Below the pieces are notes generated by a model. It was given only the letters and a program-made list of their open reading frames with translations. It did no database searches and was not told the origin of the DNA. This document shows, piece by piece, positions 1 to 64,000 of a stretch of 64,000 nt of DNA. This stretch comes from Streptomyces liliiviolaceus. GTDB lineage: Bacteria > Actinomycetota > Actinomycetes > Streptomycetales > Streptomycetaceae. Both the position numbers and the translations under genes were made by a program. The stretch is taken from positions 1,364,001 to 1,428,000 of the forward strand of contig NZ_JAGPYQ010000002.1 of the NCBI RefSeq assembly GCF_018070025.1, read 5' to 3'. Position 1 is the first letter of the stretch. Every line of letters begins with the position of its first letter.

Positions 1-1543
1 TCAGGTCCGGGTGCTGCTGGGCGACGAGGGCCGCGGCACCCGTCACGTGCGGGGTGGCCATGGAGGTGCCGCTGGCGGCGGTGTAGCGCGCGTCCACCAC
101 GGTGCCCATGGCCGTGCCGGCCGCCCGCGCCGCGACGATGCCGACGCCGGGGGCGGCAAGGTCGGGTTTGGGCGCGTAGTCCCCCACGCGCGGTCCGCGG
201 CTGGAGAAGGACGCCATCTTGTCCTTCTTGTCGACCGCCGCCACGGTCAGCGCCTCGTCGGCCGCGCCCGGCGCGCCCACCGTCTTGGCGCCCGGGCCTT
301 CATTGCCCGCCGCGACCACGAACAGGGTGCCGGTCTCCCGGCTGAGCCGGTCGAGGGACGCGCTGAGCGGGTCGGTGCCGTCGGTGGCGCTGCCGCCGAG
401 GCTCATGTTGACGACCTTGGCACCCGACCGGGCCGCCCACTCCATGCCCGCGATGACCGCGTCGTCGGGGCAACTGCCCGCGTCGGTGCAGACCTTGCCG
501 ACCCGAAGCCGCGCCTGCGGTGCGACGCCCTTGTACCGTCCCCCGGACGCGGCGCCGTCACCGAGGACCGTGGACGCCACGTGGGTGCCGTGTCCGTGCC
601 CGTCCCGGGCGCCCTGTGCGTTGCCGGTGAAGTCGACCTGCTCGACGACGCGTCCGGCCAGGTCCGGGTGGGTGGCGTCGATCCCTGTGTCCAGGACCGC
701 GACGTCGACACCGGCACCGCGGTAGCCACGGCTCCAGGCGACGTCGGCACCGATCTGGGGCACGGAGACGTCGAGTGTCACCTCGGCGAGACCGTTGAGC
801 CAGACCTTCTCGACCCCGGCCAGGGAGCCCGCCGCACGGGCGGCGGAGGCGGAGCCGGACTTGCCGCGGACTCCCTTCCACCAGGTGCCGTCGTCGGACA
901 GGGCCAGGGCGCGGCCGTCGACGCTGGGCAACGCCCTGCCGCGGGTCGCTCCGGCGACCTTCGGAGTCCGGGCGACCGCGTCCTCGTCGTCGTAGGTGGC
1001 GATCACCGGGACCTCGCCGGTCCGGCCCGCCGTGCCGAGTTTCGCCAACTCGACGACGTCGAACAGGGACCAGTCGAGAACGTCGTCGCCGACGAGGGCG
1101 AGAGCGTCGTTCGGTACGACGTGGACGGCGCCGCCGTGGGCGATGGTGTGGAACACGACGGTGGAGCCGTCGGAGCGCGGTGCGGGCTCGATGTCCCGGA
1201 CGACCGGTGCGCCGTCGGCGTCGAGACCGATGTCCAGCTTGTCCCCGGTGATCAGTGTGACCGGGACGCTCGCGCCCGAGCCGGAGACGACGTCGGCCAG
1301 TCGGCCGTCGTCGGTCAGTCGGCTTCCCTCGGTCAACCGGCCGCCTTCGGCCGCGGTGGCGTCCGGCATGGTGGCGTCCGGCATGGTGGCATCGGTCGTC
1401 CGACCGGCGCCCGCCTGCTGCGTCGGGAGGGTGGGCTCGGTGGCGTGTGCGGCCGTCGTCGGCACCACCATGCCGAGAATGGTCAGACCAACAGTAAGGG
1501 CACTTATTCGGCGTCTGAGACGCCTCGTTCCTCTTCGCCTCAT
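1..1543 (-). CDS. Secreted S8 (subtilisin-like) serine protease, C-terminus cut by window edge
   Basis: Reading leftwards from ATG at 1543 gives at least 514 residues and no stop before the edge. The N-terminus is arginine-rich followed by a hydrophobic stretch ending in an Ala-His-Ala type cleavage site, so a Sec/Tat-like signal peptide. The propeptide holds a low-complexity run (two copies of ATMPD coded by a perfect 15-bp DNA repeat at 1356-1385, then several GRLT-like units). The catalytic domain follows with all three triad blocks: VLDTGID (Asp about residue 285), GHGHGTHVAS (His about 320) and GTSMATPH (Ser about 494), plus the oxyanion-hole AAGNEGP. Streptomyces subtilases of this layout are often about 1,100 residues, so a long C-terminal region is probably missing. 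Function: extracellular proteolysis. The start is supported by the signal peptide rather than by a strong ribosome-binding site. Confidence 0.93.
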   Translation of the reverse strand, partial: MRRRGTRRLRRRISALTVGLTILGMVVPTTAAHATEPTLPTQQAGAGRTTDATMPDATMPDATAAEGGRLTEGSRLTDDGRLADVVSGSGASVPVTLITGDKLDIGLDADGAPVVRDIEPAPRSDGSTVVFHTIAHGGAVHVVPNDALALVGDDVLDWSLFDVVELAKLGTAGRTGEVPVIATYDDEDAVARTPKVAGATRGRALPSVDGRALALSDDGTWWKGVRGKSGSASAARAAGSLAGVEKVWLNGLAEVTLDVSVPQIGADVAWSRGYRGAGVDVAVLDTGIDATHPDLAGRVVEQVDFTGNAQGARDGHGHGTHVASTVLGDGAASGGRYKGVAPQARLRVGKVCTDAGSCPDDAVIAGMEWAARSGAKVVNMSLGGSATDGTDPLSASLDRLSRETGTLFVVAAGNEGPGAKTVGAPGAADEALTVAAVDKKDKMASFSSRGPRVGDYAPKPDLAAPGVGIVAARAAGTAMGTVVDARYTAASGTSMATPHVTGAAALVAQQHPDL

Positions 1544-1898
1544 TGTCGCTATCGATCTCTCTGTGAGATGCACGAACAGGTGTTTCCGGGCGATGGGGGC
1601 GTCCGGGAGCTCCAACCGGCCGCGGATCCGGCCGACTTGTGGGGCGGATCCGGCCGTCTTGCTGGAGTGACACATCAGTCGGGGGACACAAGTCCCGCGC
1701 CACACGCGTCGGTTCGGGGTGTCAGGGAATCCGTGCCGATATCCGCCCCGGTGCGGGCGGGGCGACCGTGTGACATGACCGTGGCATGACCATGATTGTG
1801 GAACGGGCTCCGTCCCCCGCTCGATCGCTCAGATGCGGGAATTAATACCGGCGCCCTCCGGCCCGCATTTGTTTCGTGCCGACCGCGGGCCGCCGAAT
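1544..1898. other. Intergenic region between LAL regulator and protease
   Basis: No convincing gene. It carries the protease promoter region and a pair of 13-bp direct repeats described separately. Reading frames across it are extensions of neighbouring frames. Confidence 0.5.
1622..1656. promoter_or_regulatory. Direct repeat, candidate operator upstream of the protease
   Basis: GCGGATCCGGCCG occurs at 1622-1634 and again at 1644-1656, spaced 22 bp start to start (two helical turns). It lies about 80 bp upstream of the protease start. The spacing fits binding by a dimeric regulator on one helix face; the neighbouring LAL protein is a possible but unproven ligand. Confidence 0.35.
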
Positions 1899-4862
1899 TT
1901 ACTCGTCGCCCGCCGCCGGCTGCGTCTGTTCGTCCACGAGCCCCAGCTCCACGAGCCGGATCGCGAGCGAGGTCCGTGACGTCACCCGCAGTTTGCGCAT
2001 CGCCGACTTCACCTGGCTGGCCACGGTCTGCGTCGACACCGTCAGCGCCTCGGAGATCTGCCGGTTCGTCCTGCCCCGCGCCAGCAGGCGCGTGACCGCC
2101 AGTTCGCGCGGGGACAACTGGTCCCCGTAGCTGGGCCTCCCCCGGCCGCGCGCCTTGCGGGCGTCCCATCCCCGTGCGTTCAGGAACAGCGCCGACCGGG
2201 CGGCGTCGTCCCGGGCACCCAGCTCCGCCAACTGCCGCGACACCTCGGACAGCATCCGCACGCCCGCATCCTGCCGGCCGGAGACGAGCAGACAGCGCGC
2301 CTGGCGCTCCCGGGCGAGCAGTACGTCGTACGGGCGGGGCAGTGTCCCCCACGCCTGTGCCGCCTCGGCGAACAACGCCTCCGCGTCGCCCGCCGGGCCC
2401 AGGGCCTCGGCCAGCAGCGCACGGCACGTCACCACGGACGCCCGCGCCGCCGGGGCGTCCCTGTCGCCCACGGCGCGGGCGAAGGCGGCAGCCAGACGGG
2501 CCGCGTCGGCGTCCCGGTCCGCGGCCAGCAGGGCGCTCACCCGTACCGGGGCGACCTCGACGGCGCGGGGCCAGATACCACCGTCGACGGTGATCGCGGC
2601 CGGCTCCTCGGTGAGACGGAGCGCCTCGTCGACATCACCGTCGCGCAGCGCCAGCCGGGCGAGTGCCGCGGCGGCCTCGAAACGCTGCTGATCGTCACGC
2701 GCGGCGAAACGCAACAACTCCCCGGCCTCCTCCCGCTCCCCGCCGCAGGCCCGGACCAGGCCCGCCACGAGAGCCGCCTCGCACCGGTCCTTCAGCCGTA
2801 CGCCGCTGTCGTCGTCGAGCAGCCGCGCCGTCCGGTCGGCGAGCCCCGTCCACGTACCGGTGAACCAGTCCAGGTGGGCCCTGGTCGCGGCGATGCTGTC
2901 GAGATGGCCGGACAGTCCGTACCGCTCGGCGAGGGCCAGGGATCTGGCCAGCCGCGTTCCGGCCTCGTCGTAGCGCCCCCACCGCATGGCCTCCTCCCCC
3001 ACGTTCGCGTGGCCGGTCGCCACGACGGACGCCTCTTCGGGACCGGCCGCCTCGTCGGGAATCGTCCGGGCCGCGGCCCACCCTGCCTCCTCGCCGAGCA
3101 TGAGCAGGGCGAAGGCGTGCTCCACCGCCCGCAGCAGACGGTCGCCCGGGGCGATCGAGGGCACCACCGCGGGCGCCTCGTACAGCCACTTCAGATGCTC
3201 CGAGGCCGGCAGCGCCTTGCCGAGCGGCAGGGCCAGCAGGGTGCGGGCCCGCGCCGCCTCGGGCGAGTCGACCGCCAGGTGGGGCACCGCGCGCAGGACT
3301 TCCAGCCGGCCGACCTCGATCTCGCCCGCCACCATGAGCACCCTGCCGATCTGGAAGCGGACCGATGCCTCCTGTCGTGACGTCAGGGCCTGGGTCGCGA
3401 GCGCCGACCGTAAGGAATCTATGACCTCCGAGTGCGGATCGGAGCCGGGCAGCGTCTGGAACTGGATCCCCGCCACCAGCCGTACCAGCGCCTCGGCCGG
3501 CAGGGCGACGGTCGTGACCAGGTCGTGCAGCAGCAGCGCCGCCGTGGCCACGTCACCGGACCGGGCACTGAGGCCGGCCGCCCGCTCCGTGTACTTCGAC
3601 GACGCCTCGGCGTCCCCGGCGAGCCGGAAGTGCCGGGCCAGGCGCTCCACGGGCGGCACCGGCCACCTCTCCAGCGCCCGGCCCGCCCGCAGGTGCATGA
3701 CCCGCCGCTCCTGGGACGGGACGGCCTCGTGGACGGCCTGGCAGGCCGTCGGATGCCGGAACGACCACTGCCCCGGCCCGCTCTCCCGCAGCAGACCGCA
3801 TCCCAGGGCGTCGGCCGCCTGACCGGCGAACCGCTCCTGCGCCAGACCGGTCACCGCCGTCAGCGTGGCGAGGTCGGCCGGTGCGGCCAGCACCGACATC
3901 GCGTACAGGACCGTGCGGGGGTCGGGCCCGAGCCGTCCGGCGCGCTGGAGCACGGCGTCGCGGACCGTGGGCGGCACCTCGCAGCGGTCCGTGCGGCGGC
4001 GCGTCCAGCCGCCGCCGTGCCGGACGAGGTCGCCCCGGTCGAGCATGAACCGCACCGACTCCTCGACGACCAGGGGTATGCCCGCCGTCCGCTCGTGCAG
4101 GAAGGCCGTGAACTCCGTCGACACCTGCTCGCCGGCCAGCATCGAGGAGACGAGGGTGGCGGTGTCGCCCGGCTCCAGGGGTTCGAGGGTCAGCCGGGTC
4201 AGGTGCGCGTCCGCGGGCGGCCGGGAGGACAGCCTCAACAACGTTGATCCGAGGGGCACTTCATCGCGCCGGTAGGTCGCCACCAGCCGTACCGGCAGAG
4301 GTCGGCGGGAGACCAGGAACAGCAGGAACTCCAGGGTGGTCTCGTCCGCCCAGTGCACGTCCTCAAGCACCAGGACCGCCCCTTCGAGGCGGGTCAGGAT
4401 CTCGGCGAACGCGCGGAACAACCGATGGCGGGCCGCGGTCGGGTCCTGCAACGGCTCCGGCGGCGCGGGGAGTTCGGCCGCCCATTCGGGGAACAGCGGC
4501 CGCAGCGCACCGCCCAGACCGCTGAGCCCCAGTTCCGCCACATCGACGACCCCGTCGCGGACGGCGTCCACGACCGCGCCGAGGGTGTGCGGGACACGCA
4601 GCTCGGGGCAGGTCCCTATCAGGGTGCGGAGCCCGCGCCCGGTACGGGAGACGAGGAACTCACGCAGCAGCCGGGTCTTGCCGATCCCCGCCTCACCCTC
4701 GATGAGCACCACGGCGGATCGGTCCAACGCCGCCTCCAGCAGGGCGACTTCACGGTCCCGGCCGACGAGCCGCGGCCCGGGCGGGGAAGGCGGGCCGGAG
4801 GGTCCGGACGGTCCGGACGGGGAAGTCAGCTGACCGGCACCGAAACCGCCCTGTCCTGGCAA
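1899..4862 (-). CDS. LAL-family transcriptional regulator (AAA ATPase plus LuxR HTH)
   Basis: 987 residues, the typical size of large ATP-binding LuxR regulators (MalT/LAL class). Near residue 45 there is a Walker A motif GEAGIGKT and near residue 165 a Walker B-like VLVLEDVHWAD, followed by a long alpha-helical TPR-like middle region. The last 70 residues are a LuxR/GerE helix-turn-helix (LSPRELAVTRLLARGRTNRQ onward). The start is a TTG at 4862 preceded by GGGAGG at about 6 bp; no better in-frame start is present. Such proteins usually activate neighbouring or pathway-specific genes on binding a small ligand; the target here is unknown. The adjacent protease on the same strand is a candidate. 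Confidence 0.93.
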   Translation of the reverse strand: MPGQGGFGAGQLTSPSGPSGPSGPPSPPGPRLVGRDREVALLEAALDRSAVVLIEGEAGIGKTRLLREFLVSRTGRGLRTLIGTCPELRVPHTLGAVVDAVRDGVVDVAELGLSGLGGALRPLFPEWAAELPAPPEPLQDPTAARHRLFRAFAEILTRLEGAVLVLEDVHWADETTLEFLLFLVSRRPLPVRLVATYRRDEVPLGSTLLRLSSRPPADAHLTRLTLEPLEPGDTATLVSSMLAGEQVSTEFTAFLHERTAGIPLVVEESVRFMLDRGDLVRHGGGWTRRRTDRCEVPPTVRDAVLQRAGRLGPDPRTVLYAMSVLAAPADLATLTAVTGLAQERFAGQAADALGCGLLRESGPGQWSFRHPTACQAVHEAVPSQERRVMHLRAGRALERWPVPPVERLARHFRLAGDAEASSKYTERAAGLSARSGDVATAALLLHDLVTTVALPAEALVRLVAGIQFQTLPGSDPHSEVIDSLRSALATQALTSRQEASVRFQIGRVLMVAGEIEVGRLEVLRAVPHLAVDSPEAARARTLLALPLGKALPASEHLKWLYEAPAVVPSIAPGDRLLRAVEHAFALLMLGEEAGWAAARTIPDEAAGPEEASVVATGHANVGEEAMRWGRYDEAGTRLARSLALAERYGLSGHLDSIAATRAHLDWFTGTWTGLADRTARLLDDDSGVRLKDRCEAALVAGLVRACGGEREEAGELLRFAARDDQQRFEAAAALARLALRDGDVDEALRLTEEPAAITVDGGIWPRAVEVAPVRVSALLAADRDADAARLAAAFARAVGDRDAPAARASVVTCRALLAEALGPAGDAEALFAEAAQAWGTLPRPYDVLLARERQARCLLVSGRQDAGVRMLSEVSRQLAELGARDDAARSALFLNARGWDARKARGRGRPSYGDQLSPRELAVTRLLARGRTNRQISEALTVSTQTVASQVKSAMRKLRVTSRTSLAIRLVELGLVDEQTQPAAGDE

Positions 4863-5016
4863 CTGCGTCCTCCCACACCGATCACCGCTGCGACGGCGTT
4901 GACCTTAGCCGTGGGTGGACTCCGGAGGCGGGCCGACATGCTCTCCGGCCCACCTCGTCGCGATGCGCGGCGCCAAAGTGCACATGGCGGTCGCGCCCCG
5001 CACGTCGGCCCGAAAA

Positions 5017-5060
5017 GGCCGGTCGTTCGCCTCGACCGACGCCGAGGCGAACGACCGGCC
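5017..5060 (-). terminator. Strong rho-independent terminator of the MFS-amidohydrolase operon
   Basis: A perfect inverted repeat with 18-bp arms (5017-5034 and 5043-5060) and an 8-nt loop. Read on the minus strand it is followed by TTTT, and it lies just downstream of the amidohydrolase stop codon. It insulates the LAL regulator from upstream transcription. Confidence 0.85.
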
Positions 5061-5108
5061 CACACGGGAGTCGGTCCCAGGGAGTGACGAATACCCGAGG
5101 AGTGACGA

Positions 5109-6758
5109 CTACCCGGACAGGGCGCCGGTGTCGTGGACCACGGCTCCGCCGATCACCGTGGCACCGACGGACAGGGTGTCGATCCGCTGCGGGTCGACGG
5201 CCAGCAGGTCGTCCGAGAGGACGGCGAAGTCCGCCAGCATGCCGCGGGAGAGGCGGCCCTTGCGGTCGTCGGCGTGTTCGGCGTAGGCGGAGCCCACGGT
5301 GTAGGCGTACAGGGCCTGTTCGGGGGTGAGCGCCTCGGCGGGGGCCAGCGGGGCGCCGCCCGCGGTACGGCGGTTGACCATGTCGTGGATGCCGAGCAGC
5401 GGGCTGCCGTGCGCGACCGGGGCGTCACTGCTGCCGGGAAGGACGGCCCCGGCGTCCAGGAGGCTGCGCATGCGGTAGCAGAGTTCGGCGCGTTCGGGAC
5501 CCAGCGCGGTGATCATTCCGTCGCCGATCTCGGAGACGAAGCGCCCCTGCGGGACGGGGACGACGCCGTTGTCCACCAGACGGCGGACCTGCTTGTCGGA
5601 GGCGACGGCGAAGTGCTCGATGCGGTGGCGCGCGTCCCGGCGCGGATGGGCGGCCTGCGCGGCCTCGAAGGCGTCCAGGACGACGTCGATGGCGGCGTCC
5701 CCGATGGCGTGGGCGGCGATCTGCCAGCCGCACCGGTGCGCCTCGGTGATCGTGCGGTGCAGCCACTGTTCGTCGAACTGGAGGAAGCCGACGTTGTCGG
5801 GTTCGTCCTGGTAGCCGCAGCACATGTGTGCCGAGCGGCCGATGAGCGAGCCGTCCGTGGCGATCTTGGTGGCGCCGATCTTCAGTCGGTCGTCGCCGAA
5901 TCCGCTGCGCAGGCCCAGGTCCAGCCCGAACCAGGTGTCACCGTCACCGACGGCTCCCATGTCGTGCAGGACGGTCATGTAGGGCATGACCGTGGTACGG
6001 ATGCTCAGTGCGCCTTCCTGGACGGCCCGGTGGAAGGCGTGCAGGTCGGCGGGGCCGTGTCCGACGTGTTCGGCGGCGGCGATGCCCGGCTCGGTGAGGC
6101 TGGTGATGCCCTCGCTCACGCCCTGGTCGTTGCCTGCCTTGATTGCGGCGACGACCGAGTCGAGGGGCGAGGGGCGGAACGCCCGGGTCACCAGGTGCTG
6201 GGCGGTTTCCTGGAGCAGGCCGACCGCCCTGCCGTCCGGGTCGCGTTCGACATGGCCGCCGTCGATGTCGGGGACACCCAGCCGGTCGGTGAAGCCGGCG
6301 CGGGTGAAGGCCGCGGTGTTGCCCACGCCCATGTGGCAGGAGACGTGCTCCAGCCACACGGGGCGCCCCTGGGCCGCTTCGTCCAGGGCTTCGGCCGTGG
6401 GGTGGGCGCCGATCTTGTTCTGGTCGTAGCCCGCGCCGAAGAGCCACTCGTCGGGGCCCAGCCGTGCCGCCCGCTCGCGTACGGCGGCGTAGAGGGCGTC
6501 GAGGGTGGGGACGGTCCGCGCGTGCAGGTCGAGTTCGAGGAGGCGGCGGCCTCGCATGCTCAGGTGCTGGTGGGCGTCGTTGAAGCCGGGCACCGCCGGG
6601 GCTCCGCCCAGGTCGTGGACCCGGTCGGCGGTACAGCCGGCGACCTCTTCGTCGAGGCCGACGATCCGGCCCCCGAAGACCCCGAGGGTGTGTGCGGTGG
6701 GCCGGTCCGCGTCGAGCGTGGTGAAACGGCCGTTGGTGAACAGTGCGTCCAAGTGCAT
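5109..6758 (-). CDS. Amidohydrolase, YtcJ/Amidohydro_3 family
   Basis: 549 residues, the normal length for YtcJ-like metal-dependent amidohydrolases. The N-terminal beta-sandwich motif is followed by the metal-binding HxH block in PGFNDAHQHL (about residue 62). Further down come the conserved AAHAIGDAAID block with the metal-binding His and, near the C-terminus, GSSDAPV with the catalytic Asp. The family hydrolyses amide, urea or N-acyl bonds in cyclic or linear substrates; the substrate cannot be told from sequence. The ATG at 6758 has AGGACG 7 bp upstream. It follows the MFS transporter gene by 39 bp on the same strand, so the two form an operon: uptake of a carboxylate-like compound followed by hydrolysis. 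Confidence 0.93.
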   Translation of the reverse strand: MHLDALFTNGRFTTLDADRPTAHTLGVFGGRIVGLDEEVAGCTADRVHDLGGAPAVPGFNDAHQHLSMRGRRLLELDLHARTVPTLDALYAAVRERAARLGPDEWLFGAGYDQNKIGAHPTAEALDEAAQGRPVWLEHVSCHMGVGNTAAFTRAGFTDRLGVPDIDGGHVERDPDGRAVGLLQETAQHLVTRAFRPSPLDSVVAAIKAGNDQGVSEGITSLTEPGIAAAEHVGHGPADLHAFHRAVQEGALSIRTTVMPYMTVLHDMGAVGDGDTWFGLDLGLRSGFGDDRLKIGATKIATDGSLIGRSAHMCCGYQDEPDNVGFLQFDEQWLHRTITEAHRCGWQIAAHAIGDAAIDVVLDAFEAAQAAHPRRDARHRIEHFAVASDKQVRRLVDNGVVPVPQGRFVSEIGDGMITALGPERAELCYRMRSLLDAGAVLPGSSDAPVAHGSPLLGIHDMVNRRTAGGAPLAPAEALTPEQALYAYTVGSAYAEHADDRKGRLSRGMLADFAVLSDDLLAVDPQRIDTLSVGATVIGGAVVHDTGALSG

Positions 6759-6797
6759 GACTGCGTCCTAGGAAGGGGGTTCGAGCGTGTGGCCGGC

Positions 6798-8138
6798 CTA
6801 CGCGACGGTGGGGAGGCTCTCCCGCTCACGGGCGTCGGTCCCCGAGGTGTCGTCGCGGGGGCCCGAGCGGTACCGGGCCAGGGCCAGCACGCAGACGGTG
6901 GTCAGCAGCAGGAGCGTGATGTAGTAGCCGACCACCGGCCAGTGGCCCGCGCCCCGGGTGAGCAGCCACTGGGCGACGAAGGGGGTGGAGCCGCCGATGA
7001 TCGTGCTGCACAGCTGGTAGGCCAGGGAGACGCCGGTGTAGCGGACCTTGACCGGGAACGCCTGGGACAGGAAGCCGGCCAGCAGCGCGTAGTAGCTGCA
7101 TCCGGTGAGCACGCCCAGGGCCAGCCCCACCCCGATCAGTGTGCTGTTGCGGGTGGCGATCAGGAGGAACATCGGCACCGCGACGACGATGTTGGCGATC
7201 AGGGCGCCCGCCATCACCCGTACCGTTCCCACGCGCTGGGCGAGGAGTGCCGCGAGCGGCTGCCACAGGAACTGCAGAACGGCGAGGATCAGCAGGATGT
7301 CGAGCATGGTCTGCCGGTGCACGCCCAGGTCGCTGGTGGCCCAGGACAGCACGAAGGTGTTGGTGAAGTAGGCGGACGAGATGCCCATGGCGCTGGCACC
7401 CACACCGAGCAGGACCAGCACGCGGGAGGTGCGGAACAGCTCGACCACGGGAATCTTCGGGGTGGCGTCCTCCTGCTGCCTGGCCTTCTCGAAGTCGGTG
7501 GACTCGGTGACCTTCAGCCGGATCACCAGACCGATGATCACCAGCACGGCGGAGAGCAGGAAGGGGACGCGCCAGCCCCACGTCATGAAGGCGTCGTCGG
7601 GCAGGTTTCCGACGGCGATGAAGACGAGGGTGGCCAGGATGGACCCGGCCGGCGAGCCCTGCTGGACCCACATGCCCGCGAAGCCGCGGCGCTTGTGCTC
7701 GGCGTTCTCGGTGGCCATGAGCACCGCGCCACCCCATTCGCCGCCGACCGCGATGCCCTGTACGGCGCGGAGCAGGACGAGCAGGACCGGTGCGGCGGCG
7801 CCGATGGTGGCGTAGGTGGGCAGCAGGCCGATGAGGGTGGTGGCGGTCCCCATCAGGACGAGGGTGGTGACGAGGACGTTCTTGCGTCCCACGCGGTCAC
7901 CGATGTGGCCGAAGATCAGTCCGCCCAGCGGGCGGGCCAGGAAGCCGACCCAGAAGGTGGCGAAGGCCGCGAGGGTGCCGGCGGTGGGACTGGCGGTGGG
8001 GAAGAACAGCTTGCCGAACACCAGGGCGGTGGCGGTGCCGTAGATGTAGAAGTCGTACCACTCGACGGCGGTCCCGATGAAGGACGCGGTGGTGGCCTGT
8101 CTGGCTTTGCGGCCGGCGGTGGATGTGGTCTGGGGCAT
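6798..8138 (-). CDS. MFS transporter, metabolite:H+ symporter (MHS/ShiA-ProP-like) family
   Basis: 446 residues with 12 predicted membrane helices. The N-terminus has GTAVEWYDFYIYG, typical of the MHS family, and the loop after helix 2 contains the MFS signature (GHIGDRVGRKN). Members import organic acids, betaines or shikimate-like compounds with protons. The ATG at 8138 has a GGAG ribosome-binding site. It is the first gene of an operon with the amidohydrolase and is divergent from a LysR regulator 280 bp away, which is the standard arrangement for substrate-induced control. The imported substrate is unknown; being paired with an amidohydrolase suggests an amide- or ureide-containing acid. 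Confidence 0.94.
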   Translation of the reverse strand: MPQTTSTAGRKARQATTASFIGTAVEWYDFYIYGTATALVFGKLFFPTASPTAGTLAAFATFWVGFLARPLGGLIFGHIGDRVGRKNVLVTTLVLMGTATTLIGLLPTYATIGAAAPVLLVLLRAVQGIAVGGEWGGAVLMATENAEHKRRGFAGMWVQQGSPAGSILATLVFIAVGNLPDDAFMTWGWRVPFLLSAVLVIIGLVIRLKVTESTDFEKARQQEDATPKIPVVELFRTSRVLVLLGVGASAMGISSAYFTNTFVLSWATSDLGVHRQTMLDILLILAVLQFLWQPLAALLAQRVGTVRVMAGALIANIVVAVPMFLLIATRNSTLIGVGLALGVLTGCSYYALLAGFLSQAFPVKVRYTGVSLAYQLCSTIIGGSTPFVAQWLLTRGAGHWPVVGYYITLLLLTTVCVLALARYRSGPRDDTSGTDARERESLPTVA

Positions 8139-8261
8139 GGCTGACTCCGGGAATAAGCGGCGGTGCCGGCGGGGGATGTGACCTGTGCGCGGCGCGAGGC
8201 GGCACGAGGTCCTGCGTTGACCGCGACGCTGCGGGTGCCCGTTCGAACGGTGTTGTCCGGT

Positions 8262-8291
8262 CGGCCATAGTTTCGTGGCCCACCGGCCATA
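8262..8291. promoter_or_regulatory. Candidate LysR operator in the divergent promoter region
   Basis: CGGCCATA is present at 8262-8269 and 8284-8291, 22 bp apart, in the 280-bp gap between the transporter and the LysR gene. A further TACGGTC pair lies at about 8290-8320. LysR proteins bind extended sites of this spacing upstream of divergently transcribed targets. Confidence 0.4.
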
Positions 8292-8418
8292 CGGTCCAGT
8301 ACCTTCTGAGCTGTACGGTCATACCTCGAAGGCATGGCCGTGGCCGAGCGGGGATACGGTGGCGGGACTGAGCGGTGGAGGCGCGGCGGCGACGCGGCCG
8401 CGGCACGACGGAGGCACG

Positions 8419-9351
8419 ATGGAACTGCGGGTCCTGCGGTATTTCCTGGCGGTGGTGGACACCGGCTCGATGACGGCCGCCGCCGCGCGCGTCCATGTGG
8501 CCCAGCCCTCCGTCTCGCGGCAGTTGCGCTCCCTCGAACGGGAACTGGGCGCGGAGCTGCTCCGGCGCACCAGCACGGGGGTGCAGCTCACGGCGGCCGG
8601 ACGCCGCTTCGTACCCGTGGCCAGGGATCTCACGCTGCGCGCCGCGCAGGGCACGGAGCTGCTTCAGGCCGTGTCCGGGCAGAGCCCGCTCCAGTTCCGC
8701 GTGGCCTGCCCCAACTCCACCATCACGCACCTCATCGCCCCGTACGTCGCCGAGCTCGGCGGCCCCTTCACCGACGCCCGGGGCTGCGAGCCGGACCAGG
8801 TGTACGAGCGACTGCTGGCCGGGGACGTCGACATCGGCATCTCCACCGGTCCGCCGCCCGGCGGCATGGCGGCGCGGCGGCTGGGGGGCCGTCGGATCAG
8901 TGCCCAGATGCCCGCCTCGCACCCCATCGCCCAGGAGGGCGGCGGCGACCTGGAGCTGGCGAGTCTGCTCGCCCACCCGGTCATCGTCAGCAGCCGGGCC
9001 AGCGCCGTACGGCGCGCCCTCGACACCACCCTGTACGAGCAGAGCACACCGCTGAGGCCCGCCTTCGAGCCGCAGTCCGAGGCCATGGCGCAGGCCCTGG
9101 CCGCCGCGGGCCACGGCGTCTGCGTCGTCGTCGACCATCCGCAGTTCGACCTGAGCGTGCGCCCTCTGACCGGCCAGGGCCGTCCGCTGGCCATCTCGCT
9201 GTACGCCGGCTGGGACCCCGATCACTACGCGCACGAGGAGATCGACGCGGCCGTACGGCAGCTGTCGAGCTGGCTCACGGCCAACGACGGCGGCCGGAAG
9301 CCCGGCAGCCGCCGCCCTCGTGCTGCTCCCGATGCGCCTCATCACGACTGA
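8419..9351 (+). CDS. LysR-family transcriptional regulator
   Basis: 310 residues starting at ATG 8419 (MELRVLRYF), where the family profile begins; the frame stays open upstream but that extension is not LysR-like. Residues 1-60 form the winged helix-turn-helix (AARVHVAQPSVSRQLRSLE). The rest is the periplasmic-binding-like effector domain. It is divergent from the MFS-amidohydrolase operon, which it probably controls. The effector domain is typical in length. No odd features. Confidence 0.93.
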   Translation: MELRVLRYFLAVVDTGSMTAAAARVHVAQPSVSRQLRSLERELGAELLRRTSTGVQLTAAGRRFVPVARDLTLRAAQGTELLQAVSGQSPLQFRVACPNSTITHLIAPYVAELGGPFTDARGCEPDQVYERLLAGDVDIGISTGPPPGGMAARRLGGRRISAQMPASHPIAQEGGGDLELASLLAHPVIVSSRASAVRRALDTTLYEQSTPLRPAFEPQSEAMAQALAAAGHGVCVVVDHPQFDLSVRPLTGQGRPLAISLYAGWDPDHYAHEEIDAAVRQLSSWLTANDGGRKPGSRRPRAAPDAPHHD

Positions 9352-9375
9352 GCCGGCCGGCGGGCCCGACCCGTG

Positions 9376-9401
9376 GTGGCCGGCGCGCTCGCGCCGGCCA
9401 C
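9376..9401. terminator. Bidirectional hairpin between convergent lysR and enoyl-CoA hydratase genes
   Basis: Perfect 11-bp arms GTGGCCGGCGC (9376-9386) and GCGCCGGCCAC (9391-9401) with a 4-nt loop, located in the 55-bp gap between two convergent genes. No T-run, as is common in Streptomyces terminators. Confidence 0.7.
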
Positions 9402-9406
9402 GGGCG

Positions 9407-10189
9407 TCATGGTCGGGGGCGGGAGGGGAAGTCGGGCTCGCGGCGTTCGGTGAACGCGCTCAGCCCCTCACGGGCGTCCGGTGAGGTGAAGGCCTTCTGC
9501 CCGTAGAGGGCCTCGCTGTGGAAAGCCTGGTCCTGCGGGAGGTCGCCGAGGCGGAGCACGGCCTCCTTGATGGTCCGCAGGGCGGTGCCGCTGCGCGTGG
9601 CGAGCCGATGGGCGCGGTGCAGGGCCGCGTCGAGGAGGTCGGCGGCGGGGACCACCTCGTTGAGCAGCCCGTAGCGCAGCGCCTGCTCGGCCGTGACGCG
9701 GTCGCCCTGGAGCATCAGTTCCATCGCCCACGCGTACGGGATCTGGCGGGTGAGCCTGGTGAGCGTACCGCCGGCCGGCACGACGCCGACGCCGCTCTCG
9801 GGGAGGCCGAACTGCGCCGTGTCGGCCGCGATCCTGATGTCGGTGGACAGCATGATCTCGAAGCCGCCGCCGAGGCACAGGCCGTTCACCGCGGCGATGA
9901 CCGGCTTGAACAGCGAGGTGTGCTTCTGGTGCGCGGCGTCCCAGCGCGAGATGTCGAAGCGGCCCTCCGCCAGCGCCGGGATGGACTCGGTGAGGTCGGC
10001 GCCCACGCAGAAGGCCCGGTCGCCGCTGCCGGTGAGGACCGCGACGGCGAACGCGTCGTTGTCGCGGACCTCGGCGAAGGCCGCGCCGAGTTCGTCGTAC
10101 ATCGCGAGGGTGAGGGCGTTGAGCTTCGCCGGGCGGTCGAAGCGCACGATCGCGACGTCGCCGTCCCTGTCGAGGGTGATGCCGCCCAT
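9407..10189 (-). CDS. Enoyl-CoA hydratase/isomerase (crotonase) family protein
   Basis: 260 residues, the normal length for a crotonase. The oxyanion-hole region GADL and the block NGLCLGGGFE are present. Both Glu residues equivalent to the hydratase pair are conserved (E in GGGFE and E in FGLPES), so true hydration/dehydration of a CoA thioester is possible. The start codon overlaps the stop of the upstream CoA-transferase gene (TGATG), implying translational coupling. It is the last gene of the hyuA-hyuB-CoA-transferase-hydratase operon. With a CaiB-type transferase upstream it probably dehydrates or hydrates the CoA ester made by that enzyme. The substrate is unknown. Confidence 0.92.
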   Translation of the reverse strand: MGGITLDRDGDVAIVRFDRPAKLNALTLAMYDELGAAFAEVRDNDAFAVAVLTGSGDRAFCVGADLTESIPALAEGRFDISRWDAAHQKHTSLFKPVIAAVNGLCLGGGFEIMLSTDIRIAADTAQFGLPESGVGVVPAGGTLTRLTRQIPYAWAMELMLQGDRVTAEQALRYGLLNEVVPAADLLDAALHRAHRLATRSGTALRTIKEAVLRLGDLPQDQAFHSEALYGQKAFTSPDAREGLSAFTERREPDFPSRPRP

Positions 10190-11448
10190 CAGACGGCTCC
10201 CTCTGCCCGCAGCCGTGCGATCGCGTCCTCGTCGAGGTCGGCGAGTGCCCGCAGGACGGTGTCCGAGTGTTCGCCGACCCTCGGCGCGAGTCCCCGCGGC
10301 TGGGTGGGCGTGTCCCCGAGCTTGACCGGTGATCCGAACATCCGCAGCTCGCCGAAGTCGGGATAGTCGACGTCGACGACCATGTCGCGCGCGGCGATCT
10401 GCGGGTCCGCGACGACCTCGGCGATGTCCTTGATCGCGCTCAGCGGTACGGCGTCCCCGACGATCTCCTCAAGCTCGGTCTTCGTCCTGTCCTCGAACCA
10501 CCGGTGCAGCAGCGGCCGGACCCGGCGTTCGTACACCTCGGGCGTGAACCGCTTGGCCATGGTGTCGATCTCGGGGTCGTCGGCGAGTTCGGGCTGTCCG
10601 AACAGCTGACAGGACAGCCGCCAGAACTTGTCGGTGTAGCCGCCGAAGAAGACGAATCCGTCCTTGCACGGGTACAGCTCGTAGGGCTTGACGAACGGGT
10701 GCTCGTTGCCCAGGGGGCCGGGGACCTTGCCGTCGACCGTGTAGGACACGACCGCGTTCTCGGTGAGGCTGAGCACCGAGTCCTGCTGGGAGATGTCGAC
10801 CATCTGCCCCTGGCCCGTCTTCTCCGCGTGCCGCAGGGCCGCCAGGGTGCCGATGACCGCGTACAGCGTCGCGGAGAGGTCGCCGATGATGGTGCCGACC
10901 CGGGCCGGCGGCCGGTCGGGGAAGCCGTTCATCGACCACAGGCCGCCGGTTGCCTGCGCGCTGTTGTCGTAGGCGGGCCGGCGCCGGTACGGGCCGTTCT
11001 GCCCGTAGCCGGAGATCGCCGTGTAGACCAGGCGCGGGTTCTCCTGGCGCAGGACGTCGTAGCCGACGCCGAGCTTGTCCATGGTGCCCGGCCGGAAGTT
11101 CTCCACGAGGACGTCGGCGCGCCGCACCAGCTTCTTGAGGAGCTCCTTGCCCCCGTCGGTCGACAGATCGATGGTCAGGCCGAACTTGTTCCGGTTGAAC
11201 TGCGCGAAGAACCCGCTGAACTCCTCGCCGGAGTCCGCCGTGAGCTTGGGCGGGAAGTCCCGGGCGTAGTCCGGCTCCTTCGGGTTCTCGATCTTGATCA
11301 CGGTCGCGCCGAGATCCGCCAGCAGCATCGAGCAGAACGGCCCCGCCACCACCCGTGTGATGTCGAGGACGACCACACCGCGCAGCGCGCCCTCGGACAG
11401 TCCTCCGGGCAGCATGCCCGCGAAGGGCCCGGCGTCGTTGAAGGTCAT
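10189..11448 (-). CDS. CaiB/BaiF (class III) CoA-transferase
   Basis: 419 residues from ATG 11448 (MTFNDAGPFAG), preceded by AAGGAA; the frame is open further upstream but that stretch is antisense to hyuB and is not family-like. Landmarks are LADLGATVIKIENP near the N-terminus, VENFRPGTMDKLG, SGYGQNGPYRRRPAYD, and the expected active-site Asp in DISQQDSV. Class III enzymes move CoA between a carboxylic acid and an acyl-CoA. The stop codon overlaps the hydratase start. The gene lies 25 bp after hyuB, so all four genes should be cotranscribed. It presumably activates the acid produced by, or fed into, the HyuAB reaction. Confidence 0.93.
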   Translation of the reverse strand: MTFNDAGPFAGMLPGGLSEGALRGVVVLDITRVVAGPFCSMLLADLGATVIKIENPKEPDYARDFPPKLTADSGEEFSGFFAQFNRNKFGLTIDLSTDGGKELLKKLVRRADVLVENFRPGTMDKLGVGYDVLRQENPRLVYTAISGYGQNGPYRRRPAYDNSAQATGGLWSMNGFPDRPPARVGTIIGDLSATLYAVIGTLAALRHAEKTGQGQMVDISQQDSVLSLTENAVVSYTVDGKVPGPLGNEHPFVKPYELYPCKDGFVFFGGYTDKFWRLSCQLFGQPELADDPEIDTMAKRFTPEVYERRVRPLLHRWFEDRTKTELEEIVGDAVPLSAIKDIAEVVADPQIAARDMVVDVDYPDFGELRMFGSPVKLGDTPTQPRGLAPRVGEHSDTVLRALADLDEDAIARLRAEGAV

Positions 11449-11473
11449 GTTGGTTCCTTGCTTCTGTTCTCGG

Positions 11474-13624
11474 TCAGCTCTCGCCGGTGTCCACCCGGAC
11501 ACGGGCATCGAGGAGGGTGCCGCACGAGGGACTGTAGAACTCGTCGATGACGATCTTCCAGCCGTCGGTGCGGGGGCGGACGCGCACTCCGTGCTCGGCG
11601 AGCCGGTCGGCCGCGACATGGGTGACCTTGTGTGCGAGGTCGTGCCAGTCGTCGCCCGTACCCAGGCGGGCACCGCTGGCCGGCACGTGCCAGCCGTCGG
11701 CGTCGCGCTGTGGTGCGGAGGCCCGGGCCGGGGAGTCCGCCGGAACGGGCCGCTCGGGGCTGCCGCCGAGGCGTTCCTCGCGCAGCGCGGCGCGCGCCCG
11801 CGTGGTGGCCGACTCGTCGGCGGCCCCGTCGGTGACGACCACGCCATAGGTGCGCCGCGCGGTCCCCTCGGTCACGTATCCGTCCCGGACGTCGGCGGCG
11901 ACGAGCTCCGGGTCGCGGAGCAGAGGGTCGCCGTAGCCGCCTCCGCCGGCGATCCACTGCACCAGCACGTCGCCGTCGCGGATGCTGACGGACTGCTGGT
12001 TGATGGCGAGCAGCTCGCGCTCCGCGCTGTCCAGGGTGCCGGGGTCGGGCACCCGGCCCTCGGTGAGGAGGTCGGCGACGTTGCTGCGGCGCCAGACCTC
12101 GTGGCCGCTGCCGCCGCCGGGCAGTCCCCCGCCGAAGCCGTCGGCGGTCACCTGGGCGTTGGGGGCGAACACGGTCTGGGTGACCTCCTGTGCCCCGTGC
12201 AGGGTCCACGCGAAGCGCAGGCCGAGGCCGCCGCGGTGGGCGCCGTGTCCGGCGCTCTCGACGTTGAGCTGCTTCCACAGGTAGAGCACCGGGTAGAGCA
12301 TCTCGTTCATCTCGACGTCCGGCAGCATGTTGTTGACCTGGGTCATCATGCCCGCGCAGTCGAGCCCGTCGCTCTCCGGCTGGGCACCGGCGCCCATGCC
12401 TCCGCCGTCCATGTTGAACAGCACGAAGTACTCGCCGTCGTCGGTGGTGCCCGCGGAGATGCCGCCCGTCCACGAGTCGCCCCAGACACCCTGGGTGCGG
12501 TCGCGGATGACGTCGTCACCGCTGGTGCGGCACGCCTCGTTCATCAGTTTCGTGATGACGCGGCTGACCCGGGCGCCGGTCGTCAGGTGCCCGTTGCTGA
12601 TCGGCGCCGGAGGGCGCGGATTCACGATCGAACCGGGCTCGGCGACGATGTCGAACGCGGTCATGACCCCTTCGTTGAAGGGGACGTCCCACGCGAGGAT
12701 CGGCACGATGGCGCTGGCGACACTGCCGACGAGCGCACCGTAGCTGCAGTTGACGAAGCCGTCGGTCTGCTCGCTGGAGCCGGTGAAGTCGAAGGTCACC
12801 TGGTCGTCGCGCTTGGTCATCGTGCAGGCGACGCGGTAGAGCTCGTCGACGTGTCCGTTGTGCTCCGTCCACTCCTCGGCGGCGTAGGTGCCGTCGGGGA
12901 TCTCGCGGACGCGGTCGCGCACGACCTGCTCGGCCAGCTCGAAGGACAGCTTCGTGTAGTCCCGGAACCGGTCGAGGCCGAACTCCTCCGTCGTGGCCAG
13001 CAGCCGCCGGATGCCGGTGTTGTTGCTGGCGACGAGGGAGCGCACGTCGTTCCAGAACAGGGCGGGTACGCGGACGTTGTTGAGGAGGATGCGGCGGACC
13101 CACTCGACGGGTTCGCCGCGCTCGAAGATCTTCACGCCCGGCGGGAGCCGCAGCGCCTCGGCGTAGCAGTCGTGGGCGCCGGGCGCGAAGCCGCCGGGGG
13201 TCATGCCACCGACGTCGATGAGGTGCGCCTGCGACTGTGCCCAGCCGATCAGCTCGTCGCCGTGGAAGATCGGCGAGATGACGTTGGTGTCCGGCGGGTG
13301 GCTGGCGCCGGCGGTGTGCGGGTCGTTGCTGATGAACGCGTCACCGGGCGACAGCTGCTCCCCCTCGATCGCCTCCACCAGGTTCCGTACGGCGACGCTG
13401 CCGGAGCCGATGTGGAACTGGACGTAGTCGGAGTAGGCGTAGATGCGGCCGGTGGGGTCGAACAGCGCGGTGTTGAAGTCGCCGGCCTCGGTGATGACCG
13501 GCGAGCCCGACGAGCGGATCATCGCGATGCCCATCTCCTCCACGATGGAGTCCAGGCGCATGCGGATCACTTCGAGGGTCACGGGGTCGAAGCCGTCGGG
13601 CAGGTTGTGCGGGGTGCCACTCAT
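11474..13624 (-). CDS. hyuB: Hydantoinase B/oxoprolinase family protein
   Basis: 716 residues. The family landmarks include DPVTLEVIRMRL at the start, an acid-rich SNDPHTAGASHPPDTNV block about residue 100 and a glycine-rich GGGGYGDPL near residue 560. HyuB-type subunits work with HyuA in ATP-dependent opening of lactams (5-oxoproline, N-methylhydantoin, caprolactam) or in ATP-dependent ketone carboxylation (acetone and acetophenone carboxylases). No third small carboxylase subunit is seen here, so lactam or hydantoin-type chemistry is at least as likely as carboxylation. It has AAAGGAGA upstream of ATG 13624 and follows hyuA by 30 bp. Confidence 0.92.
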   Translation of the reverse strand: MSGTPHNLPDGFDPVTLEVIRMRLDSIVEEMGIAMIRSSGSPVITEAGDFNTALFDPTGRIYAYSDYVQFHIGSGSVAVRNLVEAIEGEQLSPGDAFISNDPHTAGASHPPDTNVISPIFHGDELIGWAQSQAHLIDVGGMTPGGFAPGAHDCYAEALRLPPGVKIFERGEPVEWVRRILLNNVRVPALFWNDVRSLVASNNTGIRRLLATTEEFGLDRFRDYTKLSFELAEQVVRDRVREIPDGTYAAEEWTEHNGHVDELYRVACTMTKRDDQVTFDFTGSSEQTDGFVNCSYGALVGSVASAIVPILAWDVPFNEGVMTAFDIVAEPGSIVNPRPPAPISNGHLTTGARVSRVITKLMNEACRTSGDDVIRDRTQGVWGDSWTGGISAGTTDDGEYFVLFNMDGGGMGAGAQPESDGLDCAGMMTQVNNMLPDVEMNEMLYPVLYLWKQLNVESAGHGAHRGGLGLRFAWTLHGAQEVTQTVFAPNAQVTADGFGGGLPGGGSGHEVWRRSNVADLLTEGRVPDPGTLDSAERELLAINQQSVSIRDGDVLVQWIAGGGGYGDPLLRDPELVAADVRDGYVTEGTARRTYGVVVTDGAADESATTRARAALREERLGGSPERPVPADSPARASAPQRDADGWHVPASGARLGTGDDWHDLAHKVTHVAADRLAEHGVRVRPRTDGWKIVIDEFYSPSCGTLLDARVRVDTGES

Positions 13625-13654
13625 GGTCGTCTCCTTTGACGGACGGGGCGAAGG

Positions 13655-15709
13655 TCAGCGGTCGGCGAGGCGCATCAGGAAGTCGCCGCCGTCGGTGAGT
13701 GCGACGGTGGCACCGCTCGGCACGTACACCGTGGTGTCCGGCTCCTCCAGGAGGCAGGGCCCTTCGGCCCGGCCGAGGGCCGCGAATCCGCGGTGCACGT
13801 CGATCTCCAGCCGCTTGCCGGTGAGCGGCTCCAGGACCTTGCGGCGGCTGAGCTCGTGCCGCTCGTCGCCGCCCGCGACCCGTTCGACCTTCTGCACGTC
13901 GCTGCGCCCGATCGCCCGTACCCGTGAGTTGACCAGCAGGATGTCCGCCTCGGCCCAGGCGGTTCCGGCGCCGAACTCCTCCTCGTAGTCGGCGATGAAC
14001 TGCGTCCGCAGCGCGGCCTTGTCCGCTTCGCCGAAGGTGCCCGCGGGCAGCCGGGTGGTGACTTCGAAGATCTGGCCCATGAACTTGACGTCGGCCTCGC
14101 GGAAGAGTTCACGCCGGTCCTCGGGGATGCCCTCGGCCTCGAACCAGGCCTGGGCACGCTCCTCCAGGGCGGTGAACTCCTTGTCCAGGTCGGCGGCGGG
14201 CTGATCCATCGTCCAGGGGCTCGTGCGTACGGCGGAGAACACGGAGTCGGCGTGCATGAGGCCGTGCGCGGAGAACACGGCGGCGTTGCGCGGGACGACC
14301 ACTTCGCGCACGCCCGCCTCGGCGGCGATGGCGGCGGCGAACAGACCGCACGCGCCACCGAAGCCGACGAGGGTGAACTCGCGCGGATCGTGTCCCCGGT
14401 TCACCGTGATCTTGCGCAGCGCGTTGGACATCTGCGACGTCGCCAGCCGGTAGACGCCTTCGGCCGCGGCGTCCTCGGTGATGCCCAGCGGTTCGGCCAC
14501 GTGCTCGCGCAGGGCGGCGCGGGCCTGGTCCTCGTAGAGGGGGACGGTGCCGCCGAGGTAGTAGTGCGGGTTGATGAGCCCGAGCACCAGCGCCGCGTCG
14601 GTGACGGCCGGGCGGGTGCCGCCCTTGCCGTAGCAGGCGGGGCCCGGGGTGGAGCCCGCGCTGTGCGGGCCGACCCTCAGCAGGTTGCGGCCGTCGACCC
14701 AGGCGAGGCTGCCGCCGCCGGCGCCGATGGTCTCGATGTCCACGGCGGTCAGGCTGGTGGGCAGGCCGCCGATCTCGGCCCGCGGCAGCAGCCGGAACTC
14801 GTCGTCGATGATCGCTGCCGCGTCGAGGCTGGTGCCGCCCATGTCGGCGGTCAGCACGCGTCGGCGGCCGAGCTGCCGGCCCAGCAGCCGGGCCCCGGTG
14901 ACACCGCCGACCGGGCCGGAGTTGAACATCTGGATCGGGGCCTTGCTGGTCTCCTCGACCGACAGGAATCCCCCGTGCACCTGCATGATCTGCACCCGTG
15001 CCCGCAGCCCCCGGCCGCGCAGCTCGTCGGCGAGCTGGTGGAAGTGGGACGCCACGATCGGCTTGACGGCGGCGTCCAGCGCGGTGGTGACCATGCGCTC
15101 GTACTCGCGGTACACGGGAGTGAGACGGCTGGAGAGCGTGTACGGGACGTCCGGGTGGTGTGCGTCCAGGTACTCCCCGATCGCCTTCTCGTGCACCGGG
15201 TTGCGGAACGACCAGAGCAGACAGACGGCGATCGCCTGCGCGCCGGCCGCCAGCACCGCGTCGACCGCGCCGGCGATCGCCTCGTCGGTGAGCGGCGCCA
15301 GCACCGTGCCGTGCGCGTCGACCCGCTCAGCGACCTCGATGATGCGGCGGCGCTCCACGATGTCCGGCGGCGCCGCCATCTTGTGCGGGTCGCGCTCGTC
15401 GGTACGGGCCGACCGGGCGATGCGCAGCGTGTCGCGGAAGCCCTGGGTGGTCAGCAGTCCCACGGGGGCGAACTTCTGTTCGTCCACCGCGTTGGTGACG
15501 ATGGTGTTGCCGAGCACGAAGCGGTCCACGGCGGCGAAGAAGGCGGCCTCGGTCATCCCCGCGCGTTCCTGGAGCACCGCCAGCGCGCCCAGGATTCCGG
15601 TGGTCACGTCCTTGGTCGAGAAGGCCTTGCCCCGTACGGCGACCCCGTCGACGACCGCCACGGCGTCGGTAAAGGTCCCACCGACGTCGATGCCCACATG
15701 AAGTGTCAT
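13655..15709 (-). CDS. hyuA: Hydantoinase A/oxoprolinase family protein (ASKHA ATPase subunit)
   Basis: 684 residues. The N-terminus carries the ASKHA phosphate-1 motif IDVGGTFTDAV, followed by the HyuA core (LGNTIVTNAV; phosphate-2-like ADMGGTSLD about residue 290; GAGGGSLAWVD). It is the ATP-hydrolysing partner of HyuB, phosphorylating the substrate before ring opening or carboxylation. AAAGGAGA sits 9 bp before ATG 15709. First gene of a four-gene minus-strand operon and divergent from the PucR-family regulator 230 bp away, which may control it. Confidence 0.93.
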   Translation of the reverse strand: MTLHVGIDVGGTFTDAVAVVDGVAVRGKAFSTKDVTTGILGALAVLQERAGMTEAAFFAAVDRFVLGNTIVTNAVDEQKFAPVGLLTTQGFRDTLRIARSARTDERDPHKMAAPPDIVERRRIIEVAERVDAHGTVLAPLTDEAIAGAVDAVLAAGAQAIAVCLLWSFRNPVHEKAIGEYLDAHHPDVPYTLSSRLTPVYREYERMVTTALDAAVKPIVASHFHQLADELRGRGLRARVQIMQVHGGFLSVEETSKAPIQMFNSGPVGGVTGARLLGRQLGRRRVLTADMGGTSLDAAAIIDDEFRLLPRAEIGGLPTSLTAVDIETIGAGGGSLAWVDGRNLLRVGPHSAGSTPGPACYGKGGTRPAVTDAALVLGLINPHYYLGGTVPLYEDQARAALREHVAEPLGITEDAAAEGVYRLATSQMSNALRKITVNRGHDPREFTLVGFGGACGLFAAAIAAEAGVREVVVPRNAAVFSAHGLMHADSVFSAVRTSPWTMDQPAADLDKEFTALEERAQAWFEAEGIPEDRRELFREADVKFMGQIFEVTTRLPAGTFGEADKAALRTQFIADYEEEFGAGTAWAEADILLVNSRVRAIGRSDVQKVERVAGGDERHELSRRKVLEPLTGKRLEIDVHRGFAALGRAEGPCLLEEPDTTVYVPSGATVALTDGGDFLMRLADR

Positions 15710-15724
15710 GCTCGCTGTCTCCTT

Positions 15725-15775
15725 TGACTGCGTCGGTGCTGTGCTGTGCTGTCCTGTGACTGCGTCGGCGCTGTG
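15725..15775. promoter_or_regulatory. Imperfect direct repeat upstream of hyuA
   Basis: TGACTGCGTCGGTGCTGTG (15725-15743) recurs with one mismatch at 15757-15775, 32 bp apart, just upstream of hyuA and in the divergent promoter region with the PucR regulator. Candidate regulator site or slippage product. Confidence 0.35.
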
Positions 15776-15792
15776 CGCGCCCGGCCCACGCC

Positions 15793-15816
15793 AGGCGGCT
15801 CGCGAGGCGGCTCGCG
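15793..15816. repeat. 12-bp tandem duplication in the hyuA/pucR-like intergenic region
   Basis: AGGCGGCTCGCG occurs twice in tandem without mismatch. It may be part of an operator or simply a small duplication. Confidence 0.5.
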
Positions 15817-15939
15817 CAGGCTTCCCTGCCTCGGCGCTGCTGTGGACGCTACGTGCGCCGTCACCGCGCGGCTATGTATGTTCGGTCCACTGGGTTCGGG
15901 TTGCCGGTGGCTCATCGGCACAGAAGGTGAGGCTCGCAC

Positions 15940-17772
15940 ATGGCGGACACTTTTCCGGTCGACGCGGTCGTGAGCCTGCTCCAGGCCGCGTCCGCCGAGC
16001 AGGAGGCGGACGTCGACGAGCTGCTGGCGACGGTGTCCCTCTCCCGGCGGGACAGCGTGCGCATCGGGCAGGAGCTGCGACGGCTGCGCGCGACCTCCGA
16101 CCGGTGGCGGCGCCGTGGTCAGGAGCTGGCGGCGCTGTTCTCCTCCGCGCGTGAGCTGGCCCAGCTCCGCGACGTCGACGAGTTGCTGGGCCGGCTCGTG
16201 GAGCGGGCGCACGACCTGATGGGCACGGACGTCACCTATCTGTCCGAGTACCAGGAGGACAGCCGTGAGCTACGGGTGCGCACGACCCTCGGGACGGTCG
16301 CGCCGTCGTTCCCGGGTCTGCGGGTGCCGCCCGGGATGGGTCTGGCCAGCCGGGTGGTCGAGGGACGCCGGCCCTGCTGGACGTCGTCCTACGCCACGAT
16401 GACCCAGGCGCCGCACGACTCCGGCATCGATTCCGCCGTGACCGCGGAGGGCCTCGTGTCGATGCTCGGCGTCCCGCTGCTCGCGGGTGACGAGGTGATC
16501 GGTGTGCTGTTCGCCGCCAACCGTGTCGAGCACGAGTTCGCCCCGGAGGAGATCTCCCTGCTGTCGGCCTTCGCCGACCATGCCGCCGTCGTGCTGCAGA
16601 CCGCACGGCTGCTGGCCCGTACCCAGGACGCGGCCGACGAGACCCGCCACGCCTACGGTGAGCTCGCCCGTCATGTGGAGGCCATGGAGCGGGCCAGCGA
16701 GGTGCACAGCGAACTCACCGGCCTGGTGCTCCAGGGCAGCGAGGCGTCCGATGTCGCCACCGCGCTCGGCCGGGCCCTGCGGTGCGAGGTGACGCTCCTC
16801 GACGTGGGGCGTCTGGAGGAACCCGTGGCCACGGCGGTCGACCGCAGCCGCCGCAGCGGCCGGTGCACCGCGACGGACGGGGGTTACGTCGTCGCCGTCC
16901 TGGCCGGTGCGACCCTGCTGGGCGCGCTGCTGCTGGAGCCGGGCGAGGTTCCGTTCGGACCGGTCGAGCTGCGCACCGCGGAACGCGCCGCCCAGATCAC
17001 CGCACTGCTCAATCTCAAGCAGGACGCCATGATCGAGGCCGAGCAGCGGGTACGCAGCGACCTGCTGGCCGATCTGCTCTCCGCCGACCCCGAGCGCCAC
17101 GCCGACCTCGCCACCCGGGCCCGCGCGCGAGGCATCCGGCTCGACGCACTGCGCTCGGTGGTCGTGGTCGCGCTGCCCGCCGAACTGCGTCATGAGGCCG
17201 TCCGCGGTCTGCGCCGCGAGAGCGGGCTGATCGGGGAGTACGCCGACCATGTGATCGCCCTCACCACCGACGAGGACGCGGCCGCGGCGAGCGCCTCCGT
17301 CCATGCCACCGTCGGCCGTACCGTACGGGCCCCCGTGCTGGCGGTCGGCGCGGGCTTCTCGGACCTGGACCACGATCTGCGCGACCGGATCGACGCCGCG
17401 TCGGCCTGTGTGGGCGTCCTGCCGGCCCTCGGGCTGGACGACGCCGCCGTCACCGCCGACGCGTACCTTCCGTACACGGCGCTGTTCGGTCCCGGCGAGC
17501 CGCGTGTGGCGACGTACCTGCGGCGGGTCATCGGTCCGCTGCTGGATTGGGACGCCGCGCACGCCGGGAAGCTCGTGCCCACCCTGGCCGCCTATCTCGG
17601 CAACCGGATGAGTCCGGTCGCCACCGCCCGCGCGCTCCACCTGCACAAGAACACGGTGCTGCAGCGGCTGGAACGCACGGCGGAACTCCTCGGGGCGGAC
17701 TGGCAGGAGCCCGACCGGCTCTTCCGGATCACGGTCGCGGTGCAGTTGGCCCACCTCACGAGAAGCGCTTGA
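15940..17772 (+). CDS. GAF domain plus PucR-type helix-turn-helix regulator
   Basis: 610 residues. A GAF domain occupies roughly residues 65-225, a central CdaR/GGDEF-like region roughly 350-470, and the last 60 residues are the PucR C-terminal HTH (LHLHKNTVLQRLERTAELLG). ATG 15940 follows GAAGGTGAGG. Such regulators sense small catabolites. The gene sits between the divergent hyu operon and the mevalonate-degradation operon, whose first gene begins 187 bp downstream, so it is the prime candidate to induce one or both. It lacks a membrane segment and is cytoplasmic. Confidence 0.9.
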   Translation: MADTFPVDAVVSLLQAASAEQEADVDELLATVSLSRRDSVRIGQELRRLRATSDRWRRRGQELAALFSSARELAQLRDVDELLGRLVERAHDLMGTDVTYLSEYQEDSRELRVRTTLGTVAPSFPGLRVPPGMGLASRVVEGRRPCWTSSYATMTQAPHDSGIDSAVTAEGLVSMLGVPLLAGDEVIGVLFAANRVEHEFAPEEISLLSAFADHAAVVLQTARLLARTQDAADETRHAYGELARHVEAMERASEVHSELTGLVLQGSEASDVATALGRALRCEVTLLDVGRLEEPVATAVDRSRRSGRCTATDGGYVVAVLAGATLLGALLLEPGEVPFGPVELRTAERAAQITALLNLKQDAMIEAEQRVRSDLLADLLSADPERHADLATRARARGIRLDALRSVVVVALPAELRHEAVRGLRRESGLIGEYADHVIALTTDEDAAAASASVHATVGRTVRAPVLAVGAGFSDLDHDLRDRIDAASACVGVLPALGLDDAAVTADAYLPYTALFGPGEPRVATYLRRVIGPLLDWDAAHAGKLVPTLAAYLGNRMSPVATARALHLHKNTVLQRLERTAELLGADWQEPDRLFRITVAVQLAHLTRSA

Positions 17773-17862
17773 GCGGAGGGGGCGATCGCGCACCCGACGG
17801 GCTTGCTCCGAGGGCGGACCCTGGGGTGCGGCAGGGCCGATCGTCCAGTGGATCGCCAGTGC

Positions 17863-17883
17863 GTATGGGCCGTTCACCCATAC
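17863..17883. promoter_or_regulatory. Inverted repeat upstream of mvaA, candidate operator
   Basis: GTATGGG (17863-17869) and CCCATAC (17877-17883) form perfect 7-bp arms with a 7-nt spacer, 76 bp before the mvaA start and downstream of the PucR-like gene. Its position suggests the HMG-CoA reductase operon has its own controlled promoter. Confidence 0.45.
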
Positions 17884-17959
17884 CTGTGTAGGCGGAACGC
17901 AACTAGCGTCGCCTACCGCACCGAGCCGTTCGGTGACCACAACGCAGTGGAGGGGCCGT

Positions 17960-19234
17960 ATGCCGCGCACCAGCCGTATCCAGGGTCTACGGGACCTGTC
18001 CGTCGACGCACGCCGTCGGATCGTGGCGGAGTCCGCCACCGTCGATCCGCAGCGCATCGCCGCCTTCGCCCCGCAGCACGGCCTCGGTGTCGACCTGGCC
18101 GACCACATGATCGAGAACGTGGTCGGGGTCATGGAGCTCCCCGTAGGCGTGGCGACCAACTTCACCGTCAACGGCCGTGACGTGCTCGTGCCGATGGCCA
18201 GCGAGGAGGCCTCGGTGGTCGCCGCGGCCTCCAACTCGGCCAAGGTGGCCCGCGCCCACGGCGGCTTCTTCACCTCGTCCACCGAGCCGGTCATGCAGGC
18301 CCAGGTCCAGATCATCGGTGTACGTGACCCCGAGGCGGGCCGGCTCCGGCTGCTGGAGGCCCGCCGGGAACTCGTCGAACTGGCCGACGCCCAGGACCCG
18401 AAGCTGATCGAGTTCGGCGGCGGGGTCCGTGACATCTCGGTGCGGGTCGTCCCGTCCCGGGCCGGCACCTACGTCGTCGCCCATCTGCACGTGGACGTCC
18501 GCGACGCGATGGGCGCCAACGCGGTGAACACCATGGCCGAGGCCGTCGCCGTCCGGGCCGGCCAGATCGCGGGCGGCCGTACGCTGCTGCGGATCCTGAC
18601 CAACAAGGCGGATCAGCGCCTCTCCCGGGCGCGGGCCGTCTTCGACGCCGAGGCGCTGGGCGGCGAGTCGGTGGTCGACGACATCGTCCACGCGGCGGCG
18701 CTCGCGGAGTCCGATCCCTACCGTGCGGCCACCCACAACAAGGGCATCATGAACGGCATCTCCGCGGTCGTCCTCGCCACCGGCAACGACACCCGCGCGG
18801 TCGAAGCCGGCGCCCACTCCCACGCGATCTCCCCCACCGGGCACTACACGTCGATGTCGCGGTTCGAGAAGGACGCCGACGGAAACGTGGTCGGCACCCT
18901 GGAACTGCCGATGCCGGTCGGTCTGGTGGGCGGTGCGACCAAACTGCACCCGGTGGCGCAGGCCTCGATCGCCCTCCTCGGTGTCACCACCGCGACCGAG
19001 CTGGCGGAGATCATCGTCGCCGTCGGGCTGGCGCAGAACTTCGGCGCGGTACGTGCGCTGGCCACCGAGGGCATCCAGCGCGGGCACATGTCGCTGCACG
19101 CCCGCAACGTCGCCCTCACGGCGGGTGCGAGCGCGGAGGAAGTGCCTGCCCTCGTCGCCCGTCTCGTCGCGGACAAGCAGGTCCGCGCCGACCACGCCCA
19201 GCGCGTCCTCGCCGAACTGCGCGCCGGCCGCTGA
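17960..19234 (+). CDS. mvaA: Hydroxymethylglutaryl-CoA reductase, degradative (class II)
   Basis: 424 residues from ATG 17960, chosen because GGAGGGG lies 4 bp upstream; an in-frame start nine codons earlier lacks such a site. Class II landmarks are ENVVGVMELPVGVATNF (catalytic Glu), HNKGIMNGI (catalytic Lys), ATGNDTRA (catalytic Asp) and the C-terminal GHMSLHARN (catalytic His). Class II enzymes, first known from Pseudomonas mevalonii, oxidise mevalonate to HMG-CoA with CoA and NAD+. No other mevalonate-pathway biosynthesis gene is nearby, and the next gene is HMG-CoA lyase, so catabolism rather than isoprenoid synthesis is indicated. Cofactor preference cannot be read with certainty. Confidence 0.95.
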   Translation: MPRTSRIQGLRDLSVDARRRIVAESATVDPQRIAAFAPQHGLGVDLADHMIENVVGVMELPVGVATNFTVNGRDVLVPMASEEASVVAAASNSAKVARAHGGFFTSSTEPVMQAQVQIIGVRDPEAGRLRLLEARRELVELADAQDPKLIEFGGGVRDISVRVVPSRAGTYVVAHLHVDVRDAMGANAVNTMAEAVAVRAGQIAGGRTLLRILTNKADQRLSRARAVFDAEALGGESVVDDIVHAAALAESDPYRAATHNKGIMNGISAVVLATGNDTRAVEAGAHSHAISPTGHYTSMSRFEKDADGNVVGTLELPMPVGLVGGATKLHPVAQASIALLGVTTATELAEIIVAVGLAQNFGAVRALATEGIQRGHMSLHARNVALTAGASAEEVPALVARLVADKQVRADHAQRVLAELRAGR

Positions 19235-19385
19235 CCCCGGCAGGCACGCGGCACCCGGACGGGCGGCCTGGTCCTCGCACGCCCGCCCGTCGGCCACGTC
19301 ACGCCGCAGGACCATCCATCCCCCGTACGGCCGCGGCGCTGCGCCCCGGCCGTACCGACAGCGCTCCCCCACTGGAGGTCTCCCC

Positions 19386-20315
19386 GTGACCGGCTACGGC
19401 ATCGATCAGCTGCCCGGGCTCCCCGACCGGGTCACCGTCTGCGAAGTCGGCCCCCGCGACGGGCTGCAGAACGAGTCCGCGACCGTACCGACGTCCGTGA
19501 AGGCGGAGTTGGTGGAGCGCCTGGCCGACGCCGGGCACTCCGTCGTCGAGACCACCAGTCTCGTCCATCCGAAGTGGGTGCCCCAACTCGCCGACGCGGA
19601 GGATGTCCTGCGCCGCGTCGACCGCAGGCCGGGCGTGCGGTACCCGGTACTGGTCCCCAACATGCGGGGCCTGGAGAGGGCCGTCGACCTCGGGGTGGAC
19701 GACATCGCGGTGTTCGGTTCGGCGACGGAAAGCTTCGCCAGGGCCAACCTCAACCGGACGGTCCACGAGTCCCTGGAGATGTTCGCGCCGGTCGTCGGAC
19801 AGGCCCGCGAAAACGGGATGCGGGTGCGCGGCTACCTCTCCATGTGCTGGGGGGACCCCTGGGAGGGCGAGGTCCCGATTCCGCAGGTGGTGTCGGTGGC
19901 CACCCGGCTGATCGCCCTGGGCTGCACCGAGTTGTCCCTCGGCGACACCATCGGGGTCGCCACCCCCGGCCGGGTCGCCGCCCTGCTGGACGCCCTCACC
20001 ACGGCCGGCGTACCGCTGGAGAGCATCGCGGTGCACTTCCACGACACCTACGGTCAGGCCCTCTCCAACACCCTGACCGCGCTGCGGCACGGGGTGACCA
20101 CCGTCGACGCCTCCGCCGGCGGCCTGGGCGGCTGCCCCTACGCGAAGTCCGCCACCGGCAACCTGGCCACGGAGGATCTGCTGTGGCAGCTCGCGGGCCT
20201 CGGCATCGACACCGGAGTGGATCTGGCCAAGCTCGTCGAGACGAGTACGTGGCTCGCCGATCTGCTCGGCCGGCCCAGCCCTTCCCGCACCGTCCGCGCA
20301 CTCGCCGGCGGCTGA
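19386..20315 (+). CDS. mvaB: Hydroxymethylglutaryl-CoA lyase
   Basis: 309 residues from GTG 19386 with GGAGG 7 bp upstream. The HMGL-like TIM barrel shows the N-terminal EVGPRDGLQNE, the metal-binding HFHDTYGQALSN and the signature GLGGCPYAKSATGN containing the active-site Cys (Ser replaces the common Gly after Lys). It cleaves HMG-CoA into acetyl-CoA and acetoacetate. It lies between the degradative HMG-CoA reductase and the two CoA-transferase subunits, an order matching mevalonate to acetoacetyl-CoA flow. It could also serve leucine breakdown, but no other leucine-catabolic gene is in the window. Confidence 0.94.
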   Translation: MTGYGIDQLPGLPDRVTVCEVGPRDGLQNESATVPTSVKAELVERLADAGHSVVETTSLVHPKWVPQLADAEDVLRRVDRRPGVRYPVLVPNMRGLERAVDLGVDDIAVFGSATESFARANLNRTVHESLEMFAPVVGQARENGMRVRGYLSMCWGDPWEGEVPIPQVVSVATRLIALGCTELSLGDTIGVATPGRVAALLDALTTAGVPLESIAVHFHDTYGQALSNTLTALRHGVTTVDASAGGLGGCPYAKSATGNLATEDLLWQLAGLGIDTGVDLAKLVETSTWLADLLGRPSPSRTVRALAGG

Positions 20316-20337
20316 CCGACCCAGAAAGAGCACACGT

Positions 20338-21120
20338 ATGCCTGTCAACAAGATCGCCGGGAGTGCCGCCCCGGCCGTGGCCGACATCCCCGACGGTGCC
20401 AGCCTCGCGGTCGGGGGGTTCGGGCTCTGCGGCATCCCGACGGTACTGATCGAAGCTCTCGCCGACGCCGGCACGACGGACCTCGACGTGACGTCCAACA
20501 ACTGCGGCACCGACGGGCGGGGTCTTGGCATCCTGCTGGAGCGGCGGCGGATCCGCCGGATCACCGCCTCGTACATCGGCGAGAACAAGGAGTTCGCCCG
20601 GCAGTACCTCGCCGGCGAGGTCGAGGTCGAGCTCACTCCGCAGGGCACCCTCGCCGAGCGGCTGCGCGCCGGCGGCTGCGGCATCCCCGCCTTCTACACA
20701 CCCGCCGGGGTCGGCACGGTGATCGCCGACGGAGGCATGCCGCTGCGCTACGGACCGGAGGGCGAGGTGCGCCTGTCCTCGCTGCCCAAGGAGACCCGGC
20801 GCTTCACCGCTCAAGGCGTCGAGCGTGACTACGTCCTCGAACACGGCCTTCCCACGGACTTCGCGCTGGTCCGGGCGGCCCGGGGCGACCGCTACGGAAA
20901 CCTCGCCTTCCATTCGTCGGCGCGGAACTTCAACCCCCTGGCCGCGATGGCGGGACGGGTCACGATCGCCGAGGTCGAGGAGCTGGTCGAGCCCGGTGAA
21001 CTCGGTCCAGACGAGGTGCATCTGCCCGGCATCTACGTCCATCGCGTCGTCGTACTGACCGCGGAACAAGCCGCGGCGAAGGACATCGAGAAGCTGACGG
21101 CCCGAGAGGTGACCGCATGA
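20338..21120 (+). CDS. scoA: 3-oxoacid CoA-transferase subunit A
   Basis: 260 residues. The family block [19 protein letters not shown] near the start, [11 protein letters not shown] and a glycine-rich stretch [16 protein letters not shown] identify the alpha subunit of class I CoA-transferases (ScoA/AtoD). With ScoB it transfers CoA from succinyl-CoA (or another acyl-CoA) to acetoacetate. ATG 20338 follows mvaB by 22 bp, and the 3' end overlaps scoB by 4 bp (ATGA). Here it would activate the acetoacetate released by HMG-CoA lyase for thiolysis. Confidence 0.94.
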
Positions 21121-21761
21121 GGACCCGGGACGAGATGGCGGCCCGCGCGGCAGCCGAACTGCGCGACGGCGAGTACGTCAACCTCGGCATCGGCATGCCG
21201 ACGCTGATCCCCGCCCATGTCCCCGAAGGCATCGACGTGGTGCTGCACTCGGAGAACGGCCTGCTCGGCGTGGGTGACCATCCTCTGCACGCCGATGTCG
21301 ACCCCGACCTGATCAACGCCGGCAAGGAGACGGTGACGTTGCGGCCGGCCGCTTCCGTCTTCGATTCAGCGCTGTCCTTCGGGATGATCCGCGGTGGCAA
21401 GGTCGACGTCGCCGTCCTCGGCGCGATGCAGGTTTCCGCGGCCGGCGACCTGGCCAACTGGACCGTACCCGGCCGCATGGTCAAGGGCATGGGCGGCGCC
21501 ATGGACCTCGTCCACGGGGCCCGCCGCGTCATCGTGCTGATGGAACACACCACCCGGACCGGCGAACCGAAGATCGTCGAAAGCTGCAGCCTGCCGCTGA
21601 CCGGGAAGGGCGTGGTCGACCGCATCATCACCGACCTCGCCGTCATCGACGTCGGGCCGGACGGACTCGTGCTCCACGAGACCGCACCGGGCGTCGACGC
21701 GGACACGGTCCGCGAACGCACCGCGGCGGTACTGCACGACGCCCGGCGAACCGTCGGCTGA
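21117..21761 (+). CDS. scoB: 3-oxoacid CoA-transferase subunit B
   Basis: 214 residues, the usual beta-subunit length. [13 protein letters not shown] and the active-site region [11 protein letters not shown], with the catalytic Glu, are present. It starts within the scoA stop (ATGA overlap), so the subunits are translationally coupled. Last gene of the mvaA-mvaB-scoA-scoB operon. The heteromer acts in the cytosol on acetoacetate/succinyl-CoA-type substrates. Confidence 0.94.
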
Positions 21762-21772
21762 CACACCCACCG

Positions 21773-21849
21773 GCCGGTTCGCGGCCGGGCCCTTCGATGT
21801 GACACGCCGGTTCGCGGTCGGGCCCGTCGATGTGGCACGCCGGTTCGCG
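21773..21849. repeat. 33-bp tandem repeat, about 2.3 copies
   Basis: A 33-bp unit beginning GCCGGTTCGCGG occurs at 21773-21805 and, with three substitutions, at 21806-21838, followed by an 11-bp partial third copy. It is non-coding, between scoB and the GH43 gene. Internal complementarity (CCGG, GGGCCC) could also help form a terminator after scoB. Confidence 0.6.
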
Positions 21850-21926
21850 TCGGCCGGTTCGTTCCGGCCGCACCGCCGGGCCCGTTCGGTCTGATGCAAC
21901 GTCAGAATCTCTTGCTCCGCCTCTCT

Positions 21927-21940
21927 TTACAACGATGTAA
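21927..21940. promoter_or_regulatory. Palindromic operator-like site upstream of the GH43 gene
   Basis: TTACA-ACGA-TGTAA: perfect 5-bp arms about 80 bp before the GH43 start. It resembles the AT-flanked palindromes bound by LacI-family repressors of Streptomyces glycosidase genes. No LacI gene is nearby, so the repressor would act from elsewhere. Confidence 0.5.
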
Positions 21941-22020
21941 TCGCTGTGTTGCCATGGGCAACCACCAGCTCATGTCACGCCGTCCGTCACATACGGACCT
22001 CGATACGTGGGGAGCCAGCG

Positions 22021-23481
22021 ATGCGCGCCCGGCCCATCACCGCCTTGGTAACCGCCCTGTTCGCCCTGCTGGTCGGCCTGATCTGCGCTCCGCAGGCCCC
22101 CGCCACGACAGCACCGACCGCGGCAGCACCCGCCGCGGCCGCGGCGGCCTCGGGAACCTTCCGCAATCCGCTGAACACGGGGCCCGACCCGTTCATGACG
22201 TACGCGAACGGGGCCTACCACCTCACCACCACACAGGGCGGCAGCATCAAGATGTGGCGTTCCCCCTCGCTGGGAACCCTGCTCGACGCCGAACCGATCA
22301 CCGTGTGGACGGACACCGACGCCTCGCGCAACCAGCACATCTGGGCAGCCGAGTTCTACCGCTTCGACAGCCGCTGGTACATGTACTACACGGCCGACGA
22401 CGGAGTGGACGACCATCACCGGCTCTACGTCCTGGAGTCGGCCGGCGACGACCCGGCGGGGCCCTACCACTTCAAGGCGAAGCTGACCCCGCCCAACCAC
22501 GCGAACGACTTCGCCATCGACCCCGGGATCCTCCAGCACAACGGCCGGCTCTATCTCGCCTACAGCGGCATCAACGCGTACCAGCACAACGGGCTGAACA
22601 TCGCGCCCATGTCGAACCCGTACACCGTCTCGGGCAACGCCGTCGCGCTGAACGGGGCGGGAGGCTGCCCGGAGGTCCGTGAGGGCCCCGAGTTCCTGTA
22701 CCGCAACGGCCGTACCTGGATGACCTACTCGACGTGCGACACCGGGAAGCCCGACTACCAGGTGTGGGAGATGTCCCTGCCCAGCGGCGCCGACCCGCTG
22801 GTGGCCGGCAACTGGACGCAGCGCAGCGGGCCCGTCTTCGCACGCAACGACGCCAGGGGCGTGTTCGGTCCCGGCCACCACGCCTTCTTCCGCTCCCCCG
22901 ACGGGACGGAGGACTGGATCATCTACCACGCCAAGACCACGTCGGACCTCACCTACAGCAACCGCACGACACGCGCCCAGAAGATCGGCTGGCGGGCCGA
23001 CGGCGGCCCCGACCTCGGCACCCCGCTCGCCATGGGCGCCACGCAGAACCTGCCCTCCGGCGACCCGGGCTCCGGCAACCACTGGATCAACGACGACGGC
23101 CGCTCCAGCGGCAACGGCACGGTGACGTACCAGGGTTCGTGGAACTCGGGCACCGGCTGCGCCGCGCAGTGCTTCTGGGGCGACGACCACTGGAGCGACC
23201 GGGCCGGCAACACCGCGACGTTCACGTTCACGGGCACCAGGATCGCGCTGCTGTCCGTGAAGGACACCGGCAACGGCATCGCCGGTATCCGCGTCGACGG
23301 GGGCGCCGAACAGCGCGTCGACTTCTACGGCGCCATCCGCACCGGCGAGACGCTCCAGTACCTCAGTCCACGCCTGCCGTACGGCACGCACACCGTGCAG
23401 GTCAGGGTCACCGGGGAACGCAACTCCTCGGCCGGGGCGGCGTTCGTGAGCGTGGACCGCGCCGAGGTCTACACGGACTGA
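22021..23481 (+). CDS. Secreted glycoside hydrolase family 43 protein with C-terminal beta-sandwich domain
   Basis: 486 residues from ATG 22021, preceded by GGGGAG; the 25 in-frame codons further upstream are not signal-like. Residues 1-40 are a signal peptide rich in Ala. The five-bladed GH43 fold begins at FRNPLNTGPDPFMTYANGAYHL, whose Asp is the expected general base. A Glu in REGPEFLYRNG is the likely general acid, and AIDPGIL supplies the pKa-modulating Asp. A second domain, about residues 360-486, looks like a carbohydrate-binding beta-sandwich. Expected activity: release of arabinose or xylose from plant polysaccharides outside the cell. Monocistronic, ending at a strong terminator. 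Confidence 0.93.
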   Translation: MRARPITALVTALFALLVGLICAPQAPATTAPTAAAPAAAAAASGTFRNPLNTGPDPFMTYANGAYHLTTTQGGSIKMWRSPSLGTLLDAEPITVWTDTDASRNQHIWAAEFYRFDSRWYMYYTADDGVDDHHRLYVLESAGDDPAGPYHFKAKLTPPNHANDFAIDPGILQHNGRLYLAYSGINAYQHNGLNIAPMSNPYTVSGNAVALNGAGGCPEVREGPEFLYRNGRTWMTYSTCDTGKPDYQVWEMSLPSGADPLVAGNWTQRSGPVFARNDARGVFGPGHHAFFRSPDGTEDWIIYHAKTTSDLTYSNRTTRAQKIGWRADGGPDLGTPLAMGATQNLPSGDPGSGNHWINDDGRSSGNGTVTYQGSWNSGTGCAAQCFWGDDHWSDRAGNTATFTFTGTRIALLSVKDTGNGIAGIRVDGGAEQRVDFYGAIRTGETLQYLSPRLPYGTHTVQVRVTGERNSSAGAAFVSVDRAEVYTD

Positions 23482-23510
23482 CGCTCCGCCCGCACAGCGG
23501 GTTCCGCGGA

Positions 23511-23558
23511 CGGCCGGGGTCGCGCGATCCACAGGGTTTCCTGTGGCGCCCCCGGCCG
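23511..23558. terminator. Bidirectional terminator between GH43 and LRR genes
   Basis: Two nested perfect stems: CGGCCGGGG (23511-23519) with CCCCGGCCG (23550-23558), and CCACAGG (23529-23535) with CCTGTGG (23540-23546) closing a GTTT loop. It sits between convergent genes. Confidence 0.75.
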
Positions 23559-23615
23559 CTCCTCGTCCTGCTGGTCGTCCTGCTGGTCGTCCTGCTGCTC
23601 GATGCTCCCTGATCG

Positions 23616-25502
23616 TCAGCGCTGGTCGATCGCGAGGCCGCGTGCCGCGAGTTCGGCCAGGACGGGATCTCGTCGGCCCCGCAGGATCTGTTCGTTCATC
23701 TGCAGTGACTTGTTGAGCCGTCGCAACGACTTCATCCTGAGCAGGGGGCCGAGCTCGGTGAGGGCGCGGTGGCCGCCGAAGAGGACTTCGCTGAGGTCGG
23801 GCAGGTCGGCCAGCGTACTGATGTCCGTCACTTCGTCCAGGTGGCCCATGCGCAGGGACTGGAGCGAGGTGAGACCGGCCAGGGGCGACAGGTCCTCCCA
23901 GTGCAGCTCGGAGAGGTAGAGCCGGGTCAGGGAGCGAAGGACGGGGAAGTCGGTCAGCTGCGGAATCCGGTCCACGCTCAGGACGCGCAGGCCGGGGCAC
24001 GTCTCCAGGACGTCGAGCGAGTCGAGGCCAGGGGTCCGGTGGAGTGTCAGCTCGGTGAGCGGGGTGCCGGTCAGTCCGCTGATGTCCTTGAGCGCACGGC
24101 AGTCCCGCACTCCGACCTCGGTGAGTGCGCCCAGTCCGTCCAGGCGGCCGAGGTCGGTGAGCGACTGGAGATCGCTGAACCCCAGTTCGCGCAGGGTCGG
24201 CAGATCACCCAGGTCGCCCGGGCTGCTCAGGCTGTCGGTACGGCTGACGGCCAGTTCTTCGAGGGCGCTGCGGGAGCCGAGACCGGTGAGGTCCAGCAGT
24301 CCGGAGCACCTGTCGAGGCCGAGGCCGCGCAGGCCGGGGAGGGAGGCGAACGGGGCGAGGTCCCGGATCAGGCCCAGCCCGTCCAGATGGAGCCGGAACG
24401 CACCGGCGAGGCCTGCCAGTTGACCGACGTCCGCCAGCGCGGGGCAGTTCTCGAAGGTGATCTTTTCCAGTGAGGGCAGGGTTCCGAGTCCCGCGACGGA
24501 GGCGAACCGTTCGCCGTCCGCGATCCGCAGCTCCGTCAGGTGCGTCAGTGCGGAGAGTCCGTGCAGGTCGAACAGGTCCGGACAGCCCTTGACCGCCAGC
24601 TTCTTCAGGCGGGGGTGCTGTCCGAGGCCGCGGAAGGACTGGAAACGGGGGCAGTCCTCGATGACCAGCTCGGAGAGGTCGGCTGCCGCGGCGATGCCGG
24701 TCAGGTCTCGAAGCTGCTTGCAGCTCTCCAGGCGCAGGGAGGTGAGTGCGGGCACGTTCGTCAGGCCGGTCAGGTCCCGCACCGCGGTCCAGCCGAGATC
24801 GAGGTGGGTGAGGCCGGTCAGGCCGGCGAGCTGCGCCGGGGATCTGAAGGACCGGCAGCCGCGCAGGTCGAGGTGCTCCAGCAGGGGGAAGGCCGCCGGG
24901 AAGTCGGTCACCGAGGTGACCCGGGTGATGCTCAGGTCGAGGTGGCGCAGTTGGCCGAGGGTCAGCAGCGGCTTGATGTCGGACACCGGACGGCAGCGGT
25001 GCAGGCTCAGCCGGGTGAGCCGGGTGAGACCGCTGAGGGGTGTCAGGTCCTCGATTCCCGCGCAGCCGTTCAGGTCGAGGTGGCGCAGGTCGGTGAGCGC
25101 GCCGACTTCCGTGAGGTCGGTGATCTCCTTGCAGCGGTCCACCGTCAGCGTGCGCAGCATGGTGAGGTGCCGCAGGCCCGACAGCGAGGTCACGCGCTTC
25201 AGGGTCAGCTCCGTACGGCCCTCCCGGCGGAAGGCAGGCACCAGCAGGGCCGCGGCGTAGCCGTCGGGATCGCCGGCCGTCGGCCACAGCCTCAGAAGTG
25301 TGTCCAGGGCGAGGTCCGCGACGGGCGCGAAACGGGCGGCCAGCTCCAGCGCGGCGCCGTCGTCGGTGACCACCACCAACTCGCGCACCGCCTTGCGGGC
25401 CTGGGCCTGACTGGCCGTGCCGAGCAGGACGGAATGGGCCACGACGGGATCGTCCGGGTGTGCGGGGTCGTCCGGGTGTCCGCGGCCGGTGGTCGAAGTC
25501 AT
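23616..25502 (-). CDS. Leucine-rich-repeat protein
   Basis: 628 residues from ATG 25502. The start is uncertain: GTG codons at 25544 and 25547 are also in frame, and no site is clearly favoured. A short N-terminal region (about 100 residues, alpha-helical) is followed by roughly twenty irregular leucine-rich repeats of 22-24 residues with the pattern L..L.L..C..L.DLTGL, and a short polar C-terminus. No signal peptide, membrane span or LPxTG motif, so cytoplasmic. The array resembles LRR sensor regions found with NACHT/STAND ATPases in actinomycetes, but no ATPase domain is present here. Likely a protein-protein interaction scaffold; the partner is unknown. Confidence 0.85.
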   Translation of the reverse strand: MTSTTGRGHPDDPAHPDDPVVAHSVLLGTASQAQARKAVRELVVVTDDGAALELAARFAPVADLALDTLLRLWPTAGDPDGYAAALLVPAFRREGRTELTLKRVTSLSGLRHLTMLRTLTVDRCKEITDLTEVGALTDLRHLDLNGCAGIEDLTPLSGLTRLTRLSLHRCRPVSDIKPLLTLGQLRHLDLSITRVTSVTDFPAAFPLLEHLDLRGCRSFRSPAQLAGLTGLTHLDLGWTAVRDLTGLTNVPALTSLRLESCKQLRDLTGIAAAADLSELVIEDCPRFQSFRGLGQHPRLKKLAVKGCPDLFDLHGLSALTHLTELRIADGERFASVAGLGTLPSLEKITFENCPALADVGQLAGLAGAFRLHLDGLGLIRDLAPFASLPGLRGLGLDRCSGLLDLTGLGSRSALEELAVSRTDSLSSPGDLGDLPTLRELGFSDLQSLTDLGRLDGLGALTEVGVRDCRALKDISGLTGTPLTELTLHRTPGLDSLDVLETCPGLRVLSVDRIPQLTDFPVLRSLTRLYLSELHWEDLSPLAGLTSLQSLRMGHLDEVTDISTLADLPDLSEVLFGGHRALTELGPLLRMKSLRRLNKSLQMNEQILRGRRDPVLAELAARGLAIDQR

Positions 25503-25640
25503 GGCCAGAACCCTACAACTCCCCTTCCAGCGGCCCGTGATCACCACTCACAGCTCGACGCCCAGCCCTTCGACGGCGACCCCGTCGGCCATGCCTCGGA
25601 CCGGCATGGCCGACAGTTCGTACGCGACTCGCACGCGACG

Positions 25641-25660
25641 CCGCGCGCCCGGGCGCGCGG
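25641..25660. terminator. Perfect 20-bp GC palindrome downstream of endoglycosidase H
   Basis: CCGCGCGCCC (25641-25650) is followed directly by its exact reverse complement, 5 bp beyond the EndoH stop. It probably forms the terminator of that gene. Confidence 0.5.
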
Positions 25661-25665
25661 CCGCT

Positions 25666-26583
25666 TCACGGTGTGTAGACGGCGGTACTGCCGTACAGCT
25701 CCCTGGTGAACGCGGAGACGTCCGCGCTGCGGTCGGCGCCGTTGAGGTTGTACGTGAGGAAGACTCCGTAGCCCTCGCTCACGGTGCGGCGGGCGAGTGT
25801 GGTGACCGTGCTCTGCGACGTCCTGCCGATCTCGACGGCCGCGGGCGACAGTTTCGACTTGGGCAGTCCGATGCCGGGGACCTGCCAGCTTCCGTAGTAC
25901 GGGTTCCAGGCGTAGTCGAACTTGGACGAGATGTCGACGCCGCCGTAGGACAGACGGGACGCGGCCGGCCCGATGTTGTAGAGGCTGATGATCTTGTCCG
26001 GCATGTTCGCACGGAGCGCGGTCACCAGTTGGACGAACGAGCTGGCGTTGGGCTGCCCGGTGCCGTTGTTGCCGTACTCGGCGTATTCGTCGTCGAAGTC
26101 GATGCCGTCGAGGCCGTACCTGGTCACCGTGTCCGACAGCTGCTTGGCGAACGCCGATGCCGTCTGCTGGGACGGGAAGTTGGCGAAGCCCGCTCCCTGG
26201 TGGTTGCCCAGCACCGACAGGACGACCTTGATGCCCTTCTGCTGCAGCGGCCGTATCTGGGTGGCGGCGTTGTCGAGGACGCGCTGCACGTTCTCGTTGA
26301 AATACAGCTGTGCCGTCTTCGTGCCCGTGTCGTAGTTGATGTTCGCCGCGAAGATGACCGCGACGTCGAAGACGGGGTCGCCGCCGTTGGCGAGGGTGTA
26401 TTTGCCGACGTTCAGCATGCTGTTGTTGTTGACCTCGACGTACGCCACCGAGGTCGGCCCCGCCTTCGCGAGTCTCGGAGCCGCCGTGGCGTGGGTCGTG
26501 ACGGTCGAGCCGAGTGCGAGGGCCGCGACGGTCGAGAGGGCGACCATGGCTGCCTGCATCCTGCTCCGTACCAGCGTGAGCAT
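25666..26583 (-). CDS. Endo-beta-N-acetylglucosaminidase H (GH18), secreted
   Basis: 305 residues from ATG 26583, preceded by AGGAGA. The signal peptide (about residues 1-35) ends in AHATAAP-like sequence (THATAAP). The mature region starts near GPTSVAYVEVNNNSML and follows the S. plicatus EndoH sequence, as I remember it, almost residue for residue. The catalytic motif DGIDFDDEYAEYG carries the Asp/Glu pair of GH18 endoglycosidases. EndoH cuts between the two core GlcNAc residues of high-mannose N-glycans. Outside the cell it would release glycans from fungal or other eukaryotic glycoproteins. It ends at a perfect palindrome and is followed by the LRR gene on the same strand. Confidence 0.96.
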   Translation of the reverse strand: MLTLVRSRMQAAMVALSTVAALALGSTVTTHATAAPRLAKAGPTSVAYVEVNNNSMLNVGKYTLANGGDPVFDVAVIFAANINYDTGTKTAQLYFNENVQRVLDNAATQIRPLQQKGIKVVLSVLGNHQGAGFANFPSQQTASAFAKQLSDTVTRYGLDGIDFDDEYAEYGNNGTGQPNASSFVQLVTALRANMPDKIISLYNIGPAASRLSYGGVDISSKFDYAWNPYYGSWQVPGIGLPKSKLSPAAVEIGRTSQSTVTTLARRTVSEGYGVFLTYNLNGADRSADVSAFTRELYGSTAVYTP

Positions 26584-26824
26584 CTTTGATCGGTCTCCTG
26601 TCGCATGGCCGGCGCTCGCCCTGTCCGAACCCGCTGAGCAAGCTCTCCGGGTCCCGACAGCTGTGTGCGTTTTCTTCCCACCTTCCACTCACGTCACACG
26701 GCAACTCGCCTGTTCCGCACGGCGATTGGCGAATTGGCGATGGTCTGCGTCCTGTTCGGGCGCCTTGGGCGGCCGGCCGCTCGACAACCCGGACCGGCCG
26801 TTGAAGTGACACACCCGAACTCGT

Positions 26825-27535
26825 TCAGGAGGGCGGGGTGTCGTTGCGGTCCAGGTGGAGCCGGCGGGCGAGTACGTCGCGGGCGACGTCGAGGAGGGGC
26901 CGACCGTGGCTGAAGGCGTGTGCGCGCAGTCGGATCAGGGCCTGGTCGGAGCGGATGTCGAGTTGGGCGGCGAGCATGCCGGTGGCCTGGTGGACCTCGG
27001 CGAAGTGCAGGCCGGGTTCGTCCAGCAGGGCGATCCGGGCCGGCTCGGGACGTACGGCGGCGGTGATGACGATCTGGGCGAGGGTGTCGGCGAGGCCGAC
27101 GGCGTCGGCGAGTTGGTCGGTGTCCAGGGGGCCGGGGCGGGTGCGGTGGCCGGTGAGCACGCCGAGTGCGATGACTCCGATGCGCAGGGGGAAGGAGAAC
27201 ACGGCGTGGACGTCGAGTGCTTCGATGGCGGCGGGCAGGCCCGGCCAGCGGTCGGCGGTGAGATGTGCGACGTCGGGGAGCAGCAGCAGGGTTCCGTGGT
27301 GGGCGGCGTCCAGGCTGGGTCCCTGGCCCTGGACCTGTTGCAGGTCTTCCAGTGCGGCGGTGCGTTCGCCGTGGGACTGCACGAGTTCGGCCGGGTGGTC
27401 GTTGCGGGACAGGAGCAGGCCCAGTCCGTCCAGCCCCAGCATGTCGGTGCAGGCGGCCAGCGGCAGGGGTGCCATGCCTGGGCCGGTATGGGTGCTCAGG
27501 GCGCTCAGGTAGGCCTTCATCACCGGGTGGGTCAC
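26825..27535 (-). CDS. GAF and ANTAR domain protein (second of a tandem pair)
   Basis: 236 residues. A GAF domain spans about residues 15-165. The C-terminal ANTAR domain (EVHQATGMLAAQLDIRSDQA onward) is an RNA-binding three-helix bundle that in other proteins prevents transcription termination by binding dual hairpins. The conserved Ala/Gly positions of ANTAR are present. No phospho-acceptor receiver is attached, so signals probably enter through GAF. It lies 85 bp after the companion GAF-ANTAR gene. The closest relative in the window is the gene at 61279-62004, with the same order and neighbour. Confidence 0.9.
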   Translation of the reverse strand: MTHPVMKAYLSALSTHTGPGMAPLPLAACTDMLGLDGLGLLLSRNDHPAELVQSHGERTAALEDLQQVQGQGPSLDAAHHGTLLLLPDVAHLTADRWPGLPAAIEALDVHAVFSFPLRIGVIALGVLTGHRTRPGPLDTDQLADAVGLADTLAQIVITAAVRPEPARIALLDEPGLHFAEVHQATGMLAAQLDIRSDQALIRLRAHAFSHGRPLLDVARDVLARRLHLDRNDTPPS

Positions 27536-27620
27536 GGCTGCGACCTCCGAGCGGGCGTGCTGCGGGCCGCCCGGAAAGCGAACATCCCCTCACACCCCGG
27601 GAGTTCGCGGAGCTGCCGGT

Positions 27621-28364
27621 TCACCGGTCGTGCCGGTCGAAGAGGGCCGGATCGGCGGTGCCCTGCATCACCTGGCGGGCGAGTTCGGTGAGCCGCGTGT
27701 GATGGCTGCGCGCGTACTGGCGCAAATGGACGAAGGCCTCTTCGACGTCGGTGTCGAGGCGGTGCGCGAGATAGCCCTTGGCCTGCTCAACGACGACGCG
27801 GCTGTCCAGAGCGCTCTGCAGTTGTGCGCTCACGGTCAGCTGCTCGCTCACCGCCCGCACCTGAAGGACTCCGATGGTGGCCGTGTCGGCCAGCGCCTGC
27901 CCCAGTCGCAGTTGGGAGGCGTCCAGGGGGCCGGGCCGGTCCCGGAAGAGGTCCAGCGACCCGATCACCTGGTCGTGCAGGCGCAGTGGGCAGGCCGCGA
28001 CCGAGGCGAAGCCCGCCTCCACCGCCCGTGGCGCGAACCGCGGCCAACGCGCCCTGGCCTCCGGCGTGGCCAGGGGGACGTCGGTGACCTGCTTCTTACT
28101 TCGGAAGGAGTCCCAGCAGGGGCCCTCTTCCCCTTCGATGCTGTGGGTCTCCAGGCGGCGGGTGCGCGCGTCGGTGGCCGCCACATCCACCAGTCGGCCG
28201 CCGGGGGTGGCGAGCAGGACCCCTGCCGCTGTCACGTCGAGCAGTTGTACGCAGTGCTCGGCGAGCGTGTAGAGGAAACCGATGACATCGAACTCTCGTA
28301 CGAGAGTGTCGGCGAGGTCGACGAAGGCCGCCGCCAAGCGCTCCTCACGCGGCAGTTCGATCAT
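27621..28364 (-). CDS. GAF and ANTAR domain protein (first of a tandem pair)
   Basis: 247 residues from ATG 28364 (MIELPREERL), chosen by alignment with the paralogue at 60478; upstream in-frame sequence is not conserved. GAF about residues 15-160 (DVIGFLYTLAEHCVQLL). ANTAR about 175-235 (ALDSRVVVEQAKGYLAHRL). The EQAKG motif is the classical ANTAR signature. It probably senses a small ligand or redox state and controls transcript elongation. Cotranscribed with the following GAF-ANTAR gene. Confidence 0.9.
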   Translation of the reverse strand: MIELPREERLAAAFVDLADTLVREFDVIGFLYTLAEHCVQLLDVTAAGVLLATPGGRLVDVAATDARTRRLETHSIEGEEGPCWDSFRSKKQVTDVPLATPEARARWPRFAPRAVEAGFASVAACPLRLHDQVIGSLDLFRDRPGPLDASQLRLGQALADTATIGVLQVRAVSEQLTVSAQLQSALDSRVVVEQAKGYLAHRLDTDVEEAFVHLRQYARSHHTRLTELARQVMQGTADPALFDRHDR

Positions 28365-28477
28365 GGCCCGCCCGTCTTCAGGGATGTTCCGCGAAAACCT
28401 TCCCACAGGCTGCGGACTCCTGTCGCCGGCACTGACCGGCAAGCCATGGGCGCACGTGTGCTATTCGAACACCGGTC

Positions 28478-28810
28478 TCAGTCCCGGTCCGGGACGGCCA
28501 TCTCGCCGAGCTGCGACCAGCCCTCCTGCGGGATCGTCGCGTTGACGATCTCCGGGGTCCGCGCGAGGTGGGGCGGCAGGGTGCCCCGGGCCTTGGTGAA
28601 GTGGTCGGAGGTGACGTGCGCCGTGCCGGCCTCGTCGTCGCGGAAGGCTTCGACCAGTACGTACTCCGTGGGGTCGTCGACACTGCGGGACCAGTCGAAC
28701 CACAGACAGCCCGGCTCGTCGCGGGTCGCCTGCGTGAACTCGCGGGTGATGTCCGGCCAGCTGTCGGCGTACTCGGGCAGGACCCGGAACCTGGCGGTGA
28801 TGAAGATCAT
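28478..28810 (-). CDS. ABM-domain protein, putative quinol monooxygenase (YgiN-like)
   Basis: 110 residues, a single antibiotic-biosynthesis-monooxygenase (dimeric alpha-beta ferredoxin-like) domain. MIFITARFRVLPEYADSW and the central CLWFDWSRSVDDPTEYVLVE are typical. AAGGAGA precedes ATG 28810. It follows the alcohol dehydrogenase by 46 bp on the same strand, so it is probably the last gene of that operon. Cofactor-free quinol oxidation or small-molecule binding is the family role; the substrate is unknown. Confidence 0.88.
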   Translation of the reverse strand: MIFITARFRVLPEYADSWPDITREFTQATRDEPGCLWFDWSRSVDDPTEYVLVEAFRDDEAGTAHVTSDHFTKARGTLPPHLARTPEIVNATIPQEGWSQLGEMAVPDRD

Positions 28811-28856
28811 GGCTCTCCTTGTACGTGGGCCGTGAGGTGCGGGACGTGCACGGGGT

Positions 28857-29882
28857 TCAGGGAACCAGGATCGCGCGTCCGCGCACCCGCCCGGCGTCGA
28901 GGTCGTCCAGGGCGTCCTGGAAACGGTCGAGGGGGTACGGGGTGGTGTGCAGCCGCACCCTGCCGCGGGCCGCGAGCACCATCAGCTCGCACAGGTCGTT
29001 GTAGGACCCGACGAGGTTGCCGACGAAACTGATCTCGGCGGAGATGATGTCGATGGTGGGGACGTCGATGTGCTCGCCGTATCCGACCACGTGGTAGTCA
29101 CCGGCCCGCCGCAGCATGCGCACGCCGTCGCGGGTGGCGCCCCCCTCACCGACGAAGTCGATCACGGCTTCGGCTCCGTTGCCACCGGTGAGCGCGAGAA
29201 CCTCCTCGACCTGGTTCCCGGCTGCCATGACGCCGTGGTCCGCCCCGATCGAGAGAGCGAGTTTCAGCGCGTCGGGATTGCGGTCGACGACGATGATCTC
29301 GGCGGCCGTCAGCGCCTTGAGGACCTGTACGCCGATGTGTCCGAGGCCGCCCGCGCCGATGACCACGCACCGGTCGCCCGGGCGCAGGCGGCGGGCCGCC
29401 TTGGCCACGGCGTGGTAGGCGGTGAGACCGGCGTCGGCCAGCGCGGCGACGTCGGCGGGTTCCAGGGAGTCGTCGATACGGACGACGCTGCGGGCCGAGG
29501 TCTTCAGATACTCGGCGTAGCCGCCGGCGGTGTCGATGCCGGGGAACCGGCTCTGTTCGCAGTGCACGTCGTCGCCGGAGCGGCAGGCCCGGCACAGCCC
29601 GCAGGTGATCAGCGGGTGGACGATGACCTTGTCGCCCTCGGCGACGTTGGTGACGGCGCCGCCGATGGCGTGCACCCAGCCGGCGTTCTCGTGCCCGATC
29701 GTGTAGGGCAGTGTCACGCCCGACTTCTCGGCCCACTGGCCTTCGAGGATGTGCAGATCGGTACGGCAGACGCCGGCCCCGCCGATCTTCACGATCACGT
29801 CGTACGGGCCGGTGACCGACGGGAGAGGCACGTCGGCCATTTCGAGGTTGCGGTCGTATCCGACGACCTGGACTGCCTTCAC
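28857..29882 (-). CDS. Zinc-dependent alcohol dehydrogenase, NAD(P)-binding (MDR family)
   Basis: 341 residues from GTG 29882. Catalytic-zinc residues: Cys in GAGVCRTD and the His-Glu pair in IGHENAGW. The structural-zinc lobe is CGLCRACRSGDDVHC, and the Rossmann motif is GAGGLGHIGVQVL. The start overlaps the stop of the DUF59 gene (GTGA), so they are coupled. In Rhodococcus, Mycobacterium and Pseudonocardia such an enzyme accompanies propane or alkane monooxygenase genes and oxidises the alcohol formed. Here that monooxygenase is missing from the window, so the alcohol source is unknown. Confidence 0.93.
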   Translation of the reverse strand: MKAVQVVGYDRNLEMADVPLPSVTGPYDVIVKIGGAGVCRTDLHILEGQWAEKSGVTLPYTIGHENAGWVHAIGGAVTNVAEGDKVIVHPLITCGLCRACRSGDDVHCEQSRFPGIDTAGGYAEYLKTSARSVVRIDDSLEPADVAALADAGLTAYHAVAKAARRLRPGDRCVVIGAGGLGHIGVQVLKALTAAEIIVVDRNPDALKLALSIGADHGVMAAGNQVEEVLALTGGNGAEAVIDFVGEGGATRDGVRMLRRAGDYHVVGYGEHIDVPTIDIISAEISFVGNLVGSYNDLCELMVLAARGRVRLHTTPYPLDRFQDALDDLDAGRVRGRAILVP

Positions 29883-30679
29883 GGGGTGAGCTCCCTTTCG
29901 GAGGAGGAGTGGGAAGGGGCGGTGGTGTCCTCGCGCCTGGGCGCCTGGTCCGGGGCCGAGTCCGGGTAGCGGGTGCGCAGCAGGCCGCGGCAGAAGTGCG
30001 CGTTGCCGTCGATCGACAGCCGGACCGACCGGGCGAAGCGCAACCGCAGCGGGATCTCGCCGGGCGGGTATGCCTCTCCGCGGTCGTCGACCATGGCGGG
30101 GTCGGACGGCGCGGTACCGAGCCCGAGAGCCTCGCGCCTGCGCAGCAGCGCGCGCGTCGCTCCGCTCGCCGGGAGGTCGCCGAGCACGATGCCGTGCAGT
30201 GCTTCCTCGGTGAGTGCGGGATCCTGGCGCAGCAGCGCGGTGAGGGCGCGTTCCATGGCGGCGGCGTGGGCCTTGCGCCGGAAGACGAGGCGCAGTTCGT
30301 CGAGACTGTCCTGCGCCTCGGCTCCGAAGGTCCCCCGGTAGCCCGCGTCCGCGGCCAGTCCGCGATTGATGAGGTCCGAGTCGTGATGGTCGTCGAGGAG
30401 CACCGTGACCGCGGCCACGCCGGGGAGGGCGGTCAGGGCGTCCTTCGCGTCGGACGCCATGAGGTAGGCGAAGTTCGGCGAGCAGAACGAGGTCGGCAGC
30501 CTCAGGTGGACGGTCAGCCGGTGATCGCCGTGTGCCCGCACGGACCGCACGAAACCGAGGTCCGTGATGGGTTCGTCCAGCTCCGGGTCGACGACCCCGT
30601 CGAGCGCCCGCCGGGCGCGCTCCTCCAGTGTCGCGGCACGTGCGTCGCACGCCCCGCGTGCCGGTGCGTCGGTGACCAT
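29879..30679 (-). CDS. MIP18/DUF59-family iron-sulfur (metal-sulfur) cluster assembly protein
   Basis: 266 residues. The N-terminal 110 residues are a DUF59 domain (VVDPELDEPITDLGFVRSV; Cys in PTSFCSPNF). The rest is a long extension seen in proteins linked to binuclear-iron propane monooxygenases. It is thought to help metal-centre assembly. ATG 30679 lies one base from the amidohydrolase stop, and the 3' end overlaps the ADH start by 4 bp. This tight packing shows one polycistronic unit: amidohydrolase, DUF59, ADH, possibly ABM. Confidence 0.9.
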   Translation of the reverse strand: MVTDAPARGACDARAATLEERARRALDGVVDPELDEPITDLGFVRSVRAHGDHRLTVHLRLPTSFCSPNFAYLMASDAKDALTALPGVAAVTVLLDDHHDSDLINRGLAADAGYRGTFGAEAQDSLDELRLVFRRKAHAAAMERALTALLRQDPALTEEALHGIVLGDLPASGATRALLRRREALGLGTAPSDPAMVDDRGEAYPPGEIPLRLRFARSVRLSIDGNAHFCRGLLRTRYPDSAPDQAPRREDTTAPSHSSSERELTP

Positions 30680-30680
30680 C

Positions 30681-31693
30681 TCACACCCCCGCCGACTGCG
30701 CGGGCTGTGCCAGGGCGTGCCGGCCGGGGACCGGGATGTCGTAGAGGGCCGCCGCGTTCAGTCCGAGGATCTTCTTCTTCTGGTCCACGGTGATCGGCGG
30801 GTACTCGCCCTGCATGTCCTCCGGGATCTGGAAGTCGACGAACTTCTCGATCAGCCAGCGGGGCGTCCACAGCGCGTAGTCGCTGGAGAACTGGATGCGG
30901 TTCTCGTCGAGCCAGAACAGCAGCTCCCCGATGATCTGCGCGAAGTAGCGGGGGCGGAGGTGGATGAACGGCATGGCGACGGCGAGGCCGGCGTGCACGT
31001 TCGGCTCCTGCGTGGCGATCCAGCAGAAGTCCTCCAGCCGGGGCAGTCCGCAGTGCTCGACGACGAAGTTCAGCTCCGGGAAGTCGCTCGCGGCCTTGTC
31101 CACGTCCGCGACGTCGAAGGCGTCCCGGTCGAGCGGCCGGATCGTGGGGCCCTTGTGGATGTGGATGTTCCTGATGCCCAGTTCCTGTGCGGCTTCCAGG
31201 TACCGGTACGACCACGGGTCGTCGAGTTTGTAGCCGCGTGAGTCGCCGTGCCACTCCGCGGTGTACAGCTTGGCGCCCTTGAGGCCGAACCTCTCCGCGT
31301 CCCGCCGGAGCTGTTCGAGCCCTTTCTGCTCCAGCCGCGGGTCCCAGCAGTGGTTGTACGTCAGTTTGTCCGGGTGCTGCCGTGTGAGGGCGAAGGCTTC
31401 CTCCGCCTGGCCGAAGCCGTTCCCGAAGAACGCCCCGAGGTGCGCGGGCTGGAAGATCGCGTGGTCGACGTACCCGTCGTCGAAGAGGTCCTTCATCAGG
31501 CGCCGGCCGCCGTAGTAGAGGAAGTCCTCGTACGGCCACAGCTCCGACTCCGGGCTGAGGTTGCGGTGGTAGTCGTAGAAGCAGTCGATGAACTGCTGGC
31601 CGTGGATGTTCAGTTGGTTCGAGGGGCGCGCGTCCCACAGTGCGATGTGCGCGCGTCCACGATGAAGTAGTTCTCGCCGTCCTTGGCGTACAT
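30681..31693 (-). pseudogene. Amidohydrolase family protein (propane-monooxygenase cluster type), frameshifted near N-terminus
   Basis: The main frame is open from 31496 (MKDLFDDGYVDHAIFQP) to the stop at 30681 and is a full PF04909-like amidohydrolase C-terminal part, with HKGPTIRPLDRDAFDV and VVEHCGLPRLED. Homologues begin about 65 residues earlier. That region is here too (IALWDARPSNQLNIHG, then FIDCFYDYHRNLSPE), but the ATG at 31693 (MYAKDGENYFIVDA) is in another frame. The break falls in a short GC run at 31649-31655, where two extra bases would explain the shift. If real, the metal-binding N-terminus is lost or translation restarts internally; otherwise it is a sequencing error. About 337 residues if restored. 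Confidence 0.8.
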
Positions 31694-31771
31694 GTCGGTC
31701 TCCGTCCCGGTGACGACCGTGTTTCGGAGAGCGACGTTAGGCACGGTCGCGGTGGCTGGGCAGACCCTCGC

Positions 31772-31788
31772 TGTCTCACTTTGAGACA
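31772..31788. promoter_or_regulatory. Palindromic operator in the divergent promoter region of the ADH operon and its activator
   Basis: TGTCTCA-CTT-TGAGACA: perfect 7-bp arms, 78 bp before the activator start and 79 bp before the amidohydrolase start. Best read as the binding site of the AcoR/MimR-like Fis-type activator. Confidence 0.65.
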
Positions 31789-31865
31789 GACGGCCGGAGC
31801 GCCGTTCCGGCCGTCCGCAGTAGCCTGACCGCAGATCGACGCACGGGCTCATCGTGGAGGCCGCA

Positions 31866-33374
31866 GTGGACCAGGACCGCAAGTGGGCGCCCGCCGCCTG
31901 GTACGAGGACGAGGCGTCCGTTGCCGGGACGGCTGCCCTGACGCCCCGCCTGCAGGCGTCGTGGCTGCGCAGCCGGCGGTACGGTCTGACGCCGGAGGAT
32001 CTGCAGCCCGTGTTCACCGGCTCGGTGGACACCGGCTGCCTGCTCTACGAGTGCGGTCACGAGGTGTTGCAGGGACTCAAGGACACGCTGGCGAACGAAC
32101 CGGTCAGCATGATGCTCACCGGCAGCGACGGCCTGGTGCTGTCCCGGCTGTGCAGCGACTCCTCCGTCAGCCGCTCGCTCGACCGTGTCCATCTCGCCCC
32201 CGGCTTCTACTTCTCGGAGCGCAACGCCGGCACCAACGGGATGGGCCTCGCCCTCGCCGACCGGGCGCCCACGCTGGTGCGCGCCGAAGAGCACTACTGC
32301 ACCAGCCTGCGGCAGTACACCTGTGCGGCGGTACCGGTACTGGACCCCCTCACCGGGGAGCTGGCGGGCAGCATCAATCTGACCACGTGGTCGGACTCCT
32401 CCTCGAAGCTGCTGCTGGCGCTGGCGCAGGCGGCGGCGGGGAACACGGCCGCCCTGATGCTGGCCCGCACGACCGGCAGGAAGCCGCGCCCGGCTCCTCG
32501 CGGCGAGGTGTACCAGGTGTTCACCGGCAGGACCGAGGCGGAGAGCGAGCCCCTGGACCTGTCCGCACGCTGGACGGACGCGGTAGGACAGGCAGGTACG
32601 GCCATGGCCGAGGGCCGGCTCCTCGCGGTGGTGGGCGAGCCGGGAGCGGGCAAGTCGACCCTCGCGTCCCTGGCCCGCCGCCGGATCAGGGCCCGGGAGC
32701 GCATCCTGTGCGTCCGTCCCCCGCTGGCCGACGACATCACCACCTGGATGCGGCTCTGGGCCCCGGAACTGGCCAAGGACGACACCTGCGTCATCGTCAC
32801 AGGGGTCCACACCCTGCCCGAGTGGGCCGCCGAGGACCTGGCCGAACTGCTCTCCGGGCCACCTCACGGACATGCCGCGGACCGGCACCCGTACCTGCAC
32901 TCGTGTGTCATCACCACCGAGGACTACACGCGTGTCCCGCAAGCCCTGCGCACACTGATCGGCGGGGTGGTGGAAGCCCCCGCCCTGCGCTCCCGGCCCG
33001 AGGACGTCCTTCCCCTGGCGGACCACTTCGCCCGCAGGTTCCGGGGGCGTCCCGTCTCCTTCTCCCCCGCGGCCGCCCGGGCGCTGTCGGACTTCCACTG
33101 GCCCGAGAACACCAGGCAGTTGCAGCGCGTGGTGCGCGACGCCGCGTCCCGTACGGACGTCGTGGACCTGAGGCACCTGCCCGCCGAGATCTTCGTGGGC
33201 ACCCCGCGCCGGCTGAGCCGTATGCAGGCCCTCGAACGGGACGAGATCGTCAGGTGCCTCACCGAGCCCGACACCACGGTGGCGCAGGCCGCGGAGGCGC
33301 TCGGCATCAGTCGCGCGACCATCTACCGCAAGATCACCCAGTACGACATCGTCGTACCGACCCGGACGCGCTGA
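31866..33374 (+). CDS. GAF-AAA-Fis regulator, AcoR/MimR-like
   Basis: 502 residues from GTG 31866 (GGAGG 5 bp upstream; a GTG at 31854 is within that site). An N-terminal GAF-like sensor region is followed by a degenerate AAA domain with Walker A GEPGAGKST (about residue 260) but no GAFTGA loop, and a C-terminal Fis HTH (AAEALGISRATIYRKITQYD). Actinobacteria lack sigma-54, and members such as MimR and AcoR-like proteins activate sigma-70-type promoters of monooxygenase and alcohol-catabolic operons. It is divergent from the amidohydrolase-DUF59-ADH operon across a 172-bp gap holding a palindromic site. Likely inducers are a ketone, aldehyde or alcohol. Confidence 0.9.
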   Translation: MDQDRKWAPAAWYEDEASVAGTAALTPRLQASWLRSRRYGLTPEDLQPVFTGSVDTGCLLYECGHEVLQGLKDTLANEPVSMMLTGSDGLVLSRLCSDSSVSRSLDRVHLAPGFYFSERNAGTNGMGLALADRAPTLVRAEEHYCTSLRQYTCAAVPVLDPLTGELAGSINLTTWSDSSSKLLLALAQAAAGNTAALMLARTTGRKPRPAPRGEVYQVFTGRTEAESEPLDLSARWTDAVGQAGTAMAEGRLLAVVGEPGAGKSTLASLARRRIRARERILCVRPPLADDITTWMRLWAPELAKDDTCVIVTGVHTLPEWAAEDLAELLSGPPHGHAADRHPYLHSCVITTEDYTRVPQALRTLIGGVVEAPALRSRPEDVLPLADHFARRFRGRPVSFSPAAARALSDFHWPENTRQLQRVVRDAASRTDVVDLRHLPAEIFVGTPRRLSRMQALERDEIVRCLTEPDTTVAQAAEALGISRATIYRKITQYDIVVPTRTR

Positions 33375-33429
33375 GGACTCGTGACAGGTCCTGGCACGGG
33401 GCCGTGGCGAGCACGCGGTCGGGGTCGGG

Positions 33430-34266
33430 TCAGGTGTTGAGGGTGCCGGTCGCCAGCAGGGCGAACAGGAGGGCGCCGACGGCGATCCGGTAGACGACGA
33501 AGACGTTGAAGCTGTGCCGGGCGATGAACTTCAGCAGCCAGGCGATGGACGCGTACGCGACGACGAAGGAGACCGCGGTTCCCACGATCAGGGGCGTGGT
33601 GTCCGCACCGGCGCCGACGGCGTCCTTGAGCTCGTACAGGCCGGCGCCGGTGAGTGCGGGGATGCCGAGGAAGAAGGAGAGCCGGGTGGCGGCGACACGG
33701 TCCAGGTCGAGGATGAGGCCCGTGGACATCGTGGCGCCGGACCGTGAGAAGCCGGGGAAGAGAAGGGCCAGGATCTGGGAGGAGCCGACGAGCAGGGCGT
33801 CCTTCAGCGTCGTGTCGTCCTCGCCGCGTTTGTGCCGCCCCATCTGGTCGGCCGCCCACATCAGGGCGCTGCCGACGACGAGCGAGGCGGCCACGACCCA
33901 GAGCGACGCCAGGGGGCCGTCGATCAGGGGCTTCGCGGCCAGCCCGACGATGACGACGGGGACGGTCGCGTAGACGACCCACCAGGCGAACTTGTAGTCG
34001 TGGTGATGCCGCTGGTCACGGTGGCGCAGTCCCCGCCCCCAGGCGCCCATGATGCGGACGATGTCCTTGAAGAAGTAGAGAAGGACCGCGGCGATGGCGC
34101 CGACCTGGATCACGGCGGTGAACGCGACGACGGACTTGTCGTCCACCGGGATGTTCATCAGCCCCTCGGTGATCTTCAGATGTCCGGTGGAGGAGACGGG
34201 CAGGAACTCCGTCACTCCTTCCACCACGCCGAGAATGACGGCCTGGCCGATGCTGATGGCGCTCAC
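33430..34266 (-). CDS. uppP: Undecaprenyl-diphosphate phosphatase
   Basis: 278 residues from GTG 34266 with GGAAG upstream. Eight or so membrane helices. The two BacA/UppP motifs are present: GVVEGVTEFLPVSSTGHL near the N-terminus and PGFSRSGATM in the second half. It dephosphorylates undecaprenyl-PP to recycle the cell-wall lipid carrier and can confer bacitracin tolerance. It lies just downstream of the damaged histidine kinase gene and close to a PAP2 phosphatase, giving an envelope-lipid theme. Confidence 0.95.
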   Translation of the reverse strand: MSAISIGQAVILGVVEGVTEFLPVSSTGHLKITEGLMNIPVDDKSVVAFTAVIQVGAIAAVLLYFFKDIVRIMGAWGRGLRHRDQRHHHDYKFAWWVVYATVPVVIVGLAAKPLIDGPLASLWVVAASLVVGSALMWAADQMGRHKRGEDDTTLKDALLVGSSQILALLFPGFSRSGATMSTGLILDLDRVAATRLSFFLGIPALTGAGLYELKDAVGAGADTTPLIVGTAVSFVVAYASIAWLLKFIARHSFNVFVVYRIAVGALLFALLATGTLNT

Positions 34267-34335
34267 GGGCGCTTCCTTTCGTTCGAGTCGTCAGGGGTGA
34301 GTGGAGGGTGGTGCGCCGCGGGTGGTGCGCCGCCT

Positions 34336-35299
34336 TCACCCCGGAGGCAGGCTGATCTCGAACCGTGCGCCGGTGGTGAATCCGGGGTCGTGGGTCACCT
34401 CGCCTCATGGATCCGGCGGCACCGGCGATGATCCGGTGGGTGGTTCGTGTCTCGTCGGCGGTGCGGGGGCGGGTGTGCCACCAGTCGAGTTCGGCGATGA
34501 TCCGGCTCAGCGGTGTACGCAGCTCGTGCGAGAGCTCTGCGGTGAGCTGTCGCTCGTGGCGCAGGAGGGTGCGGATGCGGTCGAGTATGGCGTCCAGGGA
34601 CGTACCGAGGGCGGCGAGTTCGGCCGGGTGCCGCAGACCGCCGAAGCGTTCTTCGGAGGCGACGGCACTCCACCGGGTGGCCTGATCGGTCATCGTGCGG
34701 ACGGGGCGCAGCGCGCGTCCCACCGCCAGCCGCGTCAGCGCGTAGGTGCATACGAGCATCACGGCGTCCAGGGCGAGGGACCCCAGGAGCAGGGTGTCGG
34801 CCGAACCGCGGTAGGGGGCGAGGCTGAGCGCGGTGACCACCGTGGCCTCGCTCCTGTCTCCGGACACCTGCCGGGAGCACAGCCGCAGGGGGCCGGGGAC
34901 TTCGGTTGTGATGCACCGCGGGCCACCGCGACCGGCGAGTGTGTCGGTGACACGGGTCAGGCGGGCGGCGGTCGGTGGTTTCTCCAGCAGGCGTCCGCCG
35001 GCGTAGATCCACACGTTCGTGTCGAGGAGTTCGTCGTGCGAGGTCTCCGTGACCCGAACGGTCGTGCCGCTGGTGTCGATGGTCGTCGCGACAGCGGCCG
35101 CGCGGGTGCGCAGTTCGTCGTCCGCCTGGTGCTGGAGGTGCTGCCGGGCCACGGCGTTGAAGGCGACGGTGAGGATCAGTATCAGCAGTGTGGCCGTGGT
35201 GAGGGCCACCAGCGCGAGCCGGCCACGCAGTGTGCGGGGCGCCGGAGGGCGCAGGAATGCGGTCGGAGCGTGCCGTGGCCACCGGCGGATGCCGGTCAT
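34336..35299 (-). pseudogene. Sensor histidine kinase with ATPase domain deleted
   Basis: From ATG 35299: a membrane helix (LALVALTTATLLILILTVAF), an extracellular loop of about 120 residues, a second helix, a HAMP-like linker, and the DHp domain with the phospho-acceptor in ELSHELRTPLSRII. After RIIAGAAGSM the frame loses all similarity. In another frame the sequence resumes with GGEVTHDPGFTTGARFEISL and a stop at 34336, the usual extreme C-terminus of this kinase family. The HATPase_c N, G1 and G2 boxes, about 100 residues, are missing: an internal deletion around 34400-34406. The unshifted frame runs on into uppP and encodes nothing family-like. It overlaps its response regulator by ATGA. 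Confidence 0.8.
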
Positions 35300-35958
35300 G
35301 ACAGGCGGTGGCCGACACCGCGGGCCGTGCGGATCGTCCGGTCGCTGCCCGCTTCGCGCAGCTTGCGGCGCAGGCGGGTCAGGTACTGGTCGAGGGTGTT
35401 GTCATGGACCTGAGCGCCCGCGGGCCAGCCCGCCCGGACCAGTTCGCGGCGGCGGACGATGCCGCCGGTGGCTGCCATGAGAGCGGCCAGAAGACGGAAC
35501 TCGGTCGGCGTCAGACCGACCTGCGTGCCCTGAACGCTGACGATGTGCCGGACGGCGTCAAGTGCCAGATCTCCTGCCGTGGCGGCGGACGGCGGCGCGG
35601 CCCGTTTGAGGGCTGCCCGCAGACGTGCGGCGAGTTCGGCGAGATGGAACGGCTTGGGCAGGTAGTCGTCGCCGCCGGCCGAGAACCCGGACAGCCGGTC
35701 GGTGAGCCGGTGATGGGCGGTCAGAAAGATGACCGGGGCGAGGAGACCGCCTGCGCGCATGGCCTGGCACACGTCACGTCCGTCGGCGTCGGGCAGCCCG
35801 ATGTCGAGCACGACGGCGGACGGGCCCTTGACGGCCAGCCGCAGGGCGGTGGCGCCGTCCGGGGCGGGCACGGGGTCGAAGTCCTCGTCGCGCAGCCCAC
35901 GCATCAGCACGTCACGCAGGCCGTGATCGTCCTCCACGACCAGGATGGTCCGGCGCAT
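35296..35958 (-). CDS. OmpR/PhoB-family response regulator
   Basis: 220 residues from ATG 35958 with GGGAGGAG upstream. The receiver domain (residues 1-115) has the acidic pair VVEDD, phospho-acceptor Asp in VVLDIGLPDADG and Lys in YLPKPF. The C-terminal winged helix (about 125-218) ends RTARGVGHRLS. Its partner kinase immediately downstream lacks the ATP-binding domain, so phosphorylation must come from another kinase or not occur. Possible targets include the COG4705-like gene, whose promoter has 11-bp-spaced TCAGG repeats. Confidence 0.93.
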   Translation of the reverse strand: MRRTILVVEDDHGLRDVLMRGLRDEDFDPVPAPDGATALRLAVKGPSAVVLDIGLPDADGRDVCQAMRAGGLLAPVIFLTAHHRLTDRLSGFSAGGDDYLPKPFHLAELAARLRAALKRAAPPSAATAGDLALDAVRHIVSVQGTQVGLTPTEFRLLAALMAATGGIVRRRELVRAGWPAGAQVHDNTLDQYLTRLRRKLREAGSDRTIRTARGVGHRLS

Positions 35959-36676
35959 GGCGCTCCTCCCGTTCTTGTCCTCGGGCAGTGTCTTGCCGTG
36001 TCTGTTCCCGGGTTGTGTCCGTCGCGCCCGGAGCCTGTTGCCGAAGCCGCACGAGCGCCATGGCGCACAGGCACACCCCCAGCCAGCCGAGGGCGAACAG
36101 CCAGCCCCCGACGACATCGGTGAACCAGTGCACCCCGAGGTACACGCGGGTCAGTCCGACCAGGGCGCCCCAACCGCCGATGGCCAGGACGAGCGGTGTT
36201 CCGCCGCGCGGGCCGCGTATCCGGACAGCGAGGATCAGCAGCCCCGCGGTGATGACCGCCGTACTGGTGTGCCCGGAGGGGAACGCCCATCCCGACGCAG
36301 ATGTCTCCCAGTCCGTCAGCGGTGGTCGTGGGCGTGCGACGAGTGTCATCGCCGTGTACCGCAGCGTCTGGCCGACCCCCAGGCAGGCGAGGCAGAGTGC
36401 GACGGCCGACGCGCGCTGCCGGAGCGTGCGTCCCGCGATGATCCCGGCCAGTGCGGCAAGCGCGTACGCGACGACACCCGTCCCGGTGGCGGTCGCCCCG
36501 CGGGCGAACGCCACCGCCGTGTCCGGCCGGTGGCCGACGGACCACGCGAGGAAGCCGCTGTCCGCGGACAGCGGTACGCCGTCGTGGCCCGCCACGAACA
36601 TGGTCAGCACGCCGAACGCCGTCCATGCCCCGAGAGCGCAACTGCCGGCAAGTCCGGCGACGCCGCCGCGCTTCAC
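35912..36676 (-). CDS. PAP2-family membrane phosphatase
   Basis: 254 residues from GTG 36676, which overlaps the stop of the small upstream gene (GTGA). Several membrane helices. The three PAP2 phosphatase motifs are seen: a KxxxxxxRP-like VARPRPP, the SGH block (AFPSGHTST) and the RxxxxxHxxxD-like RVYLGVHWFTD. Substrates are lipid pyrophosphates or phosphatidic acid. The 3' end overlaps the response-regulator start by 47 bp, so phosphatase, regulator and kinase remnant probably form one transcript. Confidence 0.9.
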   Translation of the reverse strand: MKRGGVAGLAGSCALGAWTAFGVLTMFVAGHDGVPLSADSGFLAWSVGHRPDTAVAFARGATATGTGVVAYALAALAGIIAGRTLRQRASAVALCLACLGVGQTLRYTAMTLVARPRPPLTDWETSASGWAFPSGHTSTAVITAGLLILAVRIRGPRGGTPLVLAIGGWGALVGLTRVYLGVHWFTDVVGGWLFALGWLGVCLCAMALVRLRQQAPGATDTTREQTRQDTARGQEREERHAPDHPGRGGRSRPA

Positions 36677-36837
36677 GACACCACCGGCAGGGGACGCGGG
36701 AGGTACACGGAGGCGAGCGGAATCAGCGACAGCGCCACGATCAGGGTCGCCACCACGCCGACGGCCGACAGCAGAGAACGGGCAACCGGAACATTGGCGG
36801 CAATCTGCGACGATGGATGCACGGTTTTGGTCACCAT
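36673..36837 (-). CDS. Small single-span membrane protein
   Basis: 54 residues from ATG 36837 (MVTKTVHPSSQ), with GGAAGGG upstream. One hydrophobic helix (VGVVATLIVALSLIPLA) near the C-terminus. Stop and PAP2 start overlap (GTGA), which supports it as a real coupled gene. No known family recognised. It is divergent from blaI-1; BlaI boxes lie 63 bp upstream and may control both directions. Confidence 0.6.
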   Translation of the reverse strand: MVTKTVHPSSQIAANVPVARSLLSAVGVVATLIVALSLIPLASVYLPRPLPVVS

Positions 36838-36899
36838 CGATGGCGCCCTTCCTTTTCCCGACCGTCGGACGCGGCGGGGCAGCGACAACCGGCGATCGA

Positions 36900-36934
36900 C
36901 TACAATCCTGTAGACGGTCTATTGCACTGTAGAC
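36900..36934. promoter_or_regulatory. BlaI-type operators upstream of blaI-1
   Basis: CTACA-ATCC-TGTAG (36900-36913) is a perfect palindrome. The adjacent GTCTATTGCACTGTAGAC (36917-36934) fits the 18-bp pattern seen also at 51731-51748 and 56403-56420. The sites lie 25-60 bp before the blaI-1 ATG, as expected for autorepression. Confidence 0.75.
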
Positions 36935-36958
36935 GATCGCGGAGTGAGGAACGGTCCC

Positions 36959-37330
36959 ATGGCCGATGCGAGGGACGAGAGGCGACCGGCGGGCGAGCTC
37001 GAAGCCGCCGTCATGGGCGTGCTGTGGGCCGCCGGGACCCCGCTCACACCCGGCGGGGTGCAGAGCGGACTCGGTTCCGCCCTGGCCCGGACGACGGTGA
37101 CGACGACGTTGACGCGGTTGCACGAGAAGGGCGTCGTCAGCCGTGCACGACAGGGCCGCGGCTATGCCTACAGCCCCGTACAGGACGCACCCGGCCTGAC
37201 GGCGCGGCGCATGCACTCCGAACTCGCCAAGGACACCGACCGGCAGACGGTCCTCGCGCGGTTCGTCGCCCAGCTCGATCCCGGCGACGAGCAGCACCTG
37301 CGCCGGCTCCTGGAGGGCGGCGAGCGGTGA
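36959..37330 (+). CDS. blaI: BlaI/MecI/CopY-family repressor (copy 1)
   Basis: 123 residues from ATG 36959 (AGGA 8 bp upstream). Winged helix at the N-terminus (GELEAAVMGVLWAAGTPLTP; ARTTVTTTLTRLHEKGVV) and a helical dimerisation tail. Family members repress beta-lactamase, penicillin-binding or metal-homeostasis genes until cleaved by an M56 protease. It overlaps the M56 gene (GTGA), and its promoter carries two palindromic boxes. Paralogue at 52946-53317. Confidence 0.94.
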   Translation: MADARDERRPAGELEAAVMGVLWAAGTPLTPGGVQSGLGSALARTTVTTTLTRLHEKGVVSRARQGRGYAYSPVQDAPGLTARRMHSELAKDTDRQTVLARFVAQLDPGDEQHLRRLLEGGER

Positions 37331-38256
37331 CCGTCCTGCTGCTCGTACCGCTGGTCCTCCCCTTTCTCGCGCCGATGCCGGCCCGCGCAACCCTCAGTCG
37401 TCTCGCGCCCGCCACCGCGCTGTGGGTCCTCACCGCCTCGGCCCTGGCGCTGGCCGGAGCCTGCGTCGCCGCTCTCGGTTCCCTGGTCCTGATCGGACTG
37501 CTCAAGTTCCCGGTCTTCGCCACCCTCGGGGAACTCGTCCATCCCCTGCGAAGCCCCTCGGATCTGCTCGTCCTGCCCGCTGCCGCGGCGGCCACCGGAG
37601 TGCTCACCCTCAGCGCCTGGACCGTCGTGCGCGCCGTCTTCCGGCAGACCCGTGACTTCCGTACCGCCCGGCGACAGGCGGACAGCCGCCCCGCCGCCGG
37701 TGACCTGTGCGTCGTCGACTCGCCCCACCCGGACGCGTACGCCCTCCCCGGACGCCCCCACCGCATCGTCGTCACCACCGCGATGCTGCGCAGCCTGGGA
37801 CCTGCCGAGCGCGAAGCCCTGTTCGCCCACGAGCGTGCGCACAACCAGGCAGGCCACCACTACCATCTGGCCGCCGCCGAACTCGCCGCCCACTGCCATC
37901 CGGCCCTGCGCGCCGTACGCGACGCCATCCGGCTCGCCGCCGAGCGGGCCGCCGACGAGAGCGCCGCCACCGCCGTCGGCGACCGTCGTCTGGTGGCCAC
38001 CGCCATCGCCCGCGCCGCCCTCGCGGGCCACGACTCACACTCCGCCCGCCCAGGTTTCGCGCCTGCGGCGACGACCGGGCCGGTTCCGCGACGCGTCACC
38101 GCCCTCCTCGAACCCGTTGCGGTGCGCTCACGAGCCGCGCGATGGACCGCGTTCCTGCTCGTCGCGTGTACGGTCCTGTCCGTCGCCGCCGGGACGGTCG
38201 GTGTCGTCGACTTTCACCACGAGGTCGAGGTCGCCCAGGGCGAGGAGAGCCGGTGA
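37327..38256 (+). CDS. M56-family (BlaR1-like) membrane metallopeptidase (copy 1)
   Basis: 309 residues from GTG 37327. Two N-terminal membrane spans, another at about residue 80, the zinc motif HERAH (HExxH) in EALFAHERAHNQAGHH, and a C-terminal membrane span. No penicillin-binding sensor domain, as usual for actinobacterial M56 proteins paired with BlaI. It probably cleaves BlaI or another membrane-proximal target in response to envelope or metal signals. Translationally coupled to blaI-1. Confidence 0.92.
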   Translation: MTVLLLVPLVLPFLAPMPARATLSRLAPATALWVLTASALALAGACVAALGSLVLIGLLKFPVFATLGELVHPLRSPSDLLVLPAAAAATGVLTLSAWTVVRAVFRQTRDFRTARRQADSRPAAGDLCVVDSPHPDAYALPGRPHRIVVTTAMLRSLGPAEREALFAHERAHNQAGHHYHLAAAELAAHCHPALRAVRDAIRLAAERAADESAATAVGDRRLVATAIARAALAGHDSHSARPGFAPAATTGPVPRRVTALLEPVAVRSRAARWTAFLLVACTVLSVAAGTVGVVDFHHEVEVAQGEESR

Positions 38257-38324
38257 CCGGTTCGGCACCGGTCGGAACGCGGCGCTGACAGGGAGAGGCC
38301 GCCCCCGGGGAAGCCGTGCGGCAG

Positions 38325-38340
38325 TCAGGATGTGTTCAGG
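38325..38340 (+). promoter_or_regulatory. Direct repeat TCAGG, possible OmpR-type site
   Basis: TCAGG at 38325-38329 and 38336-38340, 11 bp apart, immediately upstream of the membrane-protein start at 38364. The spacing matches OmpR/PhoB-family half-sites; the neighbouring response regulator is the obvious candidate. Confidence 0.35.
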
Positions 38341-38363
38341 TAACCGCTGGCAGCGTCTTGCCC

Positions 38364-39203
38364 ATGACCCATGAACTCTCCGACACACCCGAGACCCAAC
38401 CGAGCGGGAGTCCCCTCTCCGGCCCCTCCCGTCGCCTGCGCCGGAACAAGGTCCCCGAGGTCACCGCCTACTTCTGGATCATCAAGGTCCTGTGTACGAC
38501 CGTCGGCGAGACCGCGGCCGATCTCCTCGCAGAGAAGGCCGGTCTGGGCCTGACCGGCGTGTCCGTGCTCATGAGTGCGCTGCTCGCGGTCGTCCTGGTC
38601 GTCCAGTTCCGCACGGCCGGGTACCGCGCGGGCGTGTACTGGCTCGCCGTCGCCCTGATCAGCGTCGTCGGCACCTTGATCAGCGACAACCTCACGGACA
38701 ACATGGGCGTACCGCTGGAGACGAGCACCACGGTGTTCGCGCTCCTCCTCGCGGTTGTCTTCGGCGTCTGGTACCGGCGCGAGCGGACCCTGTCGATCCA
38801 CAGCATCGACACCCCGAGCCGTGAGTCGTTCTACTGGCTGGCGGTGCTGTTCACCTTCGCCTTGGGCACGGCGGCCGGCGACCTCGTCTCCGAGCGGATG
38901 AGCCTCGGTTACTGGCTCGCGGCCGTCCTGTTCGCCCTCGCCATCGGCGCCGTGGCGGTCGCGCACCTCACGCTGGGACTGAACGCGGTGTGGAGTTTCT
39001 GGATCGCCTACATCCTCACCCGCCCCCTCGGCGCCTCGATCGGCGACTACCTCTCCCAACCGACCGGTGACGGCGGAGTCGGCCTCGGCACCGTCGTCAC
39101 CAGCGCGCTGTTCCTCGCGGTCGTTCTCGGTCTGGTCGTCCACCTGGCGGTGACACGCAAGGACGTCACGGAGCAGCCGAGTGCGGCGCGGCAGACGATC
39201 TGA
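38364..39203 (+). CDS. COG4705-like polytopic membrane protein
   Basis: 279 residues from ATG 38364. After an arginine-rich start come about eight membrane helices with an internal repeat: each unit has a GET/GTxxxD motif (TTVGETAADLL, VVGTLISDNL, LGTAAGDLVSE, LGASIGDYLS). This fourfold pattern is typical of the COG4705 family of uncharacterised membrane-anchored proteins. Function not known. It lies after the BlaI-M56 pair with its own promoter region, so it is probably a separate transcript. Confidence 0.82.
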   Translation: MTHELSDTPETQPSGSPLSGPSRRLRRNKVPEVTAYFWIIKVLCTTVGETAADLLAEKAGLGLTGVSVLMSALLAVVLVVQFRTAGYRAGVYWLAVALISVVGTLISDNLTDNMGVPLETSTTVFALLLAVVFGVWYRRERTLSIHSIDTPSRESFYWLAVLFTFALGTAAGDLVSERMSLGYWLAAVLFALAIGAVAVAHLTLGLNAVWSFWIAYILTRPLGASIGDYLSQPTGDGGVGLGTVVTSALFLAVVLGLVVHLAVTRKDVTEQPSAARQTI

Positions 39204-39258
39204 GCCGTTGTCGACGTGGCGGGCAGGCGATCGGTGATCACCAGCCCCCACGGCAGGT

Positions 39259-40722
39259 TCAGACAGCCGCCGTGAGAGGCCGTCCGGCCAGGAGAGCCGC
39301 GCTGTAGCGGCGCAGCAGGAGGACGGCGGTGGCGGCGAGGCCGGTCAGCAGGCCCAGCCAGATCCCGAGGGTGTCCAGGTGGAGGGGAAAGGCGAGGAGC
39401 CAGGCGGCGGGCAGTCCGACGGCCCAGTAGCCGATGAGGGTGATCCGGAAGCCGCTCCGGGTGTCGTCGAGTCCGCGCAGGAGTCCGACCCCGATGTTCT
39501 GGGCGCAGTCGAAGAACTGCAGGAAGGCGGTGACGATCAGGAGGTGGGTGGCGATGGTGAGGGCCTGCCCGGAGCCGGTGTCGAGGAACGGTGCCAGGAC
39601 GAGGTGCGGCACCGTGAGATACAGGGCGCCGACGCAGGTCATCACGGCGCCGGCGCAGGCGAGTGCGGTGTTCTTGATGCGTCGCGCGCCGTCGTGGTGA
39701 CCGAGGGCCAGTTCCCGGCTGACGTTGATGGAGGCCGCGTGGGACAGACCGACGGCTACCTGGAAGACGATGTAGACGAGTTGGTTGACGGCGGTGTGCG
39801 CGGCCAGCGCCTCGGGGCCGAAGGAACCCGCCATGAGGGCGGTGACGGAGAAGAAGCCGGCTTCGGAGCCGTAGGTGGCGGCGATCGGCACACCGAGACC
39901 GAGGATCCGTTGGAGTACGGCCAGGTCGGTGCGGGTGATGTCGAGGCTGAGGAGCGGGGCGAGTTCGGTGTCCTTCTTCGCGGCGAGGTACAAGGCGGCG
40001 AAGGACAGCAGGTAGACGCTCGACGTGGCGATTCCGACGCCGGTCAGTCCGAGGCGGGGAAGGCCGAAGGTGCCGTGGATGAGGATCCAGTTCAGGGCCG
40101 CGTTCACGCCGATGGACACGAGAGTGATCCGGAGCAGGGCCTGCGGGCGTCGCATGCCGACGGTGAACTGGCGTACGGCCTGGAACCACAGGCAGGGCAG
40201 CAGGCCGGGGGCGAGTGCGTGGAGCATCTTCCGGGTGAGGGCGACGACCTCGGGGTCCTGGCCGAGCAAAGTCAGTGCCTGTCCGATGAGGATCATCAGC
40301 AGCGCGCCGGTGATTCCGGCGAGGGTGGCGACGGTCAGGCTCGCGCGCACGACGGCCCGTACCTCGTCGTGCGCCGACTCCTTCGCGCCGTCCCTGCCGC
40401 CTCTGCCGTCCCTGCCGTCCTTGCCGTTCCTGCCGTCCCCGCCTTCTGTTCCGTCCGTGTCCGCCCCACCGGCTGTCTGTTCCGCTCGGGCCGCGGCGGC
40501 TGCGACCTGGTTGCCGACCGAGGTAATGAGGCCGACGCCCATCGTGCGGATCTGGTTGAAGATCACGATGGCCAGGCCGCCAGCCGCGAGTTCGGTGGTG
40601 CCGAGCAGTCCCAGCATCACCGTGTCGGTGGTGGTGAGTGCGACCTGGGCGAGTTGGGTGAGGACGAGCGGGACGGCGAGCACGCCGAGGGCGCGGCTGT
40701 CGCGGAGGAGAGTGGTCAGCAT
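39259..40722 (-). CDS. MATE-family efflux transporter with a Gly/Asp-rich loop insert
   Basis: 487 residues from ATG 40722; the start overlaps the stop of the SbnA-like gene (ATGCTGA), with GGTGGA as ribosome-binding site. Twelve membrane helices in the two-bundle MATE arrangement. Between helices 2 and 3 there is an unusual polar insert of about 30 residues with the collagen-like pattern GRDGRGGRDG. The last gene of the diaminopropionate operon, so it probably exports the product of that pathway. MATE exporters use H+ or Na+ gradients. Confidence 0.92.
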   Translation of the reverse strand: MLTTLLRDSRALGVLAVPLVLTQLAQVALTTTDTVMLGLLGTTELAAGGLAIVIFNQIRTMGVGLITSVGNQVAAAAARAEQTAGGADTDGTEGGDGRNGKDGRDGRGGRDGAKESAHDEVRAVVRASLTVATLAGITGALLMILIGQALTLLGQDPEVVALTRKMLHALAPGLLPCLWFQAVRQFTVGMRRPQALLRITLVSIGVNAALNWILIHGTFGLPRLGLTGVGIATSSVYLLSFAALYLAAKKDTELAPLLSLDITRTDLAVLQRILGLGVPIAATYGSEAGFFSVTALMAGSFGPEALAAHTAVNQLVYIVFQVAVGLSHAASINVSRELALGHHDGARRIKNTALACAGAVMTCVGALYLTVPHLVLAPFLDTGSGQALTIATHLLIVTAFLQFFDCAQNIGVGLLRGLDDTRSGFRITLIGYWAVGLPAAWLLAFPLHLDTLGIWLGLLTGLAATAVLLLRRYSAALLAGRPLTAAV

Positions 40723-41756
40723 GTGGTCCACCGGTTCCTGCGGAGTTTGGTGAGGAGTTCGTCGATCTCCCGCTCGGCGGCGGGGCTCAGCAGGTCGCGT
40801 TCGCTCATCCAGTCGTCATTGAAGACGGTGTCCATGTACTTTTCCCCGCCGTCGTTGATCAGGGCGACCATGGTGGTGCCCGGCGGCAGGTCGGCGAGAC
40901 GGGTCAGTGCCTCGTGGACGACGCCGCCGGCCGAACCTCCGATCAGCAGGCCGGTACGGGCGACGGCCCGGCAGGTCGCGAAGGCCTCGATGTCGCCGAC
41001 CTTGACTCCTTCGTCGATCAGGTCGAAGTCGACCAGGGCGCCGATCTCGGCGCCTTCGGGGGTGCCGGTGCCGGACTGGTGGTAGTCGTGGGCGGGGCCG
41101 CCGAACGCGATCGATCCCTCGGGTTCCACGCCGATGACGGTGAATCCGGGTATCAGCCTGCTCAGCTCCCGGCCGGTGCCGCACAGCGCGCCGCCGGTGC
41201 CGACGGCGCCGATCAGTATGTCGATCCTGCCGTCCAGGGCCTCGTTGAGTTCGTGGGCCACGGGGTAGTACCCGACTCCGTTGGCGGGGTTGTTGTGCTG
41301 CTCGGTGAAGACGGTGTTGTCCTGGCCGCGCGCCATGTTCTCGGCGAGCTCTTCCCTGGCGGCGGTGGCCAGTTCCTCGGTTCCGTCGTCGACGACATAG
41401 ACGAGTTCGGTGCCCAGGGCCCGCATGCCGCGGAGTTTGTCGGGGGCCGCGTGGTGGTCGACCACGGCGGTGAAGGTGTAGCCGCGTTCTGCGGCGATCA
41501 CCGAGAGGCCCAGGCCGGTGTTGCCGGAGGTGGACTCGATGATCCGGCCTCCGGCGCGCAGTTCGCCCGCGGCCTCGGCGGCGTCGACCATGGCGCGCGC
41601 CATCCGGATCTTCGCGGTTCCGGTGGGGTTGAACATCTCCAGTTTCAGCAGCAGGCGGCTGCCGGTGTCGGTGGCGGCGAGCTCCAACAGGGGTGTGTGG
41701 CCGATGAGTTCGGACAGGCGGGAGACCACGGCGGGGCGCTGAAGAGCTCCGGGCAT
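40716..41756 (-). CDS. sbnA: SbnA-like PLP enzyme (2,3-diaminopropionate pathway)
   Basis: 346 residues. A fold-type II PLP enzyme of the cysteine synthase superfamily. The PLP lysine is in NPTGTAKIRM, the carboxylate loop is ESTSGNTGLGL, and the phosphate-binding loop is GAVGTGGALCG. In staphyloferrin B synthesis SbnA joins O-phosphoserine and glutamate into an aminocarboxyethyl-glutamate adduct. The SbnB-like gene in the same operon makes this reaction far more likely than ordinary cysteine synthesis. It follows the Y4yA-type gene by 55 bp and overlaps the MATE gene. Confidence 0.9.
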   Translation of the reverse strand: MPGALQRPAVVSRLSELIGHTPLLELAATDTGSRLLLKLEMFNPTGTAKIRMARAMVDAAEAAGELRAGGRIIESTSGNTGLGLSVIAAERGYTFTAVVDHHAAPDKLRGMRALGTELVYVVDDGTEELATAAREELAENMARGQDNTVFTEQHNNPANGVGYYPVAHELNEALDGRIDILIGAVGTGGALCGTGRELSRLIPGFTVIGVEPEGSIAFGGPAHDYHQSGTGTPEGAEIGALVDFDLIDEGVKVGDIEAFATCRAVARTGLLIGGSAGGVVHEALTRLADLPPGTTMVALINDGGEKYMDTVFNDDWMSERDLLSPAAEREIDELLTKLRRNRWTTC

Positions 41757-41811
41757 CGAATGCTCCTGTGAAGGGGACGGCGGGCGGAGGGCCAGGTCGT
41801 GCGGCGCGCTG

Positions 41812-43233
41812 CTACGAGGTGAAGTGGCGGTCCAGACGCCAGCGCGGCCGTGGGCGGTCGGTCCAGTCGATGACGACCTTCGGTGGCAGGGGCAGGTCGT
41901 GGAAGGAGGATTCGTTGGAGTCCATCTGGTAGCCGGCCGTGTTCGGGTACACCAGGAGGTCCCCGGCCCGTGGACGACGGGGAAAGGCGATCTTGCGCCA
42001 GGTGAGCATGTCCGATTCCAGGCAGGTGGCGGCGCCGACGCTCGCGGGGAACGCCCCGCCCGGTGCCTCGCACTCCCCCGGTTCGTGCAGGTCCCCCGAG
42101 TTCTCGAAGTCCATCGACGGCTGCGGGATCAACCGGGGGTCGGGGAGGTACTCGCTGCCGAACCACTGCTCGGACAGGCTCAGGCTCGTGCCGTCGACGG
42201 TCAGCAGCCGGTAGCCGTCCCGTTCCTTGACGCCCTGGATGGTGAACACGGTGGCTCCGGCCCGGTCGAGCAGGGCGCGGCCCGGCTCAAGGAGCAGTTG
42301 CACCTGGGCATTCCTGAGGACCTGCGCCAGAGTGGTGTCGCTGTTCTCCGGCCGGGTCGCCAGGAGTGCGGTCAGCGCGCCGGCCCCGGCGAGGGGCGAG
42401 TGGTAGGGGTAGAAGTCGCCGCTTCGGAACGTCTTTTCGGCGTGGTAGTCGGCGGGTCGCTGTGCTTCGAGGAACGCCCGCCAGCTGTCGGCATCCGTGT
42501 AACTGACGGGCAGGCCACCGCCGATGCTGATGCGGTGGGCTTGAAGTCCCTTGGCGCGGGCCGTGCGGCACAGGTCGATCAGCCGGGCGGCGAGGCCGGC
42601 GCGGGGCCCCAACGCGTAGCCGGACAGATGGAAGCTGAAGCCTTCCATCCGCAGCGCGTCCCCAGCTGTCACGCAGCGGTCCATCGCCGTGGCCAGTTCC
42701 TCCTCGGCCAGGCCGAAGCGGCTGTCCGGCTGGAGCGGGGGCAGGACCCGCAGGAGCACACGGGCCGGGCGGGTCCGTCCGCCGAACGCGCGGGTGATCA
42801 CGGCGTCCAGTTCGTCCAGTGCGTCGACCGCGATCAGCGCGCCGTGCTGCACGGCGAGCCGCAGCAGGTGCGGGTCCTTCGCGGGCCCGGTCACCATGAG
42901 GTCCTCCCCGCGCACGCCGTGACCAAGTGCCTCGCGCAGTTCCCCGACCGAGGCCACGTCCACACCGGCGCCCAGCGCCGCGGCGCGTTCGGCGAAGACG
43001 GCGGCCTTGTTGGCCTTCTTCGCGAAGTACACGAAGCCGTCCACGCCGGCCGTCGCGAGCGCTTCGTACAGGGAGCGCAGGTTGGTGTCGAAGGCGTCCG
43101 GCAGCAGGAAGTGGAAGGGGCCGCCGAAGGCGTGGGCGAGTTCGGGCAGGAGCCCGCCGGCCAGCAGCGCCTCGGTGGCGGGATCGGGCAATGCCGGGAG
43201 AACCGGATGTCCGGTGACGGTGGTCACTGCCAC
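41812..43233 (-). CDS. Y4yA-type PLP-dependent decarboxylase (fold III, Orn/DAP decarboxylase superfamily)
   Basis: 473 residues from GTG 43233 (GAGG 7 bp upstream; a GTG at 43227 would give a 4-bp GTGA overlap instead). The alanine racemase-like barrel carries the PLP lysine in VYFAKKANKAAVF. Glycine-rich ISIGGGLPVSY, EPGRALLDRAG and a C-terminal GAATCLESD with the active-site Cys-x-x-x-Asp complete the pattern of type III decarboxylases. In staphyloferrin B the analogous SbnH decarboxylates a diaminopropionate-citrate intermediate. Here the substrate may be the aminocarboxyethyl-glutamate adduct or a derivative. Overlaps the SbnB-like gene by 10 bp. Confidence 0.88.
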   Translation of the reverse strand: MAVTTVTGHPVLPALPDPATEALLAGGLLPELAHAFGGPFHFLLPDAFDTNLRSLYEALATAGVDGFVYFAKKANKAAVFAERAAALGAGVDVASVGELREALGHGVRGEDLMVTGPAKDPHLLRLAVQHGALIAVDALDELDAVITRAFGGRTRPARVLLRVLPPLQPDSRFGLAEEELATAMDRCVTAGDALRMEGFSFHLSGYALGPRAGLAARLIDLCRTARAKGLQAHRISIGGGLPVSYTDADSWRAFLEAQRPADYHAEKTFRSGDFYPYHSPLAGAGALTALLATRPENSDTTLAQVLRNAQVQLLLEPGRALLDRAGATVFTIQGVKERDGYRLLTVDGTSLSLSEQWFGSEYLPDPRLIPQPSMDFENSGDLHEPGECEAPGGAFPASVGAATCLESDMLTWRKIAFPRRPRAGDLLVYPNTAGYQMDSNESSFHDLPLPPKVVIDWTDRPRPRWRLDRHFTS

Positions 43234-44249
43234 AACGGCACCTCGACGCCCAGGCCCTGCGCGATGGCCAGTTGGGAGAAGCGATGGCCGAGTGCGATGT
43301 CGGTGACGACGAGACCGCTGTTGTAGGCGAAGATCCGCTCGGTGTCGCCGGTACGGCCGGCTGCGGTCCCTGCGAGCACGGGCGGGAACTCGGCGTCGAC
43401 GGAGGGGAGTTCGCCCTCGGCGTCGGCCATGTCGGTGCCCGTGACGTTCATCTGTGCCTCGCTGGTGGCTACGACACGGTCCGCCCGGTGCAGCGTGGAG
43501 GGCGCGAGTCCGTGTCCGACGAGGACGGACAGCGTGCCCGGCTTGAGCCAGTCGGCCTCGACGGCGGCCGGGGTGTGCGAGCCGGCCGTGGCGAGGATGA
43601 TGTCGGCGTCCGCGGCGGCGTTCCGCAGATCGGTGACGATCTCCACGTCCCGGTCGGGAAAGTGTGCGCGCAGTTGCTCGCGGACGGCGGCGATGCCTTC
43701 GGGGTGTGTGCCGAACAGCATCAGCCGGTCCAGGTCGGGGCGCGTGGTGAGCAGGAACGGCAGCGCGAGGCGCCCTTGGGTTCCCGTGCCGATGACCAGT
43801 GCGGAGCGTGCACCGGACACCGCGCATTCCCGGGCGAGCAGAGCGGAGACGGCCGGTGTGCGCAGTGAGCCGATGCGGGAGCAGTCCATCATGGCCACCG
43901 GCAGCCCGGTGATGTCGTCGTAAAGCGTCAGTGCCGTGTAGTAGTGCTGCTGCGTACGGCCCTTGTCCAGGCCGTGCTTGTACGAGGTCTTGATCGCGAC
44001 GACGTCGCGGGAGCCGTCCCGGCCCAGCATGGCGTAGGAGACGGAGTGCCCGTCCGGCGGCTTCACGGTCAGCTTGCGGGGGTTGTCGGAGAGGCCGTCG
44101 TGGAGTGTGCGGTAGGCACCCTCCACCGTGGACACCACGTCGGCCAGGGAGATCTCGATCCCGGCCAGGTCGCTGGTGGACAGGATGCGCAGGTGTGTCG
44201 CGTCGCCGGACCTGGGGATGTCGGTGGGGGCGGCCGGGGCGTGTGTCAT
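43224..44249 (-). CDS. sbnB: SbnB-like dehydrogenase (ornithine cyclodeaminase superfamily)
   Basis: 341 residues from ATG 44249. Ornithine cyclodeaminase/mu-crystallin fold with the nucleotide-binding loop VIGTGTQGRLALPFL and the preceding Lys in VAIKTSYKHG. SbnB oxidatively splits the aminocarboxyethyl-glutamate made by SbnA into 2,3-diaminopropionate and 2-oxoglutarate using NAD+. The gene order dioxygenase, SbnB, decarboxylase, SbnA, exporter is compact and all on one strand. The 2-oxoglutarate released could feed the oxygenase upstream. Confidence 0.9.
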   Translation of the reverse strand: MTHAPAAPTDIPRSGDATHLRILSTSDLAGIEISLADVVSTVEGAYRTLHDGLSDNPRKLTVKPPDGHSVSYAMLGRDGSRDVVAIKTSYKHGLDKGRTQQHYYTALTLYDDITGLPVAMMDCSRIGSLRTPAVSALLARECAVSGARSALVIGTGTQGRLALPFLLTTRPDLDRLMLFGTHPEGIAAVREQLRAHFPDRDVEIVTDLRNAAADADIILATAGSHTPAAVEADWLKPGTLSVLVGHGLAPSTLHRADRVVATSEAQMNVTGTDMADAEGELPSVDAEFPPVLAGTAAGRTGDTERIFAYNSGLVVTDIALGHRFSQLAIAQGLGVEVPLWQ

Positions 44250-44278
44250 GGGGGGTTCCTCCGTTGCGAGACGGGAGT

Positions 44279-45271
44279 TCAGCTCGGGTGCGCTTCGAGG
44301 GCGGACTGGCCGTAGCCGTGCTCGTTCGCTTCGGAGGCCGGGCGGGTGCGCCTGCCGGGCACGCGGACGGAGGCCCGCTTGAGCCAGCGGTCGGTGCCGT
44401 CGTAACGGGCCTTGAAGGGCACCCTGCCGTGCACGACGAGGTCGTTGTCGACGACCAGGACGTCGCCGGGCTCCAGGCTCACGGCGACGGAGACCCTGGA
44501 CAGCTCTTCGGCCAGGCGGTCGTACGCGGCGCGGTGTTCCTCGGTCGCCTCGCCGAGTGGGGTGTAGGCGGGGTCGAACCGCAGGGTCAGCCCGTCGGGA
44601 GAACCCCACAGCGTGGGTACGGGCGGTGGCGTTCCGGCGTAGGCCTGGGCCTCGGCGTAGGCGTCGTCGGGGAGGATCGGGAGAGCCGGACGACTCAGCA
44701 ACTCCACATCAGCCGACGGTAGTTCGACCTGCCGGACGGAGGCGGCGGTGGTGGCGACGGCGTCATGGTTGCGCATGCAGCCGAGGATCAGCAGGTGGGC
44801 ACGGCCGGGGTGGAAGGCGTCCTCGGTGTGCGGGCTGAGCAGCACGGTACTGCTGGCTCCGGTCTGTTCCTCCTCGTGACCGGGAGACGGGACGATGTTG
44901 TGCACGAACCGGCCGTCCTGCTGGCCTTCCCAGGCGATGGGGGTGCCCATCACGGTGGCGAGCAGGAGCAGGGCCACGTCGTGGACGGCCCCGGAGTGGC
45001 CCGCGGTCGACCAGTGGTCCGGCGTGGGGCCGATGGTCTCGTCGTCGACGGGGATGCCGCGCACGACGTACAGGCCGGCGGAGGTGTCCACGGGGCGGCA
45101 TACGTGCCGGATCCCGGCGCTCAGAGTGGCGGCGGTGCCCGGCAGTTGACGTATGAGTGCGGAGGACCGGGGGTCCCCGCCGAAGGCTGAGAGCAGTTCT
45201 TGTGCCGCTTCGGTCAGTTTGGTTACGGCGTGCGGGTCGAGCTGGCGCACAGGCGTGACTGCCGTCGGCAT
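44279..45271 (-). CDS. TauD/TfdA-family Fe(II)/2-oxoglutarate oxygenase (clavaminate synthase-like)
   Basis: 330 residues from ATG 45271, where similarity begins. The iron facial triad is visible: HTE in SPHTEDAFH (about residue 160) and the distal His in LVVHGRVPF (about 285), with the 2-oxoglutarate-binding Arg in WLKRASVRV. The region resembles amino-acid beta-hydroxylases of natural-product pathways (arginine, asparagine, enduracididine types). First gene of the iron-box operon. It probably hydroxylates a free amino acid to make a metal-binding hydroxy-acid unit. Confidence 0.88.
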   Translation of the reverse strand: MPTAVTPVRQLDPHAVTKLTEAAQELLSAFGGDPRSSALIRQLPGTAATLSAGIRHVCRPVDTSAGLYVVRGIPVDDETIGPTPDHWSTAGHSGAVHDVALLLLATVMGTPIAWEGQQDGRFVHNIVPSPGHEEEQTGASSTVLLSPHTEDAFHPGRAHLLILGCMRNHDAVATTAASVRQVELPSADVELLSRPALPILPDDAYAEAQAYAGTPPPVPTLWGSPDGLTLRFDPAYTPLGEATEEHRAAYDRLAEELSRVSVAVSLEPGDVLVVDNDLVVHGRVPFKARYDGTDRWLKRASVRVPGRRTRPASEANEHGYGQSALEAHPS

Positions 45272-45424
45272 GGTCAACCATCCGTTCGTGGGGCGCGTGC
45301 GGGGGCGCGGGGTGATGGCGGGAAAAGGGCCGGACGCGGGCGTGCGGAGCGGATCAGCTGCGCGGATCGCACGGGACACATGGGTCGGCGGAGTTGCGAT
45401 CCGTCGACGCATCCGGTCGGCGGC

Positions 45425-45443
45425 TCAGGTAAGCCACACCTAA
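45425..45443. promoter_or_regulatory. Degenerate iron-box-like site for the minus-strand operon
   Basis: TCAGGTAAGCCACACCTAA matches the DmdR/IdeR consensus TTAGGTTAGGCTAACCTAA at 14 of 19 positions. It overlaps a 13-bp palindrome ACCTAAGTTAGGT (45438-45450) made of two half-sites. It lies about 150 bp before the oxygenase gene. Confidence 0.55.
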
Positions 45444-45470
45444 GTTAGGTGGATCCGGCGCGGGAGGCTG

Positions 45471-45486
45471 TACTCCACTTGGAGTA
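45471..45486. promoter_or_regulatory. Second, non-iron-box palindrome between the divergent operons
   Basis: TACTCCA-CT-TGGAGTA, perfect 7-bp arms, 19 bp from the nearer iron box. It resembles a MerR-type or other dimeric operator, suggesting a second input besides iron. No regulator gene is adjacent. Confidence 0.5.
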
Positions 45487-45504
45487 TTGCGACCGGTCGA
45501 TTTT

Positions 45505-45523
45505 TTAGGATAGGCAAACCTAA
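45505..45523 (+). promoter_or_regulatory. Iron box (DmdR/IdeR site) upstream of the ABC importer operon
   Basis: TTAGGATAGGCAAACCTAA matches the consensus at 17 of 19 positions and ends 33 bp before the GTG start of the substrate-binding protein, so it would overlap the promoter. This indicates repression when iron is plentiful. Confidence 0.85.
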
Positions 45524-45556
45524 GTAATTAACGCTGCTTGGGAAGCCGAGGAATAC

Positions 45557-47113
45557 GTGGACCTGACGAGACGTCAACTGCTGTGGGCCGGTGCCGCTTT
45601 GACCGCGGCGACCGTACTGACCGCGTGCGGCAGCGGTGGTGACGCCGAGCCGAACGGATCCGCCGACGACACCTCCGCCAAGCCCCGCAAGGGCGGCACA
45701 CTGCGGGTCGGAGCCCTCGGCCGCGCGAGTGCCGTCACCCGTGACCCGCACGGCACCCAGTCCAACGAGAGCGACTACCTGATCCTCAGCCTCGTACACG
45801 ACGCGCTGACCGTCCCGGGAGCCAAGCCGAACACCGCTCCCCGGCTCGCCGCGAGCTGGGAGCCGTCGGCCGATCTCAAGACCTGGAAGTTCAAGCTCGC
45901 CAAGGGTGCGAAGTTCCACGACGGCTCTCCTGTGACCGCGAAGGACGTCGTCTTCTCGCTCAAGCGACTCCGCGCCACCCCCGCCGGCGCCTCCCGCCTG
46001 CCCGGCATCCAGGCGAAGAACATCACCGCCCAGGGCACCGACACGGTCGTCCTGGTCTCCGACTACGCCAACGCCGAACTCCCGCTCCTCACCCGCCTGA
46101 CCACGTTCGTCGTCCCCGACGGCACCAGCGACGAGGACATCGCGAAGGCTCCCGGCACCGGGCCGTTCAAGCTCGACTGGTTCCGCGGCGGCAACGCCCG
46201 GCTGGTGCGCAACGACTCCTGGCACGGCGGGACGGTGTACCTGGACGCCATCGAGGTGAAGATCTTCGAGAGCCCGCAGGCCATGGCCAACGCGCTGCTC
46301 GCCGGGCAGATCGACCTCGCCTCCAACGCCGGTGCCATCGCGGCCCGTACGGCCAAGACGCGTAAGGACATCCAGACCGTCCGCCGCCCCAACGACATGG
46401 CGATGCCGATCGTCATGCGCACTGCCGACGGTCCCTTCGCCGACACCAAGGTGCGTGAGGCCCTGCGCCTGGCCGTGGACCGTGAGGCCATGGTCAAGCA
46501 GGTCCTGTCCGGCTACGGCACGGTCGCCAACGACATCCTCGGCACCGGTGACCCCGCCTACGCCAAGAGCATCACCCAGCGCACCCGCGACCTCGCCAAG
46601 GCCAGACAACTGTTGAAGGAGGCGGGGTTCGACACGTCCAGGACGTACGAGCTCATGACCACCGAGGACATCTCGGGGCTGGCCGAATCGGCCACCCTCT
46701 TCGCCACCCAGGTGCGCGAGGCGGGCGTGAAGGTCAAGGTCGTCAAGCAGGAGTCCGCGGTCTTCTGGGACAAGACCTGGCTGAAGGGCGACCTGTACAC
46801 CAGCTACTGGGGCACCAACGACTCGGTGGTCTTCTTCGCCAGCAAGACCATGGTCTCCGACAGCGGGCAGAACGAGGCGGGCTGGCAGGACACCGCCTTC
46901 GACACGGCGTACGAGAAGGCCATCGGCACCTCGGACGACGCCCGGCGCACCCAACTGCTGCGCGAGATGCAGCAGATCGAGTACGACAGCTCCGGCTATC
47001 TGCTGTGGGGCATGGCCGACGGCGTCGACCTCGCCGCCGCGAAGGTGCGCGGACTTCCGACGCTGCCCGGTTACGGCCGTGTCCAGCTCGAAACGGCATG
47101 GCTGACCAGTTGA
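45557..47113 (+). CDS. ABC importer substrate-binding lipoprotein (SBP_bac_5: peptide/nickel/opine type)
   Basis: 518 residues from GTG 45557 (GAGGA upstream). The leader carries a Tat-like TRRQLLW and a lipobox LTAC-G, so it is an exported lipoprotein anchored at Cys about residue 23. The mature SBP family 5 fold shows KGGTLRVG and the conserved GAKFHDGSPVTAKDVVFSL. Family members bind oligopeptides, nickel chelates or opine metallophores (CntA). Preceded by an iron box, and first gene of a four-gene importer operon, which points to uptake of a metal chelate rather than nutrient peptides. Confidence 0.93.
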   Translation: MDLTRRQLLWAGAALTAATVLTACGSGGDAEPNGSADDTSAKPRKGGTLRVGALGRASAVTRDPHGTQSNESDYLILSLVHDALTVPGAKPNTAPRLAASWEPSADLKTWKFKLAKGAKFHDGSPVTAKDVVFSLKRLRATPAGASRLPGIQAKNITAQGTDTVVLVSDYANAELPLLTRLTTFVVPDGTSDEDIAKAPGTGPFKLDWFRGGNARLVRNDSWHGGTVYLDAIEVKIFESPQAMANALLAGQIDLASNAGAIAARTAKTRKDIQTVRRPNDMAMPIVMRTADGPFADTKVREALRLAVDREAMVKQVLSGYGTVANDILGTGDPAYAKSITQRTRDLAKARQLLKEAGFDTSRTYELMTTEDISGLAESATLFATQVREAGVKVKVVKQESAVFWDKTWLKGDLYTSYWGTNDSVVFFASKTMVSDSGQNEAGWQDTAFDTAYEKAIGTSDDARRTQLLREMQQIEYDSSGYLLWGMADGVDLAAAKVRGLPTLPGYGRVQLETAWLTS

Positions 47114-48123
47114 TCCCCGACCTCGAAGAGCCGACGAGCCTTTCGGCGGTACCTGCCGAAGAGCGGTCGGCCCGATCGCCCGTGGCACGGATCGCGGCCC
47201 GTGCCGGCCTCGTCGTGCTCAAACGATCCGTGCTCCTCGCGACGCTTCTCGCAGTGGTCTTCATCGGCGTCGAGCTGCTGCCCGGGGACGCCGCGAGCGC
47301 CACCTCCGAACGCGGGGAGAGCACCGCGGACGTGGACCGCCGACGGGAGACGCTAGGTCTCGACCGACCCGTCCTGGAACGGTTCTGGGACTGGATGTCC
47401 GGCCTGCCCACCGGCGATCTGGGCACCTCCGCACAGGGTGAGCACGTCACCGGCCTGCTCACCAGCGCGTTCCCCAACACCCTGGTGCTGAGCGGATCGG
47501 CGCTGCTGCTGACGGCCGCGCTCTCGCTGTCGTTGGCGTCCGGTGCGGCACTGCGGCCCGGCGGACGCCTCGACCGGATCGTCACCGGCATGTCGACCGC
47601 CGTGTTCGCCGTCCCGGAGTTCGTCGTCGCGGTCGTGCTCGTCCTGGTGCTGTCGCTGTGGACCGGATGGCTGCCCGCCGTCACCCTCACCGACGGCGAC
47701 GGCTCCCCCGCCTCCTGGACCATGCTCGTCCTGCCCGCGCTGGCCCTGACCGTTCCGCAGACGGGCTGGAACACGCGCATCGCCCGTGCGGCCCTCGCCG
47801 ACGAGGCCCGCGCCCCCTACGTCGAAGCCGCGGTCCTCGACGGTCTGTCGCCGCGCCGGGTGGTGCTGCTCCACGTCCTGCCGGGGGCCCTGCCCACCAT
47901 CGCCACCGGGCTCGCCACGTCGTCCGGAGTGCTCCTCGGCGGAGCGGTCGCCGTGGAGACCATCTTCAACCACCCCGGAATCGGCGCCGTGCTGGCCTCC
48001 GCGATCGCCGACCGCGACACCCCGGTGATCGCCGGTGTGACCGTGCTGGCCGGTGCGGCCATCAGCGTCGTGCTGCTGATGGCGGACCTGCTCCGCGACC
48101 TGCTGACGGTGGGGCAGCGATGA
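47098..48123 (+). CDS. ABC importer permease (DppB/NikB-like)
   Basis: 341 residues from ATG 47098, overlapping the lipoprotein gene by 16 bp. An N-terminal cytoplasmic stretch of about 35 residues, a first membrane helix, a periplasmic-side loop with the typical GLDRPVLERFWDWMSGLPTGDLG, then five helices with the EAA loop (YVEAAVLDGLSPRRVVLLHV) that contacts the ATPase. Forms the channel with the next permease. Confidence 0.93.
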   Translation: MADQLIPDLEEPTSLSAVPAEERSARSPVARIAARAGLVVLKRSVLLATLLAVVFIGVELLPGDAASATSERGESTADVDRRRETLGLDRPVLERFWDWMSGLPTGDLGTSAQGEHVTGLLTSAFPNTLVLSGSALLLTAALSLSLASGAALRPGGRLDRIVTGMSTAVFAVPEFVVAVVLVLVLSLWTGWLPAVTLTDGDGSPASWTMLVLPALALTVPQTGWNTRIARAALADEARAPYVEAAVLDGLSPRRVVLLHVLPGALPTIATGLATSSGVLLGGAVAVETIFNHPGIGAVLASAIADRDTPVIAGVTVLAGAAISVVLLMADLLRDLLTVGQR

Positions 48124-48181
48124 CCGTACGAGGCCCTGCGGCCCCCTTGTCGCCGACCCGCCCCACTGATGGAGGCCGCGG

Positions 48182-49045
48182 ATGAAGCCGCTGACAGGCC
48201 GTCGCGGCGGGAGTTCCCCCAAGACCCAGCGGCGTTGGTCCCCGACGGCCGTCCTGCTCCGGGTCCTGCCCGCCGCCGCACTCGTGGCCCTGGCCCTCGC
48301 CGGACCGTGGATCACTCCCCACGCGGTGGACGAACCCGTCACCGCTCCCTTCGCCGAGGCCGGCGGCGGAGCCCTCCTCGGCGGCGACCAGCTCGGCCGC
48401 GACGTCCTCAGCAGAGTGCTGGCGGGCGGTCGCGAACTCGTGCTGTCGGCGCTGCTGATCGCCGCGGTGGTCACCGCGGCCGCCGCCGTCATCGGGGCGA
48501 TCGGCGCCCTGCGGCCGACCGTCGGCCGGGTCGTCGAGCGCGCCGCGGACGTGCTGATCCTCCTCCCCGCCGTACTGGGCATCATGCTGGTCGCCCTGTC
48601 GTGGCCCGGGGGCGGCCGCCTCGCCGTGGCCGCCGCCGCCATCGTCCTGGGACTGCCGTACGCCGTCCGCCTCGTGACCCATGCCGCCGCCCCCGTCGCC
48701 GCGTCCGGCTACGTCGAAGCGGCCACCGCCGGCGGCGAACGCCTGTGGTTCCTCGTGGTGCGCGACGTCCTGCCCAACCTGCGAGCCACCCTGCTCGCCC
48801 TGCTCGGCCTGCGGTTCGTCGAGGCGGTCTACGTCGTCTCCATGGCCGGCTTCCTGCAGGTCGGCCCCCAACCCCCCGCCGCCGACTGGGCCTTGATGAT
48901 CCGGGAGAACTCCCCGGGGATCCTGCTGAACCCCTGGGCCGTCCTCGCCCCCAGCATCGCGGTCGGCCTGCTGGCCCTGAGCGTCAACCTCGCGGCGGCC
49001 GCCCTGGTCCCGCAGACCGGCCGGAAGGCGGTAACCCTGCTGTGA
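48182..49045 (+). CDS. ABC importer permease (DppC/NikC-like)
   Basis: 287 residues from ATG 48182 with GGAGG upstream. Six membrane helices; LGGDQLGRDVLSRVLAGGR is the DppC-type signature after helix 1, and the EAA loop YVEAATAGGERLWFLVV is present. The stop overlaps the ATPase start (GTGA). Pairs with the upstream permease. Confidence 0.93.
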   Translation: MKPLTGRRGGSSPKTQRRWSPTAVLLRVLPAAALVALALAGPWITPHAVDEPVTAPFAEAGGGALLGGDQLGRDVLSRVLAGGRELVLSALLIAAVVTAAAAVIGAIGALRPTVGRVVERAADVLILLPAVLGIMLVALSWPGGGRLAVAAAAIVLGLPYAVRLVTHAAAPVAASGYVEAATAGGERLWFLVVRDVLPNLRATLLALLGLRFVEAVYVVSMAGFLQVGPQPPAADWALMIRENSPGILLNPWAVLAPSIAVGLLALSVNLAAAALVPQTGRKAVTLL

Positions 49046-50667
49046 GCCACACCCCCGACCGGCGCACGAACACAGTCGGCCGCTCCCCCTCGCCGGTGGC
49101 GGAAGTGAGCACGCTCGACATCACCACACCGGGCGGCCGCCCCCTCCTCAAGAACGTGTCACTCACCCTTCGTCCTGGCCGCCTCGTCGCCGTCACCGGC
49201 CCTTCTGGAGCCGGAAAGACAACACTGCTGCGGGCACTGCTCGGGCACCTGCCGCCCGGTACGGCACACTCGGCCGGCCAGGTGCGCGTACTCGGTCACG
49301 ACATGTTCGAACTGGACGAGCGCGCACGCCGTGAGATCCGCAGAACCAGGATCGGGTACGTCGGACAGGACCCCGCGTCGGCACTCAACCCCCGGCTGCG
49401 CGTCCGCACACTCCTTCGCGAGCTGAACACCGACCGCTCACCCGCGGCCGTACGCGATCTGCTGGACGCGGTCCGCCTGCCGGCCGACCACCGGTTCACC
49501 TCTCGCCGGCCCGGGGAGTTGTCAGGAGGCCAACTGCGTCGTGTCGCCCTGGCCCGCGTCCTGGCCAAACGCCCGACCCTGTTGCTCCTGGACGAACCCA
49601 CAGCCGGACTCGACCCGTTGCTGCGCCACGAGATATCCGAACTGCTCCGCAGCCTGACGCACGAACACGATCTCGGCGTCGCCTTCTCCTCCCACGACCC
49701 GGATGTCGTCGAGCGACTCGCCGACGACGTCGTACGACTGGCTCCGGACGGGGCCGTGCCCGAAGCCCCGGAGGAAAGAGGTGAGCGCCCCTCCGGGCGC
49801 ATCGCGGTGTCCCGGCGGCCGCCAGCGGTATCGGCCACCGGCGCGGAGACTGCCGGTGTGCCCCTCCTCGACGTCCATGACCTGAGCGTCGCACTCGGCC
49901 GCCGGAGCACCGGGCATCTCGTGCTGGACGGCGTTCGACTCACCGTGGCGAAGGGCTCGGTGGCTGCCGTCGTCGGCGCTTCGGGCTCCGGCAAGACGAC
50001 ACTGGCCCGTGCACTCGTCGGTCTCCACAAGAGCCGGTCCGGCACCGTACGGCTCGACGGAACAGCCCTGCCAGCCACCGTGGGGCGCCGCAGTCGGGAC
50101 CAGCGCCGCCGCATTCAGCTGATCACCCAGAACCCCCTCGGGGCGCTCAACCCCAGCCGGACCGTCGGCTCCTCGGTGGCCAGGCCCCTGCGGATCCACC
50201 ACCGCACTCCCCCAGGGATCACCGGCCGTGCCGTCGAGGAACTGCTGCGCCAGGTCGGGCTGCCGGCCGACTTCGCAGGCCGGTATCCGCACGAACTGTC
50301 GGGCGGCCAGCGTCAACGGGTCGCGATCGCCCGGGCTCTCGCGGCCGAGCCCGAGATCCTGGTGTGCGACGAGATCACGTCCGCCCTCGACCGGCCCACC
50401 GGTCACGCGGTCATGGACCTGCTTCACCGGCTACGGCAGGACCGCTCCATGACCCTCGTCATCATCAGTCATGATGTGCCGCTGATCCAGGACCGGTCGG
50501 AGACGATCACGGTTCTCGCCGACGGGCGGGTAGTGGAGTCCGGTCGTACGGCGGACGTGTTCGCGGATCCGCGGCACGCGGCCACGGCGGAACTGCTGAG
50601 CCGTCCTCCGGCATCCGTACCGACGTCAGGCACGAGGGAGCATCACCGAACCCTCCCGTACCCGTAG
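49042..50667 (+). CDS. ABC importer ATPase with two fused nucleotide-binding domains (DppD-DppF fusion)
   Basis: 541 residues from GTG 49042. Domain 1: Walker A GPSGAGKTT, signature LSGGQLRRVALARVL, Walker B LLLLDEP. Domain 2: Walker A GASGSGKTT, signature LSGGQRQRVAIARAL, and a Walker B of the form ILVCDEITSALD. One polypeptide supplies both ATPase halves normally made by separate dppD and dppF genes. This completes the importer, so the system needs no further subunit. Last gene of the operon. Confidence 0.94.
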   Translation: MSHTPDRRTNTVGRSPSPVAEVSTLDITTPGGRPLLKNVSLTLRPGRLVAVTGPSGAGKTTLLRALLGHLPPGTAHSAGQVRVLGHDMFELDERARREIRRTRIGYVGQDPASALNPRLRVRTLLRELNTDRSPAAVRDLLDAVRLPADHRFTSRRPGELSGGQLRRVALARVLAKRPTLLLLDEPTAGLDPLLRHEISELLRSLTHEHDLGVAFSSHDPDVVERLADDVVRLAPDGAVPEAPEERGERPSGRIAVSRRPPAVSATGAETAGVPLLDVHDLSVALGRRSTGHLVLDGVRLTVAKGSVAAVVGASGSGKTTLARALVGLHKSRSGTVRLDGTALPATVGRRSRDQRRRIQLITQNPLGALNPSRTVGSSVARPLRIHHRTPPGITGRAVEELLRQVGLPADFAGRYPHELSGGQRQRVAIARALAAEPEILVCDEITSALDRPTGHAVMDLLHRLRQDRSMTLVIISHDVPLIQDRSETITVLADGRVVESGRTADVFADPRHAATAELLSRPPASVPTSGTREHHRTLPYP

Positions 50668-50713
50668 CGGCGCAAGAACTTGGGGACGTGCCCCTGCCCG
50701 GCCCATGGGGATG

Positions 50714-51649
50714 TCAGCGAGCGACCACACCCTGTGCCTCGCCCACCTCGTGGTGCAGATGCAGCACCGCAGACGCGGTCACACCCACGGAGACAAGAAC
50801 GGCGAGAACCACGAGAAGGGCCAGACACCGCGGCGCCCTGCCGGGCGCGGCAGATGGCTTGAGGAGAGTGGTGACGCGTTGCGAGACGGGACCCGTTGCC
50901 GCTCCGAGGGTCAGATAGGGGCGCGTGGTGGGGCCCGCGTCATGGCTGGCCAACGCGGCTCGCGCCACCGCGACAGCGACCAGCTTCCGGTCCCCCACGG
51001 CTCGGGCCGCGGCCTCATCGGCCGCGAGCTCCGCAGCGAGACGGATCTCCTCGCGCACCCTGCGCAGGGCGGGATGACAGTGTGCCGCAGCCTCGGCGGC
51101 CGTCAGGAAGTAGTGGTGCCGCTGGGCGTTGTGAGCACGCTCATGGGCGAACAGGGCTTCCCGCTCCGCCGCTCCGAGGGTGCGCAGCATGCCCGCTGTC
51201 ACGACGATGCGGTTCTGACGGCCCGGCAGCGCGTATGCGTCGGGCCGGGGCGAATCGACGACGCACAGATCTCCTACCACGGGGAGCTGCGCCACCTGTC
51301 GCTGTGCTGCCCGAAGCGTGCGGCTGTGCCGCACGACGGAATGTCCGAACCGCAGTCCGCCGAGAACCAGGGCCAGACCGGCCAGGACCGCCATCCCACC
51401 GACCACAGGAACAGAGGGCGTGCACAGATGGTGGACGAAATGGCTGAGCTCCGCGACGGCCGGTACGAGGAACAGGCCGGTAAGGATCAGCGAACCGAGA
51501 CAGACGAGGCACGCCGCGGCCGAGACGAGCGTCGCCGACGTGAGGATCCACAGCGCCGCGGTCGGTCGTACCCACACCAGCACACGGCTCGTCACCAGGC
51601 ACAGCAGGAACGGCAGCACCAGCGGCACGACGAACAGCGGAGTCAGCAT
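50714..51649 (-). CDS. M56-family (BlaR1-like) membrane metallopeptidase (copy 2)
   Basis: 311 residues from ATG 51649 (AAGGACG upstream; an in-frame TTG precedes it directly). Same layout as the protein at 37327: N-terminal membrane helices, a third near residue 90, HERAH zinc motif in FAHERAHNAQRHH, and a C-terminal helix. Long identical stretches such as GDLCVVDSP and PDAYALPGR show recent common origin. Its promoter has two BlaI-type boxes, but the nearest blaI lies 1.3 kb away on the other strand. Confidence 0.92.
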   Translation of the reverse strand: MLTPLFVVPLVLPFLLCLVTSRVLVWVRPTAALWILTSATLVSAAACLVCLGSLILTGLFLVPAVAELSHFVHHLCTPSVPVVGGMAVLAGLALVLGGLRFGHSVVRHSRTLRAAQRQVAQLPVVGDLCVVDSPRPDAYALPGRQNRIVVTAGMLRTLGAAEREALFAHERAHNAQRHHYFLTAAEAAAHCHPALRRVREEIRLAAELAADEAAARAVGDRKLVAVAVARAALASHDAGPTTRPYLTLGAATGPVSQRVTTLLKPSAAPGRAPRCLALLVVLAVLVSVGVTASAVLHLHHEVGEAQGVVAR

Positions 51650-51713
51650 CAAGCGTCCTTCAGCACGACGGGACCTGCGGGCAGGCCGTCTACACGTCCA
51701 CCCTCAGCTTCGA

Positions 51714-51748
51714 CTACAGTGTCGTAGACCGTTTACAAGACTGTAGAC
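51714..51748. promoter_or_regulatory. BlaI-type operators upstream of M56 copy 2
   Basis: CTAC-AGTGTC-GTAG (51714-51727) and GTTTACAAGACTGTAGAC (51731-51748), in the same tandem arrangement and spacing as the pair before blaI-1. They lie 65-100 bp upstream of the M56 start. Confidence 0.7.
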
Positions 51749-52070
51749 GGACCTATTCCTTCCTTGGAAGGTCGCATCGAGGTGCCCTGGTTCAACAGCC
51801 CTTTGCCGCAGTCCACGGTACATGCGCCCGAACGTCGCCGAATTCGGAGGGTGGCCATTTCGGCGCCGTCGGGCACACGTGGACATGTTGGCTTTTTCCG
51901 CACCGGAACCGCGCAAGAGTGCGGGCCTCATCGGGGCCGGACCGGCGCTTGAGAAGACCATTCCGATACCTCACGTCGGATCGCCCCCACCATCGCACCG
52001 CGGGCGCACGCGTCATGAAATCACGGGCACGCCCCCGATTATTTTACTTGAATGTTCAGTGAAGGTGTAG
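51749..52070. other. Intergenic region before the orphan NarL-type regulator
   Basis: No gene recognised. The last 50 bp are AT-richer than the surroundings (ATTATTTTACTTGAATG) and contain the small palindrome TGAATGTTCA; this is probably the promoter of the regulator. Confidence 0.45.
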
Positions 52071-52748
52071 ATGATGCTCCGTGTGCTACTGATCTACGGC
52101 CAGGATTCTGTGCGCTCGCAGATCGAACAACTCATGGGAGACGCATCGGACATCGAACTGATCGCAGCGGTGGAGGGCGGAATCGACGGTGTCCGCCTGG
52201 CTCGAAATCTACGACCGGACGTTGTCCTGCTCCACGTCCACTCGTCCGGGATCGACGGCATCGAGGCTTCGCGCCAGATCACGCACGCCCCGTGGGCAGG
52301 CGACATCCGGACGGTGATGCTCGCTGATGTCATCACGGAGACATGGGTGCTCGGCGCACTGAACTCAGGAGTCAGCGGATTCCTTGAAGTCGGGAACGAG
52401 ACAGAGGTTCTCGTCGAGGCGATAAGGGCGGTCGCTCGTGGTGGTGCTCACCTTTCCCCGGCCGCGACACGCTGCGTTCTCGACAGGATATTCCCGCTGA
52501 CACAGATCAGCGGGAGCGACGAGACGGAGGAGAGATTCGGTGATCTCACGCCGAGGGAACGGGAGATGGTCTCCCTTGCGGCTCTCGGACTGGACAACAA
52601 GCAGATATCGGACCGCTTGATCGTCTCGCATCTCACCGTCAAGACACATATAAATCGCGCCATGATCAAACTCAATGTCAGAAGTCGCGCTCAACTCGTC
52701 GCGGAGGCCCATCGAAACGGTCTGGTCGGCGTGAGAGAAAAGGAGTAG
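52071..52748 (+). CDS. NarL/LuxR-family regulator with a degenerate receiver domain
   Basis: 225 residues from ATG 52071 (or 52074). The N-terminal 120 residues align with receiver domains, but the acidic pair is absent (VLLIYGQD), and the strand that should carry the phospho-acceptor reads VVLLHVHSSG, with His in place of Asp. The C-terminal LuxR HTH is intact (LTPREREMVSLAALGLDNKQ; TVKTHINRAM). It is therefore probably phosphorylation-independent, like pseudo-receivers that respond to ligands. Codon use is more AT-rich than neighbours (ACACATATAAAT), hinting at transfer. No kinase nearby. Confidence 0.9.
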   Translation: MMLRVLLIYGQDSVRSQIEQLMGDASDIELIAAVEGGIDGVRLARNLRPDVVLLHVHSSGIDGIEASRQITHAPWAGDIRTVMLADVITETWVLGALNSGVSGFLEVGNETEVLVEAIRAVARGGAHLSPAATRCVLDRIFPLTQISGSDETEERFGDLTPREREMVSLAALGLDNKQISDRLIVSHLTVKTHINRAMIKLNVRSRAQLVAEAHRNGLVGVREKE

Positions 52749-52852
52749 ACGACCGGCACCGCCTTCCCTCCACGTACACGTCGGGCGTCCGGCCCCCGCC
52801 GAACCGGCACCTCGGGCCCCGCCGAAGCACCTCTCCCTGATAATGGCCGCAG

Positions 52853-52870
52853 GAGCGGACTCGTCCGCTC
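52853..52870. terminator. Inverted repeat between the NarL-type regulator and blaI-2
   Basis: GAGCGGAC-TC-GTCCGCTC, perfect 8-bp arms, 105 bp after the regulator stop and 75 bp before blaI-2. Terminator or operator; it does not resemble the BlaI boxes. Confidence 0.4.
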
Positions 52871-52945
52871 TCGGCGGCGGAAACGCTTCTGCTGTCCGGT
52901 GCTCCGCCTGGTGAGAAGTCCGTGTGGCGAAGAGAGGGAGGAATC

Positions 52946-53317
52946 ATGACTGGGGGTGACGGTGAGCGTCGGCCTGCGGGAGAGCTGGAGGCCAGCGTCC
53001 TCGCTGCCCTGTGGGCGGCGGGGAAACCACGGTCGGCCGCTGAGATCAGGTCCGAGATGCCGCAGCCGCTGGCCCGGACGACGGTCGCGACACTGCTGAT
53101 CCGTCTCTACGAAAAAGGCGTCATCGACCGCAAGCCGGTGAAGCGGGGCTTCGTCTACTTCCCCATCGAGGACGCCCACGGACTGACAGCTCGCCGAATG
53201 CACCGCGAACTCGACCAGGACGGCGACCGGAGCATGGTGCTGGCCCGATTCGTCGAGAGGCTCAGTCCGACCGACGAGGCGGAGCTGCGTCGGCTGCTGG
53301 AAGAGAACGGACACTGA
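52946..53317 (+). CDS. blaI: BlaI/MecI/CopY-family repressor (copy 2)
   Basis: 123 residues from ATG 52946 with GGGAGGA upstream. Winged helix (GELEASVLAALWAAGKPRS; LARTTVATLLIRLYEKGVI) and the same tail as copy 1 (HGLTARRMHRELDQDGDR). It is not linked to an M56 gene in an operon, unlike copy 1; the M56 paralogue is 1.3 kb upstream on the opposite strand. No BlaI box is evident in its own promoter, so it may be constitutive. Confidence 0.92.
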   Translation: MTGGDGERRPAGELEASVLAALWAAGKPRSAAEIRSEMPQPLARTTVATLLIRLYEKGVIDRKPVKRGFVYFPIEDAHGLTARRMHRELDQDGDRSMVLARFVERLSPTDEAELRRLLEENGH

Positions 53318-53391
53318 CGCGACCGGCGACGCCCCTCCCGTCGCAACCACCGTTGCCTGCCAAGGACGTTCGCCCATGACCACGTCGTGGG

Positions 53392-54057
53392 TCATCCTCC
53401 GGACCGTTCCTCCGACTCCCCGGGAGCAGGCCCGTTCTTCTCCACAGGTGGAAGCGGGAGTGCGGGGTCGTCCAGACGCACCAGGCGGTACCCGTACTCG
53501 TTCGCCGCTCGCCCCGCGAGCACGGACCGACGGGAGGCCCGCGGAGGGTTCCTGGGCTTCCGTGGCCGTGCGTTTCGAGCCGCATGGACCAGAGCGCCGA
53601 GCGCCGGCGAGGCCCGCAACAACTGCCGGAGCCGATACGGCTTGAATCCCGCCGCGCGGGCGGCCGTCGACCAATCGGCACCCCGGGTGAACGCGACTGT
53701 CGCGACCCTCAGCATGGCGGGAGTGGCCTCGCGGCCGGTCCCGAGCCCATGGGCCGTGGCCAACGCGCCGGCCGCCTCCAGGGCGCAGGCGAACGCGGGA
53801 TCCTGCTTCAGCCAGCTCTGGAGGACCCGGCCCGGTACTCCCGCCCACACGGCGGCTGCTTCCGGCCCCAGTCCGTTCGCCGTGGCCTGCAGTACGTCGG
53901 CCATCTTCGCCAGCGTGTCGTCACGAAGGCTGGACTGTCCGCCCAGGGCGTCGCGCAGGTCTCGTTCGACCTGCTCGCGGGCCCCGAGCCACATCACGAC
54001 CCGGACCGCCGGCGTTACGGTGTCCGCCTCCGTGACGGGCTTCTTCGCTTCGTACAC
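53392..54057 (-). CDS. Hypothetical protein with HTH-like repeats
   Basis: 221 residues from GTG 54057. No family recognised with confidence. Two helix-turn-helix-like stretches (AAAVWAGVPGRVLQSWLKQD and AARAAGFKPYRLRQLLRA) recall small-terminase or transposase-type DNA-binding regions; the C-terminus is basic then proline-rich. The 5' end overlaps the extended 3' end of the upstream permease frame by 137 bp, so one of the two ends is probably misjudged. Cytoplasmic. Confidence 0.6.
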   Translation of the reverse strand: MYEAKKPVTEADTVTPAVRVVMWLGAREQVERDLRDALGGQSSLRDDTLAKMADVLQATANGLGPEAAAVWAGVPGRVLQSWLKQDPAFACALEAAGALATAHGLGTGREATPAMLRVATVAFTRGADWSTAARAAGFKPYRLRQLLRASPALGALVHAARNARPRKPRNPPRASRRSVLAGRAANEYGYRLVRLDDPALPLPPVEKNGPAPGESEERSGG

Positions 54058-55030
54058 TGCTCTCCCAGCTCGATTGCACGGATGTCCCCGAACGCCCCGC
54101 AGATGTCCCCGCGCGCCCCGGTCGACCTGACCGGTGGTCTCGCGTCATGCGGCCGGATTCCGCGGTGCGTGTGCGATCGGACGACGTGGTCTCCTGCCGT
54201 CGCCGGACGAAGGACCAGGGGATCCGCGGTCGGCGCGGAGCGGGCGGCTTCTCATGGCTGGACGGGGCAGTGATCCGTGCGCGTGCGATCAGTTCCAGGG
54301 TCACGACGACCGCGACGGCCTGAACCGCCATCAGGGCGACGAGGACGAACAACTGCACCGCGCCCGCGGTGAGCGGGTCGGCTCCCCCGAGCAGCATCCC
54401 GACGAACGCGCCGGGGAGTGTCACGAGCCCGACCGTCCGGGTCTGGTCCAGCCCTGGCACGAGCGCCTCCGAAGCGGCCGAGCGAGCGATCTCCACCCGC
54501 GCGTCGCGCTCGACCAGGCCCAGCGCGAGAGCGGCCTCGACCTCTCCATGGCGCATCCTCAGTACGGCCAGGCTCTGTCTGCCCGCCAGGACCGTGGCCG
54601 TCATCGCGCCACCGATCAGGATGCCGGTCACCGGGATCATCGCGATCCCGGTGACCTCGACCAGGCCGGTGGACAGCAGCAGGACGACGGCGGGCACCAC
54701 GCCCGCGGCGATCGGCACGGCCGTCCACCACCACGTGCCGTCGGAGGTGACGCGCCGGCCGGCCGTGCGCACGGCCACCGCGTACATCAACAGCAGGAAC
54801 GCGGGCAGCCCGGTGGGCGAGTGCGCGACCCAGCCGATGGCCACGGAGACGACCGCGAGCTGAACCGCTGCCCGCAGCCCGGCGGTCAGCACCTCTCGCG
54901 CCCGGGCCGATCCTTGATCCGGCGCGAGGCGGGCCAGCGCGGTCACGGCGACGGCAGCCGCCAGCAACACAGCCAGGACCCCGGCGAGGGTCGCGTTCAC
55001 CGGAAGTAACGCGGCCGAGGCTGTGGTCAT
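53921..55030 (-). CDS. FetB/UPF0014-family ABC permease
   Basis: 369 residues from ATG 55030. Residues 1-255 form the FetB-like domain with seven or so membrane helices and the conserved IPVTGILIGGAMTATVL and LPGAFVGMLLGGADPL blocks. In E. coli FetAB exports iron or counters oxidative stress. The last 110 residues are Arg/Ser-rich and not family-like; normal members end near residue 260, so the 3' end may be a frameshifted or read-through tail overlapping the next gene. No FetA ATPase gene adjoins. EfeO lies 150 bp upstream on the same strand, so the pair may be co-expressed. Confidence 0.8.
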   Translation of the reverse strand: MTTASAALLPVNATLAGVLAVLLAAAVAVTALARLAPDQGSARAREVLTAGLRAAVQLAVVSVAIGWVAHSPTGLPAFLLLMYAVAVRTAGRRVTSDGTWWWTAVPIAAGVVPAVVLLLSTGLVEVTGIAMIPVTGILIGGAMTATVLAGRQSLAVLRMRHGEVEAALALGLVERDARVEIARSAASEALVPGLDQTRTVGLVTLPGAFVGMLLGGADPLTAGAVQLFVLVALMAVQAVAVVVTLELIARARITAPSSHEKPPAPRRPRIPWSFVRRRQETTSSDRTRTAESGRMTRDHRSGRPGRAGTSAGRSGTSVQSSWESSVRSEEARHGGGHRNAGGPGRDVARGPRAGRTRPARRPGRTVQPS

Positions 55031-55179
55031 GGCATCACCGTGGAAGTGTCTGGCTGTGGCGCAGACCGCTCTTGATCCGAGTCGGCCGCAGGGAAGGACC
55101 GGTCGACGGCCGCTGTTTCAGGTGCCTTCTGCGAGCGTTTGCCCGGAGTGGACAGGCGTGTCGGTCATGGCCGGTCCTC

Positions 55180-56343
55180 CTACTTCTTTGCGACGACGGC
55201 TGCGGCGAGCTTGGACAGCGGCTCCGCGAGCGCGTTCACCGCGTCCGAGAGTTCCTTCTGGTCCGCCTTGGAGACCTTGTCGTAGGAGGTGAAGTCGTAC
55301 GAGGTCGTGTCCTTGCGGTAGGTGTCCAGGAGGGTGTCGAGCGCGGCGAACTGCTTGTCCAGCTCGGTGACCAGTGCCGCGTCGTTCTCCTTGGCCACCG
55401 GCTTCAGCAGGGTGTAGGACTTCTCGGCGCCTTCGACGTTCGCCTTGAAGTCGACCAGGTCGGTGTGCGAGTAGCGCTCCTCCTCGCCGGTGACCTTGCC
55501 GGTGGCGACCTCGTCGAGGAGTTCCTTGGCGCCGTTGGCCATCGAGGTCGGGGTGATCTCCGCCTTGCCGACGCGGTTCTGCCAGTCGGTGAGGTCCTTG
55601 ATCAGCTGGTCGGCCAGCTCGGAGTCCCGGTCGGTGAGCTTCTTGTCCTTCCACAGGGAGCGCTCCAGGCGGTGCCAGCCCGTCCAGTCCTTCTCCGGGT
55701 CCTGGCCCTCCTCCAGGCCGTCCTCGCGCACGTCGACCTTGGGGTCGATGTCCCCGAACGACTCGGCGACCGGCTCGGTGCGCTCCCAGCCGATCCGCGA
55801 GGTGGCGTACGCCTTCTTCGCGGCCTCGATGTCGCCGGCCTTCACGGCGTCCGTGAACACGGTGGCCTTGGGCAGGGTCTGGTCGGCCTGTTCCTGTGCG
55901 TACTGGCGGTAGGCGGCGACCGCGGCGTCCAGGCGCGGGTCGCGCTTGGACGCCTTGCCGCCGCCGGTGACGGTGACGTCCTGCCGGATGCCCTTGCCCT
56001 TCATGCCGGGCTTGCAGGCGATGCGGTAGTCGCCCGCCTTCACCTCGGCGGTGACCTTCTGCCGGGTGCCGGGGCCGATGTTCTCGCGCTCGGTGACGAT
56101 CCGGTCGTCGGGGAACAGCAGATACACCTCGGTGACCTTGGAGCCCTTGTTGGTCACGTCGAGCTGGACGTGACCGGCCGGGAACTCCTTCTTCGACACC
56201 TCGCACGTGCTGTCCGAGGCCGTCACCTCGACGACATGGTCGTCACTCGACGCATCACTCTTCTCGGTGCAGCCCGACAAGGACACGACCGTCGACATAC
56301 AGACGACGGCGCCCAAGAAGACAGGGCGGGGTACCCGGGACAT
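55180..56343 (-). CDS. efeO: EfeO-type iron-uptake lipoprotein (cupredoxin plus M75 peptidase-like domain)
   Basis: 387 residues from ATG 56343. Signal peptide ending in a lipobox LSGC (Cys about residue 25). The N-terminal cupredoxin-like domain (about residues 30-125) contains a Cys in RIACKPGMKG. The M75 domain follows, with the metal-binding HxxE in GWHRLERSLW. EfeO delivers Fe(II) or Fe(III) to the EfeU permease with the EfeB peroxidase. Neither efeU nor efeB is here; a FetB-like permease is downstream instead. The promoter has a BlaI-type box and a 15-bp palindrome. Confidence 0.93.
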   Translation of the reverse strand: MSRVPRPVFLGAVVCMSTVVSLSGCTEKSDASSDDHVVEVTASDSTCEVSKKEFPAGHVQLDVTNKGSKVTEVYLLFPDDRIVTERENIGPGTRQKVTAEVKAGDYRIACKPGMKGKGIRQDVTVTGGGKASKRDPRLDAAVAAYRQYAQEQADQTLPKATVFTDAVKAGDIEAAKKAYATSRIGWERTEPVAESFGDIDPKVDVREDGLEEGQDPEKDWTGWHRLERSLWKDKKLTDRDSELADQLIKDLTDWQNRVGKAEITPTSMANGAKELLDEVATGKVTGEEERYSHTDLVDFKANVEGAEKSYTLLKPVAKENDAALVTELDKQFAALDTLLDTYRKDTTSYDFTSYDKVSKADQKELSDAVNALAEPLSKLAAAVVAKK

Positions 56344-56402
56344 GGATGTGCCTCGATTCACGCAGGTGACGACGCGGACGAGTGAGCCGCCCGGCGAGCG
56401 AA

Positions 56403-56420
56403 GTCTACGTAACTGTAGAC
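56403..56420. promoter_or_regulatory. BlaI-type box upstream of efeO
   Basis: GTCTACGTAACTGTAGAC: perfect 6-bp arms, and the half ACTGTAGAC is identical to the boxes before blaI-1 and M56 copy 2. It lies 60 bp before the efeO start and suggests control of iron uptake by BlaI. Confidence 0.65.
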
Positions 56421-56424
56421 ACGA

Positions 56425-56439
56425 AGGGAAGGCTTCCCT
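56425..56439. promoter_or_regulatory. AGGGAAG-type palindrome upstream of efeO
   Basis: AGGGAAG-G-CTTCCCT, perfect 7-bp arms, next to the BlaI box. On the minus strand it continues as TTAGGGAAGCCTTCCCTT, a weak (12 of 19) iron-box match, so either a degenerate DmdR site or an independent operator. Confidence 0.45.
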
Positions 56440-56878
56440 AACCATGAGGCTCGCCATCTCCCCGGCGGATCCGCCGACATCAGGGCTGACGGCAGAACAG
56501 CCACATGAGGCTGGAAGCCCATGGGGGGCCGCATGAGGCTGGAACCCCACGTGGGGTCGCCGTCCGACAGCCGTCACCACACAGTTCGTCCGCTCAGCCG
56601 TCTCGGCCTCGTGGCGACCGCTCCTCCGGTCGAGACCATCGGCCTCGACCTCGCCGCCCGAGCGATCACCGTGTCCGCGTGAAACATCCGCGTGAAACAA
56701 CGGTCCGCTCCGCTACGCCCGAGGGGGCGGAAGTAGACGCAAATCGCAGGCGCCGCCAGCCGCTGAATCGACCGACGGCGCCTACCATCTGTCCCACGTG
56801 AAAAATATCAGAGGTCAGGCTTTTTAGCCAAGTGCCAGAATAGCCGGGGCTTAGAAAAAGCCTTCAAGGAAAGCAATA
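56440..56878. other. Intergenic region upstream of efeO, no gene seen
   Basis: Frames here are short and without family features. Around 56480-56560 there is an imperfect repeat CATGAGGCTGGAA (two copies about 28 bp apart). The stretch 56800-56880 is unusually AT-rich for this genome. Confidence 0.4.
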
Positions 56879-56904
56879 GTGCCCGAGCAGTCACGCTCGG
56901 GCAC
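56879..56904 (-). terminator. Terminator of the small GG-leader peptide gene
   Basis: GTGCCCGAGC (56879-56888) and GCTCGGGCAC (56895-56904): perfect 10-bp stem, 6-nt loop, 76 bp downstream of the peptide stop. On the minus strand it is followed by TATTGCTTTCC, moderately T-rich. Confidence 0.75.
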
Positions 56905-56979
56905 TAAATAATGCACGCGACAAGCGCTGGCTACCTTTTTCCGATCACGGCGCCAGAACTGTCGAGGTCAATCGGACGA

Positions 56980-57198
56980 TCAGAGACCGGCGATGATGTT
57001 GCCGGCCGACGTGTCGATCGGGGCGGTGATCGGGGCCGTGATCGGGGCGGTGATGCCGCCCAGGTCGACGCCGGTGACCGGGGCGAGGTTGACGCCACCG
57101 ATGTCCAGGCCGCCGGCGATGTTGTCCAGCGCGGCCTCGTCGATCTCGCGGGTCTCGATGGCGGAGGGAAGGTTCTGCATTCTCATTCGTCCATTCAT
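56980..57198 (-). CDS. Small peptide with double-glycine-type leader and Cys-free repetitive C-terminus
   Basis: 72 residues from ATG 57198 (in-frame ATGs also at 57186 and 57180). The first 30 residues are an acidic amphipathic leader, QNLPSAIETREIDEAALDN, ending IAGG, like leaders cut by C39-type proteases. The remaining core of about 40 residues is rich in Gly, Ile, Val and Pro, with a triple ITAP repeat, and has no Cys. Similar Streptomyces peptides are often labelled type-A2 lantipeptides, but without Cys no lanthionine ring can form. No modification enzyme or transporter gene is adjacent. It ends at its own terminator, so it is an independent, probably abundant transcript. Confidence 0.7.
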   Translation of the reverse strand: MNGRMRMQNLPSAIETREIDEAALDNIAGGLDIGGVNLAPVTGVDLGGITAPITAPITAPIDTSAGNIIAGL

Positions 57199-57669
57199 GG
57201 TTCGACGCTCACGGGAAATACAGAGCACACAAGAACGGCACTCTGCACCTAGACGCACACCACAACGAGGCGGATTCCGACTCTCGCAGTGCACGGCGTG
57301 AAGCAAGTTGACCACACGGGATGGAAGAAGTGTGCGACGAAAGCCGAAACCGGGGAGAACGGACCCCATTCCCCTGAAGCAATGTGAATCGGCCGACGCT
57401 GGAACGTTTCCTTATCTTCACAGCGAACGGCCAATCCGTGTCCCATTGCAACCACCTTGACGGGCCCCGAAGCGGGCCGTCTGGAGCCGAGAAACCACCA
57501 CCACGTGACATGTCCACACAGATATTCCAGAGGGTCATATTGTGTGAAGATTTCTCTGCAGGTCGGATGAGTGATTCACCCGATCCGGTCGGCGGTTCGG
57601 GCAAGCCCTCATCCCGACGGCCACGGATTCCCCGGGAAGAGTCCGGGTCCCACAGGGAAGGAAGTCGTC
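57199..57669. other. Divergent promoter region of the peptide and the hydrolase-fold gene
   Basis: No gene recognised in 470 bp. It has longer AT-rich runs than average and presumably carries promoters in both directions. Frames across it lack codon bias. Confidence 0.45.
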
Positions 57670-58368
57670 ATGCCGGTTCCAGGGCAGGCGATGCCGTCAG
57701 GTGACACGGCACTGTGGGTACGCCACAGCCCCGAGCGGATCCAGGCAGCCCTGGTGACACTGCACGGCGGACCGGCGGCCGACCATCACCCCGTGCGGCC
57801 CTGGCAGTTGAGCGCGTTGCGGATGCGGCCCGTCGCGCGTATCGCGGCGTCGGCGGTGCCGCTGGAGACCACGCTGCTGGGTCAGGTCCGTTACCGGCAG
57901 CGAGGATGGAACGAAGGCGCCGCGGAGGTCGACACCTTGTGGGCACTCAGCGAATTGAACCGCTTGACCGGTGACGTGCCCGTCGTGCTACTCGGGTATG
58001 CGATGGGCGCCCGCGCCGCATTGCGGGCCGCCGTTCACCCTCAGGTACTGGGTGTGGTGGCGCTCGCGCCCTGGCTACCGAAGAAAGAACGCGTCTCCCC
58101 GCTGTCAGGCCGAAGCATCCTGATCATGCACGGGGACAGCGTCCCGCCCACGGACACGGAACCCATGGACTACGTGCAGCAGGCCCGCGCCGCCGGTGCG
58201 CGGGCGGGCGCACTGGTTGTCCACGGCGGCGGCCCGAGGATGCTGCACCGGGCCGGCGTATGGCAGGACCTGGCGGCCAGGGCAGTGGGACAGGTACTCC
58301 GGCCGGACAACGGAGAGTTCAGCCCGGTGAGCCAGGCATGGAGCAGCGACCGGCCACTGGTCATCTAG
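57670..58368 (+). CDS. Alpha/beta-hydrolase-fold protein lacking the nucleophile
   Basis: 232 residues from ATG 57670 with GGAAGGAAG upstream. The fold is clear: LVTLHGGPAADHHP (oxyanion strand), the nucleophile elbow, ALAPWLPKKERVSPLSG, SILIMHGDSVPPTDTEPM and a C-terminal His-containing loop. The elbow reads LLGYAMGARAAL, with Ala where G-x-S-x-G enzymes have Ser. The acid (Asp in HGDSVPP) is kept; the expected His lies in VVHGGGPRML. Probably catalytically dead and acting by binding, or using another mechanism. Monocistronic. Confidence 0.85.
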   Translation: MPVPGQAMPSGDTALWVRHSPERIQAALVTLHGGPAADHHPVRPWQLSALRMRPVARIAASAVPLETTLLGQVRYRQRGWNEGAAEVDTLWALSELNRLTGDVPVVLLGYAMGARAALRAAVHPQVLGVVALAPWLPKKERVSPLSGRSILIMHGDSVPPTDTEPMDYVQQARAAGARAGALVVHGGGPRMLHRAGVWQDLAARAVGQVLRPDNGEFSPVSQAWSSDRPLVI

Positions 58369-58729
58369 GAAATTCGACGTCATGACGGATCAGCGCGAGG
58401 CCTCCATCGTCCGTCGGCCAGACCCGACTCTGTCCGCCGAGGACGGGCTGGCTGGCTGCGCCGCTGGCGGCCTACCATCTGCGGTCGTCGATGATGTCGT
58501 GCCGGTGGCTCCGAGCCTGAGCACCGCGGCGGGCTGTCTCATAGTGACCGGCCCCCGCCGACGGGTGGTCGGAGATCAAGAGGCTTCGCGATCAACTGGT
58601 GTGCATAGAGCGTGCCGTGTGAGTGGTCACAGCCACTCGTTGATTGCTGCTACGGGGACGGTCGACTCGTAGCGGCCCACCCTGCGGTAAAGAGCGGCGG
58701 GCCGATCCTCAAGACGTCGCGCCGTCCGG
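58369..58729. other. Convergent intergenic region, no gene seen
   Basis: Between the hydrolase-fold gene and the SGNH lipase. It contains a small hairpin GAGTGG-TCACAG-CCACTC (58621-58638) that could terminate either gene. A 96-residue frame starting at 58382 has no recognisable features. Confidence 0.4.
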
Positions 58730-59758
58730 TTACCGGTTGAGGATCTGCTCGACCTCGTCGGCCACCTGCTCGGCCTGGATGTCGCGGCCCTTGTCGTTGG
58801 GGTGCGCATACCAGGGGAACTTCTGCCCCTCGCCGATCTGGGAGTGCTCCAGCAGGCCGCCGATGCCCCTCTCGGCACCGTCGCACGCCGTGTTGGCGCC
58901 GGTGTCGGCGTAGAGGTCGACGAAGTCGGCGCCGCCGTCGGCGTCGGCAGCGGCCTTCTTCATGACGTCGTTCAGCCGCTTCTGGATCTGGTCCAGGACC
59001 GGCAGGGCGTCCTGGGGGATGTCGACGAACGGCAGCTGTGTCTGACCGGGCGCCGCGGTCAGACACTTGGCGGTGTCCTCGGGTACGAGCCGGGGGTAGC
59101 CGACCAGGACGCGCTTCGCGTCAGGGGCGAAGTAGCCGATGCGGTCGAGCAGTTCCTCCAGGTCCCATCCGACCTGCTCGAACCGATCGTCCAGCCACTG
59201 CTTTCCGTCGCCAGTCTCGAAGAACTCACCGCACCTGGAGGCCGACTCGTCACCGTCCACCGGCTCTCCCGGCAGCAGAGGATGGCCCCGGAGCTCGTCG
59301 GAACACTGCTTGATGATGCGGTTGAATCCCAGCGTGTTGCCGCCCAGGCTTCCCACGGTCAGCTGTGTGTCCTGTTTGAGCGCGTCCTGCTGCGGCGAGA
59401 CCTTCTGGCCGGTCAGCAGCTCCTGTTCCTGCCAGAAGTTCTGGACGGTTGCGCCGGAGCAGGAGACGTCCGACTGGACGTCGAGCGTGATGCCCTTGTC
59501 CGCGAGGCGCCGGGTGGCGACGGCGGGAAAGTTCTCCTTCGCCTGGAAGCAGAAGGTCCTTTCGCCCTCCTGGAAGGGTGCGATGCCGAAGTCGGCGGTG
59601 TAGGAGTCGCCGAAGAAGACGGTCGGTACCGGGTCGGCGGGCGCCGCGCCGGCGCTTCCTGCCGGACCGGCGAGCGCCAGGCAACTGCCCAGCGCGACGG
59701 CCGCGGCGGCCAGCCGCCGGACCACCGGAGAATTCGTCTTACGCATGACCGAAGGCAT
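58730..59758 (-). CDS. Secreted SGNH/GDSL-family lipase or esterase
   Basis: 342 residues from ATG 59758 (AGGG 7 bp upstream; MRKTN four codons later is an alternative). Signal peptide about residues 1-39. Block I is FFGDSYTADFG with the nucleophile Ser, block III is LGGNTLGF, and block V is AHPNDKG with the catalytic His. Six Cys residues suggest disulfides, as in Streptomyces extracellular lipases of this family. It hydrolyses acyl esters outside the cell. Own promoter in the 720-bp upstream gap. Confidence 0.93.
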   Translation of the reverse strand: MPSVMRKTNSPVVRRLAAAAVALGSCLALAGPAGSAGAAPADPVPTVFFGDSYTADFGIAPFQEGERTFCFQAKENFPAVATRRLADKGITLDVQSDVSCSGATVQNFWQEQELLTGQKVSPQQDALKQDTQLTVGSLGGNTLGFNRIIKQCSDELRGHPLLPGEPVDGDESASRCGEFFETGDGKQWLDDRFEQVGWDLEELLDRIGYFAPDAKRVLVGYPRLVPEDTAKCLTAAPGQTQLPFVDIPQDALPVLDQIQKRLNDVMKKAAADADGGADFVDLYADTGANTACDGAERGIGGLLEHSQIGEGQKFPWYAHPNDKGRDIQAEQVADEVEQILNR

Positions 59759-60477
59759 GACTGTGCCCTTTCACCGAGGCTCACGAGGAGAGTCGAGCAA
59801 GTTGCGACGCTCCGCATTCACACACGCACGGAGCGTGAAGGTCCAGAGAGTGTGAGCCAAACCCCGCATTCCTGGACACTCCCTCACGCCTGTCCATCTC
59901 ACCTGCTCAGCAGGGGTGCCGGACAGGCCCGGTCGACGAGTCCAGATCTGATCATGACCCGAACGAGAAGAGCCCCGCCCGGCCGCCGCACTCACCCGGC
60001 AGCATGACCGTGCGCCGAAGGGACAAGGCCGTCCGCAACGCAGCTCGCCATGCCGCACACCCGAGCGGCCGTCGAAGACGAGTTCCGTGGTCGACGCCGT
60101 CACCTCGGCGCACTTGGCCGGAAGTCCGTCCGCGCCGCTTCGACTCCACCGGGGCCCCTCGTGGGACTGTGGTGGATCCCCGCAGGTCGTACCCCCAGTG
60201 GCCGGTGCGATCGTCGACGAGGGGCAGTCCCCGGCCCAGGTCGTCCTGCGCGGTCGGCGCCCACGCGTCCGCGAGGTGGCGAGACAGCCGCTCCGCCCCG
60301 GACACCGCAGACCGCCACAGACGCCGCAGGCACCGCAGGCACCGCAGGCACCGCAGACGAGGAAATCAGTGGTGGATTCTCTGGCTAGCGTTCGGGGCCC
60401 TGACGATACTGGGCGGTGTCAGTAAGGAGAGGACGCCTGCTGAAGGGGTGTCCACGCGACTTGGGAGGCGAGTGGGC
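59759..60477. other. Long divergent intergenic region, possible gene remnant
   Basis: No intact gene. On the minus strand around 60180-60305 a protein-like stretch (ERLSRHLADAWAP, then DDLGRGLPLVDDRTGHWGYD) is seen without a matching start or end; it may be the remnant of a lost gene. A 9-bp tandem repeat lies at 60322-60357. Promoters for the lipase and the GAF-ANTAR pair must lie here. Confidence 0.4.
60322..60357. repeat. 9-bp tandem repeat, four copies
   Basis: CACCGCAGG units in tandem (first and last copies each with one change) at 60322-60330, 60331-60339, 60340-60348 and 60349-60357, about 120 bp before the GAF-ANTAR gene. Confidence 0.7.
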
Positions 60478-61218
60478 ATGCCGGACAAGTCACGTGATGA
60501 TCGGTTGGCTGCCGCTTTCGTCGAGCTCTCCGACACGCTGGTGCGGGACTTCGACGTGATCGGTTTCCTGCACACGCTCACCGAGCACTGTGTAGGACTG
60601 CTGGAGGTGCGGGCCGCGGGAGTCCTGCTGGCCACCCCGCAAGGACAGTTGGTGGACGCGGCCGCCTCGGACAACCACACCCGCAGGCTGGAGATGGACA
60701 GCATCGAGTGGGACGAGGGCCCCTGCCGGGACTGCTATCACTCCGGCGTTCAGGTCCCCGATGTGCCGCTGGACACGGAGGCAGCCCGCGCGCGCTGGCC
60801 ATGGTTCGCGCCACGAGCCCTGGAGATGGGCTTCACCTCGGTGGTGGCAGCCCCGCTGCGGCTACACGAACAGGTGATCGGCGCCCTCAACCTGTTCCGC
60901 GACCAATCCGGCCCGCTGGACGCCTCCCAACTGCGGCTGGGTCAAGCGCTGGCGGACACCGCCACCATCGGCATCCTCCAACAGCGGGCGGTGGCCGAGC
61001 AGATGAACATCACCGCACAGCTCCAGGCGGCCCTCGACAGCCGCATCATCGTCGAACAGGCCAAGGGCTCCCTCTCTCAGCGCCGCCGGGTCAGCGTCGA
61101 GGAGGCGTTCGTCCTGATGCGGATCCACGCCCGCGACCACCAGGTCCGGCTCACCGACATCGCCCGCCAGATCCTGGACGGCACCGCCGACGCCTCCCTG
61201 CTCGACCGCGGGCACTAA
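60478..61218 (+). CDS. GAF and ANTAR domain protein (first of second tandem pair)
   Basis: 246 residues from ATG 60478 with GGGAGG upstream. Same architecture as the gene at 27621: GAF (DVIGFLHTLTEHCVGLLEV) then ANTAR (ALDSRIIVEQAKGSLSQRRR). Both copies share DASQLRLGQALADTATIG without change. The EQAKG ANTAR signature is kept. Followed by its partner GAF-ANTAR gene 60 bp downstream. RNA-binding antiterminator role expected. Confidence 0.9.
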   Translation: MPDKSRDDRLAAAFVELSDTLVRDFDVIGFLHTLTEHCVGLLEVRAAGVLLATPQGQLVDAAASDNHTRRLEMDSIEWDEGPCRDCYHSGVQVPDVPLDTEAARARWPWFAPRALEMGFTSVVAAPLRLHEQVIGALNLFRDQSGPLDASQLRLGQALADTATIGILQQRAVAEQMNITAQLQAALDSRIIVEQAKGSLSQRRRVSVEEAFVLMRIHARDHQVRLTDIARQILDGTADASLLDRGH

Positions 61219-61278
61219 CAGCCGCGCCCGGCCTCTCCGCGGGCAGCCGGGCTCAAGAACAGAGGGGGGGTAAGCACG

Positions 61279-62004
61279 GTGGCACAACCGGCGATGGCCT
61301 CCTACCTCCGGGCCCTGCACACCCACCCGGGACCCGATCTCGCCCCGCTGCCGCTTCAGGCATGCGCGACGGCACTGGATCTGGACGGCCTGGCGCTCCT
61401 GTTCACCCCCGCCGACGGGCCCGTCGAACTGGTGCAGTCCTTCGGCACCCACACTCTTGCCCTGGAGGACCTGCAACTGACCCAGGGACAGGGACCCAGC
61501 CTCGACGCCGCCCGCAACGGCACGCTCCTCCTGCTGCCGGACCTGGGTGATCCCACCGCCTTTGCCGCCACCCGATGGCCCACCCTGCCCGGCGCCATCC
61601 AAGACCTGGGCATCGCCGCGGTGTTCGCCTTTCCACTGAACATCGGCATCATCACGCTCGGCGCGCTCACCGGCCACCGCACCAGCCCCGGCCCCCTCAG
61701 CGCCGACCGGCTCGCCGACGCCTTCGGCCTCACCACCACCCTCGCCCAGGTCATCATCGACCAGGCCGCCCGCCCGGAAGCCACCAGCGGGATGTTCCTG
61801 GACGAACCCGGCCTGCACTTCGCCGAGGTTCACCAGGCCACCGGCATGCTCTCCACGCAACTCGCCATCACCTGCGCCCAGGCCCTGGTCCTCCTGCGCG
61901 CCCACGCCTTCAGCCAGAACCGCTCCATACTCACCTGCGCCCGCGACATCCTCCACCACCGGCTCCACCTGAAGAAGGACGGCACCCGCCACAACGGAAG
62001 GTAA
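61279..62004 (+). CDS. GAF and ANTAR domain protein (second of second tandem pair)
   Basis: 241 residues from GTG 61279, preceded by a G-run acting as ribosome-binding site. GAF about residues 10-160. ANTAR from EVHQATGMLSTQLAITCAQA to the C-terminus. It matches the gene at 26825 over nearly its whole length (both have DEPGLHFAEVHQATGML). It forms, with the preceding gene, a duplicate of the pair at 26.8-28.4 kb in opposite orientation. Confidence 0.9.
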   Translation: MAQPAMASYLRALHTHPGPDLAPLPLQACATALDLDGLALLFTPADGPVELVQSFGTHTLALEDLQLTQGQGPSLDAARNGTLLLLPDLGDPTAFAATRWPTLPGAIQDLGIAAVFAFPLNIGIITLGALTGHRTSPGPLSADRLADAFGLTTTLAQVIIDQAARPEATSGMFLDEPGLHFAEVHQATGMLSTQLAITCAQALVLLRAHAFSQNRSILTCARDILHHRLHLKKDGTRHNGR

Positions 62005-62077
62005 GAGGGCCCTCACGTGAGGGACTTCCCGAGGTACGAGGCGAGCAGCAGCCGCTGCTAGCTGGTCCGACGGGCAG

Positions 62078-62998
62078 TCACCGGGCGCGGCGCCAGAGCC
62101 ATTTCTGGGTCAGGAGGGTGAGGATGCCGGCCAGGGTGATGCCCAGGAGGTTCAGCAGGAGCTGGTTGGTGGAGCCGATGGTCTGGCCGGTGTCGCCGTA
62201 GCTGAGGGCGACCGCCGCATTGGCCGCCGCGGGTACCGTGGTGACGGAGATCGCCACGCCCACCAGCAGGCCCGACTTGGCCGAGGTCAGGGAGAGGGTA
62301 CCGGCGATGCCCGCCAGGACGGCCACGACGAAGGAGAACGCGTCGGGGGCGTAGACGAAGGCCGTGTTGGGCCGCTCGCCCTCCAGCCGCTCCTCGGTGA
62401 ACAGTCCCAGAGCGTCCATGAAGAGGCTGAAGAGCACGGTGACGGCCATCGCCACGGCGAAACCCACCAGCAGAGCGGTCAGCGAGCGCACCGCCAGACG
62501 CGGCCGCCACCGGACCACGGCCGTGCTGAAACCCGCCAGCGGACCGAATTCCGGGCCCACCGCCATCGCCCCCACGATCAGAATGGCGTTGTCGAGAACC
62601 ACACCGCAGGCCGCGATCATCGTGGCGAGTGTGAGGAACGCCAGGTAGGTGACCGACAGGGTCGACTCCTCGTGCGTCGCTTCCGCCAGGTGCTCCCACA
62701 GGACCGCGTCCGCGCCCTCCCCCGGGGCGTCGTCCTCGGCCCGGTCGGCCCGCGTGGACAAGGACAGGTCGATGTTCTCCACCGCGATCGACCCGCTCGT
62801 GTCGATCCCCAGGCCGCGCAGACCGCCGATCAGCTCATCACCCGCCTCGCGGGCCACGTCGACCATCACGATGTCACCGGCAGGGCTGCGGGCGGCGCCC
62901 GGCATCACAGCCAGATGGGCCGTGCCGACCGTCTCCTCGATCAGGCGGATCACCGCATCGGTCCGGTCGGTCGGTGTGATCAGGCGCAGGTGCAGCAT
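62078..62998 (-). CDS. DUF389-family membrane protein
   Basis: 306 residues. A cytoplasmic N-terminal domain of about 115 residues with an ACT-like pattern (LHLRLITPTDRTDAVIRLIE) is followed by six membrane helices. The first hairpin contains the family hallmark DNAILIVGAMAVGPEFGPLAG. The function of DUF389 is not established; a transporter or mechanosensitive role has been suggested. Monocistronic; convergent with the GAF-ANTAR pair. Confidence 0.92.
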   Translation of the reverse strand: MLHLRLITPTDRTDAVIRLIEETVGTAHLAVMPGAARSPAGDIVMVDVAREAGDELIGGLRGLGIDTSGSIAVENIDLSLSTRADRAEDDAPGEGADAVLWEHLAEATHEESTLSVTYLAFLTLATMIAACGVVLDNAILIVGAMAVGPEFGPLAGFSTAVVRWRPRLAVRSLTALLVGFAVAMAVTVLFSLFMDALGLFTEERLEGERPNTAFVYAPDAFSFVVAVLAGIAGTLSLTSAKSGLLVGVAISVTTVPAAANAAVALSYGDTGQTIGSTNQLLLNLLGITLAGILTLLTQKWLWRRAR

Positions 62999-63868
62999 GC
63001 CGGAAGGCTAGCCCCACCGGACAAGCGAGGGCGGATAGGAGCGCGCGGCTTGAGACGGGGCGAACGGCGATCAGGTCTCCGTGACACGGCACGGTAAGGG
63101 TGGGTGCCGTGCCACGGAGACAGGGACCCTACGACCGGCCGTTGTCGTCCGTTCCCACGGCGACCGACCGGGTGCCGCAGCAGCACGTGCTACGGCACTC
63201 GCGGTTCACCAGCCCGTCTCGGATGAACGGGAACGCGTGGACCGGGCCGCCTTGGCGCCGGCCGCTCCGGCCCGCACGCAGCGGTGTCTGGCCTGCCCGC
63301 TGTCGTCCGAGCTGGGAACGGTGGACCGGCGTGCGTTCGTCCGGGCCGACGGGGCGGGGCAGTGCAGCAGGACGAGGGAGAGCAGGAGCGGACCGGCGGT
63401 GAATACGATGAAGATCATCGCTCGGCCCGCCCCGCCTTGCTCTGCCGCGCAGCGCGGATGGACGGCCTGCGGGAGTCCGGGACGGTGCAAGGGCGGGTGA
63501 GTATGTGGCAGGGCGCGGCGTCCGCGCCCGGCTCTCTCGCACCCATGGCCCCAAGAGCCGGAGCGGTCAGTATCGGGCTGATCGAAGTGTTGTTCATGCC
63601 GTGATCAACTCGTCCGGTCCCCTCACGGACATGGCTGGTCAGAGCGGTTCACTCTCTGCGGGACCCGATGTCCCCACCACGGAGGAAAACCCTCACCCAC
63701 CCGAGTACAGCCCGGCATCGAACGCGTCACAACACCTCGGAACGGCACAACGCGCGAAACGGACCCGGTGCACCGAGGCTAAAGAACAGTGCGCTCACGC
63801 GTAACGACAGGTTCGATCGCTGCGGGCACCCTGAACCGAGGAAAAAACCCCACTCGAAAGTAGCGACC
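62999..63868. other. Long region without a convincing gene
   Basis: About 870 bp. The frames are long only because of GC content. One weak candidate is reported separately (minus strand, 63206-63418). The last 150 bp are AT-richer and should contain the promoter of the secreted protein at the right edge. Confidence 0.4.
63206..63418 (-). CDS. Possible small membrane or secreted peptide
   Basis: 70 residues from ATG 63418, beginning MIFIVFTAGPLLLSLVLLHC, which looks like a signal anchor; the rest is polar and basic. No recognisable family and only a weak ribosome-binding site, so this may be a chance frame. Confidence 0.25.
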   Translation of the reverse strand: MIFIVFTAGPLLLSLVLLHCPAPSARTNARRSTVPSSDDSGQARHRCVRAGAAGAKAARSTRSRSSETGW

Positions 63869-64000
63869 ATGAAGCTGAGATCAGCTCTCTTCACCGGAAT
63901 AGCAGCCGTCAGCCTGTTTTCCGCCGCGCTGACGACATCGATTCCCGCAGCCGCCGCCGACCACTCCCTTGCCGCGCCCGAAGCGAACGTCGGCCCCACT
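63869..64000 (+). CDS. N-terminus of a secreted protein, cut by window edge
   Basis: 44 residues from ATG 63869: MKLRSALFTG, then a hydrophobic core (IAAVSLFSAALTTSI) and an Ala-rich cleavage site (PAAAADH). A clear Sec signal peptide; the mature start is Pro/Ala-rich. Identity cannot be told from so little. The start has GAAAG-like purines about 10 bp upstream. Confidence 0.75.
   Translation, partial: MKLRSALFTGIAAVSLFSAALTTSIPAAAADHSLAAPEANVGPT

Follow-up and report, generated by a model that had tools for sequence, protein, structure and literature searches.

The locus comprises nine genes in two divergent operons and occupies 11.4 kb (39259–50667) of the window, the whole 64-kb stretch of DNA analysed here. 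Genes were assigned from the ORF list, Pfam and NCBIfam. The leftward operon, on the minus strand, is transcribed in the order Fe/2OG oxygenase, SbnB-like dehydrogenase, PLP decarboxylase, SbnA-like enzyme and MATE exporter. Its first gene (44279–45271) encodes a Fe(II)/2-oxoglutarate oxygenase (PF02668, TauD-type) that appears to be of the arginine β-hydroxylase type, a relative of VioC, OrfP and GntD. The second encodes an NAD(P)-dependent dehydrogenase of the ornithine cyclodeaminase (OCD) family (43224–44249; PF02423, E 8.8e-30), the third a decarboxylase of the LysA/ornithine type (41812–43233, start approximate; PF02784, Orn_Arg_deC_N, E 3.7e-21) and the fourth a PLP enzyme with the cysteine-synthase fold (40716–41756; PF00291, with TIGR03945 below cut-off). 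The MATE-family exporter (39259–40731) has 490 residues when read from a GTG codon, with an in-frame ATG at 40722; it matches PF01554 (E 2.4e-36) and reaches 200.9 bits with TIGR00797 matE, above the cut-off of 147.4. The rightward operon, on the plus strand, encodes an SBP_bac_5 substrate-binding lipoprotein (45557–47113; PF00496, E 1.6e-78) whose translation reads as having a lipobox-like start, LTAC. It is followed by two ABC importer permeases, both PF00528 (BPD_transp_1), at 47098–48123 (start approximate; E 1.8e-33, tested from 47110) and 48182–49045 (E 1e-16), and by a fused double ATPase of 541 residues (49042–50667) in which PF00005 (ABC_tran) matches two stretches. A preliminary description of this DNA had given the same nine genes in two operons, including the exporter, the oxygenase and the complete importer, and the domain searches bear it out on each of these points. 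Its 'Y4yA-type' label for the decarboxylase was returned by neither Pfam nor NCBIfam.

The two operons share a gap of 285 bp (45272–45556), with the hydroxylase start set at 45271 because relatives align from that position. Only two places in the 64-kb window match the iron box at 14/19 or better, and both lie in this gap. The site on the importer side (45505–45523, plus strand) matches 17/19 positions of the presumed DmdR consensus. The site on the hydroxylase side (45425–45443) overlaps a palindrome, CACCTAA-G-TTAGGTG, found by reading at 45437–45451. The gap, the 17/19 box and the palindrome are as previously described. The second site had been scored 14/19, which holds on the plus strand, but it matches 15/19 on the minus strand. 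No iron-box match with three or fewer mismatches was obtained in 100 dinucleotide shuffles.

Two related M48/M56-type metallopeptidase genes flank the cluster in opposite orientation, at 37339–38256 (plus strand) and 50714–51652 (minus strand). The left one comes after a small putative BlaI-like regulator at 36959, labelled by reading, and S. graminilatus (L001) lacks a counterpart of the right one at the corresponding position. Near the cluster, the segment 53921–56580 (minus strand) encodes a UPF0014 membrane protein and an imelysin (M75) protein with a cupredoxin-like domain, the latter presumably EfeO-like. Farther away in the window, at 23616–25547 (minus strand), lies a 643-residue protein with leucine-rich repeats, a kind of protein uncommon in actinomycetes.

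The same gene set was looked for in other genomes by scanning a species-level genome collection with the hydroxylase, which gave 50 loci. All nine genes are matched in 33 of the 50, a share biased towards hydroxylase-bearing loci because the loci were found through that gene. Some single matches in these 33 are incomplete, for example those to the ATPase in L025, at a contig end, and to the decarboxylase in L031; L005 and L017 come from one strain. Six loci are cut by contig ends, two lack the importer wholly or nearly, and nine hold only a distant relative of the hydroxylase (36–45% identity). Both importer-poor loci keep the biosynthetic operon: in S. chattanoogensis (L040) an importer match is absent and the hydroxylase match falls in two pieces in different frames, and in S. 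lavendulae (L041) all that is matched of the importer is residues 1–72 of its binding protein. In 40 of the 41 cluster loci, the stretch of about 420 bp upstream of the hydroxylase holds an iron box of at least 15/19, compared with 0 of 820 mononucleotide shuffles (20 per locus). Of the four best candidate sites in the S. chattanoogensis locus, none reaches 13/19.

The SBP_bac_5 protein and both permeases hit NCBIfam families of nickel and oligopeptide transporters, in every case under cut-off, and two of the 41 cluster loci (L040 and L041) do without the importer. One could picture an operon for peptide or nickel uptake that merely neighbours an amino-acid pathway. We regard this as scarcely plausible. 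The operons share one gap with two iron-box-like sites, and the nine genes stay together in the 33 complete loci, the others being cut by contig ends (six), importer-poor (two) or represented only by a distant hydroxylase (nine).

Of 199 genomes sampled from the genus, 23, the present one included, have an SbnB-like match with an E-value of 1e-60 or lower; two of the 23 are distant, at 44% and 49% identity. Three SbnB-like regions from this sample contain all nine genes (L064), four of them (L062) and only the SbnB-like gene (L063). L062 (2194–11400), also from Streptomyces, is a more remote relative of the cluster: its four are SbnA-, SbnB-, decarboxylase- and MATE-like genes at 42–59% identity, with an aminotransferase between the SbnA-like and MATE-like genes and an importer of the Peripla_BP_2/FecCD type. 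This region has no hydroxylase match; the contig stops some 1.5 kb past the decarboxylase, so a missing gene could lie outside. No iron box of 14/19 occurs in its 12.9 kb. It may represent another, different aminopolycarboxylate metallophore cluster.

Ethylenediaminesuccinic acid hydroxyarginine (EDHA) is an aminopolycarboxylate siderophore, the original paper on which is said to be Spohn et al. 2018. Two of the complete loci belong to strains connected with it. In S. scabiei, one report ties EDHA to an 11-kb cluster, scab_5231 to scab_5311, which antiSMASH missed in that study (PMC8914351). Another takes Streptomyces sp. MA5143a as its reference for the EDHA genes AesA–AesD (PMC10702961). A third lists EDHA as MIBiG BGC0002567 and counts 1,450 windows in 24 genera (PMC11888242); a review (PMC9694258) yielded nothing on EDHA. 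We equate L013, from S. scabiei 87-22, with scab_5231–5311 on the basis of its nine genes, its length of 11 kb and its estimated position near 0.59 Mb, and L035 probably corresponds to the MA5143a reference cluster, judging by strain and gene content. All nine proteins are present in the same order in both, with 59–84% identity in S. scabiei 87-22 and 55–84% in MA5143a. The lipoprotein is 84% identical to each counterpart and the MATE exporter 67%. In both strains the top-scoring iron box reaches no more than 15/19.

A synthetase was sought in the whole genome with IucA/IucC and condensation domains. There are 7 IucA/IucC and 60 condensation-domain matches, all outside the window, and none of either kind in the window stretch (C2:1364001-1428000), in agreement with the earlier statement that the locus has no NRPS or NIS synthetase. 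These matches outside the window would favour a pathway that made free 2,3-diaminopropionate, as for staphyloferrin B or viomycin, and fed it to a synthetase elsewhere in the genome. SbnA and SbnB are also the top-scoring NCBIfam families of the two proteins, and the preliminary description had called the pathway diaminopropionate-type. The superfamilies hold (PALP and OCD), but both proteins fall far under the curated cut-offs: 225.9 bits against 349.95 for SbnA (TIGR03945) and 103.5 bits against 326.9 for SbnB (TIGR03944), so the names stand as 'like' only. The genome contains a true SbnB on another contig, at C1:7287890, which scores 404.1 bits and lies beside an SbnA-like gene. In 33 of the 50 loci the cluster is accompanied by an exporter and an importer of its own. 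Because of the low scores, the true SbnB elsewhere and an oxygenase of the arginine β-hydroxylase type, the diaminopropionate-type assignment is probably wrong in detail, and a supply of free diaminopropionate to a remote synthetase is most improbable. A route through an ethylenediamine bridge between succinate and hydroxyarginine is the likely one.

The motif NPTGTAK, with K49, is present in the SbnA-like protein of 40 of 40 loci covering it; this protein is 76% identical to its counterpart in S. scabiei and 74% in MA5143a. The nearest solved chains of the SbnB-like dehydrogenase are 6t3e and 4m54, of which we take 4m54 to be SbnB. The decarboxylase scores 108.9 bits with TIGR01048 lysA, under the cut-off of 297.9, and keeps A-K-K-A-N-K in 40 of 40 loci covering the motif.

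The oxygenase matches 17 solved sequences, of which 8, including the best two, were named arginine hydroxylases by their depositors. All eight are among the best 11 matches. The other three of these 11 are 6daw, deposited as 'non-heme iron hydroxylase', and CmnC twice; we assume that they too are arginine hydroxylases. Asparagine, clavaminate and lysine enzymes rank after these 11. The best NCBIfam models are GntD (263.5 bits) and VioC (223.4 bits), and both equivalog cut-offs, 345 and 418.6 respectively, are missed. Every one of the 41 cluster loci has the presumed metal ligands H148, E150 and H281. The protein resembles arginine β-hydroxylases and as such would fit the hydroxyarginine half of EDHA. 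The missed cut-offs, with a substrate assignment drawn from homology, and the four-gene region L062, which has an aminotransferase and no hydroxylase match and by its existence makes the cluster family seem to vary, speak for a different aminopolycarboxylate of the EDHA family, either EDDS-like or built on another hydroxylated amino acid. The hydroxylase is, however, 75% identical to that of MA5143a and 77% to that of S. scabiei, with its presumed ligands invariant and arginine hydroxylases, eight by name and three by our assumption, filling the best 11 solved matches. A different family member is therefore highly unlikely. Put in terms of this strain, there is a slim chance that it makes a variant with a hydroxylated arm or an acid arm unlike that of EDHA; if so, the published cluster type would cover a small family of chelators. 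EDHA itself is the predicted product here, by homology.

The gene content and gene order, the homology to published loci and the conservation of the iron box established here suggest how such a product could be made and used. Every enzymatic and transport step below is predicted, and the order of steps is our own proposal. At low iron, a DmdR-type repressor would leave the boxes in the common gap and both operons would be switched on. The VioC-like oxygenase would hydroxylate arginine and supply the hydroxyarginine of EDHA. The SbnA-like enzyme would couple activated serine to an amino-acid amine, and the PLP decarboxylase would then remove the serine-derived carboxylate, leaving the ethylenediamine bridge. 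The SbnB-like dehydrogenase may form the second C–N bond by reductive amination of a keto acid, for example oxaloacetate, to give the succinate arm. The MATE protein would export EDHA and the SBP_bac_5 ABC transporter would re-import the metal complex. EDHA is called iron-responsive in one paper (PMC10702961), and another reports that in Nocardia mangyaensis DmdR1 controls a cluster for an aminopolycarboxylate metallophore that includes a MATE gene (PMC10920908).

Several known systems share parts of this arrangement. The staphylopine Cnt system is an importer for a synthetase-free metallophore, and its SBP_bac_5-type importer is similar in kind to the one described here. The window protein falls short of the staphylopine type, scoring 85.6 bits against a CntA cut-off of 800. 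The SbnA and SbnB enzymes of staphyloferrin B biosynthesis belong to the same superfamilies as the window proteins, which stay under both curated cut-offs, and no NIS synthetase match accompanies the latter in the window. The EDDS cluster of Amycolatopsis japonicum, reportedly the aes genes under zinc control, also yields an ethylenediamine-bridged aminopolycarboxylate with SbnA/SbnB-like enzymes. It differs in that it is not known to have an arginine hydroxylase and reportedly responds to zinc rather than iron.

The EDHA cluster of S. scabiei 87-22 and MA5143a agrees with the present locus in all nine genes, their order, the divergent layout and the iron boxes in the gap. The proteins are 55–84% identical, and nucleotide matches end at the cluster borders, within the roughly 4-kb flanks compared. 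We are highly confident that the locus is an orthologue of this published cluster, a judgement drawn from sequence comparison. The general idea of the preliminary description fits the EDHA cluster, which encodes a synthetase-free system for a hydroxylated and decarboxylated amino-acid chelator, probably under iron control, together with an exporter and an importer. It is no new putative system, because S. scabiei and MA5143a carry the same nine genes in a locus that has been published; the observation itself is real, and the system is already known. The locus is hence assigned to a published siderophore type, to which it adds one more member. Beyond this, the comparison favours hydroxyarginine joined through an ethylenediamine bridge over free diaminopropionate, and shows an iron box in 40 of 41 relatives.
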